64,000 nt of DNA from Candidatus Brocadia sp. WS118 (GTDB taxonomy: Bacteria > Planctomycetota > Brocadiia > Brocadiales > Brocadiaceae): NCBI GenBank assembly GCA_007618135.1, contig PHFX01000151.1, forward strand, positions 1-64,000, given 5' to 3'. The notes under the pieces are model-generated. The model saw only the letters and a program-made list of their open reading frames with translations. It was not told where the DNA came from and made no database searches. Shown here piece by piece: positions 1-64,000 of this stretch (positions within the stretch are counted from its first letter, which is position 1; each line of letters opens with the position of its first letter). The position numbers and the translations under genes were made by a program.

Positions 1-3000
1 TTTTCCATTCATCTTGCTTTTTGTCTGTTCTCCCCAATATCCTTCCCAATATATCCACTCTTTATCTTTATCTGTCCAATAAGTCATCTCTTCAATTGCG
101 TATGGATATTTTTTAGAACTAGATTGTATTTCACTAATTTCACTTTCAGACATAGAATTTGGGTGCAATACATCCCCGTCACGATCTGTCTTGTCTGTGC
201 ACTTCCAGCAATCAAGAGCCTCTTTCTGATACCATATATGATCACCTGGTGAATTCCAGCATCCATGTCCTCCCAGTGTTACATACACATGGGGATGATT
301 GCCATCTTTACTCACTATATCTTTATTATCTTCATCTTTGTCATCCCATCCAAATGTTACCCCTCCATGGTGGTAGGAAAAGGAAATTCGCTCCGGTTGT
401 TTATTTTCCCCAAGCTCAATTTGAATCATCTCCCAGTCTCCCTCATGTGTATTACCTAATTTCTCTGATGTACCCCAATCATTGTAAACATAAAAAAACC
501 AATATTGCAGGATTATTTTCTCTTTACCATCTTTAGTTTGGCGAGCGTAAACAGTCTGACGCTCTTTCCAATCCTTTTTTACTTTTTTCTTTGCTTCCTT
601 TTTTAGCCGAAGATAATAAACATTAGCATTATATTCATCCATTAATTGCGCTAAAGAAAGCTTTTTGTCTTTATTGTCAAGAACTTGTGCTCCTTCATAT
701 TTTTTACAAGCACCAGTTTTCTTCTTTTTTTTACATTTTTTTTCGTATAATTCTGAATTATCTAACATCACCTCAACATTTGTAGGATGAAAGCGCTCTT
801 GTCCATGCATATATAAAATCGGTGCATGTTTCTTCAGGAGGTCTTCTTCCTCTGTGTTTGTTGTTGTAAAAAACATTTCAGTGCCAAGCGTAGTTCCAGC
901 ACTACTCTTAGCTACGAGTCTATAATAATAAGTAATCCCAGCTGATAACCCGCTTACGCCGATACTTACCGTTGTGTTGTTCGATCCGCTTACATTCTGT
1001 GAAGATGATTTACTGCTATACGACCCACTGCTTTTACCATATTCGAACCATGCCGTTGTTGTCAATCCATTGGCGTTGACAGTACCATTCAGTGTTACTG
1101 AACTTGATGTTATATTCGTTGCCGCACCAGTTGTTATTAGGGGGTTGGGTGATGGTGTAGGTGAAAGCGTGGGAGAAGGGGTAGGTGTGGTTGCAACAGA
1201 TGCAGAAAGATTGCTGTCAAACTTCGATACAAAGGCATCATAGTAACCAAAATAACCAGCATTATAAGATGTATCATATGCACCACTAATTGAGGGAAAG
1301 TCTGATGACGAAGTATCCCCCGTCACATACACATTCCCGCTCGTGTCGAGGGAGAGAGAATAACCATAATCATTCCCCAAAGCATAACCAGACCCACCAC
1401 CCAAATACGTGGAGGTAAGCAGGTTCGCGAGTTCACCGTTCAGCTTCGAGACAAAGATATCATAATCACCACCATTATAAGAGGTATCGTAAGCCCCGCT
1501 CGTCGTAGGAAAGTCTGCTGAATAAGTACTCCCCGTCACATATACATTCCCGCTTGTGTCAAGGGTAAGAAAATAACCATTATCATAACTAGACCCGCCC
1601 AGATACGTGGACACCAGTAGGGTCGTAAGTCCGCTATCCAACTTCGAGACAAAGACATCATTACTACTATTACGAGAGATATCATATGCTCCACCTGTCG
1701 TCGGAAAGTCTGATGAATAAGTATTCCCCGTCACATACACATTCCCGCTTGTGTCGAGGGAGAGAGAATAACCATAATCCCGATCAGATCCGCCCAGGAA
1801 CGTGGAGGCAAGCAAGTTCTTTAATCCACTATTCAGCTTCGAGACAAAGACATCATTACTACTATTACGAGAGATATCATATGCTCCACCTGTCGTGGGA
1901 AAGTCTGATGACGAAGTATCCCCCGTCACATACACATTCCCGCTTATGTCGAGGGCGAGAGACTCACCATCATCCTGACCAGAACCACCCAGGTACGTAG
2001 ATGCCAGCAGGCTCGTCAATCCACTGTCAAGCTTCGATACAAAGACATCATAAGAATCATAACCATTAAAATCGGTATCAAATGCATCGTCTGTCGTGGG
2101 AAAGCCTCCCTCAGTATATCCCGTCACATATACATTGCCACTTGTGTCGAGAGCAAGGCAAAGACCATAATCATTCAAAGCTCCGCCCATGTACGTGGAT
2201 GCAAGCAGACTCGTGAGTCCACTGTCAAGCTTCGAGACAAAGACATCATATGATGGACCACTGTAACCATAGGTATCGTATGCACCGGCCGTAGTGGGAA
2301 AGTCCGTCGACTTAGTATACCCCGTCACATATACATTCCCGCTTGTATCGAGGGTTATAGAATAACCAATTTCATTATGAGTCCCGCCCAGATACGTGGA
2401 TGCAAGTAAGGGGTCGATAACGAGGTCTTTGGTGCGGTCGTAGCTTGCTACGGTAAAACCGTAGGTTCGTGAGGCGCGTCCATTGTCCGTGCCCGTTGGT
2501 TGTGTTTGTTGTGTGTGTCTGTTTTTCGTGTTCGTTTTCTTTGAATACCTTACGGAGGACGGATCACGGTTACGCATCACGTATTTACAATCCACCTCCA
2601 CCCTCTTCCCATTAATCTCCTGATAGGCGACAGGTTTCGTAAATTTTACAGGACCCAGCTCCGTCTCTGCCACAAGTTCGCCGTGTTCATTTACAGACAA
2701 CCCCCTTGCCCCCTTTGTTAAGGGGGATTTTGTGGCAATTCCTCCCCTTGTTCCCTCTCCACCCCCTGCCCCCGCCAGCGGGGGACAACCACCTGTCCCC
2801 CTCACGGAGGGGGATAAAGGGGGAGGATTTTCAGGATATTGTATACCGCTCAGACTTATCTTGATCTGCTCTGGAACAGCGCCTGGTTTTACGTAAAGAA
2901 GTTTTTCCACATTATTCCCATGCGCCTTTAATTTCAGTTCGATGCCATCGTAAATCTCCCCAAGGTTTACCAATTCATACGTGGAGATATTGCTCTTCCA

Positions 3001-3663
3001 TTTGGATGGGTCGTTTCCCTTGAAATAGCTGACCTTTGTTACAGACTCGCCTTCGCCTTTTATCCCAGAAATCTTTGCGCCGATAAATTCCTCTTTCAGT
3101 GCAACGGCGGTGGATTGGGTTGCAGGGACACGGAGCGCTGTGTCCCTACGGGTAAACGGTGAATTGTTTACATGAGATTCTTCGCTCCGCTCAGAATGAC
3201 AAATGGAGGAATTCAAACCGGTATGACAAATGAGGGAATTCGTTTCAGAATAATGAACGGAAAAATTCCATGTGCAAAATGGAAATATAGTACACAAGGC
3301 ATGATGTACAATACATGTGCCTTCTTCCCCCCTATATCCCGTTAATCCTGTATATCCTGTCTCGTTTTTATCAATATTGTAATGCACAAGCGGGGACGCA
3401 TGTGCTGCCGTGTGAGGCAATGAATATACAATATTCCCGTCCTTTGTGACAAACACCGTGCCGCCGAACGTCCTGGCATAAAACGCCACACGTTCATCAA
3501 TCTGCCCCTCATTGGCGACAAAAGGCATCTGAAGTTTCTGTGTCTTTTGCATGACCTCTGCATTCGAAGGTTTGCCTTTGTGCCCGTGTTCCGCCAAAAT
3601 AGTATTTACCAATACCGTTATCAACAACAAGGCTACAGATACTACAAGAACCGCGTTCTTCAT
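1..3663 (-). CDS. Large secreted SBBP beta-propeller-repeat protein with FN3-like and Vps62-like regions (C-terminus outside window)
   Basis: The minus-strand frame is open from an ATG at 3663 to the left edge, so at least 1221 residues are visible and the stop lies outside. I chose 3663 over the in-frame ATG at 3672 because AAGGAG ends nine bases upstream of 3663 but abuts 3672. Residues 1-26 form a signal peptide, so the protein is exported. A conserved N-terminal part (NEGQIDERVAFYA near residue 48) precedes six SBBP repeats (about residues 410-820) carrying LDTSGNVYVTG and DVFVSKL. A T/P-rich linker, a fibronectin-III-like domain (about 840-930) and a Vps62-like region (QYWFFY, HEGDWE, VYVTLGGHG) follow. 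Two low-complexity stretches near residues 145 and 280-320 are dispersed repeats translated in frame. Its leader carries a c-di-GMP riboswitch. A surface or adhesive role is inference. Confidence 0.85.
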   Translation of the reverse strand, partial: MKNAVLVVSVALLLITVLVNTILAEHGHKGKPSNAEVMQKTQKLQMPFVANEGQIDERVAFYARTFGGTVFVTKDGNIVYSLPHTAAHASPLVHYNIDKNETGYTGLTGYRGEEGTCIVHHALCTIFPFCTWNFSVHYSETNSLICHTGLNSSICHSERSEESHVNNSPFTRRDTALRVPATQSTAVALKEEFIGAKISGIKGEGESVTKVSYFKGNDPSKWKSNISTYELVNLGEIYDGIELKLKAHGNNVEKLLYVKPGAVPEQIKISLSGIQYPENPPPLSPSVRGTGGCPPLAGAGGGEGTRGGIATKSPLTKGARGLSVNEHGELVAETELGPVKFTKPVAYQEINGKRVEVDCKYVMRNRDPSSVRYSKKTNTKNRHTQQTQPTGTDNGRASRTYGFTVASYDRTKDLVIDPLLASTYLGGTHNEIGYSITLDTSGNVYVTGYTKSTDFPTTAGAYDTYGYSGPSYDVFVSKLDSGLTSLLASTYMGGALNDYGLCLALDTSGNVYVTGYTEGGFPTTDDAFDTDFNGYDSYDVFVSKLDSGLTSLLASTYLGGSGQDDGESLALDISGNVYVTGDTSSSDFPTTGGAYDISRNSSNDVFVSKLNSGLKNLLASTFLGGSDRDYGYSLSLDTSGNVYVTGNTYSSDFPTTGGAYDISRNSSNDVFVSKLDSGLTTLLVSTYLGGSSYDNGYFLTLDTSGNVYVTGSTYSADFPTTSGAYDTSYNGGDYDIFVSKLNGELANLLTSTYLGGGSGYALGNDYGYSLSLDTSGNVYVTGDTSSSDFPSISGAYDTSYNAGYFGYYDAFVSKFDSNLSASVATTPTPSPTLSPTPSPNPLITTGAATNITSSSVTLNGTVNANGLTTTAWFEYGKSSGSYSSKSSSQNVSGSNNTTVSIGVSGLSAGITYYYRLVAKSSAGTTLGTEMFFTTTNTEEEDLLKKHAPILYMHGQERFHPTNVEVMLDNSELYEKKCKKKKKTGACKKYEGAQVLDNKDKKLSLAQLMDEYNANVYYLRLKKEAKKKVKKDWKERQTVYARQTKDGKEKIILQYWFFYVYNDWGTSEKLGNTHEGDWEMIQIELGENKQPERISFSYHHGGVTFGWDDKDEDNKDIVSKDGNHPHVYVTLGGHGCWNSPGDHIWYQKEALDCWKCTDKTDRDGDVLHPNSMSESEISEIQSSSKKYPYAIEEMTYWTDKDKEWIYWEGYWGEQTKSKMNGK
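1215..2420 (-). repeat. Six tandem SBBP-encoding repeats, about 195 bp each
   Basis: Six units are spaced roughly 190-205 bases apart. Each contains the reverse complement of a sequence encoding LDTSGNVYVTG, seen near 1330, 1545, 1735, 1930, 2130 and 2335. Stretches around 1656-1703 and 1854-1900 are almost identical over more than 40 bases, pointing to recent duplication of whole units. Such arrays can gain or lose units by recombination. Confidence 0.9.
2693..2835. repeat. G/C-tract dispersed repeats translated inside the SBBP protein
   Basis: Runs of CCCCC and GGGGG alternate, with pieces such as CCCCCTTTGTTAAGGGGGAT and GGGGGATAAAGGGGGAGGAT. A similar piece with the shared end GGAGGATTTTCAGG lies in an intergenic region near 19445-19530. 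Within the CDS the element is read in frame as a Pro/Gly-rich insertion with no stop. Confidence 0.75.
3165..3240. repeat. CHSERSEES-type dispersed repeat inside the SBBP protein gene
   Basis: The segment contains GATTCTTCGCTCCGCTCAGA followed by ATGAC, a common dispersed-repeat core, which is translated here on the minus strand as CHSERSEES. Related copies lie in non-coding DNA near 23740 and 34150. Confidence 0.75.
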
Positions 3664-3907
3664 TTTGCTCATCTCCTTTTCTTCCCTTCCGCTAAATCGG
3701 ACGCGCATAAACAATCCCCGTTCAAAGGATACAGAGACAGGTTTGTCGTTCTACTAAGCGCTCAAGACGAAATTCCTAGTGGCCGACTACCACACATTGC
3801 GATGTTGCGCCGGTCCTTTGGTCGGCTTCAATTCACATGATACGCACCGTGATTAGCCAATGGGCGGGGGATAAACCCCCGGGCTACAAATTATTTTCAT
3901 CACTTAA

Positions 3908-3959
3908 ACAAAAAAGCCTTACTGCAAAGATTTTTCCTAAACATCTTCGGCAGTAAGGC
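3908..3959 (-). terminator. Intrinsic terminator (riboswitch expression platform)
   Basis: Reading on the minus strand, GCCTTACTGC (3959-3950) pairs with GCAGTAAGGC (3925-3916). Inner pairs ATCTT/AAGAT extend the stem and a T-run (3915-3910) follows. It lies between the riboswitch aptamer and the SBBP gene, as expected for transcription control. The same arms recur at 28596-28639. Confidence 0.85.
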
Positions 3960-4004
3960 TGTCTTTAGGAGACTACTTCCTTATTGTCCTATGAATTCAC
4001 TTTT

Positions 4005-4082
4005 ATCAACGCACTTCCCTGTACGTCTAAAGACCCTTTGCTTTGCGTCCCCTGATCACTCAGGGTTTGCCTTTATCGTATG
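4005..4082 (-). ncRNA. Cyclic di-GMP-I (GEMM-I) riboswitch aptamer
   Basis: On the minus strand the leader reads AAAGGCAAACC, then a hairpin CCTGA-GTGA-TCAGG capped by a GNRA tetraloop, then GGACGCAAAGC. This is the conserved core of the GEMM-I class. A shorter second helix follows (AAAGGGTCTTTAGACG...). The base just before CAAACC is G, as in c-di-GMP-specific members and unlike the c-GAMP variant, which has A. It is followed by a terminator and then the SBBP gene, so c-di-GMP probably controls read-through into that gene. The P3 arm is short, and a covariance search would settle the boundaries. Confidence 0.82.
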
Positions 4083-4105
4083 TTTTTATTGTTGAAATTA
4101 GTGCA

Positions 4106-4134
4106 TTTGTATCATTTTTGATTTTTTTGTCAAA
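4106..4134 (-). promoter_or_regulatory. Sigma70-type promoter for the riboswitch-SBBP transcript
   Basis: On the minus strand TTGACA (4134-4129) is separated by 17 bases from TACAAA (4111-4106), just upstream of the aptamer. Confidence 0.6.
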
Positions 4135-4163
4135 TAAAAAATATAATAACTATGTTAAATTGC

Positions 4164-5069
4164 TTAATCGGCTAACCTGATAATACCTTCTTCCCGGGCA
4201 ATGCGAAGGGCGTCTGCGAATTCCTTCTCGCTGATACGCCGGTTTATCTCCGGATATTTGTGGGCAAGACCGCAGGGATGATATTGATCCATAATGTTGG
4301 TATAGGTATGGGGAGAAATATTTTGAGCAAGAAATTTCATGATCTTGCGGGTGCCCGCCAATCCGTTTGGCATAACAAGATGCCGGACAATAAGCCCCCG
4401 TTCGGCAATACCACGGTCGTTTACCACCAGGTCGCCTACCTGCCGGTGCATCTCCTTGATGGCTTTCATAGCCACCTGAGGATAGTCCCTCGCCTTGCAC
4501 CACTTGGCGGCAACGTCGCTATCAAAAAATTTAAAATCTGGCATATAGATATCAAAAATCCCTTCTAATAATTGCAGGGTTTCCACGAGGTCGTAGCCGC
4601 CGGTATTATAAACCAACGGAATGTGCAACCCTTTGCTGATGGCAATAGAAAGCGCTTCGAGTATTTGTGGTACAACGTGGGTTGGCGTAACGAAATTGAT
4701 GTTATGGCAGCCCAGGTCTTGTAATTCGATCATCATCTCTGCAAACCGTTCACACGAAACCTCATACCCTTCAGCCAGATGGCTGATATCATAATTTTGG
4801 CAGAATACGCAGCCCAAATTGCACGAGGTAATAAAGATCGTACCCGAACCATGAGCGCCAACCAAAGGGGATTCTTCGCCAAAGTGCGGATGATAACTGG
4901 CAACCTTCGGTAATTTACCAACCTTACACACCCCTAATTTGTTTTCAAGCCGGTTGACCCTGCATCGCCGCGGACATATATTGCACTCGCGCAATAATTC
5001 TTGCGCCTTTTCAATTCTTTCATTGAGCTCACCGGTTCTGTACAAACTTAGATACTTTGGCTGGAACAT
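4164..5069 (-). CDS. PflX-like radical SAM protein (COG1313 family)
   Basis: The protein has 301 residues. The radical SAM cluster motif CNLGCVFC (C83, C87, C90) should bind a [4Fe-4S] cluster and S-adenosylmethionine. The N-terminus has a second cysteine set (C29, C32, C36 in CNICPRRC, plus C48) that is typical of COG1313 proteins related to pyruvate formate-lyase activating enzymes. The substrate of this family is generally unknown, so I assign no reaction. It stands alone between the SBBP leader and ftsH, transcribed away from ftsH. The family call is firm from the motifs, while glycyl-radical activation would be only an analogy. Confidence 0.85.
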   Translation of the reverse strand: MFQPKYLSLYRTGELNERIEKAQELLRECNICPRRCRVNRLENKLGVCKVGKLPKVASYHPHFGEESPLVGAHGSGTIFITSCNLGCVFCQNYDISHLAEGYEVSCERFAEMMIELQDLGCHNINFVTPTHVVPQILEALSIAISKGLHIPLVYNTGGYDLVETLQLLEGIFDIYMPDFKFFDSDVAAKWCKARDYPQVAMKAIKEMHRQVGDLVVNDRGIAERGLIVRHLVMPNGLAGTRKIMKFLAQNISPHTYTNIMDQYHPCGLAHKYPEINRRISEKEFADALRIAREEGIIRLAD

Positions 5070-5156
5070 AAAATATAATCGTTAAAGAAAATATACACGT
5101 GAAACCTCCGCTTTTTGACCTTAAATCTTTGTTTCTCTTTTTCCCTATGTCAACCA

Positions 5157-5184
5157 TAAACCCGGTTCATTAAACCCGGTTCAT
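5157..5184. repeat. Two perfect 14-bp tandem repeats upstream of ftsH
   Basis: TAAACCCGGTTCAT occurs twice back to back. The rest of the roughly 300-base divergent spacer between the radical SAM gene and ftsH is A/T-rich. I see no clear RNA or ORF in it. Confidence 0.8.
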
Positions 5185-5368
5185 TCATAAATTATACGGA
5201 TAAAATTACCAATGCGAAATGACAAATAAAATTCAAATTTAATCCGAACTGATAGAATTATGCGTTGCTAACGTCGTGTATAGTTTGATATAGTTATGCA
5301 AGGTATGGTAACTGTTTGCTGTAATTTGTTTTAGTTTTCAAGAAACAAGCTTTATAAAAATTGGCAAT

Positions 5369-7201
5369 ATGATCAAAAGACATATCTTTCGCATCTCTAT
5401 ATTGGTTTTCCTCTTCCTGACTGTCCTAACCATACACCGTGATGCATTTGCCGTATTCTCAGCGACGGAAAAGATTCCCTACAGTGATTTTAAGGGGCTC
5501 ATCCAGCAGAACAGTCTGGAAGAAGTGATTATAAGCCCCACGACGATCAAAGGTATTTTGAAACCAGAAGAAGGGCAGAAGATAAAGAAAAATATTACAA
5601 CGGTAAAGATCGAAGACCCTGACCTGATCAAGGAACTGATCGCCCACAAGGTAAAATTCTCTGCAACTACCAATGGCGGATGGGGTCAAAGCCTGTTTTT
5701 ACTCTGGTTCATCCCTATGATTATCTTTCTAATTATGATGACGCGTATAAGGAGAGGTGCGCCAGGGGCGGGGCTCATGTCCATTGGCAAGAGCCGGGCC
5801 AACCTCTATATCGACAAGGATACCGGCGTTACCTTTGACGATGTGGCTGGTGTTGATGAGGCCAAGGAGGAATTAAAAGAGGTCATTGATTATTTACAAA
5901 ACCCGCAAAAATATCAACGATTAGGGGGAAAGATTCCCAAAGGGGTATTGCTGGTTGGACCCACGGGTACGGGGAAGACCCTGCTTGCCAAGGCGGTAGC
6001 AGGGGAGGCAAAGGTGCCGTTTTTTTCCATAAGCGGGTCGGGGTTTGTTGAGATGTTTGTGGGAGTAGGCGCCGCCCGGGTAAGGGATTTATTCGCCCAG
6101 GCGCAGGAAAAGGCGCCTTGCATTATTTTTATTGATGAAATGGACGCCCTGGGGAAAGTAAGGGCAGCGTCGCCGGTATCGGGCGGCCATGAAGAACGCG
6201 AAAACACCCTGAATCAGCTTCTCGTTGAAATGGATGGATTTGACACAAAAAAAGGCGTTATCCTCATGGCTGCAACAAACAGGCCGGAAATACTGGATCC
6301 GGCATTATTGAGACCCGGAAGATTTGACCGGCATATCCTGGTCGACAGACCTGATATCAAAGGACGCGAAGAGATACTCAAGGTTCACTGCAAAAATGTA
6401 AAACTTGGAAAGGGCGTTGACATAAAGGTTATTGCTGCCCGCACACCCGGGTTTGTCGGCGCAGACCTGGCCAATGTCGTTAATGAAGCTGCGCTGCTTG
6501 CCGCACGCGTGGGCAAAGATGCCGTGGGAATGGAGAGTTTTGAAGAGGCTATTAACCGAGTGATTGCCGGACTCGAAAAGAAAAAAAAGGTCATGAGCCG
6601 GAAGGAACAGGAGATCATTGCCTATCATGAGTCTGGTCACGCCCTGGTAGCGGAATCAGTTCCTGGTGCCGATAAAGTCCACAGAATTTCGATTATTCCA
6701 CGCGGGATTTCTGCCCTCGGGTATACCTTGCAATTACCTACTGAGGATCGTTATTTACTGACGAGATCGGAATTATTAGACCGGCTTGCCGTGCTGCTGG
6801 GTGGCCGTGTGGCGGAAGAAATTATCTTTCATGAAATCTCTACGGGAGCCCAGAATGATCTGGAACGGGCTACGGACATCGCAATGAGCATGGTTCGCGA
6901 ATATGGCATGAGCGAAAAACTTGGCCCCATGACCTTTCATAATGGCAGGAGACCGCAATTTCTGGAGCTTGGGTATCGCACGAGCCGCGAATTGAGTGAA
7001 GATGTCTCAAAAGACATTGATAATGAGGTCAAGAAGATTGTATTCGACACGCACACCAGGGTAAAAGGCATCCTCACGGAAAATAAAGACCGCCTCGACA
7101 CCCTCGCAAAACTCCTGTTGGAGAAGGAGGTCGTTGAAGGGGACGAACTAAGGAAGCTTATTTCCGGAAATGTCACAACCCAAAAAAGTCCCCATCTTTA
7201 A
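5369..7201 (+). CDS. ftsH: ATP-dependent zinc metalloprotease FtsH
   Basis: The 610-residue membrane AAA+ protease degrades damaged membrane proteins and short-lived regulators. Two transmembrane segments (about residues 7-27 and 106-124) flank a short periplasmic domain. The AAA module has Walker A GPTGTGKT (about 197-204), Walker [11 protein letters not shown] and the substrate pore motif [10 protein letters not shown]. The zinc site HESGH is at residues 420-424. Length is normal for the family. There is no strong Shine-Dalgarno sequence before the ATG. The gene is convergent with the next one, overlapping it by four bases. Anammox genomes often carry several ftsH paralogues, so essentiality of this copy cannot be judged here. 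Confidence 0.97.
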
Positions 7202-7923
7202 GATGATATCTCAAAGAAGAATCCGTTCCCGACTTTTGATCGTATGGTAATCTCTCCAGTACAGTAAAAATAACGTCCTGGCGGCAGAGTTACCTTTCTC
7301 ATGCCTATATTATCAGCAATCTTCGTATAGGAATCCTCCTCCTTATTGAGGACATATTTTTGTGAGGGATAAAAGACGATACTTCCTACAGAATCTTTTG
7401 AATCCACCTGATAAAGCGTCTTTCCTATTACAAGAGGATTATCTACTTGAAAATCGATGATCCTCAAGGCTTGACCTTTAAATACCGTAGGTGTACCTTT
7501 TACGTAAAAACGCCTTTCCTTGCTGCTGCTTTCAAAATAATATTCCGCCTTGTTAATTTCTAAGTAATCACTCTCCCCTACAAGAAAAAGTCCACCATGA
7601 GGAGGTATCTTCCATACAGTAATATCATCTATGGAAAAATCTCTTTTTTCATCAAGAGAAATTGGTATATACGACGGGACATAACCTTCCCTGGCAAAAG
7701 TAAGCTTGATATTACCAGGATTATAATTAACAGAAAACTCTCCTTTTTGGTCGGAAGTAGTTTTTGATTTTGATCCATCGGACAATGCCTCAATATTTGC
7801 CAATGGAATGGGTTTGCCAAAACCATCAATAACCCTTCCACGAAGGGTGCCACTCTCAAAGGCGTACAAGGTCTTTAAAGCGAAAAAAAGAATCATTACC
7901 GAAATACAAATTTTTCTCACCAT
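7198..7923 (-). CDS. Secreted protein with carboxypeptidase-regulatory-like (CarboxypepD_reg) domain
   Basis: The protein has 241 residues. A signal peptide occupies about residues 1-22 ([15 protein letters not shown]). The segment following it ([20 protein letters not shown] ... [13 protein letters not shown]) is the beta-sandwich pattern of the carboxypeptidase regulatory-like family, found in many exported proteins. The C-terminal two thirds resemble nothing I know. The last codons overlap the end of ftsH tail to tail. Function unknown. Confidence 0.7.
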
Positions 7924-8039
7924 GCTTTTTCTATTCCTTTTGTTAATGTTTATTAGAAGAGACGTATTGAATCTTGGAAAATACCATTCATAATCTTTAA
8001 CAAATTGTAGGTATGATTGTCAAACACTTAAAAATCCTT

Positions 8040-8147
8040 ATGAGTGCAACTATGGTCTTCTTCATCCGCAAAAATGATGATCGAGGTAATATCTGTGCTC
8101 GTGTTCAGTTTAACAATGCTGGAAAAGATCAACCTTTCAGTCGATGA
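8040..8147 (+). pseudogene. Possible relic of a tyrosine-recombinase N-terminal arm domain
   Basis: A 35-codon ORF reads MSATMVFFIRKND then CARVQFNNAGKDQPFS before a stop. This resembles the start of the Arm-DNA-binding domain of Bacteroidetes-type tyrosine recombinases (a K/R-rich strand followed by a short hairpin with a GK turn). Nothing of the core or catalytic domain follows. It lies in the 378-base spacer between 7923 and 8302. The match is by eye and short. Confidence 0.35.
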
Positions 8148-8203
8148 AAGAAACTATATCAAATAATCTCACGCCGGCGAAGCAAAAAGTCTAATTTATT
8201 TAA

Positions 8204-8232
8204 TTGACAAATATTGTACATATTTATATACT
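8204..8232 (+). promoter_or_regulatory. Sigma70-type promoter
   Basis: TTGACA (8204-8209), a 17-base spacer and TATACT (8227-8232), about 90 bases before the start of the secreted protein gene at 8323. Confidence 0.7.
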
Positions 8233-8322
8233 TCATTTTTAATTTTTTACTGCAAAGGCCGATAGTTTGGGCTCAATTCTGGCAAGTATTAAGCAAAAAA
8301 TTTGGGAAGGGATGAGAATTTT

Positions 8323-9045
8323 ATGAAGAGGAAATTGAAGTTTGTTCTTATTGGTTTATTTAGTGCATGTCTTTTTCAGGTAAACAACCTTCATGCAAGT
8401 GAACGTCTCGATGATGGTATCCTGTGGTCAACAAAGGCTGAGATCAATGAAAAATATGGAAAACCAACTTACTTATATTGTGAAGAAGAACCTTTTCGGC
8501 GATATATGATCGTTAAGCCAGAAGAGGAAAATAGCCTTAGGGCAACGTTCTTGTATGACGTTGTGGTTCATGATTTTTATTATCTGAAAAAGAATGGCAA
8601 TGATTTGGAGTACCGGTTTTATTATGGTGAAGATGTGTCTGAAGGAAAAAAAACCTACCGTGTTAAGGAATGCACGATAACATTTCTTAACAATCCTGTT
8701 CCTTTAGGAAAAGTTGCTGAATTAGTTCCCGAGTTCAAACAAGCATACCAATGCACCAAGGTCGTTCAGGAACGTTTGGTTAATTATAACAATATCCGCC
8801 TTATTTTTGTTACGGAAAAGGTTAATGATCTCTCGAAAAAGATTGGGTCATTGTTTGTCGATCCAGATAAAGATATAAAAGATTGGTCCTTATCGTATTC
8901 CGTTATATTGAGTGACGGTGAACCGGAAAACGTGTCATCCAATAGCATGGTTAAGAAAGTTATTATCGCCGTAGATGGTGAATACCGTATTGGAAAAACT
9001 GCAAACGCTTTTCGCTCGAAAATGATAAAAAATCCTTTACCATAA
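8323..9045 (+). CDS. Secreted protein of unknown function
   Basis: I chose the ATG at 8323 over the in-frame TTG at 8302. It puts a clean signal peptide (MKRKLKFVLIGLFSACLF ... LHA, about 25 residues) at the N-terminus, and GGAAGG lies upstream. The mature part is about 215 residues, rich in charged residues and aromatics (RFYYGEDVSEGKKTYR), with two cysteines. I do not recognise a family. It has its own promoter and a terminator, so it is probably monocistronic. Confidence 0.75.
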   Translation: MKRKLKFVLIGLFSACLFQVNNLHASERLDDGILWSTKAEINEKYGKPTYLYCEEEPFRRYMIVKPEEENSLRATFLYDVVVHDFYYLKKNGNDLEYRFYYGEDVSEGKKTYRVKECTITFLNNPVPLGKVAELVPEFKQAYQCTKVVQERLVNYNNIRLIFVTEKVNDLSKKIGSLFVDPDKDIKDWSLSYSVILSDGEPENVSSNSMVKKVIIAVDGEYRIGKTANAFRSKMIKNPLP

Positions 9046-9070
9046 AATAAAAGTGTTTCTTAGAAGTTCA

Positions 9071-9123
9071 AAAAGCAGTAATGATGAATGAATAACTCAT
9101 TTTCTTACTGCTTTTTATTTTTT
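9071..9123 (+). terminator. Intrinsic terminator after the secreted protein gene
   Basis: GCAGTAA (9075-9081) and TTACTGC (9105-9111) with inner ATGA/TCAT pairs form a hairpin followed by TTTTTATTTTTT. The arms match the ends of the two riboswitch terminators in this window. Confidence 0.8.
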
Positions 9124-9155
9124 AGGAAAAACCTTTTAGAGAAGCGGAGGGGTAT

Positions 9156-10460
9156 GTGAAAATTTGTTGTATCGGTTGTGGTTACGTGGGCCTTGTTGCT
9201 GGTACCTGTCTGGCTGATATGGGAAATGATGTAGTTTGCATCGATGTGGATAAAGCCAAGATACATAATCTGCAAAATGGGATTATCCCTATCTATGAAC
9301 CTGGATTGAAAGATATGCTCGATAGGAATGCAAGAGAAAAAAGGCTTGTCTTTTCAACCAACATAAAAGAAGGTATTCAAAAATCTAAAGTGATTTTCAT
9401 TGCCGTGGGAACGCCTCCAGACGCTAACCATTGTGCAGATACCTCCGCTATTATTTCTGTTGCCAAGAATATTGGACGATATATGAACGGATATAAAGTT
9501 ATTGTGAACAAGAGTACCGCACCGATAGGAACTTTAGAAAAAATTGGAGAAACAATAAAATCGTCCCAGGACAAAACCGTGAGGTATGACCTTGTTTCAA
9601 ATCCCGAATTTATGCGAGAAGGCGAGGCTATTAAGGACTTCACGAACCCTGATAGAATCGTAATTGGTGTGCAGAACGATAAGTCCAAGAATATTATGAT
9701 ATCCCTATATAGAGGCATTTCCCGAACGGACAAACCCATTATGTTTACCGATATTCGGAGCGCAGAATTAATTAAATATGCCAGCAATGCCATGCTTGCC
9801 ACCCGTATTTCATTCATGAATGAGTTGGCGCAATTATGTGAAAAAGTAGGAGGAGACATCAAAGAAATTGCAAAGGGAATTGGTTTGGACTCCAGAATTG
9901 GCCCGCGATTTCTCCAGGCGGGCGTTGGGTATGGTGGTTCTTGTTTTCCGAAAGACGTCAAAGCCCTTGCTCAAATCATGAAATCAAATGACATAGATGC
10001 CAAAATTTTAACTGCAGTAGATGAGGTAAACGAACAACAAAAGAGATCCCTTATTCACAAAATTAAGAAGCTGGTGCCTGTTTTGAAAGGGAAAAGCATC
10101 GCTATTTGGGGATTAGCTTTTAAGCCGAAAACAGACGATATGCGGGAAGCGCCATCAATATTAATCATTCGCCAGCTGCAGAAAGAGGGAGCAAAAATCA
10201 AGGCATTCGACCCTGAGGCGCAAGAAACTGCCAGAAAGATATTAAAAGATATAACTTACTGCACCGATCCATATACTACCGTTGCAGGATGTGATGCACT
10301 GGTTATTGTAACAGAATGGAATGAGTTCAGAGACCTTGATTTAAAGAAAATCAAACGTCTCATACAGCGCCCTAATATAATCGACGGCAGGAATATATAC
10401 CAACCTCAGGAAATGGAGAAACTGGGATTTAATTATCTCTGTGTTGGCCGAAAGTGTTAG
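9156..10460 (+). CDS. UDP-glucose 6-dehydrogenase
   Basis: The 434-residue cytosolic enzyme oxidises UDP-glucose to UDP-glucuronate with two NAD+, feeding exopolysaccharide or cell-envelope sugars. The N-terminal Rossmann motif GCGYVGLVAGTCLADMG is followed by the central dimer domain. The catalytic cysteine lies in GYGGSCFPKDV, and the C-terminal UDP-binding domain begins IWGLAFKPKTDDMREAPS. The start is GTG with GGAGG five bases upstream. The gene is isolated between convergent neighbours. All catalytic motifs are present and length is typical (Ugd/TuaD type). Confidence 0.95.
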   Translation: MKICCIGCGYVGLVAGTCLADMGNDVVCIDVDKAKIHNLQNGIIPIYEPGLKDMLDRNAREKRLVFSTNIKEGIQKSKVIFIAVGTPPDANHCADTSAIISVAKNIGRYMNGYKVIVNKSTAPIGTLEKIGETIKSSQDKTVRYDLVSNPEFMREGEAIKDFTNPDRIVIGVQNDKSKNIMISLYRGISRTDKPIMFTDIRSAELIKYASNAMLATRISFMNELAQLCEKVGGDIKEIAKGIGLDSRIGPRFLQAGVGYGGSCFPKDVKALAQIMKSNDIDAKILTAVDEVNEQQKRSLIHKIKKLVPVLKGKSIAIWGLAFKPKTDDMREAPSILIIRQLQKEGAKIKAFDPEAQETARKILKDITYCTDPYTTVAGCDALVIVTEWNEFRDLDLKKIKRLIQRPNIIDGRNIYQPQEMEKLGFNYLCVGRKC

Positions 10461-10464
10461 TTGC

Positions 10465-11088
10465 CTAAGGAAGGACAGAATTATTTTTACATTTTATTAA
10501 CCGGCACATCTCCAAAAAATTGACCCGGCGTTCGCAGAGCACCGAAAGGTTGGCGCACCTCAAGAGATCGTCTAAATCGACATGCTTCCCTAAACCTATT
10601 TTATCCCTGAAAGGAGAAATAAATTTTTCGAAGCCAGAGATAACTTTGTTGTTACAACCCGTATAATTTAATATAAAAATTTCCCCATCCTTTTTGCATA
10701 CCCTTTTTATCTCGCTTAAAGTCCGTAAGGGATCAGGCACTACCGTGATAACATGAGAGGCAATGACTTTATCAAAGGTATTATTCGCAAAGTTCATGGA
10801 TGAGGCATCCATATCGAAGAGATCCACATTGGATAAATTATAATACTGTTTTTTCAGTTCTGCTTTGTCCAACATTTCCCGGCTAATGTCTATTCCAACG
10901 ACCTTGACATCTTTTGCATAGAGAGGTAACGATAATCCAGTCCCCACGCCAACTTCAAGTACGGTTTCATTGGCCTTCACATCCATCATGTGAAAAGCAA
11001 CGTATCGTCCATGCTCAAAAATTTTCCCAAATAAGGCATCATAAATCCATGAGTAAAAAGAGTATACTTTTTTAATATGCTCACTCAT
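10465..11088 (-). CDS. Class I SAM-dependent methyltransferase (PmtA/UbiE-like)
   Basis: Starting at the ATG at 11088 (AAAGG just upstream) the protein has 207 residues. A longer start at 11127 would overlap dacB. Motif I VLEVGVGTGLSLPLY binds SAM, followed by VVGIDISREML and FDKVIASHVITVVPD. The pattern fits phosphatidylethanolamine or quinone methyltransferases, but the substrate cannot be fixed. It is the last gene of the minus-strand run smpB - receiver - dacB - this gene, and follows dacB by eight bases. Confidence 0.8.
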   Translation of the reverse strand: MSEHIKKVYSFYSWIYDALFGKIFEHGRYVAFHMMDVKANETVLEVGVGTGLSLPLYAKDVKVVGIDISREMLDKAELKKQYYNLSNVDLFDMDASSMNFANNTFDKVIASHVITVVPDPLRTLSEIKRVCKKDGEIFILNYTGCNNKVISGFEKFISPFRDKIGLGKHVDLDDLLRCANLSVLCERRVNFLEMCRLIKCKNNSVLP

Positions 11089-11096
11089 AACGACCT

Positions 11097-12587
11097 TTAC
11101 TGATAACAGTCCACCATGGCCTGGCAAATATCATCCTGTATTTTCTGAATTACTTTGAGGTTTTTAAAATTATTCATGAGAATTGAAAATGCAAGCACAT
11201 CTCCCTTTGTAGTATCAATATACCCAGAAAGCGTAGACGTTCTTGCAATGTATCCCGTCTTTGCATGAATTTTACTTTTGTATTTTGGCGACCCCATTCG
11301 TCGCCGCAATCCTCCGTCTACACCTGAGGTGGGTAAAGAATTCCACAACACCTTTCCGTACGGATGCTTACTCATATATGCAAGAAGGGTGGTTATCATT
11401 TTGGGTGAAAGCCGGTTGTCTTTCGATAAACCACAGCCATCATCAATATGATATTCATCAGGTTGAAACCCTATTTTATTCATAAAATCCTGGATAACCT
11501 CTATCCCAGCCGCTAAAGACCCCCTGCCTTTTACCTGTGCTCCCAGGGTTTTTAATACTTGTTCGGCATAAAAGTTCTGGCTTTGTTTATTCGTTACTAG
11601 GATGGTTTGTTCCATGGTAGAGGCGGTTTGGGTAATTACGGTTAAATCTGATTCAACAGCATCACCTTCATCAATTAACCTGGCACTCCCACATACTTCA
11701 ACACCTTTTTTTTCGAGAATTTCCTTAAAGACCGTTGCAAGATAGAGGGAGGGATCGTGAACACTAACCCACGTCTTCTCAGGTGATGCATTAACCCAAA
11801 ACTTTCCCTTGATCAATATTTCATTTGTTTCTGGTTTTCTAGAGATAGAATAAAGATGCTCTCTTTTGTCAGAGGTATAAACACAGGTATTGTAGATGGT
11901 AAAATACGATGTACGCGGCTCAAATAAAAGCTCTACAACACCCCTTGGTTTTTTGTTAGGAATGAGAGTGATATCGACACAGTTATCATTAAATGATAAA
12001 CCGCAACTTGGAGCGCAATACCACTCTGATAATTGATTTTCCGGCCAATTTGGATGCGTATATATACGATCGAATATAGTATCATCCGCTATAATATCAC
12101 CCGTGATTACCCGAATCCCTTTACTTTTGACAGCATGAGCCCATGATTCCGGAATGGCCAAGATATTGCCATGATAAAACCGGCCTGATATATTCGGATC
12201 GCCACTACCCTTGATAACAATATCCCCATGAAGCTCTCCTGATGCCGCTATAATGCCACGGGCACCGACAGTTGTTTTATATTCGAAATCAGGACCGAGA
12301 TATTCCAATGCAGCAGCCGTAGTAAGAAGTTTCATATTCGAAGCAATGCTGAATAAATCATTGTTCCGGTAATTGAATAAGGAGGAGTTTTTATTAACGG
12401 ACACAATACTAACGCCGCACGATACGTTTTTCAGGGATGGATTTTTTAAAAAAAGTTGGAGGCGTTTATTGAGATCATGAGAACTGGTTATCTTTGCTTC
12501 TAAAAATGCGGTAAAAAACGCGCAAAACACCACAAAAAATGCAAAGGTATTCAAACATATTTTTAATTTAGATATGCAGTACCACAT
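11097..12587 (-). CDS. dacB: D-alanyl-D-alanine carboxypeptidase/endopeptidase, PBP4 class
   Basis: The 496-residue peptidase S13 protein trims or cleaves peptidoglycan peptide cross-links in the periplasm. An N-terminal hydrophobic segment (residues 10-30) exports it. The serine-penicillin-binding triad is visible: S83-x-x-K86 (SNMK), a GLSKDN (SxN) motif in DDGCGLSKDNRLSP, and KTG in HAKTGYI near the C-terminus. The DGCGLS region is typical of PBP4. It supports a peptidoglycan-containing wall, as now accepted for anammox bacteria. It lies 25 bases downstream of the receiver gene, probably in one transcript. Confidence 0.93.
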   Translation of the reverse strand: MWYCISKLKICLNTFAFFVVFCAFFTAFLEAKITSSHDLNKRLQLFLKNPSLKNVSCGVSIVSVNKNSSLFNYRNNDLFSIASNMKLLTTAAALEYLGPDFEYKTTVGARGIIAASGELHGDIVIKGSGDPNISGRFYHGNILAIPESWAHAVKSKGIRVITGDIIADDTIFDRIYTHPNWPENQLSEWYCAPSCGLSFNDNCVDITLIPNKKPRGVVELLFEPRTSYFTIYNTCVYTSDKREHLYSISRKPETNEILIKGKFWVNASPEKTWVSVHDPSLYLATVFKEILEKKGVEVCGSARLIDEGDAVESDLTVITQTASTMEQTILVTNKQSQNFYAEQVLKTLGAQVKGRGSLAAGIEVIQDFMNKIGFQPDEYHIDDGCGLSKDNRLSPKMITTLLAYMSKHPYGKVLWNSLPTSGVDGGLRRRMGSPKYKSKIHAKTGYIARTSTLSGYIDTTKGDVLAFSILMNNFKNLKVIQKIQDDICQAMVDCYQ

Positions 12588-12612
12588 AAATCTTGCGGTA
12601 ACAAAAAAAAGA

Positions 12613-13032
12613 TTATTTCTTGCTTTTTGAGTACGGCCTTGTTTTTTTTGTCACAGATGGTGTACACCGTGCTTTCAACAAATTCTCAATCGTTTGCAAG
12701 ACAAATGTTGGTTCTAAAGGCTTTACAACAAAAATGTTTGTGCCCGCCTTCATAAAAGAAGATTCAATACGTTTTGATTTTTGGTTGCCAACCACGATAA
12801 CAGGTATGTTTGGAATTATTTTTCTTATTTCATATAAAATTTCTACACCAGAAATCTCCTGAACTGTTGTGCTAATGATTGCAATATCCATTTTTCTTTC
12901 TTGAAGAATGGTTAATGCCACTTGTTTACTAAGTGCGACTTCTGTTTCATAACCGTTCTGCTCAAATAGATCCCGTAAGGTATCTACCGTTTGACGTTCG
13001 TCTTCTACGATCAATATTCTTGCAGAAGGCAT
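12613..13032 (-). CDS. Stand-alone atypical receiver (CheY-like) protein lacking the phospho-acceptor Asp
   Basis: The 139-residue protein is a single REC domain with a basic tail. The N-terminal acidic pair is kept (ILIVEDE), as is the conserved C-terminal lysine (FVVKP). The phospho-acceptor position aligns with Ser in DIAIISTTVQEISG, where canonical proteins have Asp. The switch Thr/Ser position is Gly in PVIVVGN. It therefore probably does not take phosphate by the normal route. There is no output domain. It sits between smpB and dacB with short gaps, so it is probably co-transcribed with them. Confidence 0.85.
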   Translation of the reverse strand: MPSARILIVEDERQTVDTLRDLFEQNGYETEVALSKQVALTILQERKMDIAIISTTVQEISGVEILYEIRKIIPNIPVIVVGNQKSKRIESSFMKAGTNIFVVKPLEPTFVLQTIENLLKARCTPSVTKKTRPYSKSKK

Positions 13033-13081
13033 ACTCCCCCTTTCACTTTATTCAATGGATTTCCAGAAAGACTCCCACCTT

Positions 13082-13519
13082 CTACCTCACAGCCCTCTGG
13101 ATTTCCCTCTCAATAGTACGTTTCTTAATATCTTCCCGTTTATCGATAGTCGTCTTTCCTCTCACAAGGGCAAGTTCAACCTTTATATGACCTTCTTTGA
13201 AATAGAGAGACAAAGGAATCATCGTATATCCTTTTTGTTTAACCTTCCCAATTATCTTATTGATTTCTCTTTTATGTAAAAGGAGCTTTCTAACCCTTTT
13301 AGGCTCATGATTTTGTCTATTTCCCTGTTTATAGTGTCCAATATGCATTTCGTGAATAAAAACCTCCCCATGATCGGTATGTGCAAAACTCTCATTGATA
13401 CTTACATCCTTATTACGTATTGATTTAACCTCTGTTCCCATAAGGACAATGCCTGTCTCAAACTTTTCCAGGATTTCATATTGGAAGTGTGCTTTCCTGT
13501 TCTTTGTAATAATTTCCAT
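13082..13519 (-). CDS. smpB: SsrA-binding protein SmpB
   Basis: The protein has 145 residues from the ATG at 13519. An upstream in-frame start at 13636 would add 39 residues with no family counterpart. SmpB binds tmRNA and delivers it to stalled ribosomes for trans-translation. Family features are NRKAHFQYEILEKFETGIVL, the GTEVKSIR loop, SFAHTDHGEVFIHEMHI, and the basic C-terminal tail (KKRTIEREIQRAVR) that enters the ribosomal mRNA channel. No strong Shine-Dalgarno precedes it. It heads a minus-strand run and faces a divergent tRNA-Leu gene. Confidence 0.95.
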   Translation of the reverse strand: MEIITKNRKAHFQYEILEKFETGIVLMGTEVKSIRNKDVSINESFAHTDHGEVFIHEMHIGHYKQGNRQNHEPKRVRKLLLHKREINKIIGKVKQKGYTMIPLSLYFKEGHIKVELALVRGKTTIDKREDIKKRTIEREIQRAVR

Positions 13520-13657
13520 AGAATGTGGTAAATAATAAATACTTGTCAAATAACCAAAAATTGATGAAAAATCGTAACAGATTGTCAACGTTAATGCAAG
13601 GTCAATTTCAAAAATTCCTTTGACTTGAATATCCATTTTTCTTAAAATCTGTTGCGA

Positions 13658-13741
13658 GCCGAAGTGGCGGAATTGGCAGACGCGCTAGATTCAGGGTCTA
13701 GTCCCGGCAACGGGGTCAGGGTTCAACTCCCTGCTTCGGCA
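13658..13741 (+). tRNA. tRNA-Leu (anticodon CAG)
   Basis: Acceptor arms GCCGAAG (13658-13664) and CTTCGGC (13734-13740) pair, with discriminator A. The anticodon stem CTAGA/TCTAG holds the loop TTCAGGG with anticodon CAG. A long variable arm (TCCCGGCAACGGGG) and the T-arm GGTTCAACTCC mark a class II leucine tRNA. CCA is not encoded. Confidence 0.97.
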
Positions 13742-13776
13742 TTTTTTAACAATCTAATTTGCAAACACAATTATTG

Positions 13777-13821
13777 CACCCTTCTCCTTTAAATACCTAA
13801 GAAGGGTGTCTCTCTTTTTCA
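13777..13821 (+). terminator. Probable terminator downstream of tRNA-Leu
   Basis: CACCCTTCT (13777-13785) pairs with AGAAGGGTG (13800-13808), followed by TCTCTCTTTTT. Confidence 0.6.
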
Positions 13822-13882
13822 AATACTTCGGCATAGCTTTTGTTGCTATCCTCAGCGTAGCTTGGGGTTTAGCTTAGTGATT

Positions 13883-14029
13883 ATGGGAGTGATGAACCTG
13901 TTACTGAATAAATTTGAAACCTTACCGATAGAACTCGCTGCCTGCGATGAAAATATTACAGAACAGGACTACGAAGATAAAAGCAAAGAGGCGTTCAGGC
14001 AGATGGTGATTGAAGTAGATGAAAACTAA
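13883..14029 (+). CDS. Possible small protein (48 residues)
   Basis: The ORF begins MGVMNLLLNKFETLPIEL and ends in an acidic tail (QMVIEVDEN). It has no convincing ribosome-binding site and I do not recognise it. It may be a fragment. The rest of 13822-14252 holds only a short palindrome at 14103-14122. Confidence 0.25.
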   Translation: MGVMNLLLNKFETLPIELAACDENITEQDYEDKSKEAFRQMVIEVDEN

Positions 14030-14102
14030 AGGGTAATTACTCCATTCTATAACTATTTGTAACAATTTAGCTTTTTTAAGGATATCTCTTTCCACTGCTA
14101 GT

Positions 14103-14122
14103 TCCCAAACAAGAGTTTGGGA
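14103..14122. repeat. Short palindromic repeat
   Basis: TCCCAAAC and GTTTGGGA are separated by four bases. This is the kind of short inverted repeat scattered through intergenic DNA of such genomes. Confidence 0.6.
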
Positions 14123-14252
14123 GCAAACGGTCATGGTTTATTTAAAGGCAATTTTCAAACGGCTAAAATATTACAACTTTGATTCCTTTGGGTGGAAAGC
14201 ATTTTCATCCCTTTCCAGGGGTTATCCCAAAATCACATGTTCAGCGAAGTTT

Positions 14253-14735
14253 TCAGGGAATGCTTCTCTCAATGTGATGTTTTCGGGATATTGCAAGAGC
14301 GGCATCTTTGAGTGTTACTTGTTTGTGATAAGCCCAATCGACAATAGCCATCCAGAGAAGTCCCAGCAAGGCGGTTCCCCCTGCTGCCAGCATTCCTGAA
14401 GCAATCCAGCCTATTGGACCAAAAAAATTGGTGACCTCTGCAATTAATCCCGATGCGCTTTTAGCAATCGCATATCCTCCCCCACCTGCCACGGCAAGGA
14501 GTATTCCAGCCTTACCAAGAATTTCGAGGATACTATGCTCGGAGATATTTTCGCTGAAGTACTCTTCGTAAATCATCGCACACATGACCATATCCGTTGC
14601 GATAAGGGCGATATGTGACGGGATTTCTGCGCCTGGTTTTGGCACCCCGCCAATGACAATATTACCTGCAGAAAATTCTGCAATCTTCAGCAGCGTTTTC
14701 CTGCGTTTTCTCCACATGCTTTTTGACATAAACAA
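14253..14735 (-). CDS. Glycine-rich membrane protein of unknown function
   Basis: The protein has 160 residues. After a basic N-terminus the segment NIVIGGVPKPGAEIPSHIAL leads into two strongly hydrophobic Gly/Ala-rich helices (about residues 78-95 and 105-135, GILLAVAGGGGYAIA and GWIASGMLAAGGTALLGLLW). The layout faintly resembles DUF697-type membrane segments, with a Pro-Gly turn then an amphipathic helix, but this is not a firm family call. It is flanked by two long gene-poor stretches. Topology is predicted by eye. Confidence 0.55.
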   Translation of the reverse strand: MFMSKSMWRKRRKTLLKIAEFSAGNIVIGGVPKPGAEIPSHIALIATDMVMCAMIYEEYFSENISEHSILEILGKAGILLAVAGGGGYAIAKSASGLIAEVTNFFGPIGWIASGMLAAGGTALLGLLWMAIVDWAYHKQVTLKDAALAISRKHHIERSIP

Positions 14736-15316
14736 ACACTCCTTTTATAGTTGAAAATATGGTATTATACCTAATTAAGTTACATTAAAATATACCACAA
14801 AATCATTCTTTGTCAAATGATAACAAGTCTGAATACCTTCAGATAAAAGTTGCCATTCAAAGTCTTCAAAGACTAGGGAAAAAAGCTTTTAAATGCCAGC
14901 GCATCGTCATACATGAAGACATTATTAAACATAACGTGTTGCATCGAATTTCCCTTTCACAAATTCCTCCAGTAGGCCCCTATACTCTTGTATATTCATA
15001 TCGATAACCGCCTATACCAATGTAAGCGATAGTAGCGGATACTTCCAAAGGAGGCCGGACATTGAAATACAATGAAAGGTAAATATGAGTTGATCTCTCA
15101 TTTTATACAAAATATTTCGTTGTATGTGAATGTTGTCCCCCCAAGAAAATTCCGTAAATTGGATGCGCTATTGAAACCCCAGATTTCGCAGATTCACAAG
15201 CTCAACCTTACAACCCGGATAATTTTTTGGTTGTTATATCTGTAGACTTGGTTTAATCTGTGGCCTTCATTAGTCTAAATAACCTTACATGCTTTCATTC
15301 TTCTTCATAACTCTTT
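14736..15316. other. Gene-poor stretch between the membrane protein and the STAS/HATPase gene
   Basis: The start is A/T-rich and suits a minus-strand promoter. A plus-strand ORF of 57 codons from 15072 has GGAGG 17 bases before its ATG, which is too far, and no recognisable family. I see no hairpin, RNA or repeat of note. Confidence 0.4.
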
Positions 15317-16183
15317 GTGTCAATGCATAACCAACAAATAATGAGCCAAATAACAGGAGACACCTTCGAACTGCTTCTGCACGGCTTAAAAGAATCACAG
15401 GAAATTGATCTTCAGGAAATAACCTTCATAGATCCTTACGGCATGGTCGGCCTGCTTGAGATGGGAGTGCTTCTTAGATCAATGGGCGTTCGAAAAACCA
15501 TGTGTCTGCCGAAATCAGAGGAAGTTCTTAAATACCTCGAACGGATGGATTTCTTCAAATTTGCCGGTGGGTATTTTAACTTAAAACCGTCTAAACCGCA
15601 AATCTCTGAAAAATACTTGAGGAGTTCTTACCCAGACGTCCTGCTTGAAATCACGCCCATAGAAAAGTCAGACGATATTCATTTCATCGTTGGAAAGGTA
15701 AAAGACCGTGCCCATGCAATCCTTGCAAGGCATCTCCACTATGATGAAAGGGCAATTCATGGCTTTATTGTAGCCCTTTCTGAGGTATGTCAGAATATCA
15801 TTGAGCATAGCGAAACCAAGGGATTTGTAGGCATCCAGAAATATCGTTTTCAAAATATGAATAAAAATATGGTAAAAATTGCTGTTATGGACATTGGTAT
15901 TGGCTTCAGAATGTCTTTATCAGAGCGATTTGCTTTAAAAAACGATCTGGATGCAATTGAGAAGGCGTTACTTCACGGGGCTTCACGCTATGCAGAAAAA
16001 GGAAGAGGTCACGGTCTTGCCGCCGTAAGGCGTTTTGTCAATCAATGGAATGGCAAACTCTCCATCCGATCCGGAACTGCAAAACTCTCGATAATTCCTC
16101 AATGGGCGTGGGGAAAGGAAAAAGAAATCAATCTTACCCATTTCCCCGGAGCCCAGATAAGCATCCTCCTGCCGCAAATGTAA
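15317..16183 (+). CDS. STAS-like plus HATPase (GHKL) regulatory protein
   Basis: The protein has 288 residues. The N-terminal part (about 20-90, DLQEITFIDPYGMVGLLEM) resembles a STAS domain. The C-terminal part is a histidine-kinase-like ATPase with the N-box ALSEVCQNIIEHSE, G1 motif DIGIGF and G2 motif GRGHGLAAVRR. No dimerisation/phospho-acceptor histidine segment is seen, so it resembles anti-sigma/serine-kinase (RsbW/SpoIIAB-like) switch proteins rather than a sensor kinase. No partner sigma factor lies nearby. Decayed copies of its 3' end occur at 17698-17731 and 18487-18645. A related STAS-like protein is at 24990. Confidence 0.75.
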   Translation: MSMHNQQIMSQITGDTFELLLHGLKESQEIDLQEITFIDPYGMVGLLEMGVLLRSMGVRKTMCLPKSEEVLKYLERMDFFKFAGGYFNLKPSKPQISEKYLRSSYPDVLLEITPIEKSDDIHFIVGKVKDRAHAILARHLHYDERAIHGFIVALSEVCQNIIEHSETKGFVGIQKYRFQNMNKNMVKIAVMDIGIGFRMSLSERFALKNDLDAIEKALLHGASRYAEKGRGHGLAAVRRFVNQWNGKLSIRSGTAKLSIIPQWAWGKEKEINLTHFPGAQISILLPQM

Positions 16184-16413
16184 CTGATGATTGACTTTTA
16201 GATAACTAATACTATAATTCAGGTAATACTATTTATAGAGGTAAAGCTCTGGTAACGATAACGAAAAAGGGGAAATAACCTGTGTCTGGATATGGTTCAA
16301 TTTTCTTTAATCTGAGGAGAGAGGATGCAATTTTTTAGTTTTTGCCAATAAAACCGCTCTAAATTATGACTCGCAAAAATTTGAGAATACACCCAAGCCA
16401 ACTGCAGATTTTT

Positions 16414-17589
16414 ATGCTTAAGAAGCTGTTCACATACCTTTTACCGTTGATGGCGCTGATAATATTGGCGACCTCGCCACTGTATGCTCAACACATTGCA
16501 CGCCGATTGGGACATCCCACCACACGTTTTGCCGACCCGATCCACACCCCTAAAGACCTGCGTGATCGTTTTTCCTCGGAAGAGCTTAAGTCCGACATTG
16601 CCGTTATTGTAAACCTGTGTGACGGCTGGCAGGGCGACATTGAGGATTTTTACCGCGCTGCGGCAACCGCGTCAATTACGTCGCTGCAGATTCCCATCGG
16701 CGCCCGTTTGCCGGCTATGTCCGCGCGCAAGAACGGTGAATTGATTCTGCACCGTGACGTACTATGGATGGGCAATGAGCCGATCGACGCATACGAATTC
16801 TCTTTTTATTCGAAAGGCCGGCGCTACCGTTGCGTAACGCCTAAACTCTGTTGCAATTTCTGGGTTGAAGACCTTGGTCCAGACCCACGCGCCCCTTTCC
16901 TGACAATCGAGTGCAACACGCCAGCCGCTGTCTCGGTTCGCCGTCCGGTGAAGGTTTGTCTGACGGTAAAAAATACCGGTGATGCGCCGGACGAGTTGGT
17001 CACCGTAAAGCTATCGGTTCCCACGGGTGCGATATTTGTCAGATCAACCGGAGAAACCAACACCGCAGCGCGCCGCGTGGTCTGGCGCATCTCCAACCTT
17101 GCCCCCGGGTCGAGCAAACGACTCTGCGCCGACTTCAATGTGCAGCAACCCGGTTCTCTGACGTTTGAATCCTCCGCGCGCGGGGTTGTCGCTCAGGCGG
17201 TGGAAACATGGTGCTCCACTCGCGTCTCCGGCATCCCGGCGGTCCTTTTTGAGGTTATTGACCTTGAGGACCCCATCGAAGTCGGACAGCAAAACACCTA
17301 CGAACTTCGTGTAATCAACCAGGGTTCTACCACGCTCACAAACGTAAAAATCGTTTGTCCACTGGAACCCAGCCAGCAGTACGTCTCATGCACCGGCGCG
17401 ACGACCGCCCAGGCGCAGAAAAACACCATCACTACGGCTCCGCTGGCCACACTATCCCCGAAAGACACGGCCAAATGGCACATTGTCGTGAAGTCCATTG
17501 CATCCGGCGATGTGCGTTTTGCCGCAGAACTTTCGAGCGATCAATTCCAGCGCCCCATAAAAGAAACCGAAGCAACCCGGCAATATTGA
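16414..17589 (+). CDS. Secreted DUF11-repeat protein
   Basis: Starting at the ATG at 16414 places a signal peptide (MLKKLFTYLLPLMALIILAT ... YAQ) at the N-terminus. An upstream ATG at 16366 is possible. Neither has a clear Shine-Dalgarno. The mature protein has about 370 residues. Two immunoglobulin-like DUF11 modules are visible: one around VKVCLTVKNTGDAPDELVTV, one around TYELRVINQGSTTLTNVKI. Such modules are common in large planctomycete surface proteins. The gene is clearly richer in G+C than its neighbours, with many CGC, GCC and GTC codons, suggesting a different origin. Function unknown. Confidence 0.75.
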   Translation: MLKKLFTYLLPLMALIILATSPLYAQHIARRLGHPTTRFADPIHTPKDLRDRFSSEELKSDIAVIVNLCDGWQGDIEDFYRAAATASITSLQIPIGARLPAMSARKNGELILHRDVLWMGNEPIDAYEFSFYSKGRRYRCVTPKLCCNFWVEDLGPDPRAPFLTIECNTPAAVSVRRPVKVCLTVKNTGDAPDELVTVKLSVPTGAIFVRSTGETNTAARRVVWRISNLAPGSSKRLCADFNVQQPGSLTFESSARGVVAQAVETWCSTRVSGIPAVLFEVIDLEDPIEVGQQNTYELRVINQGSTTLTNVKIVCPLEPSQQYVSCTGATTAQAQKNTITTAPLATLSPKDTAKWHIVVKSIASGDVRFAAELSSDQFQRPIKETEATRQY

Positions 17590-17697
17590 AACGGTACTGG
17601 TTTGCAGGAGGGGGATGCTGGTAAATTTGCAGTCTTTTAGAAGAAATTAAATCACTAATGGACGACCCGCTTTACTTTCCCCACCTTTTTCTTTCTT

Positions 17698-17731
17698 ATT
17701 TCCCCTGAGCCAGGACCAACATCCTCCTGCC
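17698..17731 (+). pseudogene. Fragment copy of the STAS/HATPase gene 3' end
   Basis: By eye 28 of 34 bases match 16140-16173, the end of the HATPase gene encoding FPGAQISILLP. The copy lies between the DUF11 gene and the toxin-antitoxin promoter. Confidence 0.55.
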
Positions 17732-17775
17732 TGTTTCCCTGTCGTGGTATTGCGTGTGCTGAAACGCATAAGATG

Positions 17776-17820
17776 TTGTAATTCAGTATTCTTTGTGGTA
17801 TTCTATTTTACATGAAATAG
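17776..17820 (+). promoter_or_regulatory. Promoter and operator-like inverted repeat of the toxin-antitoxin operon
   Basis: TTGTAA (17776-17781), a 17-base spacer and TATTCT (17799-17804) form a promoter. Overlapping its 3' end, CTATTT-TACATG-AAATAG (17803-17820) is an inverted repeat well placed for autorepression by the ribbon-helix-helix antitoxin. Confidence 0.6.
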
Positions 17821-17840
17821 TATTATACGGAGGGTATAAG

Positions 17841-18116
17841 ATGCCGGTCACAAAACTTGGGATAAGCGTTCCTAAAGAACTTCTTGAAGAAGTAGATATG
17901 ATATCAAAAGAATTAAAAAAGAACAGAAGTGAAGTTATCCGGGATGCAATAACGAAAATGATCAATGCTTACAGGAGACAACAGGCCATAGAAAAGGCAG
18001 AAAAGATATACAAAGAGATTGCGGAATACGACAAGCGTCTTGCGGAAGATTTTTTGAGCATCTGCGAAAAGCCCGGTGCAAAATATAAAGCTTGCAGGAA
18101 GACAAAGATGAAATGA
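17841..18116 (+). CDS. Ribbon-helix-helix (CopG/MazE-type) antitoxin
   Basis: The protein has 91 residues from the ATG at 17841, which has GGAGGG five bases upstream. An earlier start at 17793 lacks a site. The N-terminal strand KLGISVPKELLEEVDMIS and the helices with NRSEVIRDAITKMI form a ribbon-helix-helix DNA-binding fold. The charged C-terminal half should wrap the toxin. Its stop overlaps the toxin start as ATGA, the usual layout for translational coupling in type II modules. Confidence 0.88.
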   Translation: MPVTKLGISVPKELLEEVDMISKELKKNRSEVIRDAITKMINAYRRQQAIEKAEKIYKEIAEYDKRLAEDFLSICEKPGAKYKACRKTKMK

Positions 18117-18472
18117 AACAACCGAAAAGAGGCGAGATATACTTTCTTGATTTCAGTCCTTCAAAAGGCAGGGAAGTAAAAGGTAGCCATCCTGCCGTAG
18201 TCATTCAAAACGATGTTGGTAATAAAGTAAGCAGTCTTATCATAGTAGCCGCCATAACAAGCAATCTCAAGGTAGCTGACCTTCCTGTTGGTGTCATGAT
18301 AATGCCAGAAGAAAGTGGTCTCTTTCAAAAATCAGTTATTCACCTTGGACAGATATACACCATTGATAAAGAAAGGCTTGAGAATCATGTCGGAATGCTT
18401 TCTAAGAGTAAGATGTTGGAAGTTGATAAGGCAATTGAGATAAGCCTGGGATTGAGAGAATTTTGGAAGTAA
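18113..18472 (+). CDS. MazF/PemK-family toxin (endoribonuclease)
   Basis: The protein has 119 residues from the ATG at 18113, overlapping the antitoxin stop by four bases. A TTG at 18092 would extend it but lacks reason. Family landmarks are the opening KRGEIYFLDFSPSKGREVKGSHPAVVIQ (GS-H-P loop), the central strand SLIIVAAITS and the segment LFQKSVIHLGQIYTIDKERL. MazF proteins cleave single-stranded RNA at short sequences. All core motifs seem intact, in contrast to the broken mazF copy at 36112-36417. Confidence 0.88.
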   Translation: MKQPKRGEIYFLDFSPSKGREVKGSHPAVVIQNDVGNKVSSLIIVAAITSNLKVADLPVGVMIMPEESGLFQKSVIHLGQIYTIDKERLENHVGMLSKSKMLEVDKAIEISLGLREFWK

Positions 18473-18486
18473 ATTACGGCCCTATT

Positions 18487-18645
18487 GCAGTAAGGCGTGT
18501 TGCAAAACAAAGGAACGACAAACTTTCCATCTGTTCAAAGACCGCAAATTTTCCATAATAGCTTTATGGGCATGGGAAAAGAACATGAATCCAATCTCGC
18601 CTGTTTCCCCGGTGCCCGGATCAATATCCTCCTGTATGAGGTCTT
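18487..18645 (+). pseudogene. Decayed copy of the STAS/HATPase gene C-terminal region
   Basis: Across about 160 bases this region aligns with 16023-16176. Preserved pieces include GTAAGGCGT, GACAAACTTTCCATC, CATGGGAAAAGAACATGAAT and TTTCCCCGGTGCCCGGATCA. Conceptual pieces VRR, GKEHESNLACFPGARINILL match the intact protein, but frameshifts break the frame. It follows the toxin gene directly. Confidence 0.75.
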
Positions 18646-19186
18646 ATTTTTGTCCACCGGATAACCCGGTTATTACGGTCTTTATTTCACCATCGATTGA
18701 CGGCTTATGATATGCCTGATGGTAGACTACCTTTAATGCCTGATCAACAATCAGTATCTTGCATTTGTTATCCAGTCCCCCAAGTGCCTTTGTTACGGCG
18801 CCACCCCAGTCCAAAAGAAAAGGGATCTCTTTTGACGTCGGGTCTTGAGATGAAATTTTTGACTTAAGCACCCCTTTGGGAATCAGGGCAGGTCTCTTCC
18901 GCAAATCCATGATCGAAATCATCTGTACCAATGGATTGTCCTGGATCACCTTTTTCAACTCAGTTTTACCGTTAATCGCATCCTGAAGGGTTGTTTTATT
19001 TTGCAAAACAACAAGGGTTATCTTGTCTTTTAAATAAGACGGTGAATACTTCTTTCCATGCGGGTCTTCCAGGTTAAAATCAACAAAGGTATTTCCCACT
19101 TCGACACCGGAAACAACAAGGGGGATAAAATGCACCAGAGATATTGCAATGAAAAACCAGAGCAAGGTATTTTTCATGGGCAACAT
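18644..19186 (-). CDS. Exported thioredoxin-fold-like protein without active cysteines
   Basis: From the ATG at 19186 (GAAAGG eight bases upstream) the protein has about 180 residues. The longer frame to 19306 adds 40 residues in front of the signal peptide. After the signal peptide (NTLLWFFIAISLVHFIPLVV) the start VGNTFVDFNLEDPHGKKYSPSYLKDKITLVVL resembles AhpC/TSA-redoxin proteins. The usual redox cysteine pair is missing at the end of that strand (VVLQNKTTL). The only cysteine lies later (NKCKILIVD). A redox role is therefore doubtful. Confidence 0.65.
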   Translation of the reverse strand: MLPMKNTLLWFFIAISLVHFIPLVVSGVEVGNTFVDFNLEDPHGKKYSPSYLKDKITLVVLQNKTTLQDAINGKTELKKVIQDNPLVQMISIMDLRKRPALIPKGVLKSKISSQDPTSKEIPFLLDWGGAVTKALGGLDNKCKILIVDQALKVVYHQAYHKPSIDGEIKTVITGLSGGQK

Positions 19187-19444
19187 AACCTTAACCTTTC
19201 TCAACAAATTGTCAATTATCCGGGTAGTCAATATGCGTGTTTTGAAAATAATACTATACTGTCTTGATCGTGATATTTCACGAAAATATTTGAAAAAAAC
19301 AAGCAATATCTTTCTGACGACCGAACTACTTTTGCAAATTTTCAGTTGACAAATTTTTTTAAAATATTATAATTCAATTGATTCTATTGAATATATTTCT
19401 TGTCTTCGACAATAAATATTTGACCAAAGAGTACAATGAAAAAT

Positions 19445-19531
19445 ACCGGTAAATCCCCTCTATCAAGAGGGGGTAGGGGGTGTGTAAATTTATCTCTTTA
19501 CAATAGTTGTGAAAGTGGAGGATTTTCAGGC
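19445..19531. repeat. Dispersed G/C-tract repeat supplying the ribosome-binding site of the next gene
   Basis: AAATCCCCTCTATCAAGAGG and GGGGTAGGGGG resemble the elements at 2693-2835. Both end in GGAGGATTTTCAGG, and here that GGAGG is the Shine-Dalgarno of the ORF at 19532. Confidence 0.6.
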
Positions 19532-19765
19532 ATGGAAGATGATCTTAATAAAGAGGCATTAAGAAAGTATTTTCATGAAAACGTAGAGAAATTTGAACAA
19601 TACTATAATGATCCTAAGCAGCATCACAAGATATTCACAGAACTGGGATTTACTTACGTGGATGACGGCTGCGACGGCTTTTGTCCTGAATGTGAACAGA
19701 AGCTGGACTGCAAGGTTTATGAAGAGTTGAAGGATGAGTGGGAAGGGTTTTATCGGAATAATTAA
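19532..19765 (+). CDS. Small cysteine-containing acidic protein
   Basis: The protein has 77 residues from the ATG at 19532 with GGAGG upstream. The longer frame to 19436 would translate the repeat. It carries the cluster CDGFCPECEQKLDC, which could bind a metal ion, in an otherwise acidic helical protein. I do not recognise the family. Confidence 0.65.
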   Translation: MEDDLNKEALRKYFHENVEKFEQYYNDPKQHHKIFTELGFTYVDDGCDGFCPECEQKLDCKVYEELKDEWEGFYRNN

Positions 19766-20407
19766 TGTTTTGTCATGACAGTATAGTTACAAAATTATCA
19801 GATGTATGTGTTCTTGTTGTCAAAAAGGGCTAGTACCATTATATAAATTAGCTTTTATTCATACGATTTGTAGTATTTTCAACGAGGTAGCACGCGCCGA
19901 GGCTTTAAAATTACTAAACGTTGCTGACCCGAGGTATAGAAAATCATCTGCTTACAGAAGATTATATTGTGGATATGCCTAATCCAAAAGGTTAGCACAA
20001 AGGGAAATAATGAATAATGCCAACCATCATCATATTTGATTAACAAAGTAAAATGAAATAAAAAAGAGAACTTATGCAGCTAAAATTACCAGGTATAGAT
20101 AACAATGTGAGGGACGTCAGGAAAAAGAACGTGCTTTCTTCTCCAAAGTTTGGCGGTTCATGCGATATTGACTCAAAACCTTTCTTGAAAGAGTTAGGGA
20201 TTGAAATTGTTGAGAGTCGGCAGCCGATACAGTTTATGTCAAACGTTGGATATAACACAATTCCGGTTAATTAAGTAAAGTGGTTCTAAAAGGGGGATTG
20301 CCTGTATTTTTCTTATACGATACAAAAGAACACAAAGAAAAGTTTGAAACAATGGATGAGTTAAGAGACTAAAGGAAATTATTATGGATGCAGTTGGAGT
20401 ATAAAAA
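19766..20407 (+). other. Gene-poor stretch before the restriction-modification locus, with small ORF fragments
   Basis: A 66-codon ORF from 20074 to 20274 (MQLKLPGIDNNVRDVRKKNV...) has only a weak AGAG upstream. A following short frame from GTG at 20280 (VLKGGLPVFFLYDTKEHKEK) ends at 20372. Neither is recognisable. They may be real leader proteins of the locus or remains of a broken gene. Confidence 0.35.
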
Positions 20408-21319
20408 GTGAACAGATTGGATAAAAACAGAACTAGGATTAATGTAAAAGAGCCTATGAAAATGTTTGAAATACAAACAAAAGATAAATCTAAAGTCGAT
20501 AAAAGAAATCACCTGAACGATCTGTCCGCCAAGGAATGGATACAGGAAACCAAGAGTTTTTTCTTTCAGAAAGGACTTGGAACCAACAGCCCGGAGGCTA
20601 AGTATGAGAAAATGCACCCCGCACCTTTCTCGTTCACAGACATAACTAAACTCGTCCGCTTTTTCACTAAAAAAGGTGGAAAAGTCCTTGACCCATTTCT
20701 GGGCGTTGGTTCAACAATCAAGGCATGCCTTGAGCTTGAAAGAGAAGGTTTTGGAGTTGAACTTTCACCTAAGTGGTGTGAAGTAACAAGACAAAGATTG
20801 TTGGAAGAATCTAATTACGAAATTGACGATGAGCATCTTGTTTGCGGTGATAGCAGAAGTTTAAAAGATTACTTTGACAAGAACTTTTTCGATTTCATCA
20901 TCACCTCTCCCCCCTATTGGAATATTTTAGAAAAGAAAGACCATAAGGCAAACGAGAGAGTATTAAACGGACAAGCTACCAAATACAGCGAAAACGATTT
21001 TGATTTAGGCAATCTCCCTGACTACCGCAAATTCCTTGACGAGCTATCGACTATTTTTCTCAACTGCTACGATATATTGAAGCCAGGAAAGTATATGAAT
21101 ATCGTTGTTAGCGATTTCCGCCACAAATCAGAGTTTGTCTCATTTCACGCAGACCTGATTATCAAGCTTACAGACAAGAAGCTTAAAAAACACTTTGACT
21201 TGAAAGGGATTAAAGTACTCGTTCAGAATGCGAAAAAACTCTATCCCTACGGCTATCCGTTTTGCTATGTAGAGAATATCCATCATCAATACATTCTAAT
21301 ACTGGAAAAAAGCAAATGA
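20408..21319 (+). CDS. DNA methyltransferase, TSPPY (N4-cytosine/N6-adenine) type
   Basis: The 303-residue protein methylates an exocyclic amino group in a DNA target. Motif order is F-G-G before the catalytic motif. The SAM-binding motif VLDPFLGVGSTIKACLELER comes first (about residue 100), then the catalytic TSPPYW (about residue 172), the beta-type arrangement favouring N4-cytosine. The start is GTG with no strong site. The next methyltransferase begins inside its stop codon (ATGA), so the two are translated together. With the downstream nuclease they form a type II restriction-modification locus. Confidence 0.9.
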   Translation: MNRLDKNRTRINVKEPMKMFEIQTKDKSKVDKRNHLNDLSAKEWIQETKSFFFQKGLGTNSPEAKYEKMHPAPFSFTDITKLVRFFTKKGGKVLDPFLGVGSTIKACLELEREGFGVELSPKWCEVTRQRLLEESNYEIDDEHLVCGDSRSLKDYFDKNFFDFIITSPPYWNILEKKDHKANERVLNGQATKYSENDFDLGNLPDYRKFLDELSTIFLNCYDILKPGKYMNIVVSDFRHKSEFVSFHADLIIKLTDKKLKKHFDLKGIKVLVQNAKKLYPYGYPFCYVENIHHQYILILEKSK

Positions 21320-22098
21320 AAGAACTGAACAACATATACAGGGAAGACTGCATCAGTTTTATGCATCAAATGGACGCAGAATCAATTGACCTGATTATTG
21401 CAGACCCTCCGTACAACTTAAAAAAGAATTTCGGCAATAAAAGCGACCGTTGGGAGGACGTTGAAAGTTGGCTCGACTGGAACAAACAATGGATTGATGA
21501 ATGTATTCACATCCTAAAGCCAACAGGTTCAATATTTATTTATGGAATTCATCATTACATCTGCCATATTCAGTGCTATCTCTACGAAAAGGGCTTGAAG
21601 TATAGACGACAGATCATTTGGTATTACGAAAACGGGTTTTCAGGTTATAAGACACTGAATGCCTTTTATGAGCCAATTTTGTGGTTTTCAAAAACGAACG
21701 TTTTCACTTACCACGAAATAAGAGAGCCATACAAAAGCCAAAAACGACTCAAAAACAAGATTACCAAAAATGGCAAAGAATGGAAACCTAACCCTAAGGG
21801 ACGTTTAGCTGGAGATGTTTGGAGTTTTCCAACTCTTGCCGGAAAGCGTTTCGCGGGTGAAAAAACAGAACATCCAACACAGAAACCGCTTGCATTGTGT
21901 AATCGATTAGTAAGGCACTTTAGTAATAAAGGAGATTTAATATTTATTCCTTTTGCCGGAAGCGGTTCTGAATGTATAAGTTGTTTGACAAATGATCGAA
22001 ACTTCTTAGCAACGGAAATAAACCCGGAATACATTCAGATTGCCAACGAAAGATTGTCTGAAATAAAACAATTCCTAATAAATCAAAAATGCGCCTAG
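21316..22098 (+). CDS. Second DNA methyltransferase, DPPY type
   Basis: The protein has 260 residues from the ATG at 21316, which overlaps the previous stop by four bases. The track start at 21262 would add 18 residues inside the upstream gene. The catalytic motif IIADPPYN sits near the N-terminus (about residue 33). The SAM-binding motif FIPFAGSGSECISCL sits near the C-terminus, preceded by HPTQKP. This is the reverse motif order of its neighbour and typical of beta-class adenine or cytosine methyltransferases. Two different methyltransferases in one locus usually means an asymmetric target, one enzyme per strand. Confidence 0.9.
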   Translation: MKELNNIYREDCISFMHQMDAESIDLIIADPPYNLKKNFGNKSDRWEDVESWLDWNKQWIDECIHILKPTGSIFIYGIHHYICHIQCYLYEKGLKYRRQIIWYYENGFSGYKTLNAFYEPILWFSKTNVFTYHEIREPYKSQKRLKNKITKNGKEWKPNPKGRLAGDVWSFPTLAGKRFAGEKTEHPTQKPLALCNRLVRHFSNKGDLIFIPFAGSGSECISCLTNDRNFLATEINPEYIQIANERLSEIKQFLINQKCA

Positions 22099-22114
22099 AG
22101 ATTATTTTTAACAA

Positions 22115-23359
22115 ATGAAAAATTTCCCCCATCAATTTAATGACCTTAATAAGCTTTTCAACGCTTTGGCGGTAGCAAGACAGCTTATTAATAACGGTAT
22201 TCCACTCACAGATGAGAACTTTGGTAAGCAATTAACTATTAAAGGGATTTACACCTACAGGAACAAAACCCTCACAATAACCGCGTATTTTAAAAAAGAA
22301 CAAAAAAAGCCAGTAGCAAGCAGAGGCTACTTAACCGTTTCACGTGACATTCGAAGATTCTTTGAATTGCTTGGCTTCATTACCATCTTTCCAAACAAAA
22401 AAGCAAAATTAAGCCCAGCTGCAAAGCAACTGCTTGTGACTGAATCACCAGACTTACGGAAAAACCTCTGGAAAAACGCCATGCTGCAATTAGGGCTTGA
22501 AGGCACAGACGGTGAAATAAGCCATCCTTATCGCATACTGCTCAAAATTGTCAACACTTTTCCTGGAATCGAAACCCCAAAGTTACTGCTGGCTTTGGAA
22601 GCGGAAAACGATTCCGAAGAAGAATTTGAACGAATCAGCATACTTGCTCGATTGAGTATTGATGAAATAATCCAAGAAACAGGAACCTCGGATTCAATGG
22701 CAGCAAACGCTGTGAAAATACTTCCCGGAATTGCGGAGCAACTCAATGACATTGCAAGAATTTCGAGCAGAGCATATCCATCTGGACATGTTGTTGTTAC
22801 AGAAGATGAGATTTCCACAGAAGAAGAACCTAATGTTCCGACCAAAGAGCGAACAGTATTTAGAGAAGTTACTTCTGACGACATTGCAAAAGACCCATCA
22901 ATAAAGATTATTTCTTCTGTAAGCATTGACCTTTCAGACGCTATCAAGACACGTCAAAAGCGACTAGCAGACCATCAGGAAATTGTTCGCTTGTTGGCAG
23001 TCTTGAATGAGAAAAGCGGTTTTAAACTATTTGAAGGAAAGTTTGATTGTCTTGGGATCAAAGGTAATAAAGCGTTACTTTACGAAGTTAAGACCATTTT
23101 GGAGAGTGCGATTGACCAAGAGAAACAAACAATTAAGGGTGTTGGACAATTAAAATACTACAAATTTTCAATTGTTAAGCAACAAATGAAACTTTCCAAT
23201 ATCAGGGAAATACTTGTATTCTCAAAGAAACCAGACACAGGAATAATTGATTTCTGTATGACAGAGAACATAGCAGTGATTTGGAGAGAGGATGACTTGT
23301 TCCAAATTTTCAACATTAAGACAGGCAAATGCGACAATTTTACTCCTAACGGGTATTGA
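22115..23359 (+). CDS. Putative type II restriction endonuclease with PD-(D/E)xK-like C-terminus
   Basis: The protein has 414 residues, beginning 16 bases after the second methyltransferase. The N-terminal 100 residues look like a winged-helix DNA-binding region (RDIRRFFELLGFITIFPNKK). A helical middle and an acidic linker follow. The C-terminal part has the nuclease-like pattern F-E-G-K-F-D ... LLYEVKTI (about residues 305-330), then a helix with VGQLKYY, as in PD-(D/E)xK enzymes. I cannot name the recognition site. Its position directly behind two methyltransferases is the main support. A modification-dependent or accessory nuclease is the alternative. Confidence 0.75.
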   Translation: MKNFPHQFNDLNKLFNALAVARQLINNGIPLTDENFGKQLTIKGIYTYRNKTLTITAYFKKEQKKPVASRGYLTVSRDIRRFFELLGFITIFPNKKAKLSPAAKQLLVTESPDLRKNLWKNAMLQLGLEGTDGEISHPYRILLKIVNTFPGIETPKLLLALEAENDSEEEFERISILARLSIDEIIQETGTSDSMAANAVKILPGIAEQLNDIARISSRAYPSGHVVVTEDEISTEEEPNVPTKERTVFREVTSDDIAKDPSIKIISSVSIDLSDAIKTRQKRLADHQEIVRLLAVLNEKSGFKLFEGKFDCLGIKGNKALLYEVKTILESAIDQEKQTIKGVGQLKYYKFSIVKQQMKLSNIREILVFSKKPDTGIIDFCMTENIAVIWREDDLFQIFNIKTGKCDNFTPNGY

Positions 23360-23400
23360 TACAATGATAATAGCACATAAATGATATTAATGTGGATAAA

Positions 23401-23685
23401 ATGAAAAAGAGCAAAAAATCTACTGCTAAAAATACCAATATCATAACTTGTCAATTACCTCAACCATGTATAGCAAAATATCTGGTTGTGGTTGTAGTCA
23501 GAGGCATGGCAAGCGAGGTCAATTATTTTAATACACTTAAAGAAGCCAAAAGAGCTTTTGGGGAAATAGCTTGCGATTATGGTTGCGAGCTGGAAGAAAT
23601 AAATGAGTCTGATAAATACGATATCTCAATATGGGAATGGGCGGAAGAGAGATATGAGCGGGTTGAATTTTGCCGAGACACTTAA
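23401..23685 (+). CDS. Small protein of unknown function next to the restriction locus
   Basis: The protein has 94 residues from the ATG at 23401. The body YLVVVVVRGMASEVNYF ... EEINESDKYDISIWEWAEER is compact and acidic with three cysteines. The gene follows the nuclease by about 40 bases on the same strand and may share its transcript. I do not recognise it. Confidence 0.5.
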   Translation: MKKSKKSTAKNTNIITCQLPQPCIAKYLVVVVVRGMASEVNYFNTLKEAKRAFGEIACDYGCELEEINESDKYDISIWEWAEERYERVEFCRDT

Positions 23686-23732
23686 ATTCATAAGATACAT
23701 TAAACGAATTATATAAGTTGACATTGAGTGTT

Positions 23733-23803
23733 TGTCATTCCGAGCGAAGCGAGGAATCTTAAGATTTCTCAGTCGCGTTGCTCCTTCGAAATGACCACTT
23801 TCT
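23733..23803. repeat. CHSERSEES-type dispersed repeat
   Basis: TGTCATTCCGAGCGAAGCGA followed by GGAATCTTAAGATTTCTCAG and TTCGAAATGACCA gives a near-palindromic element of about 70 bases. Related elements are at 3165-3240 and 34140-34190. Confidence 0.8.
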
Positions 23804-23930
23804 TTTTCCGGTGACTATAGTTTTTGCAGAGTTGAATGAATGGGGAGCAGTGAAGAGAGTGAGCATTAGAGACAGTTAGTGAATGCAAAAGGAAAAAAGC
23901 AAATTTAAAAATATGTGAAGGATACGAGAA

Positions 23931-24866
23931 ATGACAATACACCCTGAATGTGATGTAGAAAAGATGTCTGACAAAGAAATCCTGGATAAACTCAACACCT
24001 TTGGACTCAATATTAGCATAGAAAGTTTTAAAGAGATGGCATCAGACTTCAAATCGCCAAGTAAGTTAGCGCACATATGGTCTGAATTAATTTATCATAT
24101 TTGCTACAACGCCGTCTCTGAACTCTGGAAAAGACATCTCGCCCACGAAAAGAATCCAGAGATTCTGGCTGACCTTGTGGAAGACATCATGAATACCTAC
24201 TATGATAACAAAGACAAGCTCGACCGTGAAGTGTATCTGAGTATCTATGACAAATTAAAAATATTGTATCACGACCTTCTCAAGCAAGACGGCACCACGG
24301 ATCGTGCACTTTACCGTGAAGTTGAAGAGGTTGTTTATGATGACATCGAAGGATTTATATTCGATATTATTCCCGATTTTCCCGGTCATGGCCTGGTAGA
24401 CGAGGCAGTAAACCTTGTACGATGGTTTGCTCAGTTTTCTGAACAACCAAACAAATGGTCGAGGAAGGTTGGATGTATCCTTGCGGATGCGGGCAGGAGA
24501 GAAGACGCCGTAAAGCAGATACATGAAAATCTGCAAATTTTCCCAAATGATGTATGGACAGTTGTAAATGCGGGAGACGCAATGATTAGCCTCGGGGATA
24601 GCGAGGCGGCAGAGGGTTATTTCCTTAAGGCATACAGAATGGTAAAGGACAAATCCGATAAGATCGAAATCCTTGAAAGAATAATCAATCTTTATCGCGC
24701 AATGCACCTGGATGAAAAGGCGCGTGAATTTGAAGATGAGTACTCTAAAATTACAGGACCGCCAAAACCAATACAAGCAGAAGAAAAGATAAGCAGAAAT
24801 GCGCCGTGTCCCTGTGGCAGTGGTAAAAAATACAAGAAGTGCTGTATGAATAAAACATCAATTTGA
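23931..24866 (+). CDS. TPR-like protein with C-terminal SEC-C zinc motif
   Basis: The 311-residue cytosolic protein is largely helical. Residues about 180-270 show TPR-type helix pairs (GRREDAVKQIHENLQIFPND, LGDSEAAEGYFLKAYRMVKD). The final residues RNAPCPCGSGKKYKKCC form a SEC-C zinc-binding motif, as at the C-terminus of SecA, where it contacts SecB and ribosomes. Many proteins of unknown role carry this motif, so function is not assigned. The start has GAAGGATACGAG upstream. It is probably its own unit, followed by a hairpin-prone A/T-rich repeat at 24868-24940. Confidence 0.8.
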   Translation: MTIHPECDVEKMSDKEILDKLNTFGLNISIESFKEMASDFKSPSKLAHIWSELIYHICYNAVSELWKRHLAHEKNPEILADLVEDIMNTYYDNKDKLDREVYLSIYDKLKILYHDLLKQDGTTDRALYREVEEVVYDDIEGFIFDIIPDFPGHGLVDEAVNLVRWFAQFSEQPNKWSRKVGCILADAGRREDAVKQIHENLQIFPNDVWTVVNAGDAMISLGDSEAAEGYFLKAYRMVKDKSDKIEILERIINLYRAMHLDEKAREFEDEYSKITGPPKPIQAEEKISRNAPCPCGSGKKYKKCCMNKTSI

Positions 24867-24867
24867 T

Positions 24868-24942
24868 TTTGGATTTACGATTTCGGATTTGCGATTTATT
24901 TTAATCTAAAATCGTAATTTGTAATTCGTAAATTTTTATAGA
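24868..24942. repeat. Imperfect inverted A/T-rich repeat
   Basis: Copies of GATTTACGATTTCGGATTTG and, inverted, AAAATCGTAATTTGTAATTC GTAAAT face each other around a short centre. This is a dispersed-repeat type and could act as a weak terminator. Confidence 0.55.
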
Positions 24943-24989
24943 CCAATAAAAATAAGTGCCAGGTATTCCACAATTGAACTATTTTAAAA

Positions 24990-25550
24990 ATGACCACCTA
25001 CAATCTCTATAAACTCCTCAAGGAAGAACTCAAGAACGGGTCGAATGACCTTGTTACCAGGACATCAGGCCAAATTATCAGGGAGCGTATCGAGCATGAC
25101 TTTGTACAAGAGGAGAACGGCGCAGTTATTGCCCTGGATTTCTCGAAGATTGGGATTGTCGATTATTCATGTGCCGATGAGATTGTGGCAAAACTGGTAT
25201 CCAGGCTTCTGAGTGGTGAATATGGAGACAAGTACATTACTCTGGCCGGCCTTAATGAAAACCAGAAGGAAAATATTGAAGTGGCCCTTGAACGGAAAGA
25301 CCTCGCCGTTATGGGAGAGATGCGGGATGGGAAACATATCCTTCTGGGAAGCCTGAATAACTACCTCAAAGAAACACTGCTCCTCATCCTCAAAAAGGGG
25401 AAAATTTCTGCAAAAGACCTTTCTGAAATCATGAAACTCGAGGCAAATACCAGCGGCACAAGGCTCTTGAACCTCCACAAGAAACGGCTGGTAAAACGGA
25501 TAGATGAAATAATGTCAGGAGGGAAGGTGTGGGTGTATGAAAAGATTTGA
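24990..25550 (+). CDS. STAS-like (DUF4325-type) regulator with C-terminal winged helix
   Basis: The protein has 186 residues. Residues about 20-110 contain RTSGQIIRERIEH and VIALDFSKIGIVDYSCADEI, the STAS-like pattern where a small domain binds a partner ATPase. The C-terminal 60 residues (LILKKGKISAKDLSEIMKLE ... KKRLVKRI) look like a winged helix. Such proteins often work with GHKL ATPases like the one at 15317, so a shared switch is possible, but the two genes are nine kilobases apart. No clear Shine-Dalgarno. It is convergent with the transporter. Confidence 0.65.
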   Translation: MTTYNLYKLLKEELKNGSNDLVTRTSGQIIRERIEHDFVQEENGAVIALDFSKIGIVDYSCADEIVAKLVSRLLSGEYGDKYITLAGLNENQKENIEVALERKDLAVMGEMRDGKHILLGSLNNYLKETLLLILKKGKISAKDLSEIMKLEANTSGTRLLNLHKKRLVKRIDEIMSGGKVWVYEKI

Positions 25551-25553
25551 TCG

Positions 25554-27011
25554 TTACTGCGAGAACACTGTCACCCAGAGATACGCAATTGCCAGCGAGA
25601 TATAAGCAATACAGGAAACGGCAAGGAGCCACCGGGATACTTGCCGTGGACGCGCCCACGGTGGAAGATTTGGAGCCAGTATGCGGTAGTTCAGGAGATA
25701 CAGGGCAACGGGGAATATTATGGTGCCGATAAAACCGATAACCGCACTGGTCATAATCAGGGTGCCTGGCGTATCAAGCAGCATCGTCAAGGAAGTAATC
25801 ACCGTTAAAATTCCCAGGAAGAAATAATACCAGTGACGCAACTCAAAGCGGCGGCTTTTGGGAAAGAGGATGTGCACAATGTCCGCCTGCATCCGGCTTA
25901 CGGCGTCTGCCGTGGCCAGCCAGGTGTCAGTCAGAAAAGCTGCGGCAACGATAAGAAACAGGAACCGACCCACGGAGCCCCAGCCCACCTCAAAAAAACT
26001 ACTCTGCACAACGGCCAATTCGTATTCCTGGGGTAGAAGCCCTTTCGGGAAGAGCAGTGCGTAGGCAAGCAAACAGGTCATGAGGGTGGTAAATAGATTC
26101 CCGCAAATGCCAATGAGTGTATCGACAGCGAGATATCGCCGCCAGCGTTTCCATCTCTCAGAATTTCCCGGAGAATCATCCGGCAGGTTCCCATCACTCG
26201 TAACTGTTTCCGGTTTTCCCGTGATCGGCCCAGTGATACGACCCATATGATCAGCCATGGCGTTACCCTTGTCACGCATCCAGTAGGAGTAGAAAAGGAT
26301 CCAGAATCCACCCAGTCCGGCAAAGGTAATCGCGGTCAAGAGTTTGGTAGCGTCTGCATTATCCCATGGGCGCGGCATTGGGCCATGAGAGACAACTAAC
26401 CCTTTCAAAAAGGCTGGTACAGTGTGTAATACCTGTGGTTGAAGGCACGCCCAGAGTAGCCCGGTGACGGTGATTATTGCCACTGTTTTCATGAGTCGTT
26501 CAATCAGTGAATAGACCACGCCACTCATCAGGATAGCGGCAAGAAAGACTATAATGGAAGCGTAACCCCAGAACAATGTTTGACCGCGCTGACTCCAGCC
26601 TTGAGGGACGTGGGTTAGCGCTGCCATTGCCGTTCCACCTGCAGAGGCAAACGCACCGAACCAGAGGAATGACAGCGTCATCAGCAACCAAAGAAATATC
26701 CCAAACCATCGGTTCAGTCTGATAAAACCATGAAAAATACTCTCGCCCGTAAGGAGGGTGTAGCGGCCAATCTCAACGGTAACGGGATATTGCAGGAGGC
26801 ATGCCGGGATGAGCAGGAACAGAAAGGTTAAGCCGTATTTTGCAATGATGTATGGCCACCAGATCAGTTCTCCGCTGCCCTGTGCAAGGGCCATCCAGAC
26901 AATCCCAGGACCCAGGGCTGCCCACCAGCCAGGAAAGCGTGGTACCGGTTTACGTCCGAGTGGGGCAAAAGTATTCTTTCCCGTTGTATTCTGTTTCTGT
27001 TGTGGATCCAT
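25554..27011 (-). CDS. Nramp-related membrane transporter lacking the metal-binding DPGN motif
   Basis: The 485-residue protein has about eleven hydrophobic helices. The opening GPGIVWMALAQGSGELIWWP matches the Nramp fold, in which TM1 carries DPGN. Here the Asp and Asn are replaced (QGSGE), as in Nramp relatives that do not carry transition metals. A later segment TDTWLATADAVSRMQADIVH is family-typical. A hydrophilic insert of about 45 residues lies near residues 255-295. The substrate is unknown. The ATG directly follows the stop of the upstream protease gene, so the two are translationally coupled. Confidence 0.75.
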   Translation of the reverse strand: MDPQQKQNTTGKNTFAPLGRKPVPRFPGWWAALGPGIVWMALAQGSGELIWWPYIIAKYGLTFLFLLIPACLLQYPVTVEIGRYTLLTGESIFHGFIRLNRWFGIFLWLLMTLSFLWFGAFASAGGTAMAALTHVPQGWSQRGQTLFWGYASIIVFLAAILMSGVVYSLIERLMKTVAIITVTGLLWACLQPQVLHTVPAFLKGLVVSHGPMPRPWDNADATKLLTAITFAGLGGFWILFYSYWMRDKGNAMADHMGRITGPITGKPETVTSDGNLPDDSPGNSERWKRWRRYLAVDTLIGICGNLFTTLMTCLLAYALLFPKGLLPQEYELAVVQSSFFEVGWGSVGRFLFLIVAAAFLTDTWLATADAVSRMQADIVHILFPKSRRFELRHWYYFFLGILTVITSLTMLLDTPGTLIMTSAVIGFIGTIIFPVALYLLNYRILAPNLPPWARPRQVSRWLLAVSCIAYISLAIAYLWVTVFSQ

Positions 27012-28259
27012 TCAGTTTGAAAATCCTTTGAGGTATCGAATTCTTTCCAGGATAGGCGGGTGTGAATAATACAGGGCAACATAAAGTGGGTGGGGATAAA
27101 GATTGGTGAGATTTTCTTTTGAGAGTTTTACCAGGGCGCTCACCATGCTTTCTGAATCACCCGTGAGTTCATACGAAGCCTTGTCTGCCTGCCTCTCATG
27201 TCTCCTCGTAAAATAGCTGATACATGGCGCAAAAGGTAATGAGAGAATATCTGCAAGGAAAGCAAGGAGTATAAATTTTGCAAAGAGGGTATTGGTACGA
27301 ATATGAAAGAGCGTTAAAAGGGAGTCGCCTTGTATTATTTTGAATGAGCAATAAAGGGCGATAAATGAAACCACTTCAAATGCAATGATCATCTTCAGCA
27401 TATGCTTTTTCTTCCAGTGCCCTATCTCGTGTGCCAGTACAGCGAGGGTTTCATCATGACTCATGCTCTCAAGCAAGGTGTCGTACAGGACAATTCTTTT
27501 TGTCTTTCCAATACCGGTAAAATAGGCGTTGGTGTGCTTGCTTCTCTTCGATGCGTCTATCTTGAGAATCCTGCTTGCATGAATACCGGCCTTGTTTGCT
27601 AATGTAAGAATTCTCTCTTTTAATGATTCATCCTCAATGGAGGTAAATTTATGAAAAAGAGGCTCAATTACATAGGGGGATATGTACACCATAAAAATGC
27701 TGAAAATAAAGAGAAAACCCCATATCCAGAACCACCAGTAATGAGGACTCCACTGAATGAGCCAGAATCCTGCAAATGTTACGAGGGACATCATGACTGT
27801 TGAAATCAGAAATGTCTTTATAAAATCAGATCCCCACAAGCGTAGCGTCATGGTATTGAACCCATATTTATTCTCTATCTTAAAGGTGCTGTAAAGAATG
27901 AAAGGTATGGATAGGAATTCACTGCCATAGGACAAGATGAGAAAGAAGAGCCATCCTGAAATGATAAATGGCAGGTTCAGAGATGCCAGCCAGGAATTAT
28001 AAATGTTCAGGAGGTCACAAAAGATGAAGATGATCGTGATAATATTAGTGAATATCGAAGAGATGCCGCTGAAACGGGTCTTTTCTGTCTCGTAGTCCAT
28101 GGTCTTTTTTAAAAGAGCTTCATCGATCATACCCTTAAATTCAGGCGGAATGGATATGCCAGCATTCCTCATGTATTTGAGATTGAGATGCTGAATCCCG
28201 TACTCAATGGCCTCTTTGAAGATGTAAAGGCAGAGGATAAGGACAAGATATGCGTTCAG
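27012..28259 (-). CDS. M48 (Ste24/HtpX-like) membrane zinc metalloprotease
   Basis: The catalytic motif HEIGHWKKKH and a downstream RRHERQADKASYELTGD glutamate segment identify an M48 integral-membrane protease of CAAX-protease-1 type. The first ATG is at 28172, but the frame stays open upstream and encodes the missing first membrane helix (YLVLILCLYIFKEAIEYG). A perfect AGGAGG (28272-28267) lies seven bases before an in-frame CTG at 28259, which I take as the start (415 residues). It is followed directly by the Nramp-like gene. Role in membrane protein quality control is inferred. Confidence 0.82.
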   Translation of the reverse strand: MNAYLVLILCLYIFKEAIEYGIQHLNLKYMRNAGISIPPEFKGMIDEALLKKTMDYETEKTRFSGISSIFTNIITIIFIFCDLLNIYNSWLASLNLPFIISGWLFFLILSYGSEFLSIPFILYSTFKIENKYGFNTMTLRLWGSDFIKTFLISTVMMSLVTFAGFWLIQWSPHYWWFWIWGFLFIFSIFMVYISPYVIEPLFHKFTSIEDESLKERILTLANKAGIHASRILKIDASKRSKHTNAYFTGIGKTKRIVLYDTLLESMSHDETLAVLAHEIGHWKKKHMLKMIIAFEVVSFIALYCSFKIIQGDSLLTLFHIRTNTLFAKFILLAFLADILSLPFAPCISYFTRRHERQADKASYELTGDSESMVSALVKLSKENLTNLYPHPLYVALYYSHPPILERIRYLKGFSN

Positions 28260-28418
28260 GTTAAAACCTCCTTTGTTTTATCTGGAATGGGTGCATAGAT
28301 ATCTTCGTACGGCACTATCAAGAGTCGGTCAGAAAGTGGATTTTCATGGTATTATTTGACCATACCAAAGTGGGATGGCGCAATAATAATTTTAATTTAT
28401 TTTTTCTGTTATTTTCAT

Positions 28419-28447
28419 TTGAGATACTTTATTATATATGTTATAAT
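28419..28447 (+). promoter_or_regulatory. Sigma70-type promoter for the second riboswitch transcript
   Basis: TTGAGA (28419-28424), a 17-base spacer and a perfect TATAAT (28442-28447), about 45 bases before the riboswitch core. Confidence 0.75.
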
Positions 28448-28489
28448 ATTTTTTAATAATTTTACGAAGTGGCAATAAAAGAACATATT

Positions 28490-28565
28490 ACGATAAAGGC
28501 AAACCCTGGGCAATCAGGGGACGCAAAGTAAAGGATCTTTCAATGGATGTGAGGTAAAGACGCAT
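28490..28565 (+). ncRNA. Second cyclic di-GMP-I (GEMM-I) riboswitch aptamer
   Basis: AAAGGCAAACC is followed by a hairpin CCTGG-GCAA-TCAGG with a GNRA loop, then GGACGCAAAGT and AAAGGATCTTTC. This is the same core as the element at 4005-4082. The base before CAAACC is G, as expected for c-di-GMP. A strong hairpin GACGCAT-GGAA-ATGCGTC (28559-28576) and a terminator follow. The first downstream gene starts at 28724. Aptamer edges are uncertain. Confidence 0.82.
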
Positions 28566-28595
28566 GGAAATGCGTCTCTCCTCCTAAAAAAGATA

Positions 28596-28650
28596 GCCTT
28601 ACTGCCGAAGATGTTATAAAAATATCTTTGCAGTAAGGCTTTTTTATTTT
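28596..28650 (+). terminator. Riboswitch-linked intrinsic terminator
   Basis: GCCTTACTGC (28596-28605) pairs with GCAGTAAGGC (28630-28639), extended inside by GAAGAT/ATCTTT-type pairs and followed by a run of T. It separates the aptamer from the operon. Confidence 0.85.
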
Positions 28651-28723
28651 ATAGCCAGACACGCTTATTGAGCAAGGGCTCATAATCAATGAAGTGTTAG
28701 AATGGAGAGATAAGGAGGGTATT

Positions 28724-29041
28724 ATGGGAGAAAAAGGAATTCAGGTAGTGATGCGAAATATTAATGATCATGTGTCTGCAGGCAGAACGTGTACGGAAGT
28801 TTTCGAAGGCGACCATGTCAGATTTTGTAAGAAACACGGCGTCGCCCGAGAAACACTGCATGGTAAAATTCTTGCAAATGCTGCAAAAGCAACGAAGAAT
28901 ACGTATGTTATCCAAAAAACTTTTGATAACACCAAAAGTAACATCGGTAGTAAGCACAGCAAGGGTAAGTGGGATATGGAACAATATATGCGCTCCTGGC
29001 TCGCCTGCAACCATTTGCCGGCCGGCAATTTTCATATGTAA
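28724..29041 (+). CDS. Unknown small protein, first gene behind the c-di-GMP riboswitch
   Basis: The protein has 105 residues from the ATG at 28724, preceded by GGAGGG at good spacing. An earlier start at 28694 lacks one. It is soluble-looking and basic (KKHGVARETLHGKILANAAK), with three cysteines and no signal peptide or membrane helix. I do not recognise a family. An antisense ORF covers nearly the same bases but lacks a ribosome-binding site. Being first after the riboswitch, it should be the gene most directly controlled. No terminator separates it from wrbA 88 bases later. Confidence 0.6.
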   Translation: MGEKGIQVVMRNINDHVSAGRTCTEVFEGDHVRFCKKHGVARETLHGKILANAAKATKNTYVIQKTFDNTKSNIGSKHSKGKWDMEQYMRSWLACNHLPAGNFHM

Positions 29042-29129
29042 CTCGATGGTTAGGCTAATAAAATCTAGCAGAAGAAAAGCCGTGATATTAATTGTGTGAA
29101 ACAACGAAAAGCGAGGAGAAGCAGACCCA

Positions 29130-29741
29130 ATGAAGGTGCTCATTGTCTACTATAGTACGTATGGTAACGTATACAAGATGGCGAAATTTGTGGCAGAGGG
29201 TGTTAAGGAAATCAAAGGGGCAGAGCCACTGATTCGCAGAGTGCCGGAATTGATTCCTTCGTCTGTTATTGATTCCCGCGAAGATATGAAGGCCGGCAGA
29301 GAAATGCAGAAAGACGTACCCTTGGTTTCAAAAGATGATTTCAAAGAAGCGGGAGCAATAGCTTTTGGCACGCCAACCAGGTTTGGAAATGTCTCAGCGC
29401 AATTAAAAAATCAGATAGATCAACTTACATCGTTATGGCTTGCAGGTGAACTTGAAGGCAAACCTGCCAGTGTCTTTGTGTCGACGGCAAGTCTTCACGG
29501 CGGGCAAGAGACGACGATACTTACCTTGATGGCCCCACTCTTGCATCTTGGTATGATACTCGTAGGTGTACCTTACTCAGTTAAAGAGCTGTTTACAACC
29601 CAGGCAGGTGGATCACCTTATGGACCTGGCCATGTAGCAGGACAAGACAGCCAGCGGGACATTGATCAACAAGAAGCGGCAATTTGCCGTGCCTTGGGAC
29701 GCCGGCTTGCTGAGGTTGGGCTTAGACTACAAAAAAAGTAA
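29130..29741 (+). CDS. wrbA: NAD(P)H:quinone oxidoreductase, WrbA type
   Basis: The 203-residue flavodoxin-fold enzyme reduces quinones by two electrons with FMN and NAD(P)H. The FMN phosphate loop is YYSTYGNVYKMA. FGTPTRFGNVSAQLKNQIDQ and VSTASLHGGQETTILTLMAPL are typical WrbA segments, and the ending PYGPGHVAGQDSQRDIDQQE is the WrbA signature. The ATG has GGAG upstream. It lies third in the riboswitch-led run if the aptamer is counted, next to a cupredoxin and a polyketide synthase, so a role with a quinone-like product is possible but inferred. Confidence 0.92.
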   Translation: MKVLIVYYSTYGNVYKMAKFVAEGVKEIKGAEPLIRRVPELIPSSVIDSREDMKAGREMQKDVPLVSKDDFKEAGAIAFGTPTRFGNVSAQLKNQIDQLTSLWLAGELEGKPASVFVSTASLHGGQETTILTLMAPLLHLGMILVGVPYSVKELFTTQAGGSPYGPGHVAGQDSQRDIDQQEAAICRALGRRLAEVGLRLQKK

Positions 29742-29770
29742 TGCATTCAAAAGGGATGGAATAACCGGCC

Positions 29771-30142
29771 ATGAAAAATATGCTTCTGATATTTTTCGTA
29801 ATTGTCTTTGCCGGATGCGCCGCTGTGAAGAAAGATAAGGCATTGGAATCAATGCCGCCAGATGCCCCCGTCACAAGGATATCAATAACGGCAAAGCAAT
29901 TTGAATTCACGCCCAAAATACTGCAGGTAAAGCAAGGCGCCCATATTATTTTAGAAATAGAAAGCCTGGACGTAACGCATGGTTTTAAGATTGAACATTA
30001 TGGAACTAACGTAACGATCCCTGAAAAAGGAAAAGTTACCGTTGAATTTTATGCCAGGAAAACGGGAACATATCCATTTAAGTGTTCTCACTTTTGCGGT
30101 GCGGGACACCTTGGCATGAAGGGCAAGATCGTTGTAGAATAA
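29771..30142 (+). CDS. CuA-type cupredoxin lipoprotein
   Basis: The protein has 123 residues. The signal peptide ends in a lipobox (VFAGC), so it should be anchored to a membrane outside the cytoplasm. The copper site CSHFCGAGHLGM follows the CuA pattern C-x3-C-x3-H-x2-M of cytochrome oxidase subunit II, with the upstream ligand His in DVTHGF. The residue between the cysteines that is usually Glu (CSELC) is His here. No oxidase subunit I is nearby, so it is a stand-alone electron carrier. It starts 29 bases after wrbA and ends 18 bases before the radical SAM gene. Confidence 0.88.
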   Translation: MKNMLLIFFVIVFAGCAAVKKDKALESMPPDAPVTRISITAKQFEFTPKILQVKQGAHIILEIESLDVTHGFKIEHYGTNVTIPEKGKVTVEFYARKTGTYPFKCSHFCGAGHLGMKGKIVVE

Positions 30143-30160
30143 CCAGGGAACTGTACCTGT

Positions 30161-31588
30161 GTGAATATTCTCATTGTCGCTACCAATCGATACTGCGGCC
30201 CTGTACCGGTTATGCCTATCGGCGCATGCCTTGTGGCTGAAGCCGCTGAGCGGGCTGGTCATAAGGTCAGGGTATTGGATTTGATGTTTGAAGAAAATCC
30301 ACTCCATGCCCTTGAATCCGAGCTTGAAATAATCAATCCTGATATCGTGGGTCTTTCGATACGAAATATCGACAATAACGATATGCAAAACCCCGCGTCT
30401 TTCTTTCAGGATTTGATACCATTGGCACAAACAATCCACAACAAGACGCAGTCGACCCTTGTGCTTGGTGGCGCTGCGGTCGCTGTCATGCCTGAAGAAT
30501 TACTCCGTTATACGGGGGCAGACTGGGCAATCCTGGGAGACGGAGAAGTTGTCTTCCCCAAATTAGCAGATTCACTATCCAAAAGTGAACTTCCCTGTCA
30601 ATTACCTGGTGTTGCATGGATTGACGATAGTGTCTTCAGAAAAAACACCGGGTATGTAGCCCGATTTTCAGACGGATGCCTGGTTCCCGGTTTCGACCGA
30701 TGGATTGATGTACATGCCTACCGGTCGAGGTTATCGACCGTTCCCATTCAAACAAAACTCGGATGCCACTTCAAATGTGTTTATTGCACCTACCGTAAAA
30801 TTGAGGGATACGACTACCGATTCTGTGATCCCGCAATGGTGGTCGATACTATTACGGATCTAGCAGACAAGGGGCTTAGAGACATTGAATTTGTTGACAA
30901 TGTATTTAATTCCCCGTATGATCATGCGCTCGCCATTTGTAATGGTCTTGCCAAGGCCAGACCCGATGTGCGCCTCCAGAGCCTGGAGTTAAACCCGCTT
31001 TTCATGGATGATGAGCTTCTTACCGTCATGGAGAAGGCCGGTTTTGTAGGTATTGGTATAACGGTTGAAAGTGCGTCCGGTGTTGTCCTGGGCGGTCTCC
31101 AGAAGGGGTTTACCGTAGAACACGTCCAAAATGCGGCACGGGTCGTTCAACGTCACAAAATCCCGTGCCTTTGGATTTTCATGTTGGGCGGGCCGTGCGA
31201 AACACAAGATACCGTTCAGGAAACCTTGCATTTTGCAGAACAATTCATACGTCCGAAAGACGTGGTATTTTTCAATATAGGAATACGCATCTATCCAGGC
31301 ACAGAACTTGAGCAGAGAGCACGTAAAGAAGGAGTGTTGACGATTCCTCCCCAGGAAATGCTGGAACCAGTGTTTTACCTTTCTCCCAACCTTGCTCTGG
31401 ACTGGTTAACCTATACGATACACAGTGCACTGAGTACACATCTAAACTATATTGACTCTAATACCATTGGTCTTTCATTTCTTCCGACTCTGAATCGTCT
31501 GGGATATAGGCTAGGAATTAAGTCACCCCTCTGGAGGCACACTCGTTTTATCCGACGTGGACTCCGGCTTTTTGGAATGGACGTGTAA
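30161..31588 (+). CDS. Cobalamin-type (B12-binding fold) radical SAM enzyme
   Basis: The protein has 475 residues. The N-terminal 150 residues form a B12-binding Rossmann fold (VMPIGACLVAEAAERAGHKV, DIVGLSIRNID, LVLGGAAVAVMPEELL, ILGDGE) without the DxHxxG histidine, as in many enzymes of this group. The radical SAM core has CHFKCVYC at about residue 201-208. A C-terminal region of about 90 residues is helical. Start is GTG. Its stop overlaps the start of the type III polyketide synthase (TAATG), so the two proteins are probably made together. Methylation or ring-forming chemistry on a polyketide is a reasonable guess only. Confidence 0.88.
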   Translation: MNILIVATNRYCGPVPVMPIGACLVAEAAERAGHKVRVLDLMFEENPLHALESELEIINPDIVGLSIRNIDNNDMQNPASFFQDLIPLAQTIHNKTQSTLVLGGAAVAVMPEELLRYTGADWAILGDGEVVFPKLADSLSKSELPCQLPGVAWIDDSVFRKNTGYVARFSDGCLVPGFDRWIDVHAYRSRLSTVPIQTKLGCHFKCVYCTYRKIEGYDYRFCDPAMVVDTITDLADKGLRDIEFVDNVFNSPYDHALAICNGLAKARPDVRLQSLELNPLFMDDELLTVMEKAGFVGIGITVESASGVVLGGLQKGFTVEHVQNAARVVQRHKIPCLWIFMLGGPCETQDTVQETLHFAEQFIRPKDVVFFNIGIRIYPGTELEQRARKEGVLTIPPQEMLEPVFYLSPNLALDWLTYTIHSALSTHLNYIDSNTIGLSFLPTLNRLGYRLGIKSPLWRHTRFIRRGLRLFGMDV

Positions 31589-32682
31589 TGGCGAACGATG
31601 ATAAACGGTTGTCATTCAATTCCACGGAAGGGAAGGCTTGCATAGCATCGGTAGCAGTTGCAACCCCGCCGTATAAGGTAAACCAGGCCCAGGCTGAGGA
31701 TTTTTTGGCTAGATATTACTCAGACAAACTGAGCAAAAAGAATCTTGCAATACTGCGGAAGATCTTTGCCCATCCAGCCATATTGCACAGACATCTTGCT
31801 CTGGACGACCTCAATGATCTTATCAATGAACATCCGGACAATCGTATTGCACGCTTCACACACTGGGCGGTAGACCTTTCATCTCAGGCAATCCTTAAGG
31901 CATTACAATCGATTGGATTGACCCCTGACGATGTATCCGGATTGGTCGTTAATACCTGTACGGGATATATTTGTCCCGGCATATCCACTTATCTCATAGA
32001 AAGATTGAACATGTCGGACAAGACACGCGCCCACGACCTCGTTGGCAGCGGTTGCGGGGGAGGAATTCCCAACTTACAGATAAGCGAAGATATGGTAAAA
32101 AGTTCGGATGATGGGGTGATCGTCTCTGTTTCAGTAGAGATCTGCAGCGCGACCTTTCAGATGTCGGATGATTTGAGTTTAATCATCTCAAATGCAATCT
32201 TCGCTGATGGCGCTTCTGCAGCCGTCCTTTGGCGCCGTTCTGAGGGATTGGCGCTCATCGCCTCAACAAGCTACTACGAACCTAAATCCCGTGATGATAT
32301 CCGCTATATTTACAAGAACGGACAACTCCACAATCAGCTTTCCGTTTGTCTTCCGGAATTGGCGGGTAAGGCGGTGGCAAGGGTTGTTACTGACCTGTTA
32401 AAACCGAGGGAACTGGCTCCGAAAGACATTCAACATTGGATCTTTCATCCTGGCGGTGAAAAGGTAATCAATGCCATCAGGGATGAGATAGGTCTAAGTG
32501 AAGGGCACCTTCAGGCGACGCGTGATGTTTTGTCCAGATATGGTAATATGTCCTCGCCTACCGTATTTTTTGTGCTGCGGGAGATCCTCAATAAAAGTGG
32601 TATTCATCCGGGAGACTGGTGTGTCATGGTGGCCTTTGGCGCCGGGCTCTGCGCCCACGCTTTTCTTCTCAGGGCCAGCTAA
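31588..32682 (+). CDS. Type III polyketide synthase (chalcone-synthase-like)
   Basis: The 364-residue homodimeric thiolase-fold enzyme would extend an acyl-CoA starter with malonyl-CoA and cyclise the chain. The catalytic triad is visible: Cys156 in VGSGCGGGIPNL, His287 in IFHPGGEKVI and Asn320 in GNMSSPTVFFVL. The C-terminal GFGPG-like loop reads VAFGAGLCAHAFLLR. Bacterial relatives make alkylresorcinols, alkylpyrones or polyketide quinones. It overlaps the radical SAM gene by one base. No acyl carrier protein or other synthase is close by. FabH is the nearest alternative family, but the Cys-His-Asn spacing fits type III PKS better. Confidence 0.9.
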   Translation: MANDDKRLSFNSTEGKACIASVAVATPPYKVNQAQAEDFLARYYSDKLSKKNLAILRKIFAHPAILHRHLALDDLNDLINEHPDNRIARFTHWAVDLSSQAILKALQSIGLTPDDVSGLVVNTCTGYICPGISTYLIERLNMSDKTRAHDLVGSGCGGGIPNLQISEDMVKSSDDGVIVSVSVEICSATFQMSDDLSLIISNAIFADGASAAVLWRRSEGLALIASTSYYEPKSRDDIRYIYKNGQLHNQLSVCLPELAGKAVARVVTDLLKPRELAPKDIQHWIFHPGGEKVINAIRDEIGLSEGHLQATRDVLSRYGNMSSPTVFFVLREILNKSGIHPGDWCVMVAFGAGLCAHAFLLRAS

Positions 32683-32733
32683 CGGCGCTTCCCCTCGGAA
32701 ATGAAACACGATGATGCTCACAATGAGACACGA

Positions 32734-32768
32734 CGAGAGATAGGGCTTGAAAATTCTCTCGTTTATTG
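32734..32768 (+). terminator. Probable terminator after the polyketide synthase gene
   Basis: CGAGAGA (32734-32740) pairs with TCTCTCG (32755-32761), followed by TTTATT. It would close the riboswitch-led transcript. Confidence 0.55.
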
Positions 32769-32831
32769 TATCATTTCTACAGTTCTTTCTGGATCTTTAA
32801 AAGTATATTTTAGCCATCATCATCGCCTCCA

Positions 32832-33575
32832 TTGAAAATTACAAATACTAGAAAAAATATTAATACAAGATTTTGTATTGTTTTAGTCTCCATTTCGTTA
32901 CTCTTTTTGTTCATCGAGCACCTGACACATCTGGAGTTTATGTTCCATTTATCCGCAATTCCGCTTGAAATATTGGTTGGAGTATTTATTGTAGGAAAGT
33001 TTTTAGAGAAGAGTGAAAAAACAGAAAAACGAAGACAACTCATGTTCATAAAAAGTTATGTGTTTCGGTCAGAGTTGCTTAATCTTTTTATTGTTAATTT
33101 TGATGCACTTAAGTTCCCATCTTTAACAATGTCAAAAATTAGAAATGCCGCCTTAGAAGAGCTAAAACAAATGCGAAAGGAAGCTAACACCATAGAATAC
33201 AAATCATCAGAGTTGATTGAACCGGTAATTATGGAGTACGTCAAGGCAGAGCAAGTATGGCATAGTTTTATGGAACGGACAATTACCTATAACTTTGAGG
33301 AAAGTTTTCGCGATATGATTTTTATCTTGAACTTTATCTACGATGTTAAATTATTTAAAAACAATAATCCTGATAAACTTTTTATTTATGAAGCTGAGAA
33401 AAATATGTTGTTTATGGAAAAAGTAAAAAAGGTGTTAGGGTCTGGTATTCAAAAATTTCTCGATTACGCCATCGAATTAAAAGAAAAACACCCCGGTATG
33501 TTTGATGAACTCATTTCGGACTACGAGTTGTTATCCAAAATCAGGAGTATTCAAAGTGATAGGATAGCACCGTAA
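32832..33575 (+). CDS. Membrane-anchored protein of unknown function
   Basis: The protein has about 247 residues from a TTG at 32832. No good ribosome-binding site is seen, so the start is uncertain. Two hydrophobic helices near the N-terminus (FCIVLVSISLLFLFIEHL and LEILVGVFIVGKFL) precede about 180 residues of charged helical sequence with coiled-coil character, rich in Lys and Glu. I do not recognise the family. It lies behind the terminator of the polyketide run and is A/T-rich, so it is probably separate from it. Confidence 0.6.
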   Translation: MKITNTRKNINTRFCIVLVSISLLFLFIEHLTHLEFMFHLSAIPLEILVGVFIVGKFLEKSEKTEKRRQLMFIKSYVFRSELLNLFIVNFDALKFPSLTMSKIRNAALEELKQMRKEANTIEYKSSELIEPVIMEYVKAEQVWHSFMERTITYNFEESFRDMIFILNFIYDVKLFKNNNPDKLFIYEAEKNMLFMEKVKKVLGSGIQKFLDYAIELKEKHPGMFDELISDYELLSKIRSIQSDRIAP

Positions 33576-33630
33576 AGATATGAGTTGGTCTCTTATTCCT
33601 GGTTGCATATAAAATTAAATAATAATAACT

Positions 33631-34113
33631 ATGCAGACGAATTTACCGGATGAACAATTCATGAAACTTGCCATCAGTAAGGCACGACAAGGCATTGAAA
33701 AAGGACAAACACCGTTTGGGGCATGTATCGTAAAAGACGGGAAGGTTATTAGCTGTGCGCATAATATCGTTTGGGAAACGATGGACATCACGGCACATGC
33801 GGAGATTCATGCAATCAGAGCGGCCGGTAAAATATTAAATACCGTTGACCTGTCTGGCTGTGTGATGTATTCTACCTGCGAACCTTGTCCCATGTGTTTT
33901 AGTGCCTGCCACTGGGCAAGGATCTCAAGGATTGTGTGCGGCACAAGAATCGATGACGCAAAAAAATTAGGATTTAGCGAACTTACCATCTCGAACAAGG
34001 AAATGAAACAATGTGGCAATAGCCCGGTAAAAATAGTTTCCGATTGCCTCCGGGATGAGAATCTGGCGCTTTTTGAATTTTGGAATAAACGGGCGGACAA
34101 GAGACTTTATTAG
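33631..34113 (+). CDS. Nucleoside/guanine deaminase-like zinc enzyme
   Basis: The 160-residue protein belongs to the cytidine/deoxycytidylate deaminase superfamily. The zinc site is formed by HAEIHAI and STCEPCPMCFSACHWA. The motif CEPCPMC and the segment SRIVCGTRIDDAKKLGF match guanine deaminases and related nucleoside deaminases more than TadA, which is usually more basic. The product could be xanthine from guanine, but tRNA adenosine or other purine substrates cannot be excluded. Its short intergenic regions carry no promoter I can call. Confidence 0.88.
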   Translation: MQTNLPDEQFMKLAISKARQGIEKGQTPFGACIVKDGKVISCAHNIVWETMDITAHAEIHAIRAAGKILNTVDLSGCVMYSTCEPCPMCFSACHWARISRIVCGTRIDDAKKLGFSELTISNKEMKQCGNSPVKIVSDCLRDENLALFEFWNKRADKRLY

Positions 34114-34139
34114 TGTATTCGTCGAAGTTGTGGACCCAA

Positions 34140-34275
34140 GCAAGACAAACCCATGAGATTCCTCGCTTTGCCTGGAATGACGTTCTAGCTTGTCATCGCG
34201 AGGAGCAGAGCGACGTGGCGATCTTTTGTCATCAGAGGGAGGGGATTGCTTCTGGCTATCGCCCTCGCATGACAG
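34140..34275. repeat. Cluster of dispersed repeats upstream of the octaheme cytochrome gene
   Basis: AGATTCCTCGCTTTGCCTGG followed by AATGACG is an inverted CHSERSEES-type element. Next to it TTGTCATCGCGAGGAGCAGA GCGACG and GGATTGCTTCTGG...ATCGCCCTCGCATGAC match a second family, also found at 50036-50145. Confidence 0.75.
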
Positions 34276-34329
34276 TTGCGCATATACTTACTTTCTACGT
34301 TTTGCAATAATTCTGCCAAAGGAGATTAC

Positions 34330-35787
34330 ATGTTTCACCCATCAAAGTGTTACGAAACACGGTACCGTGGTAACCAAGAGACCCATGTCTCTCTCCATTT
34401 CTCTGGAAAAAGCGGAGGAACACTTGATTACCCTTCTTCTCTGCATGGGGCACTGAAAGATTTTACCCTCGTTGTCGTGCTTGCCGGATTGTTTCTGTTT
34501 ACCGGTTGTGCGAATCAAAAAGAGACAACTATTACCCATCAAAAAACCGTGATTCCTCCCCCTGAAGAAACGACAGCACTTCCCAAAAGTGAAGAGGCAG
34601 TGACCGTTGTCAAAGAAGAGAGGGGAATCACGGAAGAATCCTTAAGGTGCATAACGTGTCACGAGGAACGCAGGGTTACGCATGGATGGGTGGCGGATTG
34701 GGAAGGGAGCAAACATGCGAGGAAGGGCGTGGGCTGCGAGGTGTGCCATGTCGGTTCTATCACGGAACTGGCAACAACGGAAATAACAGAATTGGAATAT
34801 TTGGGCACGCAGGGGAGCAGCTGCGAGGACAAAAGAGTCCGCCGTCATGTTACTGCCAGTATGTGCGGCAAATGCCATAAAAAAGAACACCAGGAATTTA
34901 TGAAGAGCCGGCACTCCGTGAGCTGGGAGGGGATGCTTGAGAGCAGAAAACTCATGTCCATTCCAAAAGACGCCCGGTCAGAAAAGTGTGAACAGTGCCA
35001 CAATATTCAGTTCAAATGCGATTCATGTCACACACGACATACCTTTAATACCCTTGAAGCAAAAACACCTGAGGCTTGCAGGACGTGTCACATGGGTTCA
35101 GATAATCCGCATTACGGGATGTATATTTCATCCAAGCACGGGAGTGTTTATATGACAAGTCAAGCCGCCATACTCAAAGAATCACAAACCATCTATTCCC
35201 TGAGATCTCCTGTCTGTGTTACCTGCCACATGCCGCAGGGCACGCATAATCTCAGTTTTGGACTTACCTATGGCCCGGTTGCAGGCAGCGGGCTCTATTA
35301 CCTTGGCAGGAACGGCGCTGCCATAGATGAGGTTGAATTCGCAAAGAAACGGGCGGATATGCTGTCGGTCTGTAATACATGCCACGCGTTATCCTTTGCA
35401 AAGGAAGCGTTACTAGGGGCTGATGACGTGTACAAAAATATCGAGGCTGTTATTAAAGAGGCGCGGGATATCGTCTCCGGTTTGGAAAGAGAAAACCTGT
35501 TGTCTCCTTCAATTGGTAAAACCATGAACATCCCTTTGCCCGGTCATGCCTTCGTTCAGGAGGCCTTACCATCGTATGCGAACAAATCCAGGATAGAACG
35601 CTTGTTTATCAAATTGAGCCATAGCGCCGCTGTTGCCTGGAAAGGGGCATATCATGGAAATCCTGGTTATGCGCACCTGTACGGGTGGGCAAAGCTTCAG
35701 GAAGATTTGAGTGATATGAAAGAAGAGGTAAAAAAGATACGTGAAGAGGCAGAATTAGAGAGGAAGATGAAAATGAAATTGCGGTGA
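34330..35787 (+). CDS. Octaheme c-type cytochrome of the hydroxylamine oxidoreductase (HAO) family
   Basis: The protein has 485 residues from the ATG at 34330, which has AAAGGAG five bases upstream. A hydrophobic segment ends in a lipobox-like LFTGC near residue 60, preceded by about 40 odd polar residues. Eight CxxCH haem sites follow: CITCH, CEVCH, CGKCH, CEQCH, CDSCH, CRTCH, CVTCH and CNTCH. The C-terminal HGNPGYAHLYGWAKLQEDL region matches HAO-type proteins. Members oxidise hydroxylamine or hydrazine, or reduce nitrite. Whether the Tyr that cross-links the catalytic haem is functional here cannot be told by eye. The C-terminus is a Lys/Glu-rich helix. Confidence 0.88.
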   Translation: MFHPSKCYETRYRGNQETHVSLHFSGKSGGTLDYPSSLHGALKDFTLVVVLAGLFLFTGCANQKETTITHQKTVIPPPEETTALPKSEEAVTVVKEERGITEESLRCITCHEERRVTHGWVADWEGSKHARKGVGCEVCHVGSITELATTEITELEYLGTQGSSCEDKRVRRHVTASMCGKCHKKEHQEFMKSRHSVSWEGMLESRKLMSIPKDARSEKCEQCHNIQFKCDSCHTRHTFNTLEAKTPEACRTCHMGSDNPHYGMYISSKHGSVYMTSQAAILKESQTIYSLRSPVCVTCHMPQGTHNLSFGLTYGPVAGSGLYYLGRNGAAIDEVEFAKKRADMLSVCNTCHALSFAKEALLGADDVYKNIEAVIKEARDIVSGLERENLLSPSIGKTMNIPLPGHAFVQEALPSYANKSRIERLFIKLSHSAAVAWKGAYHGNPGYAHLYGWAKLQEDLSDMKEEVKKIREEAELERKMKMKLR

Positions 35788-35945
35788 TTTTCATTTTCTG
35801 ACACCTGCAAAATTGTTTCAAGGCTAAAAAGACCATCTTTACTAAGGAAATCCTTCTTTAATGCACGGTGTAAGTCCATGGGCGTAGTGTTGAGTCTTTT
35901 GCTGTTTAGAATGTCTGCAAAACTTTAATCTGTTGTCGTGGATAT

Positions 35946-36128
35946 TTACATACAAGTTTTTGAAACCTCGTTTTTAATCGGCTGGAGTCTATCCAGAGTT
36001 ACATGTCGTGAAGCATCGAGAATCTCAATGCCTACAATTCTATTGCCTTCTCCAATATCGAGCACAATATCCTCGGAAACTCGTCTGTTTATAACATCCT
36101 GCTTCCGGTCATCAAATACCGAGCTTTT
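35946..36128 (-). pseudogene. Truncated DUF2283 protein gene
   Basis: The minus strand encodes VINRRVSEDIVLDIGEGN then RIVGIEILDASRHV, the hallmark of the small DUF2283 family often found beside toxin genes. The N-terminal strand (the usual YDKEADALYIRL part) is missing and no start codon is in frame. The coding remains overlap the stop of the broken mazF. Confidence 0.7.
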
Positions 36129-36417
36129 TTAAAAGTCTGTGTTTATCACTGGGACGCACCTGATCGCAAGCTATTTTTGAATCATAGTTAAGCCCGGTCT
36201 CAGATTTGGCCGGTAAAAATACCTCAAAGAATATACCATGGCAATATTTGACGAGGTAATCAGAACAACAGATACCCTATTTGACCCTTTATTCACATGA
36301 TCATTTGTAACAATAACACCCGGTCTTATTTTAGCCATTTCAGTCCCAACAGTTGGGGCTAGGCTTGAAACTTTTAACATTAAAGTAGACATTAATGCCT
36401 TTGCCATGTAGAGCAAA
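36112..36417 (-). pseudogene. Frameshifted mazF-family toxin gene
   Basis: Pieces of a MazF/PemK protein are read in three frames. The N-terminus starts at ATGGCAAAGG (36417) with NVYF. The middle is SLAPTVGTEMAKIRPGVIVT and VSVVLITSSNIAMVYS. The end is FEVFLPAKSETGLNYDSKIA then CDQVRPSDKHRLLKKLGI before a stop at 36114-36112. At least two frameshifts separate them. An intact MazF relative stands at 18113. Confidence 0.8.
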
Positions 36418-36688
36418 GAGTCTCTTCGCTCTCGAACTGCACCTTTAAAATTTCTAACCAATCAACTTCGATGTTCCGCGCCATTACCTGGTATGTATTT
36501 AGGACCCCAAGCGCGGTAACAATTTGCAGTAAACGATTCACATGAATCCCTTGTATTCCCCCTTCCGCAGGAAGATATTTCTCTTTATTATCGTCGTTCA
36601 TTATAATTAAGGCGTGCCGGCAAATAATTTATCTTGCTGTCCCGTGTCGTAGGTGAAACGATAGCGTAACCTTGAAGGAGCTATCTTT

Positions 36689-37576
36689 TTGTCAATCATG
36701 AAATACGTATTCTTACTGTTTCTTGTGTTGTTTAGCCTTATCCCGCGTGTCTCTGACGCTAATATGATTATTGGCGGAGAGACGGTATATGCTGTTGAAA
36801 AGGGTGATACCTTTGAACTTATTAGTGCAAAGTTAGGAGTAAACTGGAAAAATATCGCCAAAAGAAACACGTTGGATAGCAAGAAAATTCTCAGGGTAGG
36901 ACAAAAACTCAAGATAAACACGCGGAAGATAGTTCCCAAGGTAATACATGACGGTATAGTAGTCAACATCCCCGAGAGGATGCTTTATTTGTTTAAAAAA
37001 GGCAAACTGAAAAGTGCGTTTCCTGTTGGTCTTGGAATGCCATCGTGGAGAGGAATTACACGCTGGAGAACGCCTGTGGGGAAGTTCCGGGTTATAAAGA
37101 AACTTAAAAATCCGACATGGTATGTGCCTGAATCCATTCAGCGGAAAATGAAGATGCGGGGGGAGACTGTTAAGACCGTTATTCAGCCAGGTCCCCAGAA
37201 CCCTCTGGGAAGGTATGCGATAAAAATATCGATCCGTGGGATTCTGATCCATGAAACTATCTGGCCATCAACGATTTATCAATACAAGAGTCACGGTTGC
37301 ATCAGAGTGCTCCCCAACCATATGGAAAAGTTCTTTGAAGAGGTTAAAACAAACACGATCGGAGAATTAATATACAGTCCCGTCAAAGTTGCGGTCTCAG
37401 AGAAAGGAAGGGTATTTCTTGAGGTACACAGGGATAGTTACGGAAAGGTGAAAGACCTGCGAACTGAGGCAAGAAGGGTAATACAAGAACGGGGAGTTGC
37501 CCACAGAGTGAATTGGCAGAAGGTAGATGCCGTACTGAAAGGGAAATCAGGCATTGCGGAGGATGTTACGTTATGA
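36689..37576 (+). CDS. LysM-L,D-transpeptidase (YkuD family)
   Basis: The protein has 295 residues. I prefer the TTG at 36689 because AAGGAG lies eight bases upstream. The ATG at 36698 is the alternative. A signal peptide (about 1-24) is followed by a LysM domain (YAVEKGDTFELISAKLGVNW ... LRVGQKLKI). The YkuD catalytic domain follows with HETIWPSTIYQYKSHGCIRV, containing the catalytic His and Cys (SHGCIRV). It would form 3-3 cross-links in peptidoglycan or attach proteins to it. With dacB and the LysM/LytM protein it belongs to the wall-building set of this window. Confidence 0.92.
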   Translation: MSIMKYVFLLFLVLFSLIPRVSDANMIIGGETVYAVEKGDTFELISAKLGVNWKNIAKRNTLDSKKILRVGQKLKINTRKIVPKVIHDGIVVNIPERMLYLFKKGKLKSAFPVGLGMPSWRGITRWRTPVGKFRVIKKLKNPTWYVPESIQRKMKMRGETVKTVIQPGPQNPLGRYAIKISIRGILIHETIWPSTIYQYKSHGCIRVLPNHMEKFFEEVKTNTIGELIYSPVKVAVSEKGRVFLEVHRDSYGKVKDLRTEARRVIQERGVAHRVNWQKVDAVLKGKSGIAEDVTL

Positions 37577-37989
37577 CGCAAGATTTTAAAAGCAAAGAGA
37601 GGAGATTTAAAGCATCTATTTGCAAAGGGAAAAAACTGTGGGTTTTTAATCTTACCTCCTCTTTTATCATATCCTGAAAAGTCTGGAAACCGTCGGTTGC
37701 ATACAGATGAAATTCTGTTTCTACCTGTCCCTTTTTTCTTAATTCCTAGAATACCCCTTCCAACTTTGGGTTTCCAGGTATGAGGATCTCTTCGGGGGCA
37801 GCCATCACTGGAAGACAACATAAAATCGTTATCAAGAAATAGAATGCTAAGTACTTTCCCAACATACATCGTGCAAAAAATAAATTGTAATTTATTTACT
37901 ACTAACATTTTGTTTGAGATTGCCGATTATATGAGATATTTTTAATAATAGCTCACAATCAAATGATACCCAAAAGCGCGGAGAACTCT
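37577..37989. other. Spacer before the first GGDEF-EAL gene
   Basis: A minus-strand frame from 37908 runs back into the L,D-transpeptidase gene. It begins with a hydrophobic stretch and then basic, low-complexity sequence, without a ribosome-binding site. I do not count it as a gene. No RNA structure was recognised. Confidence 0.4.
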
Positions 37990-40140
37990 ATGGGCAAAGA
38001 GAAGTTGAAAATACTTCTTGTCGATGATGACGAAGACGACTACATTATAACACAAGACCTGCTCTCTGAAATACGAATGAGGAAATTTGATTTATCCTGG
38101 GAAAAATCGTATGAGAATGCACTAAAGGTATTGAGTGTGAACCAATTTGACCTGTGTCTTTTCGACTATCGTCTCGGCGCAAAAACGGGATTGGATCTTT
38201 TACAAGAAGTCGTGAAAATTGGCTATAAGGGGCCAATTATTATCTTGACTGGACAAGACGATCAGGAAATTGATAAAGAGGTGATGAAAGCCGGCGCATC
38301 AGATTATCTGGTCAAAGGGCAGATAAATTCATCTTTGTTTGAGCGCTCTATTCGTCATGCTTTAGAGCGGAAACGTGCAGAAGAAGCCCTGGTAGCATCC
38401 AAAGATTATGCAGAGAATCTCATTAACAGCTCAATTGACATGATTGTAGCCACAAATACAGATCGTCTGATTACCGAGTTTAATCCTGCCGCACAAAAGG
38501 TATTTGGATACAACAAATACGATGTGCTCTACAAGCCGTTTCATTTTCTTTTTGCTAATCCCAATGAATGGCTGCAAATTAGCAAAAAAATAGAGCAGGA
38601 AAAGGTGTTTTCCGGAGAAGTAATCAAGAAAAAGAAAACTGGCGAAACCTTTCATTCATATTTATCTGCGTCTGTTTTGAGAGACTTGAAGGGCGAAGAA
38701 GTGGGAATTATTGGCATATCACGCGATATCACCGTGCAGAAACGTCTTGAGGCACAACTGTTGTATAATGCTTTTCATGATTCATTGACTGGCCTTCCTA
38801 ATAGAAAGCTTTTTATGAATCATCTGGAAAAAGTGATAGCATGCGCACAAACGAATAAAGGTTTTTTATTTGCCGTGCTTTTCCTCGATATCGACCGCTT
38901 TAAGGTCATAAATGACAGCCTTGGCCATGCAATCGGGGACAAGTTATTGATTTCAATTGCAGAAAGACTAAAAGAATGCCTGCGTCATAACGATATCGTT
39001 GCACGTTTTGGCGGAGATGAGTTTGTTATCCTTCTTAACGATATAAGGGAGAAATCGTGTGCAAAAGTTATTGCAGAAAAAATCTTAAAAAGTCTGAAGG
39101 AACCTTTCTACCTTAATGGACACAGTGTGTTTACCGGCACGAGCATAGGAATTGTCCTGAGTGAGGAATATTACGATCGGCCAGAGGATATCCTTAGAGA
39201 TGCCGATACCGTGATGTATCGTGCAAAAATGAATGGCAGATCTAATTATGCAATGTTTGACAAAAAGATGCATGCTCACGCCGTGAAAGCCTTACAGCTG
39301 GAGGCGGACCTTCAAAAGGCAATTGTAAACAATGAATTTAAAATGTATTATCAGCCCATCGTGTCATTGGTAGACGGCAATATTATTGGTGTTGAGTCTC
39401 TCCTCCGTTGGGAACATCCACAAAGTGGCTTAATCTCTCCCGCAGAATTCATACCCCTGGCAGAAGAGACAGGAATGATTGAACCTATCGGCAGATGGGT
39501 AATAAAAGAAGCCCTTTCTCAAAACAAGGTCTGGCTTGACGCTGGATATTCAAATACGTCTCTTTCAGTAAATGTTTCAGCACGACAATTCCGAAGTCGT
39601 AACTTACCAGAAGTAATACAAAGAATATTGGAAGAAACTGGCATGAATTCGAAGGCCTTCGATTTAGAGATCACGGAAAGTAGTGTCATGGAGGATATGG
39701 ATAGAGGAATTAAAACACTGGAAGAACTAAGCGGCATGGGCATAAAAATTATGCTTGATGATTTTGGTACAGGTTTTTCTTCAATAAATAACTTACGGTT
39801 CTTGCCGGTGAGCGGAATAAAAATAGATCTATCTCTAACAAAAGACGTTGCTATAAGCCCTGGCGCTGCAACAATTGCCAAGGCGATTATCCAAATGGCA
39901 CACGGCCTTAACAAAAAGGTAGTGGCTGAAGGGGTAGAAACGGAAGCACAGCTGGAATTTTTACGTTCCCATAATTGTGACATGGCACAGGGCTATCTTT
40001 TCGGCAAGCCCATGCCTGCAAATGAACTTGTGAAGGTATTGCAAAAAAATAATACAGCTCACAGAGTATTGAGTAATAAAAAGTTCTCACCATCAAATAC
40101 CTCTCTCCAAAAGAGTTTTGCCAACTCATTTGCGACGTAA
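37990..40140 (+). CDS. Response regulator REC-PAS-GGDEF-EAL (c-di-GMP turnover)
   Basis: The protein has 716 residues from the ATG at 37990 (GGAG seven bases upstream). The REC domain has acidic VDDDEDD and phospho-acceptor Asp in LCLFDYRLG. The PAS domain follows at about residues 140-260. The GGDEF motif is intact (RFGGDEFVILL), so diguanylate cyclase activity is likely. The EAL domain has VESLLRWEHP and LDDFGTGFSSI, both catalytic motifs of phosphodiesterases. No transmembrane segment is present. A close paralogue of the same layout is at 61640-63781. No cognate kinase is adjacent. Confidence 0.95.
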   Translation: MGKEKLKILLVDDDEDDYIITQDLLSEIRMRKFDLSWEKSYENALKVLSVNQFDLCLFDYRLGAKTGLDLLQEVVKIGYKGPIIILTGQDDQEIDKEVMKAGASDYLVKGQINSSLFERSIRHALERKRAEEALVASKDYAENLINSSIDMIVATNTDRLITEFNPAAQKVFGYNKYDVLYKPFHFLFANPNEWLQISKKIEQEKVFSGEVIKKKKTGETFHSYLSASVLRDLKGEEVGIIGISRDITVQKRLEAQLLYNAFHDSLTGLPNRKLFMNHLEKVIACAQTNKGFLFAVLFLDIDRFKVINDSLGHAIGDKLLISIAERLKECLRHNDIVARFGGDEFVILLNDIREKSCAKVIAEKILKSLKEPFYLNGHSVFTGTSIGIVLSEEYYDRPEDILRDADTVMYRAKMNGRSNYAMFDKKMHAHAVKALQLEADLQKAIVNNEFKMYYQPIVSLVDGNIIGVESLLRWEHPQSGLISPAEFIPLAEETGMIEPIGRWVIKEALSQNKVWLDAGYSNTSLSVNVSARQFRSRNLPEVIQRILEETGMNSKAFDLEITESSVMEDMDRGIKTLEELSGMGIKIMLDDFGTGFSSINNLRFLPVSGIKIDLSLTKDVAISPGAATIAKAIIQMAHGLNKKVVAEGVETEAQLEFLRSHNCDMAQGYLFGKPMPANELVKVLQKNNTAHRVLSNKKFSPSNTSLQKSFANSFAT

Positions 40141-40168
40141 CAACACTCCTTCCTCATAATTATATCAC

Positions 40169-41380
40169 TTAAACATGAGTTTCTACCGGTGGTTTATTGA
40201 AGACCCACTCACGCATAAATATCTCTTGTTTTACCTTGTTGAAGATTTCTTGTAATTGTATCTCGTCGGGCACGTACTGAATCTTTATGCTTTCCATCAT
40301 TTCGAAACCACATTCCTTTAATATGTCTTCCACATGGGTAACTGCCTGACCTCCCCATCCATATGAACCAAAAGCCAGCCCAATTCTGTTTTTCGGAGAC
40401 AAACCTTTTAAGTAGGTCAAAAAACCAGCTACGGTCGGAAGCATATTGCTATTTAACGTGGGAGAACCGACACAAACAAATCGGGTAGTTAAGACATCGG
40501 CAATAATATCCGAAATATGGCTATGCCCGATATTGCTCATTTTTACGGGAATTCCATGAGATTCAAAAACCTCCTGGAGAACACCGGCAATCTTTTCCGT
40601 AGACTTCCACATGGTATCATAAATTATCAAACACTTATTATCCACCTGGTTGGAAGCCCATTTCTTATATTCTTCTACAATGGTCTTAATATGCGAACGC
40701 CAGACAACCCCATGACTCGGAGCAATCATATCAATCTTTAATGGAGTAACAGCATCCATGGCTTTTTGAACCTGGCTCGAATAAGGCAAAACAATGTTTG
40801 CATAATATTTCTCAGCCTCATCGATAACGATACCAAGAGGATATTCATCATCAAATCTTTCAGAAGAGGCGATATGCTGCCCGAAAGCGTCGTTTGAAAA
40901 GAGAATACCATCTTCTACCAGATAACTCATCATGTTGTCTGGCCAGTGTACCAACGGAGTAAGAACAAATTTAATATTTTTCTTACCAAGAGCGATGGTT
41001 TCATCAGATTTGACAACTTTATAATTCCAGTCTTTTTTCTTGTAATGAGCCAGCAATCCTTTCTGCCCAAGCGGGGAGGTAATAATGGTGGCATTTTTCG
41101 CGGTTTTTGTGAGGAGTGGCAGACTGCCTGAATGGTCCATCTCTACGTGATTTGAAATAATGTAATGAATCTCCGCAGGGTCTACGAGAGATGATAGCCT
41201 CTTTAGCATTTTGTCATAAAGGTGTGGTCTTACACTGTCAATTAAGGTAATTTTTTCATCAATGATCAGATACGCATTATACGTTGAACCCCGTTGAGTC
41301 GAATACCCATGGAAATTCCTCAATTCCCAGTCAATTTCTCCAACCCAATAAACTCCTTCTTTTAGTTTAATCGGATTCAT
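40169..41380 (-). CDS. Flavodiiron protein (A-type flavoprotein, FprA-like)
   Basis: The 403-residue cytosolic enzyme reduces O2 to water and/or NO to N2O. The N-terminal metallo-beta-lactamase-like domain carries the diiron ligands in HVEMDHSGSLP and further His/Asp residues (HWPDN, NDAFGQH, SHGVVW). The C-terminal flavodoxin domain binds FMN (IIYDTMWKSTEKIAGVLQ, SPTLNSNMLPTV, GSYGWGGQAV). No rubredoxin domain or rubredoxin gene is next to it. In an anaerobe such as an anammox bacterium it would protect against oxygen and handle NO. Confidence 0.94.
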   Translation of the reverse strand: MNPIKLKEGVYWVGEIDWELRNFHGYSTQRGSTYNAYLIIDEKITLIDSVRPHLYDKMLKRLSSLVDPAEIHYIISNHVEMDHSGSLPLLTKTAKNATIITSPLGQKGLLAHYKKKDWNYKVVKSDETIALGKKNIKFVLTPLVHWPDNMMSYLVEDGILFSNDAFGQHIASSERFDDEYPLGIVIDEAEKYYANIVLPYSSQVQKAMDAVTPLKIDMIAPSHGVVWRSHIKTIVEEYKKWASNQVDNKCLIIYDTMWKSTEKIAGVLQEVFESHGIPVKMSNIGHSHISDIIADVLTTRFVCVGSPTLNSNMLPTVAGFLTYLKGLSPKNRIGLAFGSYGWGGQAVTHVEDILKECGFEMMESIKIQYVPDEIQLQEIFNKVKQEIFMREWVFNKPPVETHV

Positions 41381-41729
41381 ACATTATCCTCCATTAACTT
41401 AAAAACCCAAATGCGGCATATTATGCTTTTTGCTGTAGTATCTCATGAACGAGCAGCAAGAAATTCAGATACTAGCAAATTCCGGCATGAATAGAAAGTA
41501 AAATAAACGTAAAAGTACCAGATGCTTTCAGTTGGTCAGGTACCAAATGGCAGGAAAAGGAGGTGGACACCGGAACATCTGAATTATACATTTGATTGTT
41601 TTTACATTCCCTCCTTCTCCGGAATAATTCCTCATGTCTGTTATTCCTGGTGTTCATTTTGAGGCTGTTAAAGAGACATTCGGACGACTTTGTGCTTTGG
41701 ATATTGCTGTCCACAAGACACCTTCTCTA
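41381..41729. other. Intergenic spacer between the flavodiiron gene and ispD
   Basis: About 350 bases, A/T-rich. Short ORFs here have no ribosome-binding site or recognisable similarity, and I see nothing else. Confidence 0.4.
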
Positions 41730-42413
41730 TCAATTTGTAAGTAATGCTTCAGCAATACGCATATCTTCAGGTGTGGTAATTTTAATATTGTCATCTGCGC
41801 CCGGCACAATTTCTACCCTATAACCAGCCTCTTCCACCATTTCCGCATCGTCAGTAAATTCCCTGTCTGTGATTTTAAATTGGTTGAAGACCTTTAGGAT
41901 AAGCTCCCTTTTGAATCCCTGAGGGGTTTGTGCCATCCACAGGTTATTTCTTGGGATGGTTCGTTGGATGCACAAATTATCTCCCGTCTCTTTAACCGTG
42001 GCCTTCATAGGTGCAGCAAGGATAGCAGCATGAGATTCTTTTGCCTTGTTTATCACTGCCTCGATATGCTCTTTTTTTACGAGCGGTCTTACAACATCAT
42101 GAATCAGTACGATTTCGACACCAATTCCGGTCTGGCAAAGTCCGTTATAGACGCTATCCTGACGTCTTTTGCCTCCGGGAACAATTTTTTTAACCTTGTG
42201 AGCATCCAGGGTATCCTGCCATTGATCGCGAAGGAATTGTATTTCTGCCTGACCAGCCACAAAGATGATTTCATGAATCGTTTCGATTTGAGAAAAACGC
42301 TCAAGGGTGTAAAGAAAAATGGGTTTACCACGAATTTGCAGGAAGGGTTTTTTGACACCCCCCCCCATACGTAATCCAAGTCCTGCCCCGACTAATACAA
42401 CAGACACTTTCAT
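41730..42413 (-). CDS. ispD: 2-C-methyl-D-erythritol 4-phosphate cytidylyltransferase
   Basis: The 227-residue enzyme transfers CMP from CTP to methylerythritol phosphate in the MEP isoprenoid pathway. The nucleotide-binding start GAGLGLRMGGGVKKPFLQIR matches the IspD pattern, and LIHDVVRPLV and ITTPEDMRIAEALL are family-specific. A run of nine G (complement of 42358-42366) codes for the GGG of the binding loop, a possible slippage site. It is the last gene of the minus-strand operon at 45.7-41.7 kb, 79 bases behind the dGTPase-like gene. No ispF is fused or adjacent. Confidence 0.93.
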   Translation of the reverse strand: MKVSVVLVGAGLGLRMGGGVKKPFLQIRGKPIFLYTLERFSQIETIHEIIFVAGQAEIQFLRDQWQDTLDAHKVKKIVPGGKRRQDSVYNGLCQTGIGVEIVLIHDVVRPLVKKEHIEAVINKAKESHAAILAAPMKATVKETGDNLCIQRTIPRNNLWMAQTPQGFKRELILKVFNQFKITDREFTDDAEMVEEAGYRVEIVPGADDNIKITTPEDMRIAEALLTN

Positions 42414-42492
42414 TTTAAATCTGGTAGTAATGCATCACAAAGACGCGAATCATGCAAAGCTTTAAGGACCTTCGTCTATGGATTGAGCCATC

Positions 42493-43647
42493 CTAGACCC
42501 TTTCGTATGGATAAAAGAGTTTTTTGTATTCATCCTGTGCAAATCGGTCTGTCATCCCGGCAATATAGTCACACACTGCCTGATAAAGACCCGCTTCTCC
42601 TATCCATTTTTGATATTCAATGGGAAGTTGTTTGGGGTTTTTAATAAATGCGACAAAAAGTTCTTCCAGGAATCGCTTCGCCTTGTCAGCCATCCGGATT
42701 ACCCGATAGTGCTGATAAACATTTTTAAAAAGAAATTCCTGAAGATTTTTTTTCTGCTCAGACAAGCTGGAGGAAAAAGACACGATCAGGCCAGGATAAT
42801 CTCTAACATCCTGTACCGTTTTGACACCCTCTCGCTTAATCCTGGACATCGTGTTTTCAATCAGATCGGTGACTTCAAGATTTATTAAGGTCTTAATCGT
42901 TTGAGCAATTACTATATCGGGATCATAAATTGCATATTTTTGTTTCACTTTTTTTTGTGTCTCCCGCCACAAATCAACGACTTGCAAGTCATCGTCCGTG
43001 ATAATACCCGCCTTCAGGCTGTCATCCAGGTCGTGGTTGTCATAGGCAATGGAGTCCGCTTTGTCTACAATTTGTGCTTCCAGCAGGGGTTGCTCGTTTG
43101 TCCGGTACTCGGTTGTAACCGATGTGTTGTTGTAAGGAGACTTGTGTTTAACTATGGATTCCTTAAGTTCCCACGATAAATTCAGCCCGGGGAAGTCGGG
43201 ATATTTGCGCTCCAGGATATCAACAACTCGCAGTCCGTGGAGATTGTGTTCAAATCCTCCGTGTCCTTCCATGAGTTTTTTTAAAACATCTTCACCTGAA
43301 TGCCCAAAGGGCGTATGTCCCAAATCATGTGCAAGGGAAATGGCTTCGGCAATATCCTCGTTAAGGTTTAATGCCCGCGAAATACTTCGCGCGATTTGCG
43401 AAACCTCCATCGTGTGGGTCAATCGAGTCCGATAATAATCTCCTTCATGATTCACAAAAACCTGGGTTTTATATTCAAGTCGCCGAAAGGCTGTGGAATG
43501 AATAATGCGGTCCCGGTCTCTCTGATAAACACTGCGGTATTGATGCTCCTCTTCGGGATATTTTCTCCCCCTGGAATCCTTGCTTTTCATTGCATAGGAA
43601 GCAAACTCCCGGTCTTCTCTCGACTCTATTTCCTTGCGTGTCATCAT
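42493..43647 (-). CDS. dgt: Deoxyguanosinetriphosphate triphosphohydrolase-like protein
   Basis: The 384-residue HD-domain enzyme splits dNTPs into nucleoside and triphosphate. Metal-binding residues are in RLTHTMEVSQIARSI and LAHDLGHTPFGHSGED, with the later Asp in DKADSIAYDNHDLDD. The start segment EEHQYRSVYQRDRDRIIHST is typical. Length fits the bacterial Dgt-like group with shorter C-termini. It overlaps nothing: the HIT gene ends 12 bases before its ATG, so they are one transcript. Confidence 0.9.
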   Translation of the reverse strand: MMTRKEIESREDREFASYAMKSKDSRGRKYPEEEHQYRSVYQRDRDRIIHSTAFRRLEYKTQVFVNHEGDYYRTRLTHTMEVSQIARSISRALNLNEDIAEAISLAHDLGHTPFGHSGEDVLKKLMEGHGGFEHNLHGLRVVDILERKYPDFPGLNLSWELKESIVKHKSPYNNTSVTTEYRTNEQPLLEAQIVDKADSIAYDNHDLDDSLKAGIITDDDLQVVDLWRETQKKVKQKYAIYDPDIVIAQTIKTLINLEVTDLIENTMSRIKREGVKTVQDVRDYPGLIVSFSSSLSEQKKNLQEFLFKNVYQHYRVIRMADKAKRFLEELFVAFIKNPKQLPIEYQKWIGEAGLYQAVCDYIAGMTDRFAQDEYKKLFYPYERV

Positions 43648-43659
43648 GTAGATGGATAG

Positions 43660-44136
43660 TTATATGTGCTTTTTGAATTCTTTATAGAGATCTTCCAGAG
43701 ATTGCGGAATAACTTTTACCTCTGAAATGACAGGCATAAAGTTCGTGTCACCATTCCAGCGCGGCACAATATGGAGATGGAAATGACCAATAAGCCCCGC
43801 ACCGGCAGATTTGCCTAAATTAACGCCGAGGTTAAAACCCTCCGGTTTCATTATAGTCGTAAGAAGTTCCTTCATGTTTCTTGTCAGTTTCATAATTCCC
43901 AGCATTTCATGCTCCGTAAGGTCAGAAATATCCGGCTTGTGTTTGTTGGGGGCAATCATGAGATGGCCACTGTTATATGGATATTTATTAAGGATGCAAA
44001 AGCACTCTTTCTCACGAACTACAATGAGATGTTTTTCATCCTGCTTATCCTGAAATGAGTTGCAAAGGAAACAACCATTTTCTTTCGGGTGTTCCTGAAT
44101 ATAGGTAATGCGCCATGGCGCCCAGAGATTTTTCAT
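43660..44136 (-). CDS. HIT-family nucleotide hydrolase/phosphorylase
   Basis: The 158-residue protein carries the histidine triad in GHFHLHIVPRWNGD, with the middle His as nucleophile. The opening APWRITYIQEHPKENGCFLC and two cysteines (C23, C26) are found in the Ap4A-phosphorylase-like HIT group of bacteria. It would cleave diadenosine polyphosphates or AMP-linked substrates. It is the middle gene of the operon, 52 bases after fmdB and 12 before dgt. Confidence 0.92.
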   Translation of the reverse strand: MKNLWAPWRITYIQEHPKENGCFLCNSFQDKQDEKHLIVVREKECFCILNKYPYNSGHLMIAPNKHKPDISDLTEHEMLGIMKLTRNMKELLTTIMKPEGFNLGVNLGKSAGAGLIGHFHLHIVPRWNGDTNFMPVISEVKVIPQSLEDLYKEFKKHI

Positions 44137-44188
44137 TGATTATCACTCGCTCATGCTATGTAAAACATACAACCTGCAAAATAGTCTA

Positions 44189-44422
44189 TTACGATCCACA
44201 TCCCGCACATGAAGATGCAGTACAACTTCCACAACCACCGGAACTGCCACTGGAAGCAACGTCTCCGCCACTTTTTACGGACATTCCAAATACAGAAAAT
44301 ATCTTTTGGATATTCTCACTTTGGCAGGATGGACAAAATAAATTTTTCCGTTCTGAGGCGCTCCGGAAATATTCGTCAAACTTCGTGTTGCACTGATTAC
44401 ATTGGAAATCATATATTGGCAT
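44189..44422 (-). CDS. FmdB-family zinc-ribbon protein
   Basis: The protein has 77 residues. The N-terminal zinc ribbon IYDFQCNQCNTKF ... LFCPSCQSENIQKIF is characteristic of the FmdB putative regulatory family. The tail is Gly/Ser/Cys-rich (GGCGSCTASSCAGCGS), a frequent end in this family. Function unknown, possibly a small metal-dependent regulator. It lies 27 bases after the CBS gene. Confidence 0.93.
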   Translation of the reverse strand: MPIYDFQCNQCNTKFDEYFRSASERKNLFCPSCQSENIQKIFSVFGMSVKSGGDVASSGSSGGCGSCTASSCAGCGS

Positions 44423-44449
44423 GGTGAATACTCCGATACCGATAAAATT

Positions 44450-44857
44450 TCATTTGTGTCCCAAATAAAACTGAAGAATATCTTTCCAGGTCACAATTCC
44501 CACCACATCACCCTGAGAAGAAATAACGGGGAGGCACGATATATTTTTTTCCAGCAGGAGGTCTGCAGCAGCCTCTATGCTCGTCTCTGGATACACGGTA
44601 ACAGGATTTCGAGCCATAATCTGATGCGCCCTCTTCCTCAAAGTATCTAAGTCGCGGGTTGTCTCAACAATTTTCCCTAAAAAAGGACTTGCTGCTTTTA
44701 GAAAATCGCGATCAGATATTACCCCGACAGGTTTTCGGTTGTCCACAACCACCAGATGATGGAACTTCACGTGCTGAAAAATCATACGGATTGTCAGGAG
44801 GGTATCGTCCATCTCTACGGTGACTACTTTCCGGGTCATAATCGAGGCCACTGTCAA
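44450..44857 (-). CDS. CBS-domain pair protein
   Basis: The 135-residue protein consists of two CBS domains: VASIMTRKVVTVEMDDTLLT ... HHLVVVDNRKPVGVISDRDF and IMARNPVTVYPETSIEAAAD ... CLPVISSQGDVVGIVTWKDI. Such pairs bind adenosine nucleotides or SAM and regulate partners. No partner enzyme domain is fused. It lies between the LysM protein and fmdB in the minus-strand operon. Confidence 0.93.
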   Translation of the reverse strand: MTVASIMTRKVVTVEMDDTLLTIRMIFQHVKFHHLVVVDNRKPVGVISDRDFLKAASPFLGKIVETTRDLDTLRKRAHQIMARNPVTVYPETSIEAAADLLLEKNISCLPVISSQGDVVGIVTWKDILQFYLGHK

Positions 44858-44913
44858 TCAGATGCTCCTTATTTTTCCGTGAATTACATCGAAGCGCTTT
44901 ACTTTATAGATCG

Positions 44914-45699
44914 CTACGGCAAATAACTCATGGGGTTTACAGGTTTATCTTTTACGTAAATCTTAAAATTCATTTCTTGCGATTTACCGGAACTCGTTGA
45001 ATGAAAATGTGCAATGGGTTGACCCATCTCTATGTAAGTGCCTTCTCCCACCACCGGATTGCAACAAGATTCGTATATGGTGCGTATCCCTCCCTCATGC
45101 TTAATTACAATGACAGACATGCCATCTTCTACGTCAGAAACTGCCTCAACGGCACCCTTTTTTGCGGCAACAACTTTTTGCCCTGGTTGTGGCAATATAG
45201 AGATACCGGAATTTTTCGCCCCATTTCTTACTTCGCCAAATTGCGATACGATGTGCCCTTTTACTGGCCATATAAAACCCCGTGGCGAAACATCGGCTGT
45301 AGCATCTCTTGCTGGCACATAACTCGACCGGGATACGAATGAAGGAGATATCTGTGGTTTTCCAGAAACGGGGATAATGAGCCTCTGACCTACTTTCAAG
45401 TCTTTTGTATTTTTGATATGATTGGCTCCGAGAATCGCATTTACGGATACTCCGTAATTTTTTGATATACGCCAGAGGGTATCGCCTTTTTTTACGACAT
45501 AATATGTTGCCTTCTCGCTTTGAATCTGTGGTTGATACGTTGTGCTGGATTTTTGATCCTCAATGGACTTCATTTCGCTCTTCAGAGGTGGGGGTACCTT
45601 CGGTTTTTTAGATTGTAAAGCACAGCCATCTGCAAGAATCGATAAACCTACAATAGAGAGCCCTTTGACAATAAAATTTATTGAAAAATAATTTTTCAT
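44914..45699 (-). CDS. LysM-LytM lipoprotein with degenerate peptidase site (NlpD/EnvC-like)
   Basis: From the ATG at 45699 the protein has 261 residues. An earlier ATG at 45714 is also open. The signal segment ends in LSILADGC, a lipobox. One LysM domain (YVVKKGDTLWRISKNYGVSV ... LKVGQRLIIP) follows, then an M23-type domain (FIWPVKGHIVSQFGEVRNGA ... MGQPIAHFH). Zinc ligands of active LytM enzymes are lost: the HxxGxD site reads NSGIS and the HLHFE site reads EMNFK. It is therefore probably non-catalytic, like NlpD/EnvC, which activate amidases. First gene of the operon. Confidence 0.9.
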   Translation of the reverse strand: MKNYFSINFIVKGLSIVGLSILADGCALQSKKPKVPPPLKSEMKSIEDQKSSTTYQPQIQSEKATYYVVKKGDTLWRISKNYGVSVNAILGANHIKNTKDLKVGQRLIIPVSGKPQISPSFVSRSSYVPARDATADVSPRGFIWPVKGHIVSQFGEVRNGAKNSGISILPQPGQKVVAAKKGAVEAVSDVEDGMSVIVIKHEGGIRTIYESCCNPVVGEGTYIEMGQPIAHFHSTSSGKSQEMNFKIYVKDKPVNPMSYLP

Positions 45700-45980
45700 A
45701 CTATTCTGATACATTGCTCACATAAATCATCATGCCTAAAGAACTCTCCTTTTACATAATTGGACTAGCCTTTTACGTAATTGAATGCAATTTTATCAAT
45801 GCTTATGAGCAAATTCAAGTGAGAATAGTTGATGTTTTACTAACTCCTCTGATCTCTTTTTCCAGGAGGCTTAGTTGTTGTTTTGTAGTATCCCGTTGAT
45901 TTTACATTTTCGTTAATACTTTTTTAATGTTGAAGAATATCCTTTTTATAACAACCAGCCAATCTTCATAAAACGAAAAA

Positions 45981-46010
45981 GGCAACTCATTCGAGTTGCC
46001 TTTTCGAATA
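45981..46010 (-). terminator. Intrinsic terminator after the small Cys/His-rich gene
   Basis: GGCAACTC (45981-45988) and GAGTTGCC (45993-46000) form an eight-pair stem with loop ATTC. On the minus strand it is followed by TTTTTCGTTTT (45980-45970). Confidence 0.8.
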
Positions 46011-46052
46011 TTCTTTCACACCCTGCCAGATAGTTACATCTGGCTTACACCT

Positions 46053-46229
46053 TTAGTGTTTGTGATGGCATTCACACTTGCAATCTTTACCCTCTTTTGC
46101 CGTGTGTCCGCATTTGTCGCACTTTGCTTCTGATGCGATAACCGTGCCAACCAATGCCGCATTTACTGCACCAACACCAACTACCAATGCACCAACAACC
46201 AACAAACTATAACCAAACTTCTTCAACAT
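46053..46229 (-). CDS. Exported small Cys/His-rich protein (58 residues)
   Basis: The ATG at 46229 has a strong GGAGGAG upstream. Residues 1-32 form a signal-like hydrophobic segment (YSLLVVGALVVGVGAV). The C-terminal 22 residues hold CDKCGHTAKEGKDCKCECHH, with five cysteines and four histidines, likely binding metal. It is flanked by its own terminator. I do not know a named family. Small metal-binding or copper/haem-handling roles outside the cytoplasm are possible. Confidence 0.75.
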   Translation of the reverse strand: MLKKFGYSLLVVGALVVGVGAVNAALVGTVIASEAKCDKCGHTAKEGKDCKCECHHKH

Positions 46230-46416
46230 TTCTTTCTCCTCCTACGGATACAGAAACCTGAAACAAACCGCTGAGAACGCTCTCAGAATATCTGGTTTGT
46301 TTCTTCATAGTGTAGTATGTTACATACCCGACATAATTGCAACAAAATTATTACTCTCCTATTCAAAATGATGTATGTTTTTGCATACACTCCGAATCTG
46401 TACGGCAACGAATCAT

Positions 46417-47481
46417 TCATACATTAAGTTCTATAAAATCAATATAATGCCTGTCATAAACACCTAATCCTTTTTTTCCTGCAGTGGTAATATGTTTGGC
46501 CTTTTGAAACACCGACGGATAGTTATTTTCTTTACGTTTTCTCTCGATGATTTCGAGCCCTATTCTGTCAATGGCTACCGGATCTGTTCCAAACAAGAGC
46601 CGTTCCTCATTCCATATGGTCCACGCCTTCATGCTCGCAGGACCACCATCAAAACAAGCCTGCAATGCATCAACAATGTGTAAACGCACCTTTTCTCTGA
46701 GTGCCGGATGTGCACAGACTTCTGCTGATGCCGGGTCGCAGAAGTAAGGTGACGGATGGAATCTGGGGGTATTATTAATGGCGCCAAATGCCAGATTTTT
46801 AAGGCATAACGTTACCCCTGTAATTCCATGATCCTTCATAACCGGCACATTAACAATAGCCGTAACGTGCTGGGTAACAATCGTACTGAAGAACGACCGT
46901 GCCCCATCATCCTGACGTAAGGAAAAGTCATCATCGAGTGATTCATAATATATCTTTTTGTCATATCCGGCAGTTGGTTCAGTGCCATAACAACGAACAC
47001 CACTGTTTCCCTGATTTAAAGGAAACCCTGCGGTAATCAGATGGTAGCTAAAACGGTCCCATACAATAATATTGTTTTCCTTAACCCCGGCAGCTATGAG
47101 ACCTCGGATGATTGCATGGACAACCTCTGGCCGTGTTGAAAGTTTTATCCCGCCAATCGGATTTATCTTTATCCCTACAATATCTTCCGGAGTGAAGAAC
47201 GTTCGCCATGCATCAGCAACCGTTTTTTTCCCGGTAAGAGTGAACATCCCTTCATCCATCATCCGCTGGACAATTTCTGTCTCAGGTTTTCCAATACCCA
47301 TAATCCCGCTGCTTTTTACTCCAATTACCTTACTCTTTTCAGCCGGGGCAGGCCGTATATCTGACCCAATTGCCCATTGCACACCTTCTAAGCCTCCGAT
47401 ACCCACTCCACATCCAACAATGCCAAGTGCTGTATGTTTCAGAAAATTTCTGCGTGAAAGATTGCTGTTTTTTGTATCCAT
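46417..47481 (-). CDS. DUF362-domain protein with Tat signal
   Basis: The protein has 354 residues. The twin-arginine signal (SRRNFLKHTALGIVGCGVG) exports a folded, often cofactor-containing protein. DUF362 segments include GIKINPIGGIKLSTRPEVVH, NIIVWDRFSY, VPVMKDHGITGVTLCLKNLA and FGTDPVAIDRIGLEII. No ferredoxin-type Cys cluster is seen in this member. Function of DUF362 proteins is poorly known. A good promoter lies upstream at 47525-47552. Confidence 0.9.
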   Translation of the reverse strand: MDTKNSNLSRRNFLKHTALGIVGCGVGIGGLEGVQWAIGSDIRPAPAEKSKVIGVKSSGIMGIGKPETEIVQRMMDEGMFTLTGKKTVADAWRTFFTPEDIVGIKINPIGGIKLSTRPEVVHAIIRGLIAAGVKENNIIVWDRFSYHLITAGFPLNQGNSGVRCYGTEPTAGYDKKIYYESLDDDFSLRQDDGARSFFSTIVTQHVTAIVNVPVMKDHGITGVTLCLKNLAFGAINNTPRFHPSPYFCDPASAEVCAHPALREKVRLHIVDALQACFDGGPASMKAWTIWNEERLLFGTDPVAIDRIGLEIIERKRKENNYPSVFQKAKHITTAGKKGLGVYDRHYIDFIELNV

Positions 47482-47524
47482 GATCTTTCCTCCTAAAAAA
47501 TGAATACTTCAGGATAATAAATTG

Positions 47525-47552
47525 ATTTTAGCCTAAAAAATTTGCCTGTCAA
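47525..47552 (-). promoter_or_regulatory. Promoter of the DUF362 gene
   Basis: On the minus strand TTGACA (47552-47547), a 16-base spacer and TAAAAT (47530-47525). Confidence 0.65.
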
Positions 47553-47734
47553 AATATTTATTTTGCTATTCAATGCGGTTTTGATGCCGAAACAGCAGGT
47601 TGAATCTTTGACTTTTCTTCCCACAGGCAGATTGCCCAGAGAAGTAATTTTTATGATTGACAAATTATTTTTCTCTGATATTGTCATTGGTATTGGTAAC
47701 AATCCTGGCTATTTTTAAAAAATGAGGAGAAGTC

Positions 47735-49285
47735 TTGCATACAATATATAAAGGATTCCTGCTAGTACAAGTCGTTTTTGGTCTTATGATATTTGATCAT
47801 AGGATACCTGTGGCACACGCTGAGCAAATGATTCAAGAACATACTATCAAATTTAGACGGCCACATGTCCGAACATTCGAGGATATGGAGGCAACCGAGA
47901 CCGCTTTACGAGAAGCCGGGAGGATGCCTGCTACAACCAGGATTGTTTTTCGTCCGACGATAAATAAGGCTGCTTATAAGGCTGCAAAGAGCGCCGCTAG
48001 AACTAATGCTGATATTAGTCAGCCAATTGAAGAATCTTCAAGTGTATTGCTTAAGCCACCAACATTAAAGGGATTAAATATTGATGGCGTCAACGAAATA
48101 GAGGCTGGAGGGTTTCGTCCGCCCGACACCCATGGTGCGGTCGGACTTGATCATTTTATAGAGATTACGAATTCAAACATCGATGTCTATAAAAAGAGTG
48201 ATGGTACCCGTGTCAAGAGTATTTCACTGGCAAGCTTCTTCGGATATACCAAACAGCCCTTATTTGATCCGCGGTGTGTATATGACAGCGCCGATGATCG
48301 CTGGATCGTATCAGCCGAGGCATTCCAGGAATCTTCAACAATACAACGACAATTTGTTGCCGTTTCCAAAACTTCAGACCCGCTGGGTTCGTACAATGTC
48401 TATTCCGGGGATGTTAACTTCAAAAACAATGACGATTTCTGGGACTTTCCGCAGCTTGGTGTTGATAGTAAAGCGATTATCATTACCGCAAATATCTTTG
48501 GACCAAAATTCTATCGAGAGACCAGGATGGTTGTGGCGGACAAGGCAAGACTTTACAATGGACTGAGCGCTAGAATTAAACTTTTTACCGGCCTTGACGG
48601 AACCCTAGCTCCGCCTATTGTGCTTGATGATAATAACAAAACGTTTTTAGTCGCAGCCATCTCAAGTGGCATTATAAGAAAGTATACGCTGACGTACCCT
48701 GGTGGTATTCCCACCCTGAGTTCTTCGAATATAACGGTACCTGCATACAGTGTCCCGCCGAATGCAAAGCAACCGGGCACCCCAGAAACCCTTGATACGA
48801 GTGATCTCCGTTTCGTCAATGCAAGCACACAGGTTGGCAATTCACTCTGGCAGGTGCATACCATAAACGTCAATGGTTTACCGAAGCCAAAATTCTATGA
48901 GTTCAACACTTCCACGAACACCATCATCCAGAGCGGAATAATCTCATCATCTGCGACATCAAATGACTGGAATGCATCGATTACAGCAAATGCAGATAAC
49001 GATGTGTTTGTGACATGGTCATCAACGGATCCAAATGCCGGTGTGCATGCGCAGGTGAGATTTTCCGGCAGGTTGCACACCGACCCTCTCAATACTATTT
49101 CGAGCGGTAGCGCGCTCTTTACGAGTTCCACCTTCTACAATCCTTCCAGTGATACTCCTGAACGATGGGGAGATTACTCGGCGGTGACGGTGGATCCAAA
49201 AGATCCGCTCAGGGCGTGGGTCGTCAATGAAAAGATCAACACATCCAAAGTATGGGGCAGTCGCATCGGTGAGATTGGTTTCTAA
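47735..49285 (+). CDS. Large secreted protein of unknown function, possibly beta-propeller
   Basis: The protein has 516 residues from a TTG at 47735 with GAGGAG five bases upstream. A signal peptide (about 1-29) is followed by repeated hydrophobic beta-strand sequence typical of secreted propeller proteins, with PPDTHGAVGLDHFIEITNSN, FDPRCVYDSADDRWIVSAEA and RWGDYSAVTVDP. These are pieces seen in many uncharacterised exported proteins. No catalytic residues are recognised. It is followed after 64 bases by a HAD gene. Confidence 0.6.
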   Translation: MHTIYKGFLLVQVVFGLMIFDHRIPVAHAEQMIQEHTIKFRRPHVRTFEDMEATETALREAGRMPATTRIVFRPTINKAAYKAAKSAARTNADISQPIEESSSVLLKPPTLKGLNIDGVNEIEAGGFRPPDTHGAVGLDHFIEITNSNIDVYKKSDGTRVKSISLASFFGYTKQPLFDPRCVYDSADDRWIVSAEAFQESSTIQRQFVAVSKTSDPLGSYNVYSGDVNFKNNDDFWDFPQLGVDSKAIIITANIFGPKFYRETRMVVADKARLYNGLSARIKLFTGLDGTLAPPIVLDDNNKTFLVAAISSGIIRKYTLTYPGGIPTLSSSNITVPAYSVPPNAKQPGTPETLDTSDLRFVNASTQVGNSLWQVHTINVNGLPKPKFYEFNTSTNTIIQSGIISSSATSNDWNASITANADNDVFVTWSSTDPNAGVHAQVRFSGRLHTDPLNTISSGSALFTSSTFYNPSSDTPERWGDYSAVTVDPKDPLRAWVVNEKINTSKVWGSRIGEIGF

Positions 49286-49349
49286 GGAGCAACGAGCGTG
49301 AATCATAAAGGGGCAGTTAATACTGCCCCTTTGTTGAGGACGTGCCTTT

Positions 49350-50003
49350 ATGAAGGCAATAATATTTGATATGGACGGCGTGCTTGTCGATTCCATGTCC
49401 TATCATGCTGAGGCATGGGATATCGTGCTGAAAAAGGAAGGAATCAACATTGACAAGAAAATTATTTACGAGCTTGAAGGTGCAAATTACCGGCAGGTAA
49501 TTGATATCATACTGAGACAGCATGGCCGAATCCCAACAGAATCAGAGATACAAGAACTTGGTCATAAAAAACTGGCAGTTTTCGAGCAGATCGAACAAGT
49601 ACGACCCTTTGGCGGTGTAACAGAACTCCTTGAATTTCTTAAGCCAAAATACAAACTTGCCGTTGTCTCAGGCTCTAACAGAAAGACAGTACAGACAACA
49701 CTCAATACCTTTTTCCCGGGTATCTTTAAAGTCATTGTTGATGGAGAAGAAACCATGATAGGCAAACCGTCACCAGAGCCTTATCTCCGGGCTATAGAAA
49801 AACTTGATATTCCAAAGAGCCACTGTCTCGTCATTGAAAATGCCCCCCTTGGTATACGTTCAGCGAAAAGCGCCGACTTACGGTGCATAGCCATTACCAC
49901 CTACCTCGGCAAGGAATGTCTGAAAGAGGCAGACATAGTTGTTGCTAACCATAAGGAATTAAGAAGATGTATTGAAAAAGAGACCGTACGAGAGGGTAAC
50001 TAA
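49350..50003 (+). CDS. HAD-superfamily phosphatase (beta-phosphoglucomutase-like)
   Basis: The protein has 217 residues. Motif I FDMDGVLVDS has the nucleophilic Asp and the general acid Asp two residues on. SGSNRKTVQ is motif II, and GKPSPEPYLRAIEKL with VIENAPLGIRSAKSA supplies motifs III and IV. The cap helices (SYHAEAWDIVLKKEG) fit the beta-PGM/phosphatase group. The sugar phosphate substrate cannot be named. Its upstream spacer contains a GGGGCAG/CTGCCCC hairpin (49312-49331) that may end the previous transcript. Confidence 0.9.
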   Translation: MKAIIFDMDGVLVDSMSYHAEAWDIVLKKEGINIDKKIIYELEGANYRQVIDIILRQHGRIPTESEIQELGHKKLAVFEQIEQVRPFGGVTELLEFLKPKYKLAVVSGSNRKTVQTTLNTFFPGIFKVIVDGEETMIGKPSPEPYLRAIEKLDIPKSHCLVIENAPLGIRSAKSADLRCIAITTYLGKECLKEADIVVANHKELRRCIEKETVREGN

Positions 50004-50035
50004 GAGCACCTCAATTCTATAGTGAACGAAAAAAG

Positions 50036-50145
50036 AAAGTTACCATTGCGAGGAGAAACGACGAACCAATCTCTGCCTTGAGATTGCCTCGCGGAGATTA
50101 CACTGAGCAAAGCGACTGTGCTCGCAACGACAAAATTCATGTCAC
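50036..50145. repeat. Dispersed repeat with GCGAGGAG/CTCGC ends
   Basis: CATTGCGAGGAGAAACGACG begins the element, GAGATTGCCTCGCGGAGATT lies in the middle and GTGCTCGCAACGACAAAA near its end. It belongs to the same family as part of 34140-34275. The remaining bases of the 50004-50580 spacer show only a hairpin at 50386. Confidence 0.7.
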
Positions 50146-50385
50146 CTTATTTAAGACGTTTATTATAATATACAATAGATGATCGCTGTAAGATCGAAGG
50201 ATTTTATACCATTATTTCTTTGAGTAGTATCCATTGATGTTAATGATACCGCCACATTCTTCGGTTATAAATTCCGCACTTGTGAAAAAGCCTTCCTTGA
50301 CGTCATGAGGTGGACTATCGCAACATTTGTCTGTCTTTTATCCGGCATCCACATCTCTCACTCATATGCTGCTTGCATTCCCTTA

Positions 50386-50422
50386 CTGTATGTGCTAAAC
50401 TCTTTTCACATACGGTTTTTTT
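50386..50422 (+). terminator. Hairpin with T-run ahead of the GlpX-TPR gene
   Basis: CTGTATGTG (50386-50394) pairs with CACATACGG (50407-50415), followed by TTTTTTT. It lies 160 bases before the start and could be a terminator of upstream transcripts or a leader attenuator. Confidence 0.6.
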
Positions 50423-50580
50423 AACGGTTCTCCCACGAAGCGTCTATCTTTCCTATCTGCTATGGATGAAATGGATACTATCGTTATCTTTGTGACAGAA
50501 TTAGCGCCGGTTAGGCGGTTTAGTGCTAAAAGAAGCGTGTCTTCCCCTTGCATCTGTTGCTTGAATAGAGAAAAAAAACG

Positions 50581-53187
50581 ATGTTCATAAAAGATCAGAG
50601 TTTTGATTCCAAGAAGATAGACGATCATTATATCATTGAGGCGTACATCCCCGAAGAACACAACTTGAATGTCTCTGGAGAAGGCCTTCAGCTGACACAC
50701 CGAAATGAATTAAGACATCCTGTTGGCGTGGTTGCAGCCCGGTCCTTACGGTATTTCAGTACCAATGGCGAAGATTTTAATATCTTTCGCATACGGGATA
50801 TGGTCGTCTGGCGCCTCAGACATATTTACAACAGCTTCAACTGGTGGAACGCCTATGTGGTAAATGCAGAGGGTGAACGGAAATATATGCCCATGTTATA
50901 TATTGGGGAAAAATTCGGTACCGTAGCAGGAAATGTAGGCGAAGCAGATATTGTACCAAGCGCATTTGAAAATGACCGGTGTATCGTCAATCAGGGATGC
51001 ATAGGAGGTGCAATTTTTGCCGTTGGCTACAGTGAACGAGGGGGATTGTTTAATTCTCCCGACATGTATGGGGCCAAGACAATTGTTGGAAACAAGCATA
51101 AAGGCGCAGGCGTCAGTGTGGTTCACGGTATTACCAAGAATTTAAGATTAATGGCAGAACATACCCTGAAAACCAAAGGTAAGCAGATTTCTCACCAGAC
51201 TATTTGCGATGAAATTAAGGAGATGAAAATCGTTATCCTGAACAGGCCAAGACATGAAAAGCTCATTAAAACGATCAAAGAACTCGGGGCTCAATTAATT
51301 CTCGTTCAGGATGATGATCTTACGCCCACCCTTGCCGTAATAAGGGGGGAAATTGACCTGATTACGGGTGTAGGTGGAATTCCTGAAGCAATCCTAAGCG
51401 CCATTATTATTGAAAAACTGGGTGGTGAAATGCGCTTGAGAATTTTACCCGCTGATGTGGTACAGGATGAAAAATTATTAGGGAAACTTGAGAATTGGAA
51501 TCTCTTCAAGAAAAACGAAATAGACATCTTAAAGAATTTTAAAATTGTAAGACCCGGCACTGAGAAAAATGATGAAAATCCGTGGAATAAGGTTTGGACC
51601 TCGAAGGATTTGTCCAAAGGTACGGATATGGTTTTTACGGCCAGTGTCATTAAAAAAACCCCATGGATACTGTTTCCTGACGGGAAAGAGGTCCCTGGCG
51701 TAAAGCTTGATTCTGAAACGGGAGAAGTAACCGTATATGTGGTTCGTGTTACCAGTAATAACCTTGAAATTATTCCCATCATTTATACAACGGGGATTAG
51801 TGAATGCATAAAGCGCTATAACGAGATGGAAAAACCTCATGAAAGGATTGATGGTAATTTACTCATTCAATTGGGAGAGTCGTATGCAGAGTTCGGTAAT
51901 TTCCAAAAGGCAAAGGAATGCATACAAAAGGCAAGGTCATGTAATAATTGCCACGAGGATTTTGTTCAAAAATGCGATTCTCTGTACGAATATATTGCGG
52001 GGTTGGATGATCTGACAAGCAAGCCTTTTCAAGTCCCGGAAACTCTGATAGAACACTTCAAAAAGGTGTGTCAATTAAACAGAAAAGATGATATATGGCT
52101 GAAATCCAAGATAATGATTAAAAGATTTTTCGAGTATCTAGGAGACAAGCATTATCATGAGCGTCACTATGATGCAGCTCTTTCCTGTTACCGACAGGCC
52201 TTACAATACAGCCCGCAGTTGAATCTTTACCGCAAGGTAAATACGATTCAAATGAAAGATATTCTGGAAGAATATTTTCATCTGACCGACAAAATATACA
52301 GAGAATACCATTACAAGGAATCCAGAGAGTTGGAAAAATATAAACTCGAAACCGCATTGAATGTTTTTTATAAGAATGAGGCGCAGGTAAAGTCATCGTG
52401 CAGAGGACCATGGCTTATCTTTTTCAGGAGGTCGGTATTACATGGGAAAAAGCCTTCCTATAAACTAGCCATTCTCATCAAATTATTACGATTATATAAA
52501 AAGTTGAATACTGCAGAGAATGGAGAGCTTTCTCTCTTTCTGAGTAGAGAATTTGGCATGATGGACGACGAAGTAGGTGCTATTCTCAACTATAAGAGGG
52601 TACATGAGAAATTCCATTCTGTAGGCGAGCTTTATCGTGTAAAGGGATTGAGTTTGGAAGGTTTGTCGAAATTGCTTCTCCCGCGGGTAACCGTAGAGAG
52701 CCAAAATGAGCTGGAAGATGCTGATATCCCGCTGAGTATCAGCCTGGTTGAGGTAATGGAAAAAAGATACAAAAACATGCTGGATGAACTGAAAGAAGGC
52801 TACCGGAAAGATGCACAGGAACATTCGTATGCAATGGCGGAGGCGTATCATTACGTGGGCCTGGCGCTTTACGATATTGGTGACGACGAGGGCGTAAAAA
52901 TATATTATGAAAAGGCACTCGTAAAATTTCAGGAGATCATAGAAAAGTTTGAAGGAATTACGCCAGTTAACGCCCAGTATCGTATTGGCAACCTTTACGA
53001 AGAATTAGCCTTGCTATACGAAAAGGAACAGACAGAATATTCCCAAAAGGCGATTGATGCCTATGCACGTATCATCGATGAACAGCAATCGGCAAAATTG
53101 TTCGGTTCTATACGCGGATTGGTTTCAATCAGAATAGAACAGGCTAAGGATAGGGCGGAATGCCTGAAAAGAGAATTGCAGCTTTAG
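50581..53187 (+). CDS. GlpX-like protein fused to a long TPR region
   Basis: The protein has 868 residues. Residues about 1-385 resemble class II fructose-1,6-bisphosphatase (GlpX): YMPMLYIGE early, then LNRPRHEKLIKTIKELGAQL, DDDLTPTLAVIRGEIDLITG and VGGIPEAILSAIIIEKLGGE. The metal/phosphate motif DPIDGT-like is not preserved (DIVPSAFEND), so phosphatase activity is doubtful. Residues 430-860 are helix pairs of TPR type (GESYAEFGNFQKAKECIQKA, YHYVGLALYDIGDDEGVKIY). A protein-binding scaffold built on a FBPase fold is a possible reading. Start ATG has only a weak GAGAAAA site. Confidence 0.7.
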   Translation: MFIKDQSFDSKKIDDHYIIEAYIPEEHNLNVSGEGLQLTHRNELRHPVGVVAARSLRYFSTNGEDFNIFRIRDMVVWRLRHIYNSFNWWNAYVVNAEGERKYMPMLYIGEKFGTVAGNVGEADIVPSAFENDRCIVNQGCIGGAIFAVGYSERGGLFNSPDMYGAKTIVGNKHKGAGVSVVHGITKNLRLMAEHTLKTKGKQISHQTICDEIKEMKIVILNRPRHEKLIKTIKELGAQLILVQDDDLTPTLAVIRGEIDLITGVGGIPEAILSAIIIEKLGGEMRLRILPADVVQDEKLLGKLENWNLFKKNEIDILKNFKIVRPGTEKNDENPWNKVWTSKDLSKGTDMVFTASVIKKTPWILFPDGKEVPGVKLDSETGEVTVYVVRVTSNNLEIIPIIYTTGISECIKRYNEMEKPHERIDGNLLIQLGESYAEFGNFQKAKECIQKARSCNNCHEDFVQKCDSLYEYIAGLDDLTSKPFQVPETLIEHFKKVCQLNRKDDIWLKSKIMIKRFFEYLGDKHYHERHYDAALSCYRQALQYSPQLNLYRKVNTIQMKDILEEYFHLTDKIYREYHYKESRELEKYKLETALNVFYKNEAQVKSSCRGPWLIFFRRSVLHGKKPSYKLAILIKLLRLYKKLNTAENGELSLFLSREFGMMDDEVGAILNYKRVHEKFHSVGELYRVKGLSLEGLSKLLLPRVTVESQNELEDADIPLSISLVEVMEKRYKNMLDELKEGYRKDAQEHSYAMAEAYHYVGLALYDIGDDEGVKIYYEKALVKFQEIIEKFEGITPVNAQYRIGNLYEELALLYEKEQTEYSQKAIDAYARIIDEQQSAKLFGSIRGLVSIRIEQAKDRAECLKRELQL

Positions 53188-53222
53188 ATGTTTTTGTCAA
53201 CCTGTAGTTTACCTTCGTAGTT

Positions 53223-54269
53223 CTATAGCAACCCCATCTTTTCGTCAAATCCGCACATGACGTTCATGTTCTGTATGGCCTGGCCGGCGGCCCCTTTGAT
53301 GAGGTTGTCGATGGCAGAGAGGACGATAATGCGGTTTTCAGTGACCTTCGTGGCGATATCACAGAAATTGGTGTAGATTACGTCTTTTGTTTTGGGCGTT
53401 TCATGACCTTCTTTCAAGCGGATAAAGGGTTCTGTGCCATAAAATTCCTTATAAAGCGTATGTATCTCATTGTCACTGAAGGGCGAATGGCCATTCGCCC
53501 CTGCGTTCTTACCGTGTTTCGGTCTGGCATAGATGGTGCACAGGATGCCGCGATTCATAGGGATGAGGTGGGGGACAAATTGAATAGATACCTTTTGGTT
53601 TGTCTTGATGGATAGGATATGTTCGATCTCGGGACTATGACGATGTCCTCCAACGCTGTAAGCCTCGATGTTCTCATTGCATTCGCAATAGTGGGTATCT
53701 TCCCTGGGCTCACGTCCGCGCCCGGACACCCCTGACTTTGCATCTACAATAATATCGTCAGGAAAGACAAGCCCCTTCATAAGCAAGGGGGCCAGGGCTA
53801 ATATCGTTGCCGTGGTATAACAACCCGGATTGCCTACCAGTCTGGTCTTTTTGATTTCTTCCCTGAAAAGCTCAGGAAGGCCATACACGGCTGTTTCAAT
53901 ACCCTTACTGTCTGTGTGCTGCGTCTTATACCACCTTTCGTACAGTGATTTGTCACGGAAACGGTAATCGGCGCTAAAATCTATGACCTTGATGCCCTTT
54001 TGTATAAAGAGGGGAACATATTGCATAGAGACGGTTGGTGGTAATGTAATAAAGGCAATGTCAATATTTGGAGGGACTTCTTTTTGTTCCATGGTCTCAC
54101 ACGGCAAATCGAGCAGATTTTTTAAGGCAGGAAATATGTCCGATATCCTGGGTCGGTCGGTTCGGCGAACACCGAGATAGGTAATCTTTATCTCCGGGTG
54201 GCGCAGGAGGATTTTTACAAGCTCGAGGCTGGTATAGGCCGTAGCGCCAAGGATTCCTACTTTTAACAT
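53223..54269 (-). CDS. argC: N-acetyl-gamma-glutamyl-phosphate reductase
   Basis: The protein has 348 residues from the ATG at 54269 (GGGAG eight bases upstream). A longer frame to 54305 has no site. ArgC reduces N-acetylglutamyl phosphate with NADPH in arginine synthesis. The NADP fold begins VGILGATAYTSLELVKILLR. The catalytic Cys is in GNPGCYTTATILALAPL, and the partner His in VGGHRHSPEIEHIL. An unusual GANGHSPFSDNE insertion is encoded by a palindromic repeat at 53481-53500. Isolated from other arg genes. Confidence 0.94.
   Translation of the reverse strand: MLKVGILGATAYTSLELVKILLRHPEIKITYLGVRRTDRPRISDIFPALKNLLDLPCETMEQKEVPPNIDIAFITLPPTVSMQYVPLFIQKGIKVIDFSADYRFRDKSLYERWYKTQHTDSKGIETAVYGLPELFREEIKKTRLVGNPGCYTTATILALAPLLMKGLVFPDDIIVDAKSGVSGRGREPREDTHYCECNENIEAYSVGGHRHSPEIEHILSIKTNQKVSIQFVPHLIPMNRGILCTIYARPKHGKNAGANGHSPFSDNEIHTLYKEFYGTEPFIRLKEGHETPKTKDVIYTNFCDIATKVTENRIIVLSAIDNLIKGAAGQAIQNMNVMCGFDEKMGLL
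53481..53500. repeat. Twenty-base perfect palindrome inside argC
   Basis: GGGCGAATGG is followed directly by CCATTCGCCC. The palindrome is read as part of NGHSPFS in the protein, in a region that is short in other ArgC proteins. Confidence 0.85.
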
Positions 54270-54329
54270 CGTTGTGTCTCCCAAATCTGATTCCAAATTA
54301 AACAAACCGCCCTTGTCAACAGCATTTTA

Positions 54330-54389
54330 CCCACGAAACACACAAAAAGAAACGAATGGAATTTAGTTATTTTCGTGTCTTTCGCGGGT
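54330..54389. repeat. Imperfect inverted repeat with CCCACGAAACAC ends
   Basis: CCCACGAAACACACAAAAAG and the facing TTTTCGTGTCTTTCGCGGG form an imperfect hairpin, a common dispersed-repeat shape. It lies in the 250-base spacer between argC and the antitoxin-like gene. Confidence 0.6.
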
Positions 54390-54516
54390 AAACTAAAATT
54401 CCTAAAGTTCAAGCTAACGTTTCGAGTTATTGAGAAGGGTATAGCCTTTGAGTTTTACCTTCAAGCACTCTGCTATCTGTCCGTTGGGGCAGTGCGTTTT
54501 TGTATAATTGTTATAT

Positions 54517-54720
54517 TCAGTTCTCCGGAGATTTTAATTTTAGCCATTCTTTCAATATTTCCTTTGCCTCTTCATGCGTATAAAATTGGCCAGATTCTAA
54601 CTGTGATTGCCCCTTTATTATCTTTTGTTTTACATATAGTGATTCCATTATGTCCTCTAAGGTCACATTTTCAGGCATCTCTTTTACGATTGATATTACA
54701 GACTCTTTAATTGTTGACAT
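54517..54720 (-). CDS. Antitoxin-like small protein without partner toxin
   Basis: The protein has 67 residues. The pattern SVISIVKEMPENVTLEDIME then LYVKQKIIKGQSQLESGQFY and EEAKEILKEWL is that of small antitoxin-like proteins usually followed by a ParE/RelE toxin. No toxin is present downstream, where 250 bases are followed by argC. GGAGGT lies upstream of its start. Confidence 0.7.
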   Translation of the reverse strand: MSTIKESVISIVKEMPENVTLEDIMESLYVKQKIIKGQSQLESGQFYTHEEAKEILKEWLKLKSPEN

Positions 54721-54916
54721 ATATTCTCACCTCCTATTTTATAATGTCTTCTGTATTTTACCATGTTATCTGCTGTTGCGGGCATTTTCTTTTAAAATGA
54801 ATTTTGAAGGTTTGATCCCCTACCTAAACTATGCTAACTAAACTAACTAAATTTTCCAACTCGTTCCTAAACTCTGCTTGCAAACACAAATGATAGAGAA
54901 ACATCATTTCGAGCAA

Positions 54917-55147
54917 TCAGATTCGTGGAGTCTTGATATTTTTCCATTTTACCGTAGTACCTTTTTTAATTTCTTCCCGCGCCGCTTTGTAATCCATCAA
55001 AAGTTTTTCGTCAGAAAGAAGTTCGGCAGTCGCCTCCCATTCCTCCCTTTCCCTGAGATAATTGATGAAATCCAGGGCAACACGGGCCTTTTTATCAGAA
55101 AGAGTTTCAATCGCTTCCTTTGCCTGTTTTTTAATTGTTATCTCCAT
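54917..55147 (-). CDS. Antitoxin-like small protein (RelB/DUF2281-type)
   Basis: The protein has 76 residues, with KARVALDFINYLREREEWEA and TAELLSDEKLLMDYKAAREE then GTTVKWKNIK, the ELL...D..MxxY...E...G..V.W ending typical of addiction-module antitoxins. The expected RelE-type toxin is absent: 200 mostly non-coding bases separate it from the next small gene on the same strand. Possibly an orphan left after loss of the toxin gene. Confidence 0.75.
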   Translation of the reverse strand: MEITIKKQAKEAIETLSDKKARVALDFINYLREREEWEATAELLSDEKLLMDYKAAREEIKKGTTVKWKNIKTPRI

Positions 55148-55208
55148 ATGAACTACCTCAATTGTTTTTCCTTTGTGGCTTTGTGCCTTGGTCGCCTGAA
55201 TTATTAAG

Positions 55209-57650
55209 CTAAACCTTACTAAAAATCCTTTTCTTTCTCTTTTCCGCTTCCTTTATTCCAAAAACGACCGGCAACATCTCATCTACCTTCTCTACAAATA
55301 CAAAGTTCATTTCTTTCTTGGCATTTTCAGGCACTTCGACCAGGTCTTTTTCATTCCGTTTTGGCAGGATAACGGTGGTGACTCCTGCCCGTTTGGCCGC
55401 AAGCACCTTTTCCTTGATGCCCCCTACCGGCAGAATGCGACCACGCAAGGTAATCTCCCCCGTCATGGCTACGTTAGGAACAATCGGTGTTTCCTTCAAG
55501 AGTGATATCAATGCCATCGCCATTGTTACGCCCGCTGAAGGCCCATCCTTGGGAATAGCGCCCGCAGGAATGTGAATATGGAAGTCATATTTATTAAAAT
55601 CTTTGAAGGTGATCCCCAGTTTCGTTAATTTGGCCCGGATATAACTCATCGCCGCCTGGGCCGATTCCTTCATAACATCACCCAACTGTCCTGTCAACAG
55701 GAGTTTTCCCGTGCCAGGCATGAAGGTGGCCTCTATAAAGAGGATGTCTCCGCCAGCCTGTGTCCAGGCAAGACCTGTTGCCACGCCGGCTTCAGAAGTT
55801 CGTTCAGCAGCTTCCGAGAAAAATTTAATCGGTCCTAACAAATTGTGCAGTTGATCGGCTGTTACCATCACAGATTTTTTTTCGCCTGAGGCAATGTCTT
55901 TGGCCGCCTTTCGGCAAATGTGGGCAATTTCACGTTCAAGATTACGAATGCCTGCCTCGCGCGTATAATCACTGATGATTGCCCTTATAGCGCCATCATC
56001 AATGGTAATGTGTTCTTTCGTGAGTCCATGCTCTTTTAATTGTTTTGGTATGGTAAACTGTTTCGCGATGAATACCTTTTCCTCTGCCGTGTATCCGGGA
56101 AGTTCCAGCACCTCCATCCGGTCTTTGAGAGCCGGAGGGATAGGATCCAGAATATTTGCCGTTGTAATGAACATTACCTTTGATAGGTCAAAAGGGATAT
56201 CCAGGTAATTGTCTGAAAATGCATTGTGCTGCTCCGGGTCCAAAACCTCCAGGAGCGCCGCTGAAGGATCGCCCCGAAAATCAGCGCCAAGTTTATCAAT
56301 CTCATCAAGCATGAACACCGGATTGTTGGATCCCGCCTTTCGCAATCCCTGGATAATACGGCCGGGCAATGCACCGATGTATGTGCGCCGATGACCACGG
56401 ATCTCAGCCTCGTCTCGCACTCCGCCAAGTGATAAACGGACAAACTTCCTTCCAATAGCGCGCGCAATCGACATTCCCACCGAAGTCTTTCCCGTACCGG
56501 GCGGACCCACAAAACACAAAATGGGCCCCTTCATGTCCTGTTTTAATTTTCGAACCGCCAGATATTCCAAAATCCTTTCTTTGACCTTTTCCAGGTCATA
56601 ATGATCTTCGTCCAACACCTTCCGGACTGTCTGAATGTCCAGATTATCCGTTGTGGTAACCGACCATGGGAGGGCAACCAGCAGGTCGATATATGTCCTG
56701 GAAACCGTATATTCTGCAGAGGCAGAAGGCATCTTGGCAAGCCGGTTTAATTCCCGTTCAGCCTCTTTTTTCGCTTCAGGAGGCATTTTTGCATCCTCAA
56801 TCTTCTTGGTCAGTTCTTTGATCTCAACGGCACGCTCGTCTCCCTCACCTAATTCTTCCTGGATAGCCTTCAGTTGCTGCCGCAGGTAATATTCTTTCTG
56901 CCCCTTTTCCATCTCGTTTTTTACCTGTGATTGGATCTTGGTAGCCATTTCAAGAACTTCCATTTCGCTGGTAATCAAAGCAGTTACCTTCTGTAATCGC
57001 GTCTTCACATTGATCGCCTCAAGTACTTTTTGCTTTTCTGCGACACTAATGTTCAGATGAGATGCAACCATATCAGCTAAACGACTTGGACTGTCAACGT
57101 TGACGATTGCTATTTTCAGCTCTTCTGGCAAAGACGGGGCCATGGATATCATACGAACAAACTGGTCTGCTGCATTCCTCGCCATTGCTTCAGTTTCCAT
57201 GTCATTCTCAATGATATCTTCGAGAACAGTCGCCTTGACCTTAAAATAAGGTTCCGTTTGAATATATTCATCAATCTTGATCCTGCTCATACCCTGTACC
57301 AGCATCTTTGCAGAGTTATCTGGCATCCGGAGCATCTGAAGCACAACCGCTGCTGTGGCATAATCATACAAATCCGACTGCTTGACAACCTTGAGATCTT
57401 TGTCTTTTTGTGCCACCAGAGCCAGGAAACGGTTTTCTGCCAAAACGTGATTTAATAGCTTAATATCTCTTTCGGTAACGACGCTCAAGGCAGCAACCAT
57501 GTTGGGGAAGACCACCGTGTCTTTCACAGGAAGGAGAGGCATTTCCTTTGGTGTCTTTGGCCGGTCTAACCGTCCCAATTCTTCTGAGTTAGATTTGTCT
57601 TTTGGTTTGACTCCTGCTTTCGATTCGTCTTTTTCTTCATTTTCAGTCAT
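55209..57650 (-). CDS. lon: ATP-dependent protease Lon
   Basis: The 813-residue cytosolic AAA+ serine protease degrades misfolded and regulatory proteins. The N-terminal substrate domain (LPLLPVKDTVVFPNMVAALSV-like, about residues 35-240) is followed by a coiled-coil and the AAA module with Walker A GPPGTGKTSVG and VMFITTANILDPIPPALKDR. The protease domain has the catalytic Ser in PKDGPSAGVTMAMAL and the Lys in GGIKEKVLAAKRAG. All parts and length are normal. The next gene downstream encodes an antitoxin, a typical Lon substrate. Confidence 0.97.
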   Translation of the reverse strand: MTENEEKDESKAGVKPKDKSNSEELGRLDRPKTPKEMPLLPVKDTVVFPNMVAALSVVTERDIKLLNHVLAENRFLALVAQKDKDLKVVKQSDLYDYATAAVVLQMLRMPDNSAKMLVQGMSRIKIDEYIQTEPYFKVKATVLEDIIENDMETEAMARNAADQFVRMISMAPSLPEELKIAIVNVDSPSRLADMVASHLNISVAEKQKVLEAINVKTRLQKVTALITSEMEVLEMATKIQSQVKNEMEKGQKEYYLRQQLKAIQEELGEGDERAVEIKELTKKIEDAKMPPEAKKEAERELNRLAKMPSASAEYTVSRTYIDLLVALPWSVTTTDNLDIQTVRKVLDEDHYDLEKVKERILEYLAVRKLKQDMKGPILCFVGPPGTGKTSVGMSIARAIGRKFVRLSLGGVRDEAEIRGHRRTYIGALPGRIIQGLRKAGSNNPVFMLDEIDKLGADFRGDPSAALLEVLDPEQHNAFSDNYLDIPFDLSKVMFITTANILDPIPPALKDRMEVLELPGYTAEEKVFIAKQFTIPKQLKEHGLTKEHITIDDGAIRAIISDYTREAGIRNLEREIAHICRKAAKDIASGEKKSVMVTADQLHNLLGPIKFFSEAAERTSEAGVATGLAWTQAGGDILFIEATFMPGTGKLLLTGQLGDVMKESAQAAMSYIRAKLTKLGITFKDFNKYDFHIHIPAGAIPKDGPSAGVTMAMALISLLKETPIVPNVAMTGEITLRGRILPVGGIKEKVLAAKRAGVTTVILPKRNEKDLVEVPENAKKEMNFVFVEKVDEMLPVVFGIKEAEKRKKRIFSKV

Positions 57651-57687
57651 ATGGTTTCACACCGGATCGAAAAATATTACCATGAAT

Positions 57688-58137
57688 TTATTGATGAAAA
57701 TTGATTTTTATTGAGAGTTTTTTAGACGACGATTGCTTTGTCTTTGGCAAAACAACCTGGAGAAAACCATCTTTATAGGTGGCCTGTATCGTGTCGGTAT
57801 CAACAGGTTTAGGAATAAATATACTTCGCTCAAAATATCCGTAACGGATTTCTACCTGATAAAAACAGATCTTTTCGTGTGACGAGGTATCGCTCACGAA
57901 CCCATGAACTATCAGGATATTTTCTGAAAAGGAAACGTGAATATCCTCCGATTTCATACCCGGTATAGACATCTTTACGACGATATCATCCGGAGTTTCA
58001 TAGACGTCAGCAGGAGGTTGCCATGGGGTTGACGATTGCATAGGAATATTTTTATTAAAGCTAAAAAATTCTGAAAAAATCTTTTCTAGTTTATTTTCAT
58101 GGGCGGTAGTTTTGTAGTTATTATAATTTAACGACAT
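57688..58137 (-). CDS. Hsp20/alpha-crystallin small heat-shock protein
   Basis: The 149-residue chaperone holds unfolding proteins in a refoldable state. The alpha-crystallin domain runs from about residue 40 (PADVYETPDDIVVKMSIPGM) to the C-terminal strands with GYFERSIFIPKPVDTDTIQA and YKDGFLQVVLPK. It lies directly ahead of lon on the same strand (37 bases), and could share a heat-shock transcript with it. No CIRCE-type inverted repeat was found upstream. Confidence 0.93.
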   Translation of the reverse strand: MSLNYNNYKTTAHENKLEKIFSEFFSFNKNIPMQSSTPWQPPADVYETPDDIVVKMSIPGMKSEDIHVSFSENILIVHGFVSDTSSHEKICFYQVEIRYGYFERSIFIPKPVDTDTIQATYKDGFLQVVLPKTKQSSSKKLSIKINFHQ

Positions 58138-58262
58138 CGTGAATCTGCCTGCCTCCCTAAGTTCTCGAAAAACGGAATAAATATATCAATTTTTATTTTC
58201 AAGTGCAAGAAGTTTACGGATAACAGATTTTGCCAAATCCCAATAAATAAAACACCATCAAC

Positions 58263-58294
58263 AAAAAACCCCGCAAACTCGCGGGGTTTTTTGT
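58263..58294. terminator. Intrinsic terminator downstream of groEL
   Basis: CCCCGC (58269-58274) and GCGGGG (58281-58286) pair, flanked by A-runs and T-runs on both sides so that it could act in both directions. It separates hsp20 from groEL. Confidence 0.85.
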
Positions 58295-58354
58295 TTTATC
58301 TGAAGTTGTTAAAATTACTTTAAACTGCCTCGGGATTTCCCCTGTTTATTATTA

Positions 58355-59992
58355 TTAATACATATCTCCGTATCCACCATATCCCCCACCTGGCGGCATG
58401 GGCGGCATCTTCTTCTTTTCCGGTATCTTGCCCACAATAGCGTCAGTTGTAAGGAGTAAGGTAGAGATGCTGGCCGCATTTTGCAGTGCCGTCCTGACCA
58501 CTTTCGTTGGGTCAATAATACCTTCACTGACCATATCACAATACCGGTCTGCGCTGGCGTCATATCCTTCATTTCCTTTGGCGGTTTCAACTTTTTGCAC
58601 AATAATGGCGGCATTTACCCCTGCGTTTGCAGCAATTTGTCTTAAGGGTGCTCTCAATGCCCTGCGGACAATATCAACACCCACAGCTTCATCACCGGAA
58701 AGTTTAAGGGTATCCAAAGCCGGAAGACACCTTAAAAGAGCTACACCTCCCCCAGGGAGAATACCCTCTTCAACCGCTGCACGGGTGGCATGAAGCGCAT
58801 CTTCCACGCGGGCTTTTTTTTCCTTCATCTCGCTTTCGGTTGCGGCTCCCACATTAATTTGTACCACACCGCCGGCCATCTTTGCCAGCCGTTCCTGAAG
58901 CTTTTCACGGTCGTAATCTGAAGTAGTTATGGAAATCTCCTTTTTGATCTGTTCAATACGTGCTTTGATCTTTTTGCTGTCGCCTGCCCCTTCGATGATG
59001 ATCGTATTTTCCTTATCGATCTCAACTTTCTTTGCGCGCCCAAGGTCTTTTATCTGGATAGTTTCCATATTGATTCCAAGATCTTCAAAGACCGCCTGAC
59101 CGCCGGTAAGAATTGCAATGTCTTCCAGCATGGCCTTGCGTTTATCTCCAAACCCCGGGGCCTTCACCGCTGCACATTTCAGCGCACCGCGAAGTTTATT
59201 AACTACCAGGAGAGTCAATGCCTCTCCTTCTATTTCTTCGGCGATAATTAAGAGGGGACTTCCTGTTTGAGAAATCTTTTCCAGGAGAGGAACCAACACC
59301 TTCGCCGTAGTAATTTTCTTCTCGTGAATTAAAATATAGGCGTCCTCTAATACGCATTGCATTGCATTGGGATTCGTGACAAAATAAGGTGACAGATACC
59401 CTTTATCAAACTGCAATCCTTCAATCCATTTTGCATCAGTTTGCAGGCTTTTACCCTCTTCGACCGTTATGACCCCGTCTTTTCCAACTTTTTCCATGGC
59501 ATCAGCTATAATCTTGCCAATTTCCGTATCGTAATTTGAAGCAACAGTTGCGACCTGTTCAATCTCTTTTCGCCCTTTTGTAGCGATACTCATTTCTTTT
59601 AATTTTTTTACTATTGCCTCAACGGCCTTATCAACACCACGTTTCAGCGCCATCGCGTTCGCACCAGCCGTTACATTTTTCAATCCTTCAACAAATATGG
59701 CTTCCGCAAGTACCGTTGCTGTCGTGGTACCGTCACCGGCAACATCACTGGTTTTTGAAGCAACGGATTTTACCATTTGTGCACCAATATTTTGCATATG
59801 GTCTGAAAGTTCTATCTCCTTCGCAACGGTAACGCCATCCTTTGTTATGGTAGGGGAACCAAAACTTTTTTGTATGATAACGTTACGACCCCGCGGACCC
59901 AACGTAATCTTTACGGCATCCGCCAGTTGTTTAACGCCAAGCTTAACGGTATCAAGTGCATCATGATCGAATATAATCTTTTTTGCCGACAT
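58355..59992 (-). CDS. groEL: Chaperonin GroEL
   Basis: The protein has 545 residues from the ATG at 59992, preceded by GGAGG ten bases upstream. The frame extends to 60025. GroEL forms 14-mers that fold proteins with ATP. Typical segments are [37 protein letters not shown] and [18 protein letters not shown]. The tail is [11 protein letters not shown] instead of the usual GGM repeats. No groES gene is adjacent, so this may be one of several groEL copies, as is common in planctomycetes. Transcription ends at the terminator 60 bases downstream. Confidence 0.96.
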
Positions 59993-60081
59993 GTCGAAGT
60001 ATCCTCCAAAATTTTTTACCAGCAATTAAAGCAAATCATATATCTGGGTCAACATTAGCAAAACAAATGCCTTCCGCTTCA

Positions 60082-60267
60082 TCATATTAACACATATCGT
60101 TTAATGATACGCAACATCTTATAATTCAATAATATAGGCAAAACCACGTCTAGCATGAAAAATAATGAAATGATCCACTTTTGAGCAGGCATGCCATTAT
60201 GACAGCATTCGCATTTAGACAATTCCTGTTTATGTGTCAATATGACAGACGTTTTGGTTTTTACCAT
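60082..60267 (-). CDS. Small membrane protein with CxCC motif
   Basis: The protein has 61 residues from the ATG at 60267, which has AAGGAG five bases upstream. The first 30 residues are polar with CECCHNGM. The rest is a membrane helix (IISLFFMLDVVLPILLNYKM) with a basic end. I do not recognise it. It lies between groEL and the C39-like gene. The Cys-His cluster resembles that in the small protein at 46053. Confidence 0.5.
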   Translation of the reverse strand: MVKTKTSVILTHKQELSKCECCHNGMPAQKWIISLFFMLDVVLPILLNYKMLRIIKRYVLI

Positions 60268-60394
60268 CAACACTCCTTAATAATTCGTTATCATAAATGG
60301 CAAGGTCTGTATCCGCCAGATCATGAAGGTGGCTATCATCTATAAAAGCTCTAAAAAATGACCCATTTTTGTTAACCGAACCAATGTTGGCATG

Positions 60395-61513
60395 TTACAG
60401 TTCTATACTTTTTTCCACGCCGACTTCATCGGTATACTCATAGGCAGGATAAAGATCATTATCTTTCTTATTCTTATCGTTCTTCTCGCCATTCGTATCT
60501 TTTTCATTCTTCCTCACAACTTCTGGTACTGTGCCAGATATATGACCGGTAGTTTTTACGGAAATTGAAGAACCAGACACATCTGAATGGAACTTTACAT
60601 ACCATGTAACTGAAACAGCACCACCAGCATGAAGATACCCAATATTGATTTTAGGAGACCCCCCTAACAAACCAGCCCCTGGGGGCAGGACAATCTCTGC
60701 GCTGGTATTAAAGGCAAAATAGGACGAGCAATCAAACGGCTGGGGGCAAGGGTAGGTAATTTCTGCAGTTACCTCGAGTACGGAACCTGCAGTTGTTTCT
60801 CCGTTGGTATGAGTCGTAACTATCCATGGTATTATTACTGCCCCCCAATAAGGGCGATCAGTTCCATATCCGGTATAATTCCACGCATTTTCAAAGTCAG
60901 CCATGCGCCAGGTAACAGTCCCATCAAGGTTTGTCACTTTTGCTAAGTCACGGCCCCATGGATCCACAAAGTAAACAACTCCCTTTTCCTCATCATACCC
61001 AACAATCACCCGATAATGACCAGTGTCATCATCTGGTGCATACTTCATGAGCAAAAGAACAGGAATATCCCGGGCAATGAGTCCTTTAAGGATTGGCCAC
61101 CAAAAGGTCTCTGAAGAATAATCGAAAGAGACATAGCCCAAGGGCCTTTCCGGATAGCCGTCACGAGGAACATTTTTAGGAAAGAATCTTCCCTGGGCTG
61201 AACTCAGGTGACTAAAATAAGCAGCACGCACCATATCCCACGTATAGGTGCCAACAGTAGAGGAACGGGCAACATCCGCAATGGCCTTTTGATCAATATC
61301 CTCTCCCCAAAAATCGTATAAGATTTCAAGGGCGGCTGGTCCGCAGGAAAGAGCCGTAATTTGCTTGTGACAAGGTACATCAGAAATGAGATATGCCGCG
61401 GGTAAACCTGTTGTTTCATCTGCACTATGCGTCAGACTGTTGAAACCAAAGAGCATCAAAGCAAACAGGCATATAACAAACATATTTTTGCTTCTCATAT
61501 CCTTCATCTCCAT
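60395..61513 (-). CDS. Secreted C39-like papain-fold peptidase
   Basis: The protein has 372 residues with a signal peptide (about 11-30). The catalytic Cys lies in HKQITALSCGPAALEILYDF, the His in DTGHYRVIVGYDEEKGVVYF and the Asp in VDPWGRD, the order of C39-family peptidases that cleave double-glycine leaders or act as stand-alone domains. The second half (about 230-340) is a beta-sandwich rich in Thr/Val. The C-terminus is Lys/Asn/Glu-rich. No ABC transporter is attached or nearby, so a bacteriocin role is not supported. Confidence 0.8.
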   Translation of the reverse strand: MEMKDMRSKNMFVICLFALMLFGFNSLTHSADETTGLPAAYLISDVPCHKQITALSCGPAALEILYDFWGEDIDQKAIADVARSSTVGTYTWDMVRAAYFSHLSSAQGRFFPKNVPRDGYPERPLGYVSFDYSSETFWWPILKGLIARDIPVLLLMKYAPDDDTGHYRVIVGYDEEKGVVYFVDPWGRDLAKVTNLDGTVTWRMADFENAWNYTGYGTDRPYWGAVIIPWIVTTHTNGETTAGSVLEVTAEITYPCPQPFDCSSYFAFNTSAEIVLPPGAGLLGGSPKINIGYLHAGGAVSVTWYVKFHSDVSGSSISVKTTGHISGTVPEVVRKNEKDTNGEKNDKNKKDNDLYPAYEYTDEVGVEKSIEL

Positions 61514-61639
61514 TCAATAGATTGTCATAAGGGGATCATAAATCTTGAATTTTGCATTACGACACAAACGAAGAAAGATCGACTGCTTTTCTCTGTTGCA
61601 TGAATAGCGGGAAATTTTCACTTTGCTCGACATCGATTA

Positions 61640-63781
61640 TTAGTTAATTTTTTGTCCCGTAGAGGGAATGTACTCCCGCGTAATGTTGCTTTTTGTATCT
61701 GAGATCTTTTTGTTTTTCTGTCTCAACAAGTTCGTAACCTCCTCAGCCCTCATAGGACTGTAGAGCAAGTACCCCTGCGCATAATCACAATTATACGAAC
61801 GCAATAATTCCAATTGCCCTTGTGTTTCCACTCCTTCTGCAATGACTTTTATTTTCAGCGTGTGTGCCATATCGATAATGGATTTGACAATTGCCGACGC
61901 ATCCGGATTGGTATCAATGTCCAATATTAGAGACCGATCAATTTTTAAGGTACTGAACGGAAGATGCTTCAGACTGTTTATAGAAGAGAAGCCTATGCCA
62001 AAATCATCCATCATGAGATGTATCTTCATTTTATTCAGCTCTTTAAATATTTCGAGAACAAGTCCTTTGCTCTCCATCACCGTGCTTTCCGTGATTTCCA
62101 ACTCAAAGGCGTCAGCAGGCAGCCCGGTGTTTTTAATAATTGCTCCGATCTGTTCTGGTAATTCTTTGCGTCGGAACTGTAATAGTGATATGTTAACGGT
62201 AACGGTTATGTTTGAGAATCCCATGTCATGCCATACCTTATTTTGAGCGCATGCCTCCTGTATTACCCAATAGCCGACCCTATCGATTTCCCTGGTTTCC
62301 TCTGCCAGCGGAATAAACTCATCCGGCAAAATCAAACCGCGTTGTGGATGTTGCCATCGGACGAGTGATTCCACGGCAACAATCTCCGTGGTTTTTAATG
62401 ACACGATGGGCTGATAATGAAGTACTAATTCCGAACGCTCGATGGCATGCCGGAGATCCGTCTCTAACTGCAAAAAGTTCATTGCGTTGGCATGCATTTC
62501 TAAATTAAATATTGCATACCGTGCCTTGCCAAGCACCTTTGCCCGATACATTACCGTATCGGCATCTCTCAGAATGTCCTCCGGGCGATGATAAAATTCC
62601 CCTTTCAGGACAATTCCAATACTGGCCGAGACAACGATTTTGTGCCCATCAAGAATGAAAGGATCCTTCAAGGTTTCCAGGATTCTTTCGGCCACAAATT
62701 TTGCATTAAAATGGTCATCGACATCATCAAGAAGGATTGCAAACTCATCTCCTCCAAATCGGGCAACGGTATCTGATTTCCGCAAGCACTCTCGCAACTT
62801 CTGCGCAATTGAGATCAGCAATTTATCTCCCGACTGGTGCCCGAGGCTATCGTTTACAACCTTAAAACGGTCAAGATCAAGAAACAATACGGAAAACGCG
62901 CTGTTTCTATCCCTTCTTGAGCGTTCAAGCAATCGCTCCAATCGCGCCATGAACAGATTCCTATTGGGCAAATTTGTTAATGGATCGTGAAATGCGTTGT
63001 ACCGCAGTTGATCGATAAGACGATTGCGTTCTGTTATATCACGCAAAATACCTACTACCCCTATTTCTTGTTCGTTTATATCCTTCAGGATAGATGCGGA
63101 CAGAAATGAGGGAAAAATCTCTCCATTTTTTTTCCTTTTATTTATTTCTCCCGAAAATATCTTTTCTTTTAATATTTTCTCAACAACCTGCTTGCCTTCC
63201 ATAGCATCGGCGAACAACATGCGGATAGACTTGCCAAGTACTTCTGATTTGCAATACCCAAACATTTTTTCTGCAGACGGGTTAAACTCGGTAATTTCTA
63301 AGTCTAAATTGGCTGCAACTATCATATCAAGCGAACACGCAACAAGATATTCTGAGTAATTTTTTGCTGATCTGATTGCCTCTTCCGCATGTTTGCGCTC
63401 AATGGCATGACGGACAGATTTCTCCAGCAGATAAGAGTTTATCTGCCCCTTAATGAGGTAATCCGATGCCCCTTTTCTCATCGCCTCCATATCCACACGG
63501 TAATCGCCCTGACCGGTAAGTATGATAATGGGGGACTTGCAGCCAAGGGTTATCGTTTCACGCAAGAGGTCCAATCCGGTATGCCCACCGGCACCAAGCC
63601 GATAATCAAAAAGATATACATCATAATCTCTTCCTCGGATAACCTCCAATGCCTCATCATAGGTTTTTACCCAATCCAATTCAGGTTTCCAGGTCGTGAT
63701 TTCAGAAAACAATTCACGAGCTATTACATAATCGTCTTCGTCGTCATCTACGAGAAGTATTTTTATCCGGCTATCTTTCAT
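61640..63781 (-). CDS. Second REC-PAS-GGDEF-EAL response regulator
   Basis: The 713-residue protein is a close relative of the protein at 37990, with the same order. REC has VDDDEDD and phospho-acceptor Asp in YLFDYRLGAGGHTG. A PAS domain (about 140-260) follows. The GGDEF is intact (RFGGDEFAILL). The EAL-type motif is VESLVRWQHP with DDFGIGFSSI. Cyclase and phosphodiesterase may both be active. Its start overlaps the stop of the preceding receiver gene (ATGA), so the two are translated together, unlike the first copy. Confidence 0.95.
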   Translation of the reverse strand: MKDSRIKILLVDDDEDDYVIARELFSEITTWKPELDWVKTYDEALEVIRGRDYDVYLFDYRLGAGGHTGLDLLRETITLGCKSPIIILTGQGDYRVDMEAMRKGASDYLIKGQINSYLLEKSVRHAIERKHAEEAIRSAKNYSEYLVACSLDMIVAANLDLEITEFNPSAEKMFGYCKSEVLGKSIRMLFADAMEGKQVVEKILKEKIFSGEINKRKKNGEIFPSFLSASILKDINEQEIGVVGILRDITERNRLIDQLRYNAFHDPLTNLPNRNLFMARLERLLERSRRDRNSAFSVLFLDLDRFKVVNDSLGHQSGDKLLISIAQKLRECLRKSDTVARFGGDEFAILLDDVDDHFNAKFVAERILETLKDPFILDGHKIVVSASIGIVLKGEFYHRPEDILRDADTVMYRAKVLGKARYAIFNLEMHANAMNFLQLETDLRHAIERSELVLHYQPIVSLKTTEIVAVESLVRWQHPQRGLILPDEFIPLAEETREIDRVGYWVIQEACAQNKVWHDMGFSNITVTVNISLLQFRRKELPEQIGAIIKNTGLPADAFELEITESTVMESKGLVLEIFKELNKMKIHLMMDDFGIGFSSINSLKHLPFSTLKIDRSLILDIDTNPDASAIVKSIIDMAHTLKIKVIAEGVETQGQLELLRSYNCDYAQGYLLYSPMRAEEVTNLLRQKNKKISDTKSNITREYIPSTGQKIN

Positions 63782-64000
63782 GGTATTTCTATTCCTCTGG
63801 GTGGGAGTTCAACAATTTCGAACCAATATCTTGATAACGTCTTTACAATCATCACGAATGTTGCAAAATCCGCTGGTTTCTGTATGTATGAATTTGCACC
63901 CAAATCATACAGAAGCCCGATATCTTCGACTCTTTTTGATGTGGTCATGACAACCACAGGGATTCGCTTCAGGTTTGGGTCTGATTTGATTTCTTTTAAT
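63778..64000 (-). CDS. CheY-like receiver protein (N-terminus outside window)
   Basis: The last 74 codons are visible. RIPVVVMTTSKRVEDIGLLY and LGANSYIQKPADFATF then LSRYWFEIVELPP match the C-terminal half of Rcp1-type receivers, including the switch Thr (MTT) and conserved Lys (QKP). The phospho-acceptor Asp lies beyond the edge. The stop overlaps the ATG of the REC-PAS-GGDEF-EAL gene, so the two receivers form a pair. A kinase may lie upstream. Confidence 0.88.
   Translation of the reverse strand, partial: LKEIKSDPNLKRIPVVVMTTSKRVEDIGLLYDLGANSYIQKPADFATFVMIVKTLSRYWFEIVELPPRGIEIP

Follow-up and report, generated by a model that had tools for sequence, protein, structure and literature searches.

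A c-di-GMP-type riboswitch heads a five-gene run ending in a type III polyketide synthase (PKS) in Candidatus Brocadia sp. WS118, a Brocadia-lineage anammox bacterium, and the locus raises the question of whether RNA and synthase belong to one pathway. The window analyzed here is a 64,000 nt stretch (assembly GCA_007618135.1, contig PHFX01000151.1, positions 1-64,000, plus strand). An earlier note on this DNA had proposed that c-di-GMP switches a pathway making a redox-active polyketide and its electron-transfer partners. The GEMM-I RNA, its ON architecture, the gene identities and their spacing all favor that proposal, but conservation of the set as one pathway does not hold: the PKS travels with its radical SAM neighbor, and the riboswitch travels with wrbA.

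The GEMM-I leader

A pattern scan places a sigma-70-like promoter, TTGAGA-17-TATAAT, at 28419..28447 on the plus strand, with 11 of 12 positions matching and a TG preceding the near-consensus -10 element. The match alone proves little because such sites occur in the region in near-chance number (12 found versus 8.5 ± 3.4 expected). The aptamer that follows at 28489..28610 (plus strand) scores 63 bits against covariance model RF03167 (gathering threshold 59; E = 1.6e-12 in 64 kb), which bears out the GEMM-I core described in the earlier note, and no RF03167-type aptamer was matched in 14 control genomes (0/14). Alignment that included the 38 copies of this genome identified the contact residues as G20, A47 and C92, in Vc2 numbering. 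These residues form the c-di-GMP contact set, and the aptamer probably senses c-di-GMP. The GGC sub-model RF03167 scores best although the aptamer carries A47, as canonical c-di-GMP-I RNAs do; with the name GGC denoting G at position 47, this is not a GGC variant, as A47 is carried by this aptamer and by the other listed copies. GEMM-Ib cGAMP riboswitches have A replacing G at position 20, and membership in that class is likewise rejected by G20. Position 20 is the selectivity position (PMC9262584).

Stepwise folding revealed an intrinsic terminator at 28595..28650 (plus strand) whose 5′ arm, AGCCUUACUGC, is the 3′ strand of the aptamer. The hairpin starts at 28595, its 3′ arm extends to 28640 (-26.4 kcal/mol), and a T tract follows; Rfam miRNA matches over the terminator were below gathering and were dismissed as chance hairpins. 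In the computed series the aptamer-side fold forms first, and the terminator wins once its 3′ arm emerges. Since the two folds share a strand and are mutually exclusive, ligand should switch transcription ON, the behavior expected from this modeled architecture. Geobacter metallireducens offers a published parallel within the superclass: its pilM riboswitch (GEMM-Ib), which senses cGAMP, is likewise ON through exclusive aptamer and terminator folds (PMC9262584), although the Brocadia aptamer lacks the cGAMP-type change. With c-di-GMP-I riboswitches in general (GEMM-I; RF01051, RF03167), the leader shares the fold, the three contacts, the 5′ position and the transcription-terminator platform. 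It differs from them in combining a best fit to the GGC sub-model with A47, in heading a wrbA stress operon, and in belonging to a set of 38 scattered copies in this genome that have almost the same core and, for the most part, the same aptamer/terminator layout.

The five-gene run

Five plus-strand genes follow the leader, as the earlier note had described, and its intergenic values were reproduced: 88 bases between ORF1 and wrbA, 29 between wrbA and the CuA gene, 18 between the latter and the radical SAM (rSAM) gene, and an rSAM/PKS overlap of 1 base. The hairpin said to close the run, near 32730-32765, held up less well, being weak and missed by the terminator scan. Such spacing fits a single transcript from ORF1 to the PKS gene. 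Between wrbA and PKS, scanning of the plus strand returned one weak terminator-like site, within the rSAM gene, and a promoter-like site, TTGGCA-18-TAGAAT, at 30111-30140 directly before that gene; internal sites of this kind are at chance level only.

ORF1 (28724..29041, plus strand), previously considered a gene of no known family, is instead the remnant of an NmrA-type, NAD(P)-binding reductase that has been truncated. PF05368 scores 14.8 bits (E = 0.021) against ORF1 and 22.6 bits (E = 9e-5) against a longer homologue in Ca. Brocadia pituitae, both below the gathering score of 27, and homology is argued from an intact 290 aa copy in a genus relative (G007). Between ORF1 remnants, dN/dS is 0.42-0.54, versus 0.03-0.05 for wrbA. 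ORF1 is thus probably no longer an enzyme, and on the basis of these homologues and its decayed state we reject a new family.

The remaining four identities given in the earlier note were confirmed by family models. WrbA (29130..29741, plus strand), an NAD(P)H:quinone oxidoreductase, scores 216 bits against NF002999 (cut-off 141), and its gene is present in all 11 genus genomes. The CuA-type cupredoxin lipoprotein (29771..30142, plus strand) matches PF13473 with 42.8 bits and the C-terminal CuA part of the NosZ and CoxB models; its translation contains the ligand motif CX3CX3HX2M as CSHFCGAGHLGM and the upstream His in THGF. The cobalamin-binding rSAM protein (30161..31588, plus strand) was assigned by PF02310, PF04055, TIGR04072 and Foldseek, and the type III PKS (31588..32682, plus strand) by PF02797, PF00195, PF08392 and Foldseek.

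Two units in related genomes

Genomic comparison separates the run into two parts. In 9 of the 11 genus genomes (8 besides this one) the riboswitch lies ahead of wrbA, mostly leading a stress operon. Of 19 family loci with sequence available upstream, 18 have the rSAM and PKS genes side by side, and across anammox bacteria, Nitrospirota, Geobacter/Geomonas and Elusimicrobia the two are linked in 62 of 71 loci. Outside anammox, WrbA and CuA were found beside the PKS in none of 53 loci. By these patterns rSAM-PKS is an independent unit, and the riboswitch is part of a stress operon of the wrbA/pirin/HtrA/NmrA type. Linkage of riboswitch and PKS, on which the earlier note had staked its reading, recurs in three relatives of the same genus and is confined to some Brocadia.

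The regulated unit could end at wrbA (or CuA), with rSAM-PKS a separately transcribed neighbor brought in by rearrangement and free of c-di-GMP control. Two genus members (G003 and G008) have riboswitch-wrbA without any PKS, three others (G006, G007 and G010) carry the PKS pair elsewhere without a riboswitch, and the promoter-like site before the rSAM gene would suit an independent start. However, that site is of a kind found at chance frequency, the short spacings (29 and 18 bases) and a lone weak terminator-like site speak against a boundary, and 11 of 20 family loci, window included, have wrbA on the upstream side of the pair. We regard such a split as possible but somewhat doubtful. The PKS is unlinked to the riboswitch in those three genomes, and the searched loci of every other genus show no linkage either, so control of the PKS by c-di-GMP would be lineage-specific at most.

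We favor a reading in which the riboswitch, as a c-di-GMP sensor, heads the transcript of the whole run. Bound c-di-GMP would let the aptamer retain the strand that otherwise starts the terminator, and polymerase would read on. The ancestral target may have been a redox/protein-stress operon encoding thioredoxin-like, isochorismatase-like, pirin, HtrA, NmrA and WrbA proteins. In this Brocadia lineage the operon would have shrunk to the NmrA remnant and wrbA, continuing into CuA and then into an ancient two-gene unit for a B12-rSAM protein and a type III PKS. The PKS would condense an acyl starter with malonyl-CoA to an electron-rich resorcinol or pyrone, which would then be C-methylated without oxygen by the rSAM protein. 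Taken as a whole, from ON switch to C-methylated polyketide, we consider this account evenly poised between right and wrong.

Enzymes and probable product of the rSAM-PKS pair

The PKS has the Cys-His-Asn triad (C156/H287/N320, invariant in 12 orthologues) and thiolase fold without carrier domain that define type III enzymes. It matches M. tuberculosis Pks11 (7.7e-38), and Foldseek returned Pks11 and CylI for a structure model of medium confidence (pLDDT 70). Assignment as DpgA was rejected (NF042429, 175 bits versus a cut-off of 425). In our tree the protein falls in a subfamily apart from other planctomycetal type III PKSs, with the Brocadiales sequences forming a 100/99 clade; identity to far-branch planctomycetal type III PKSs, which are not necessarily alkylresorcinol synthases, is ~28-31%.

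For the rSAM protein, the nearest curated model is rSAM_ladder_B12 (TIGR04072), with which it shares full-length similarity and a SIRN motif. Its score of 317.7 bits lies below the equivalog cut-off of 360, and true members occur as a separate above-cut-off paralogue in 7 family genomes, and the family is a sister group of TIGR04072. A B12-rSAM protein, Kuste2803, has been proposed for ladderane synthesis (PMC2649909), and the model's name could suggest that the pair serves ladderane lipids. Besides the sub-cut-off score, distribution argues against this role: the pair is missing from G005, G019 and G024, three family genomes that are close to complete. It is present in Geobacter and Nitrospirota, which are not known to make ladderanes. 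We reject a ladderane function as highly improbable.

Foldseek gave TsrM, a cobalamin-dependent tryptophan C2-methyltransferase, as the best match to the rSAM structure model (TM 0.83), and both proteins contain a CX3CX2C motif. Arg68 corresponds to TsrM Arg69, which lies below the cobalt; it is invariant in 10 orthologues, has an equivalent in the TIGR04072 sister, and is absent from this genome's two other B12-rSAM proteins with readable motifs. In contrast, TsrM Glu273, which caps the unique iron, is replaced by V248, a Val in all 10 orthologues, and the reaction may accordingly follow a mechanism other than that of TsrM. Substrate and context differ as well, with a polyketide synthase as partner rather than free tryptophan. 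We predict a C-methylase, its model most resembling that aromatic C-methylase.

The pair probably makes a methylated aromatic lipid without oxygen, and our favored product is an alkyl-resorcinol or pyrone with a C-methyl group. A quinone is possible because PKS orthologues of Geobacter, Geomonas and Chitinivibrionales adjoin U32 proteins (15 loci), the family of UbiU and UbiV, and UbiE-like methyltransferases (at least 10 loci). UbiU and UbiV are reported to act in O2-independent ubiquinone synthesis (PMC6747719); polyketide quinones from type III PKSs are likewise reported from Streptomyces (PMC9927152). The run as a whole might then make a redox-active alkyl-quinone, tailored from a PKS resorcinol, reduced by WrbA and serviced by CuA as electron carrier. 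What supports this scheme best is these neighbors from other phyla rather than WrbA or CuA: neither adjoins the PKS outside anammox, and genomes that lack the PKS still have wrbA next to the riboswitch. A homologue of the Geobacter-type U32 partner was not found in 33 family genomes, which leaves ring hydroxylation unexplained here, a search that shows little given the lack of a positive control. We judge the alkyl-quinone scheme unlikely.

Most described cases of tailoring of type III PKS products come from plants, actinobacteria, cyanobacteria and aerobic planctomycetes, to which a conserved B12-rSAM/PKS pair in anaerobes would add a counterpart that needs no oxygen. A close known system is the planctomycetal and hierridin-type alkylresorcinol operon of methyltransferase, FAD oxidoreductase and type III PKS (PMC10896814). 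The Brocadia run resembles it in a short operon with the PKS last and a predicted C-methylation, but has a B12-rSAM protein in place of the methyltransferase and no FAD oxidoreductase; neither hierridin-type partner adjoins the PKS in the window or the family neighborhoods. The pair is widespread and apparently without published description in the searchable literature: no work combining type III PKS, radical SAM and Geobacter was found, weak evidence with subscription papers mostly outside the search. Papers mentioning anammox, riboswitch and c-di-GMP, judged largely by title and abstract, yielded no description of anammox riboswitches, again weak evidence.

More broadly, we tentatively propose, as a rather long shot, that anammox bacteria, Nitrospirota, relatives of Geobacter, and Elusimicrobia make a methylated polyketide lipid or quinone by a strictly anaerobic route that relies on a B12-rSAM methylase and a dedicated type III PKS, and that in some Brocadia this route has come under c-di-GMP ON control within a biofilm/redox-stress regulon of ~40 riboswitches. 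Anammox bacteria live in granules and biofilms, and the expanded riboswitch family opens c-di-GMP control in them to direct testing; the pair is itself testable because it is present in cultivable Geomonas. A groundwater survey gave no PKS for Brocadiaceae bins (PMC5383146). The PKS is present in about 24 of 33 family genomes (several as fragments), in contrast to an earlier survey that detected no PKS-like enzyme in the K. stuttgartiensis genome (PMC2649909).

Gene run and leader riboswitch

Five genes follow the leader, encoding ORF1 (28724-29041), WrbA (29130-29741), a CuA lipoprotein (29771-30142), a cobalamin (B12)-binding radical SAM protein (rSAM, 30161-31588) and a type III polyketide synthase (PKS, 31588-32682), with the same gaps of 88, 29 and 18 bases and the same 1-base overlap that the earlier note had read. 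The GEMM-I core claimed there was also borne out, as a covariance search placed an aptamer at 28489-28610 on the plus strand, with the c-di-GMP-I-GGC sub-model RF03167 as top model at 63 bits, above its gathering threshold of 59 bits. Alignment puts G20, A47 and C92 (Vc2 numbering) at the positions that contact the ligand. Neither a cGAMP-type change at position 20 nor a G47, for which the GGC sub-class is presumably named, is present in the aligned aptamer, which makes c-di-GMP the best guess for the predicted ligand.

A promoter (TTGAGA-17-TATAAT, 28419-28447) lies upstream of the aptamer, and a strong terminator (−26.4 kcal/mol), whose hairpin starts at 28595, comes after it. The segment AGCCUUACUGC is at once the aptamer 3′ strand and the terminator 5′ arm. 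When lengthening transcripts were folded, the aptamer-side fold held to ~28632 and the terminator won once its 3′ arm had emerged. The two folds are mutually exclusive in this modeling, such that ligand binding should allow polymerase read-through. The ligand-bound aptamer would thus block the terminator and let polymerase pass as an ON switch, a predicted working mode like that of the Geobacter pilM riboswitch, which uses the same exclusive folds (PMC9262584). Approximately 5 kb beyond the PKS, a response regulator with PAS, GGDEF and EAL domains (37963-40140, plus strand) is a candidate c-di-GMP turnover enzyme.

A dispersed riboswitch family and its wrbA operon

The riboswitch is of an ordinary kind but occurs in unusual number. 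The source genome (G000) holds 38 GEMM-I RNAs, nearly all sharing a P3 strand and terminator core, and genus genomes carry 20 to 56 copies each, possibly lower bounds because only the best candidates were scored. With their near-identical cores, these copies amount to one riboswitch family with dispersed members. The window contains a second one (3946-4081, minus strand), which leads an SBBP beta-propeller protein (1-3714, minus strand), and first genes behind the source genome's switches include those for SBBP beta-propeller, Lcl_C, subtilisin, caspase-PEGA, beta-helix, DUF11 and RCC1 proteins, OmpH, cytochrome c′, a sigma-54 response regulator and a polysaccharide synthesis protein. These first genes largely have surface, secreted or matrix roles.

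Within the genus, which includes Ca. Brocadia pituitae (G004, matched to AP021856.1), a riboswitch lies upstream of wrbA in G000, G003, G004 and each of G006 to G011. In G006, a second operon behind a riboswitch (locus L235, 798-8441) contains a wrbA paralogue together with genes for FAD oxidase-like, zinc alcohol dehydrogenase-like and cardiolipin-synthase-like proteins. G005 carries a decayed aptamer with conserved bases lost and without a terminator (L112, 2660-2790), a case of natural switch loss, and the PKS is missing from this genome as well; G012 has no aptamer in the ~660 bases available before the contig edge. In several genomes, the P3 stem of the wrbA riboswitch carries tandem repeats resembling GTTTAAAC, of variable length, in its distal loop (L046 4551-4760, L113, L234, L236).

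Between switch and wrbA, relatives encode a thioredoxin-like TPR protein, an isochorismatase-like hydrolase (YcaC family in G006), pirin and HtrA. At L069 of the source genome (G000:C229), the thioredoxin-TPR gene of the ancestral wrbA operon stands behind another riboswitch copy (aptamer 36398-36521, minus strand), with a 210 aa ORF next to it downstream that has the size of an isochorismatase-like protein. This arrangement suggests that the operon split and that both parts kept a switch. In G007, the same interval holds an intact 290 aa NmrA-type protein, with whose middle ORF1 aligns. ORF1 matches the NmrA-like family PF05368 weakly (E 0.021) and its longer homologue does so better (9e-5), while dN/dS is 0.42-0.54 for ORF1 remnants versus 0.03-0.05 for wrbA. 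Together, these data indicate that ORF1 is probably a decaying reductase, on which some constraint may be left.

Distribution of the rSAM-PKS pair

The earlier note proposed a single c-di-GMP-switched pathway to a redox-active polyketide or alkyl-quinone-like lipid. Neighborhood comparison instead resolves two units, joined in some Brocadia, and the novel part is the rSAM-PKS pair. A PKS orthologue occurs in ~24 of 33 genomes of the family, fragments counted, among them G020 (single contig, 4.4 Mb), and rSAM lies immediately upstream in 18 of the 19 family loci with upstream sequence. WrbA is found at 11 and CuA at 8 of 20 family PKS loci, window included. The PKS is absent from the nearly complete family genomes G005, G019 and G024, and is therefore not essential. 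A previous survey of K. stuttgartiensis had reported no enzyme resembling a PKS (PMC2649909).

Across GTDB genomes, 132 stretches encode a PKS relative, and the 80 kept derive from anammox bacteria (Brocadia, Jettenia, Scalindua, Loosdrechtia), Nitrospirota, Geobacter, Geomonas, Elusimicrobia, Chitinivibrionales and a few others. In 62 of 71 loci the rSAM gene lies no more than 6 kb upstream of the PKS, and in 47 the distance is at most 300 bases; in Geomonas the rSAM is only ~33% identical and 2-3 kb away. WrbA and CuA accompany the PKS at none of 53 non-anammox loci. Brocadiales PKSs form one clade (19 rows, support 100/99) within a subfamily well apart from other planctomycetal type III PKSs, and the tree fits vertical descent in anammox bacteria with a deep or transferred origin. 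A cytidine-deaminase-like gene (33631-34113) and a HAO-like multihaem cytochrome (34276-35787, plus strand) lie downstream of the PKS here, and in several Brocadia genomes the two are likewise found behind the PKS or behind wrbA.

Predicted chemistry of the pair

Other planctomycetes produce alkylresorcinols from methyltransferase - FAD oxidoreductase - PKS operons (PMC10896814), whereas the window has a B12-rSAM in place of the methyltransferase and oxidoreductase. The PKS possesses a C156/H287/N320 triad and resembles, by sequence or fold (model pLDDT 70), M. tuberculosis Pks11, plant stilbene synthases and the resorcinol-making CylI. The closest structure to the rSAM model (pLDDT 83.6) is TsrM (TM 0.83), in which an Arg occludes the lower cobalt face and favors methyl transfer onto an electron-rich carbon (PMC8992657). 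This Arg is retained as R68, whereas the iron-capping Glu273 of TsrM is replaced by V248. The TIGR04072 (rSAM_ladder_B12) sister group has the Arg too, and neither of the source genome's two other B12-rSAMs with a readable motif showed it. The rSAM itself falls below the TIGR04072 cut-off; 7 family genomes encode true members as a separate paralogue. If the PKS made a resorcinol or a pyrone, this electron-rich product could plausibly accept a methyl group from the rSAM.

UbiU and UbiV are U32 proteins that serve O2-independent ubiquinone synthesis. U32 proteins and UbiE-like methyltransferases stand beside the PKS in Geobacter, Geomonas and Chitinivibrionales (L151, L162, L170, L172, L174, L184, L189), where they independently point to hydroxylated, methylated aromatics and possibly to an anaerobic quinone-like pathway. 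Our search of the family genomes returned no such U32 protein in the anammox family, which makes a quinone less probable here than the predicted product, a methylated resorcinol or pyrone.
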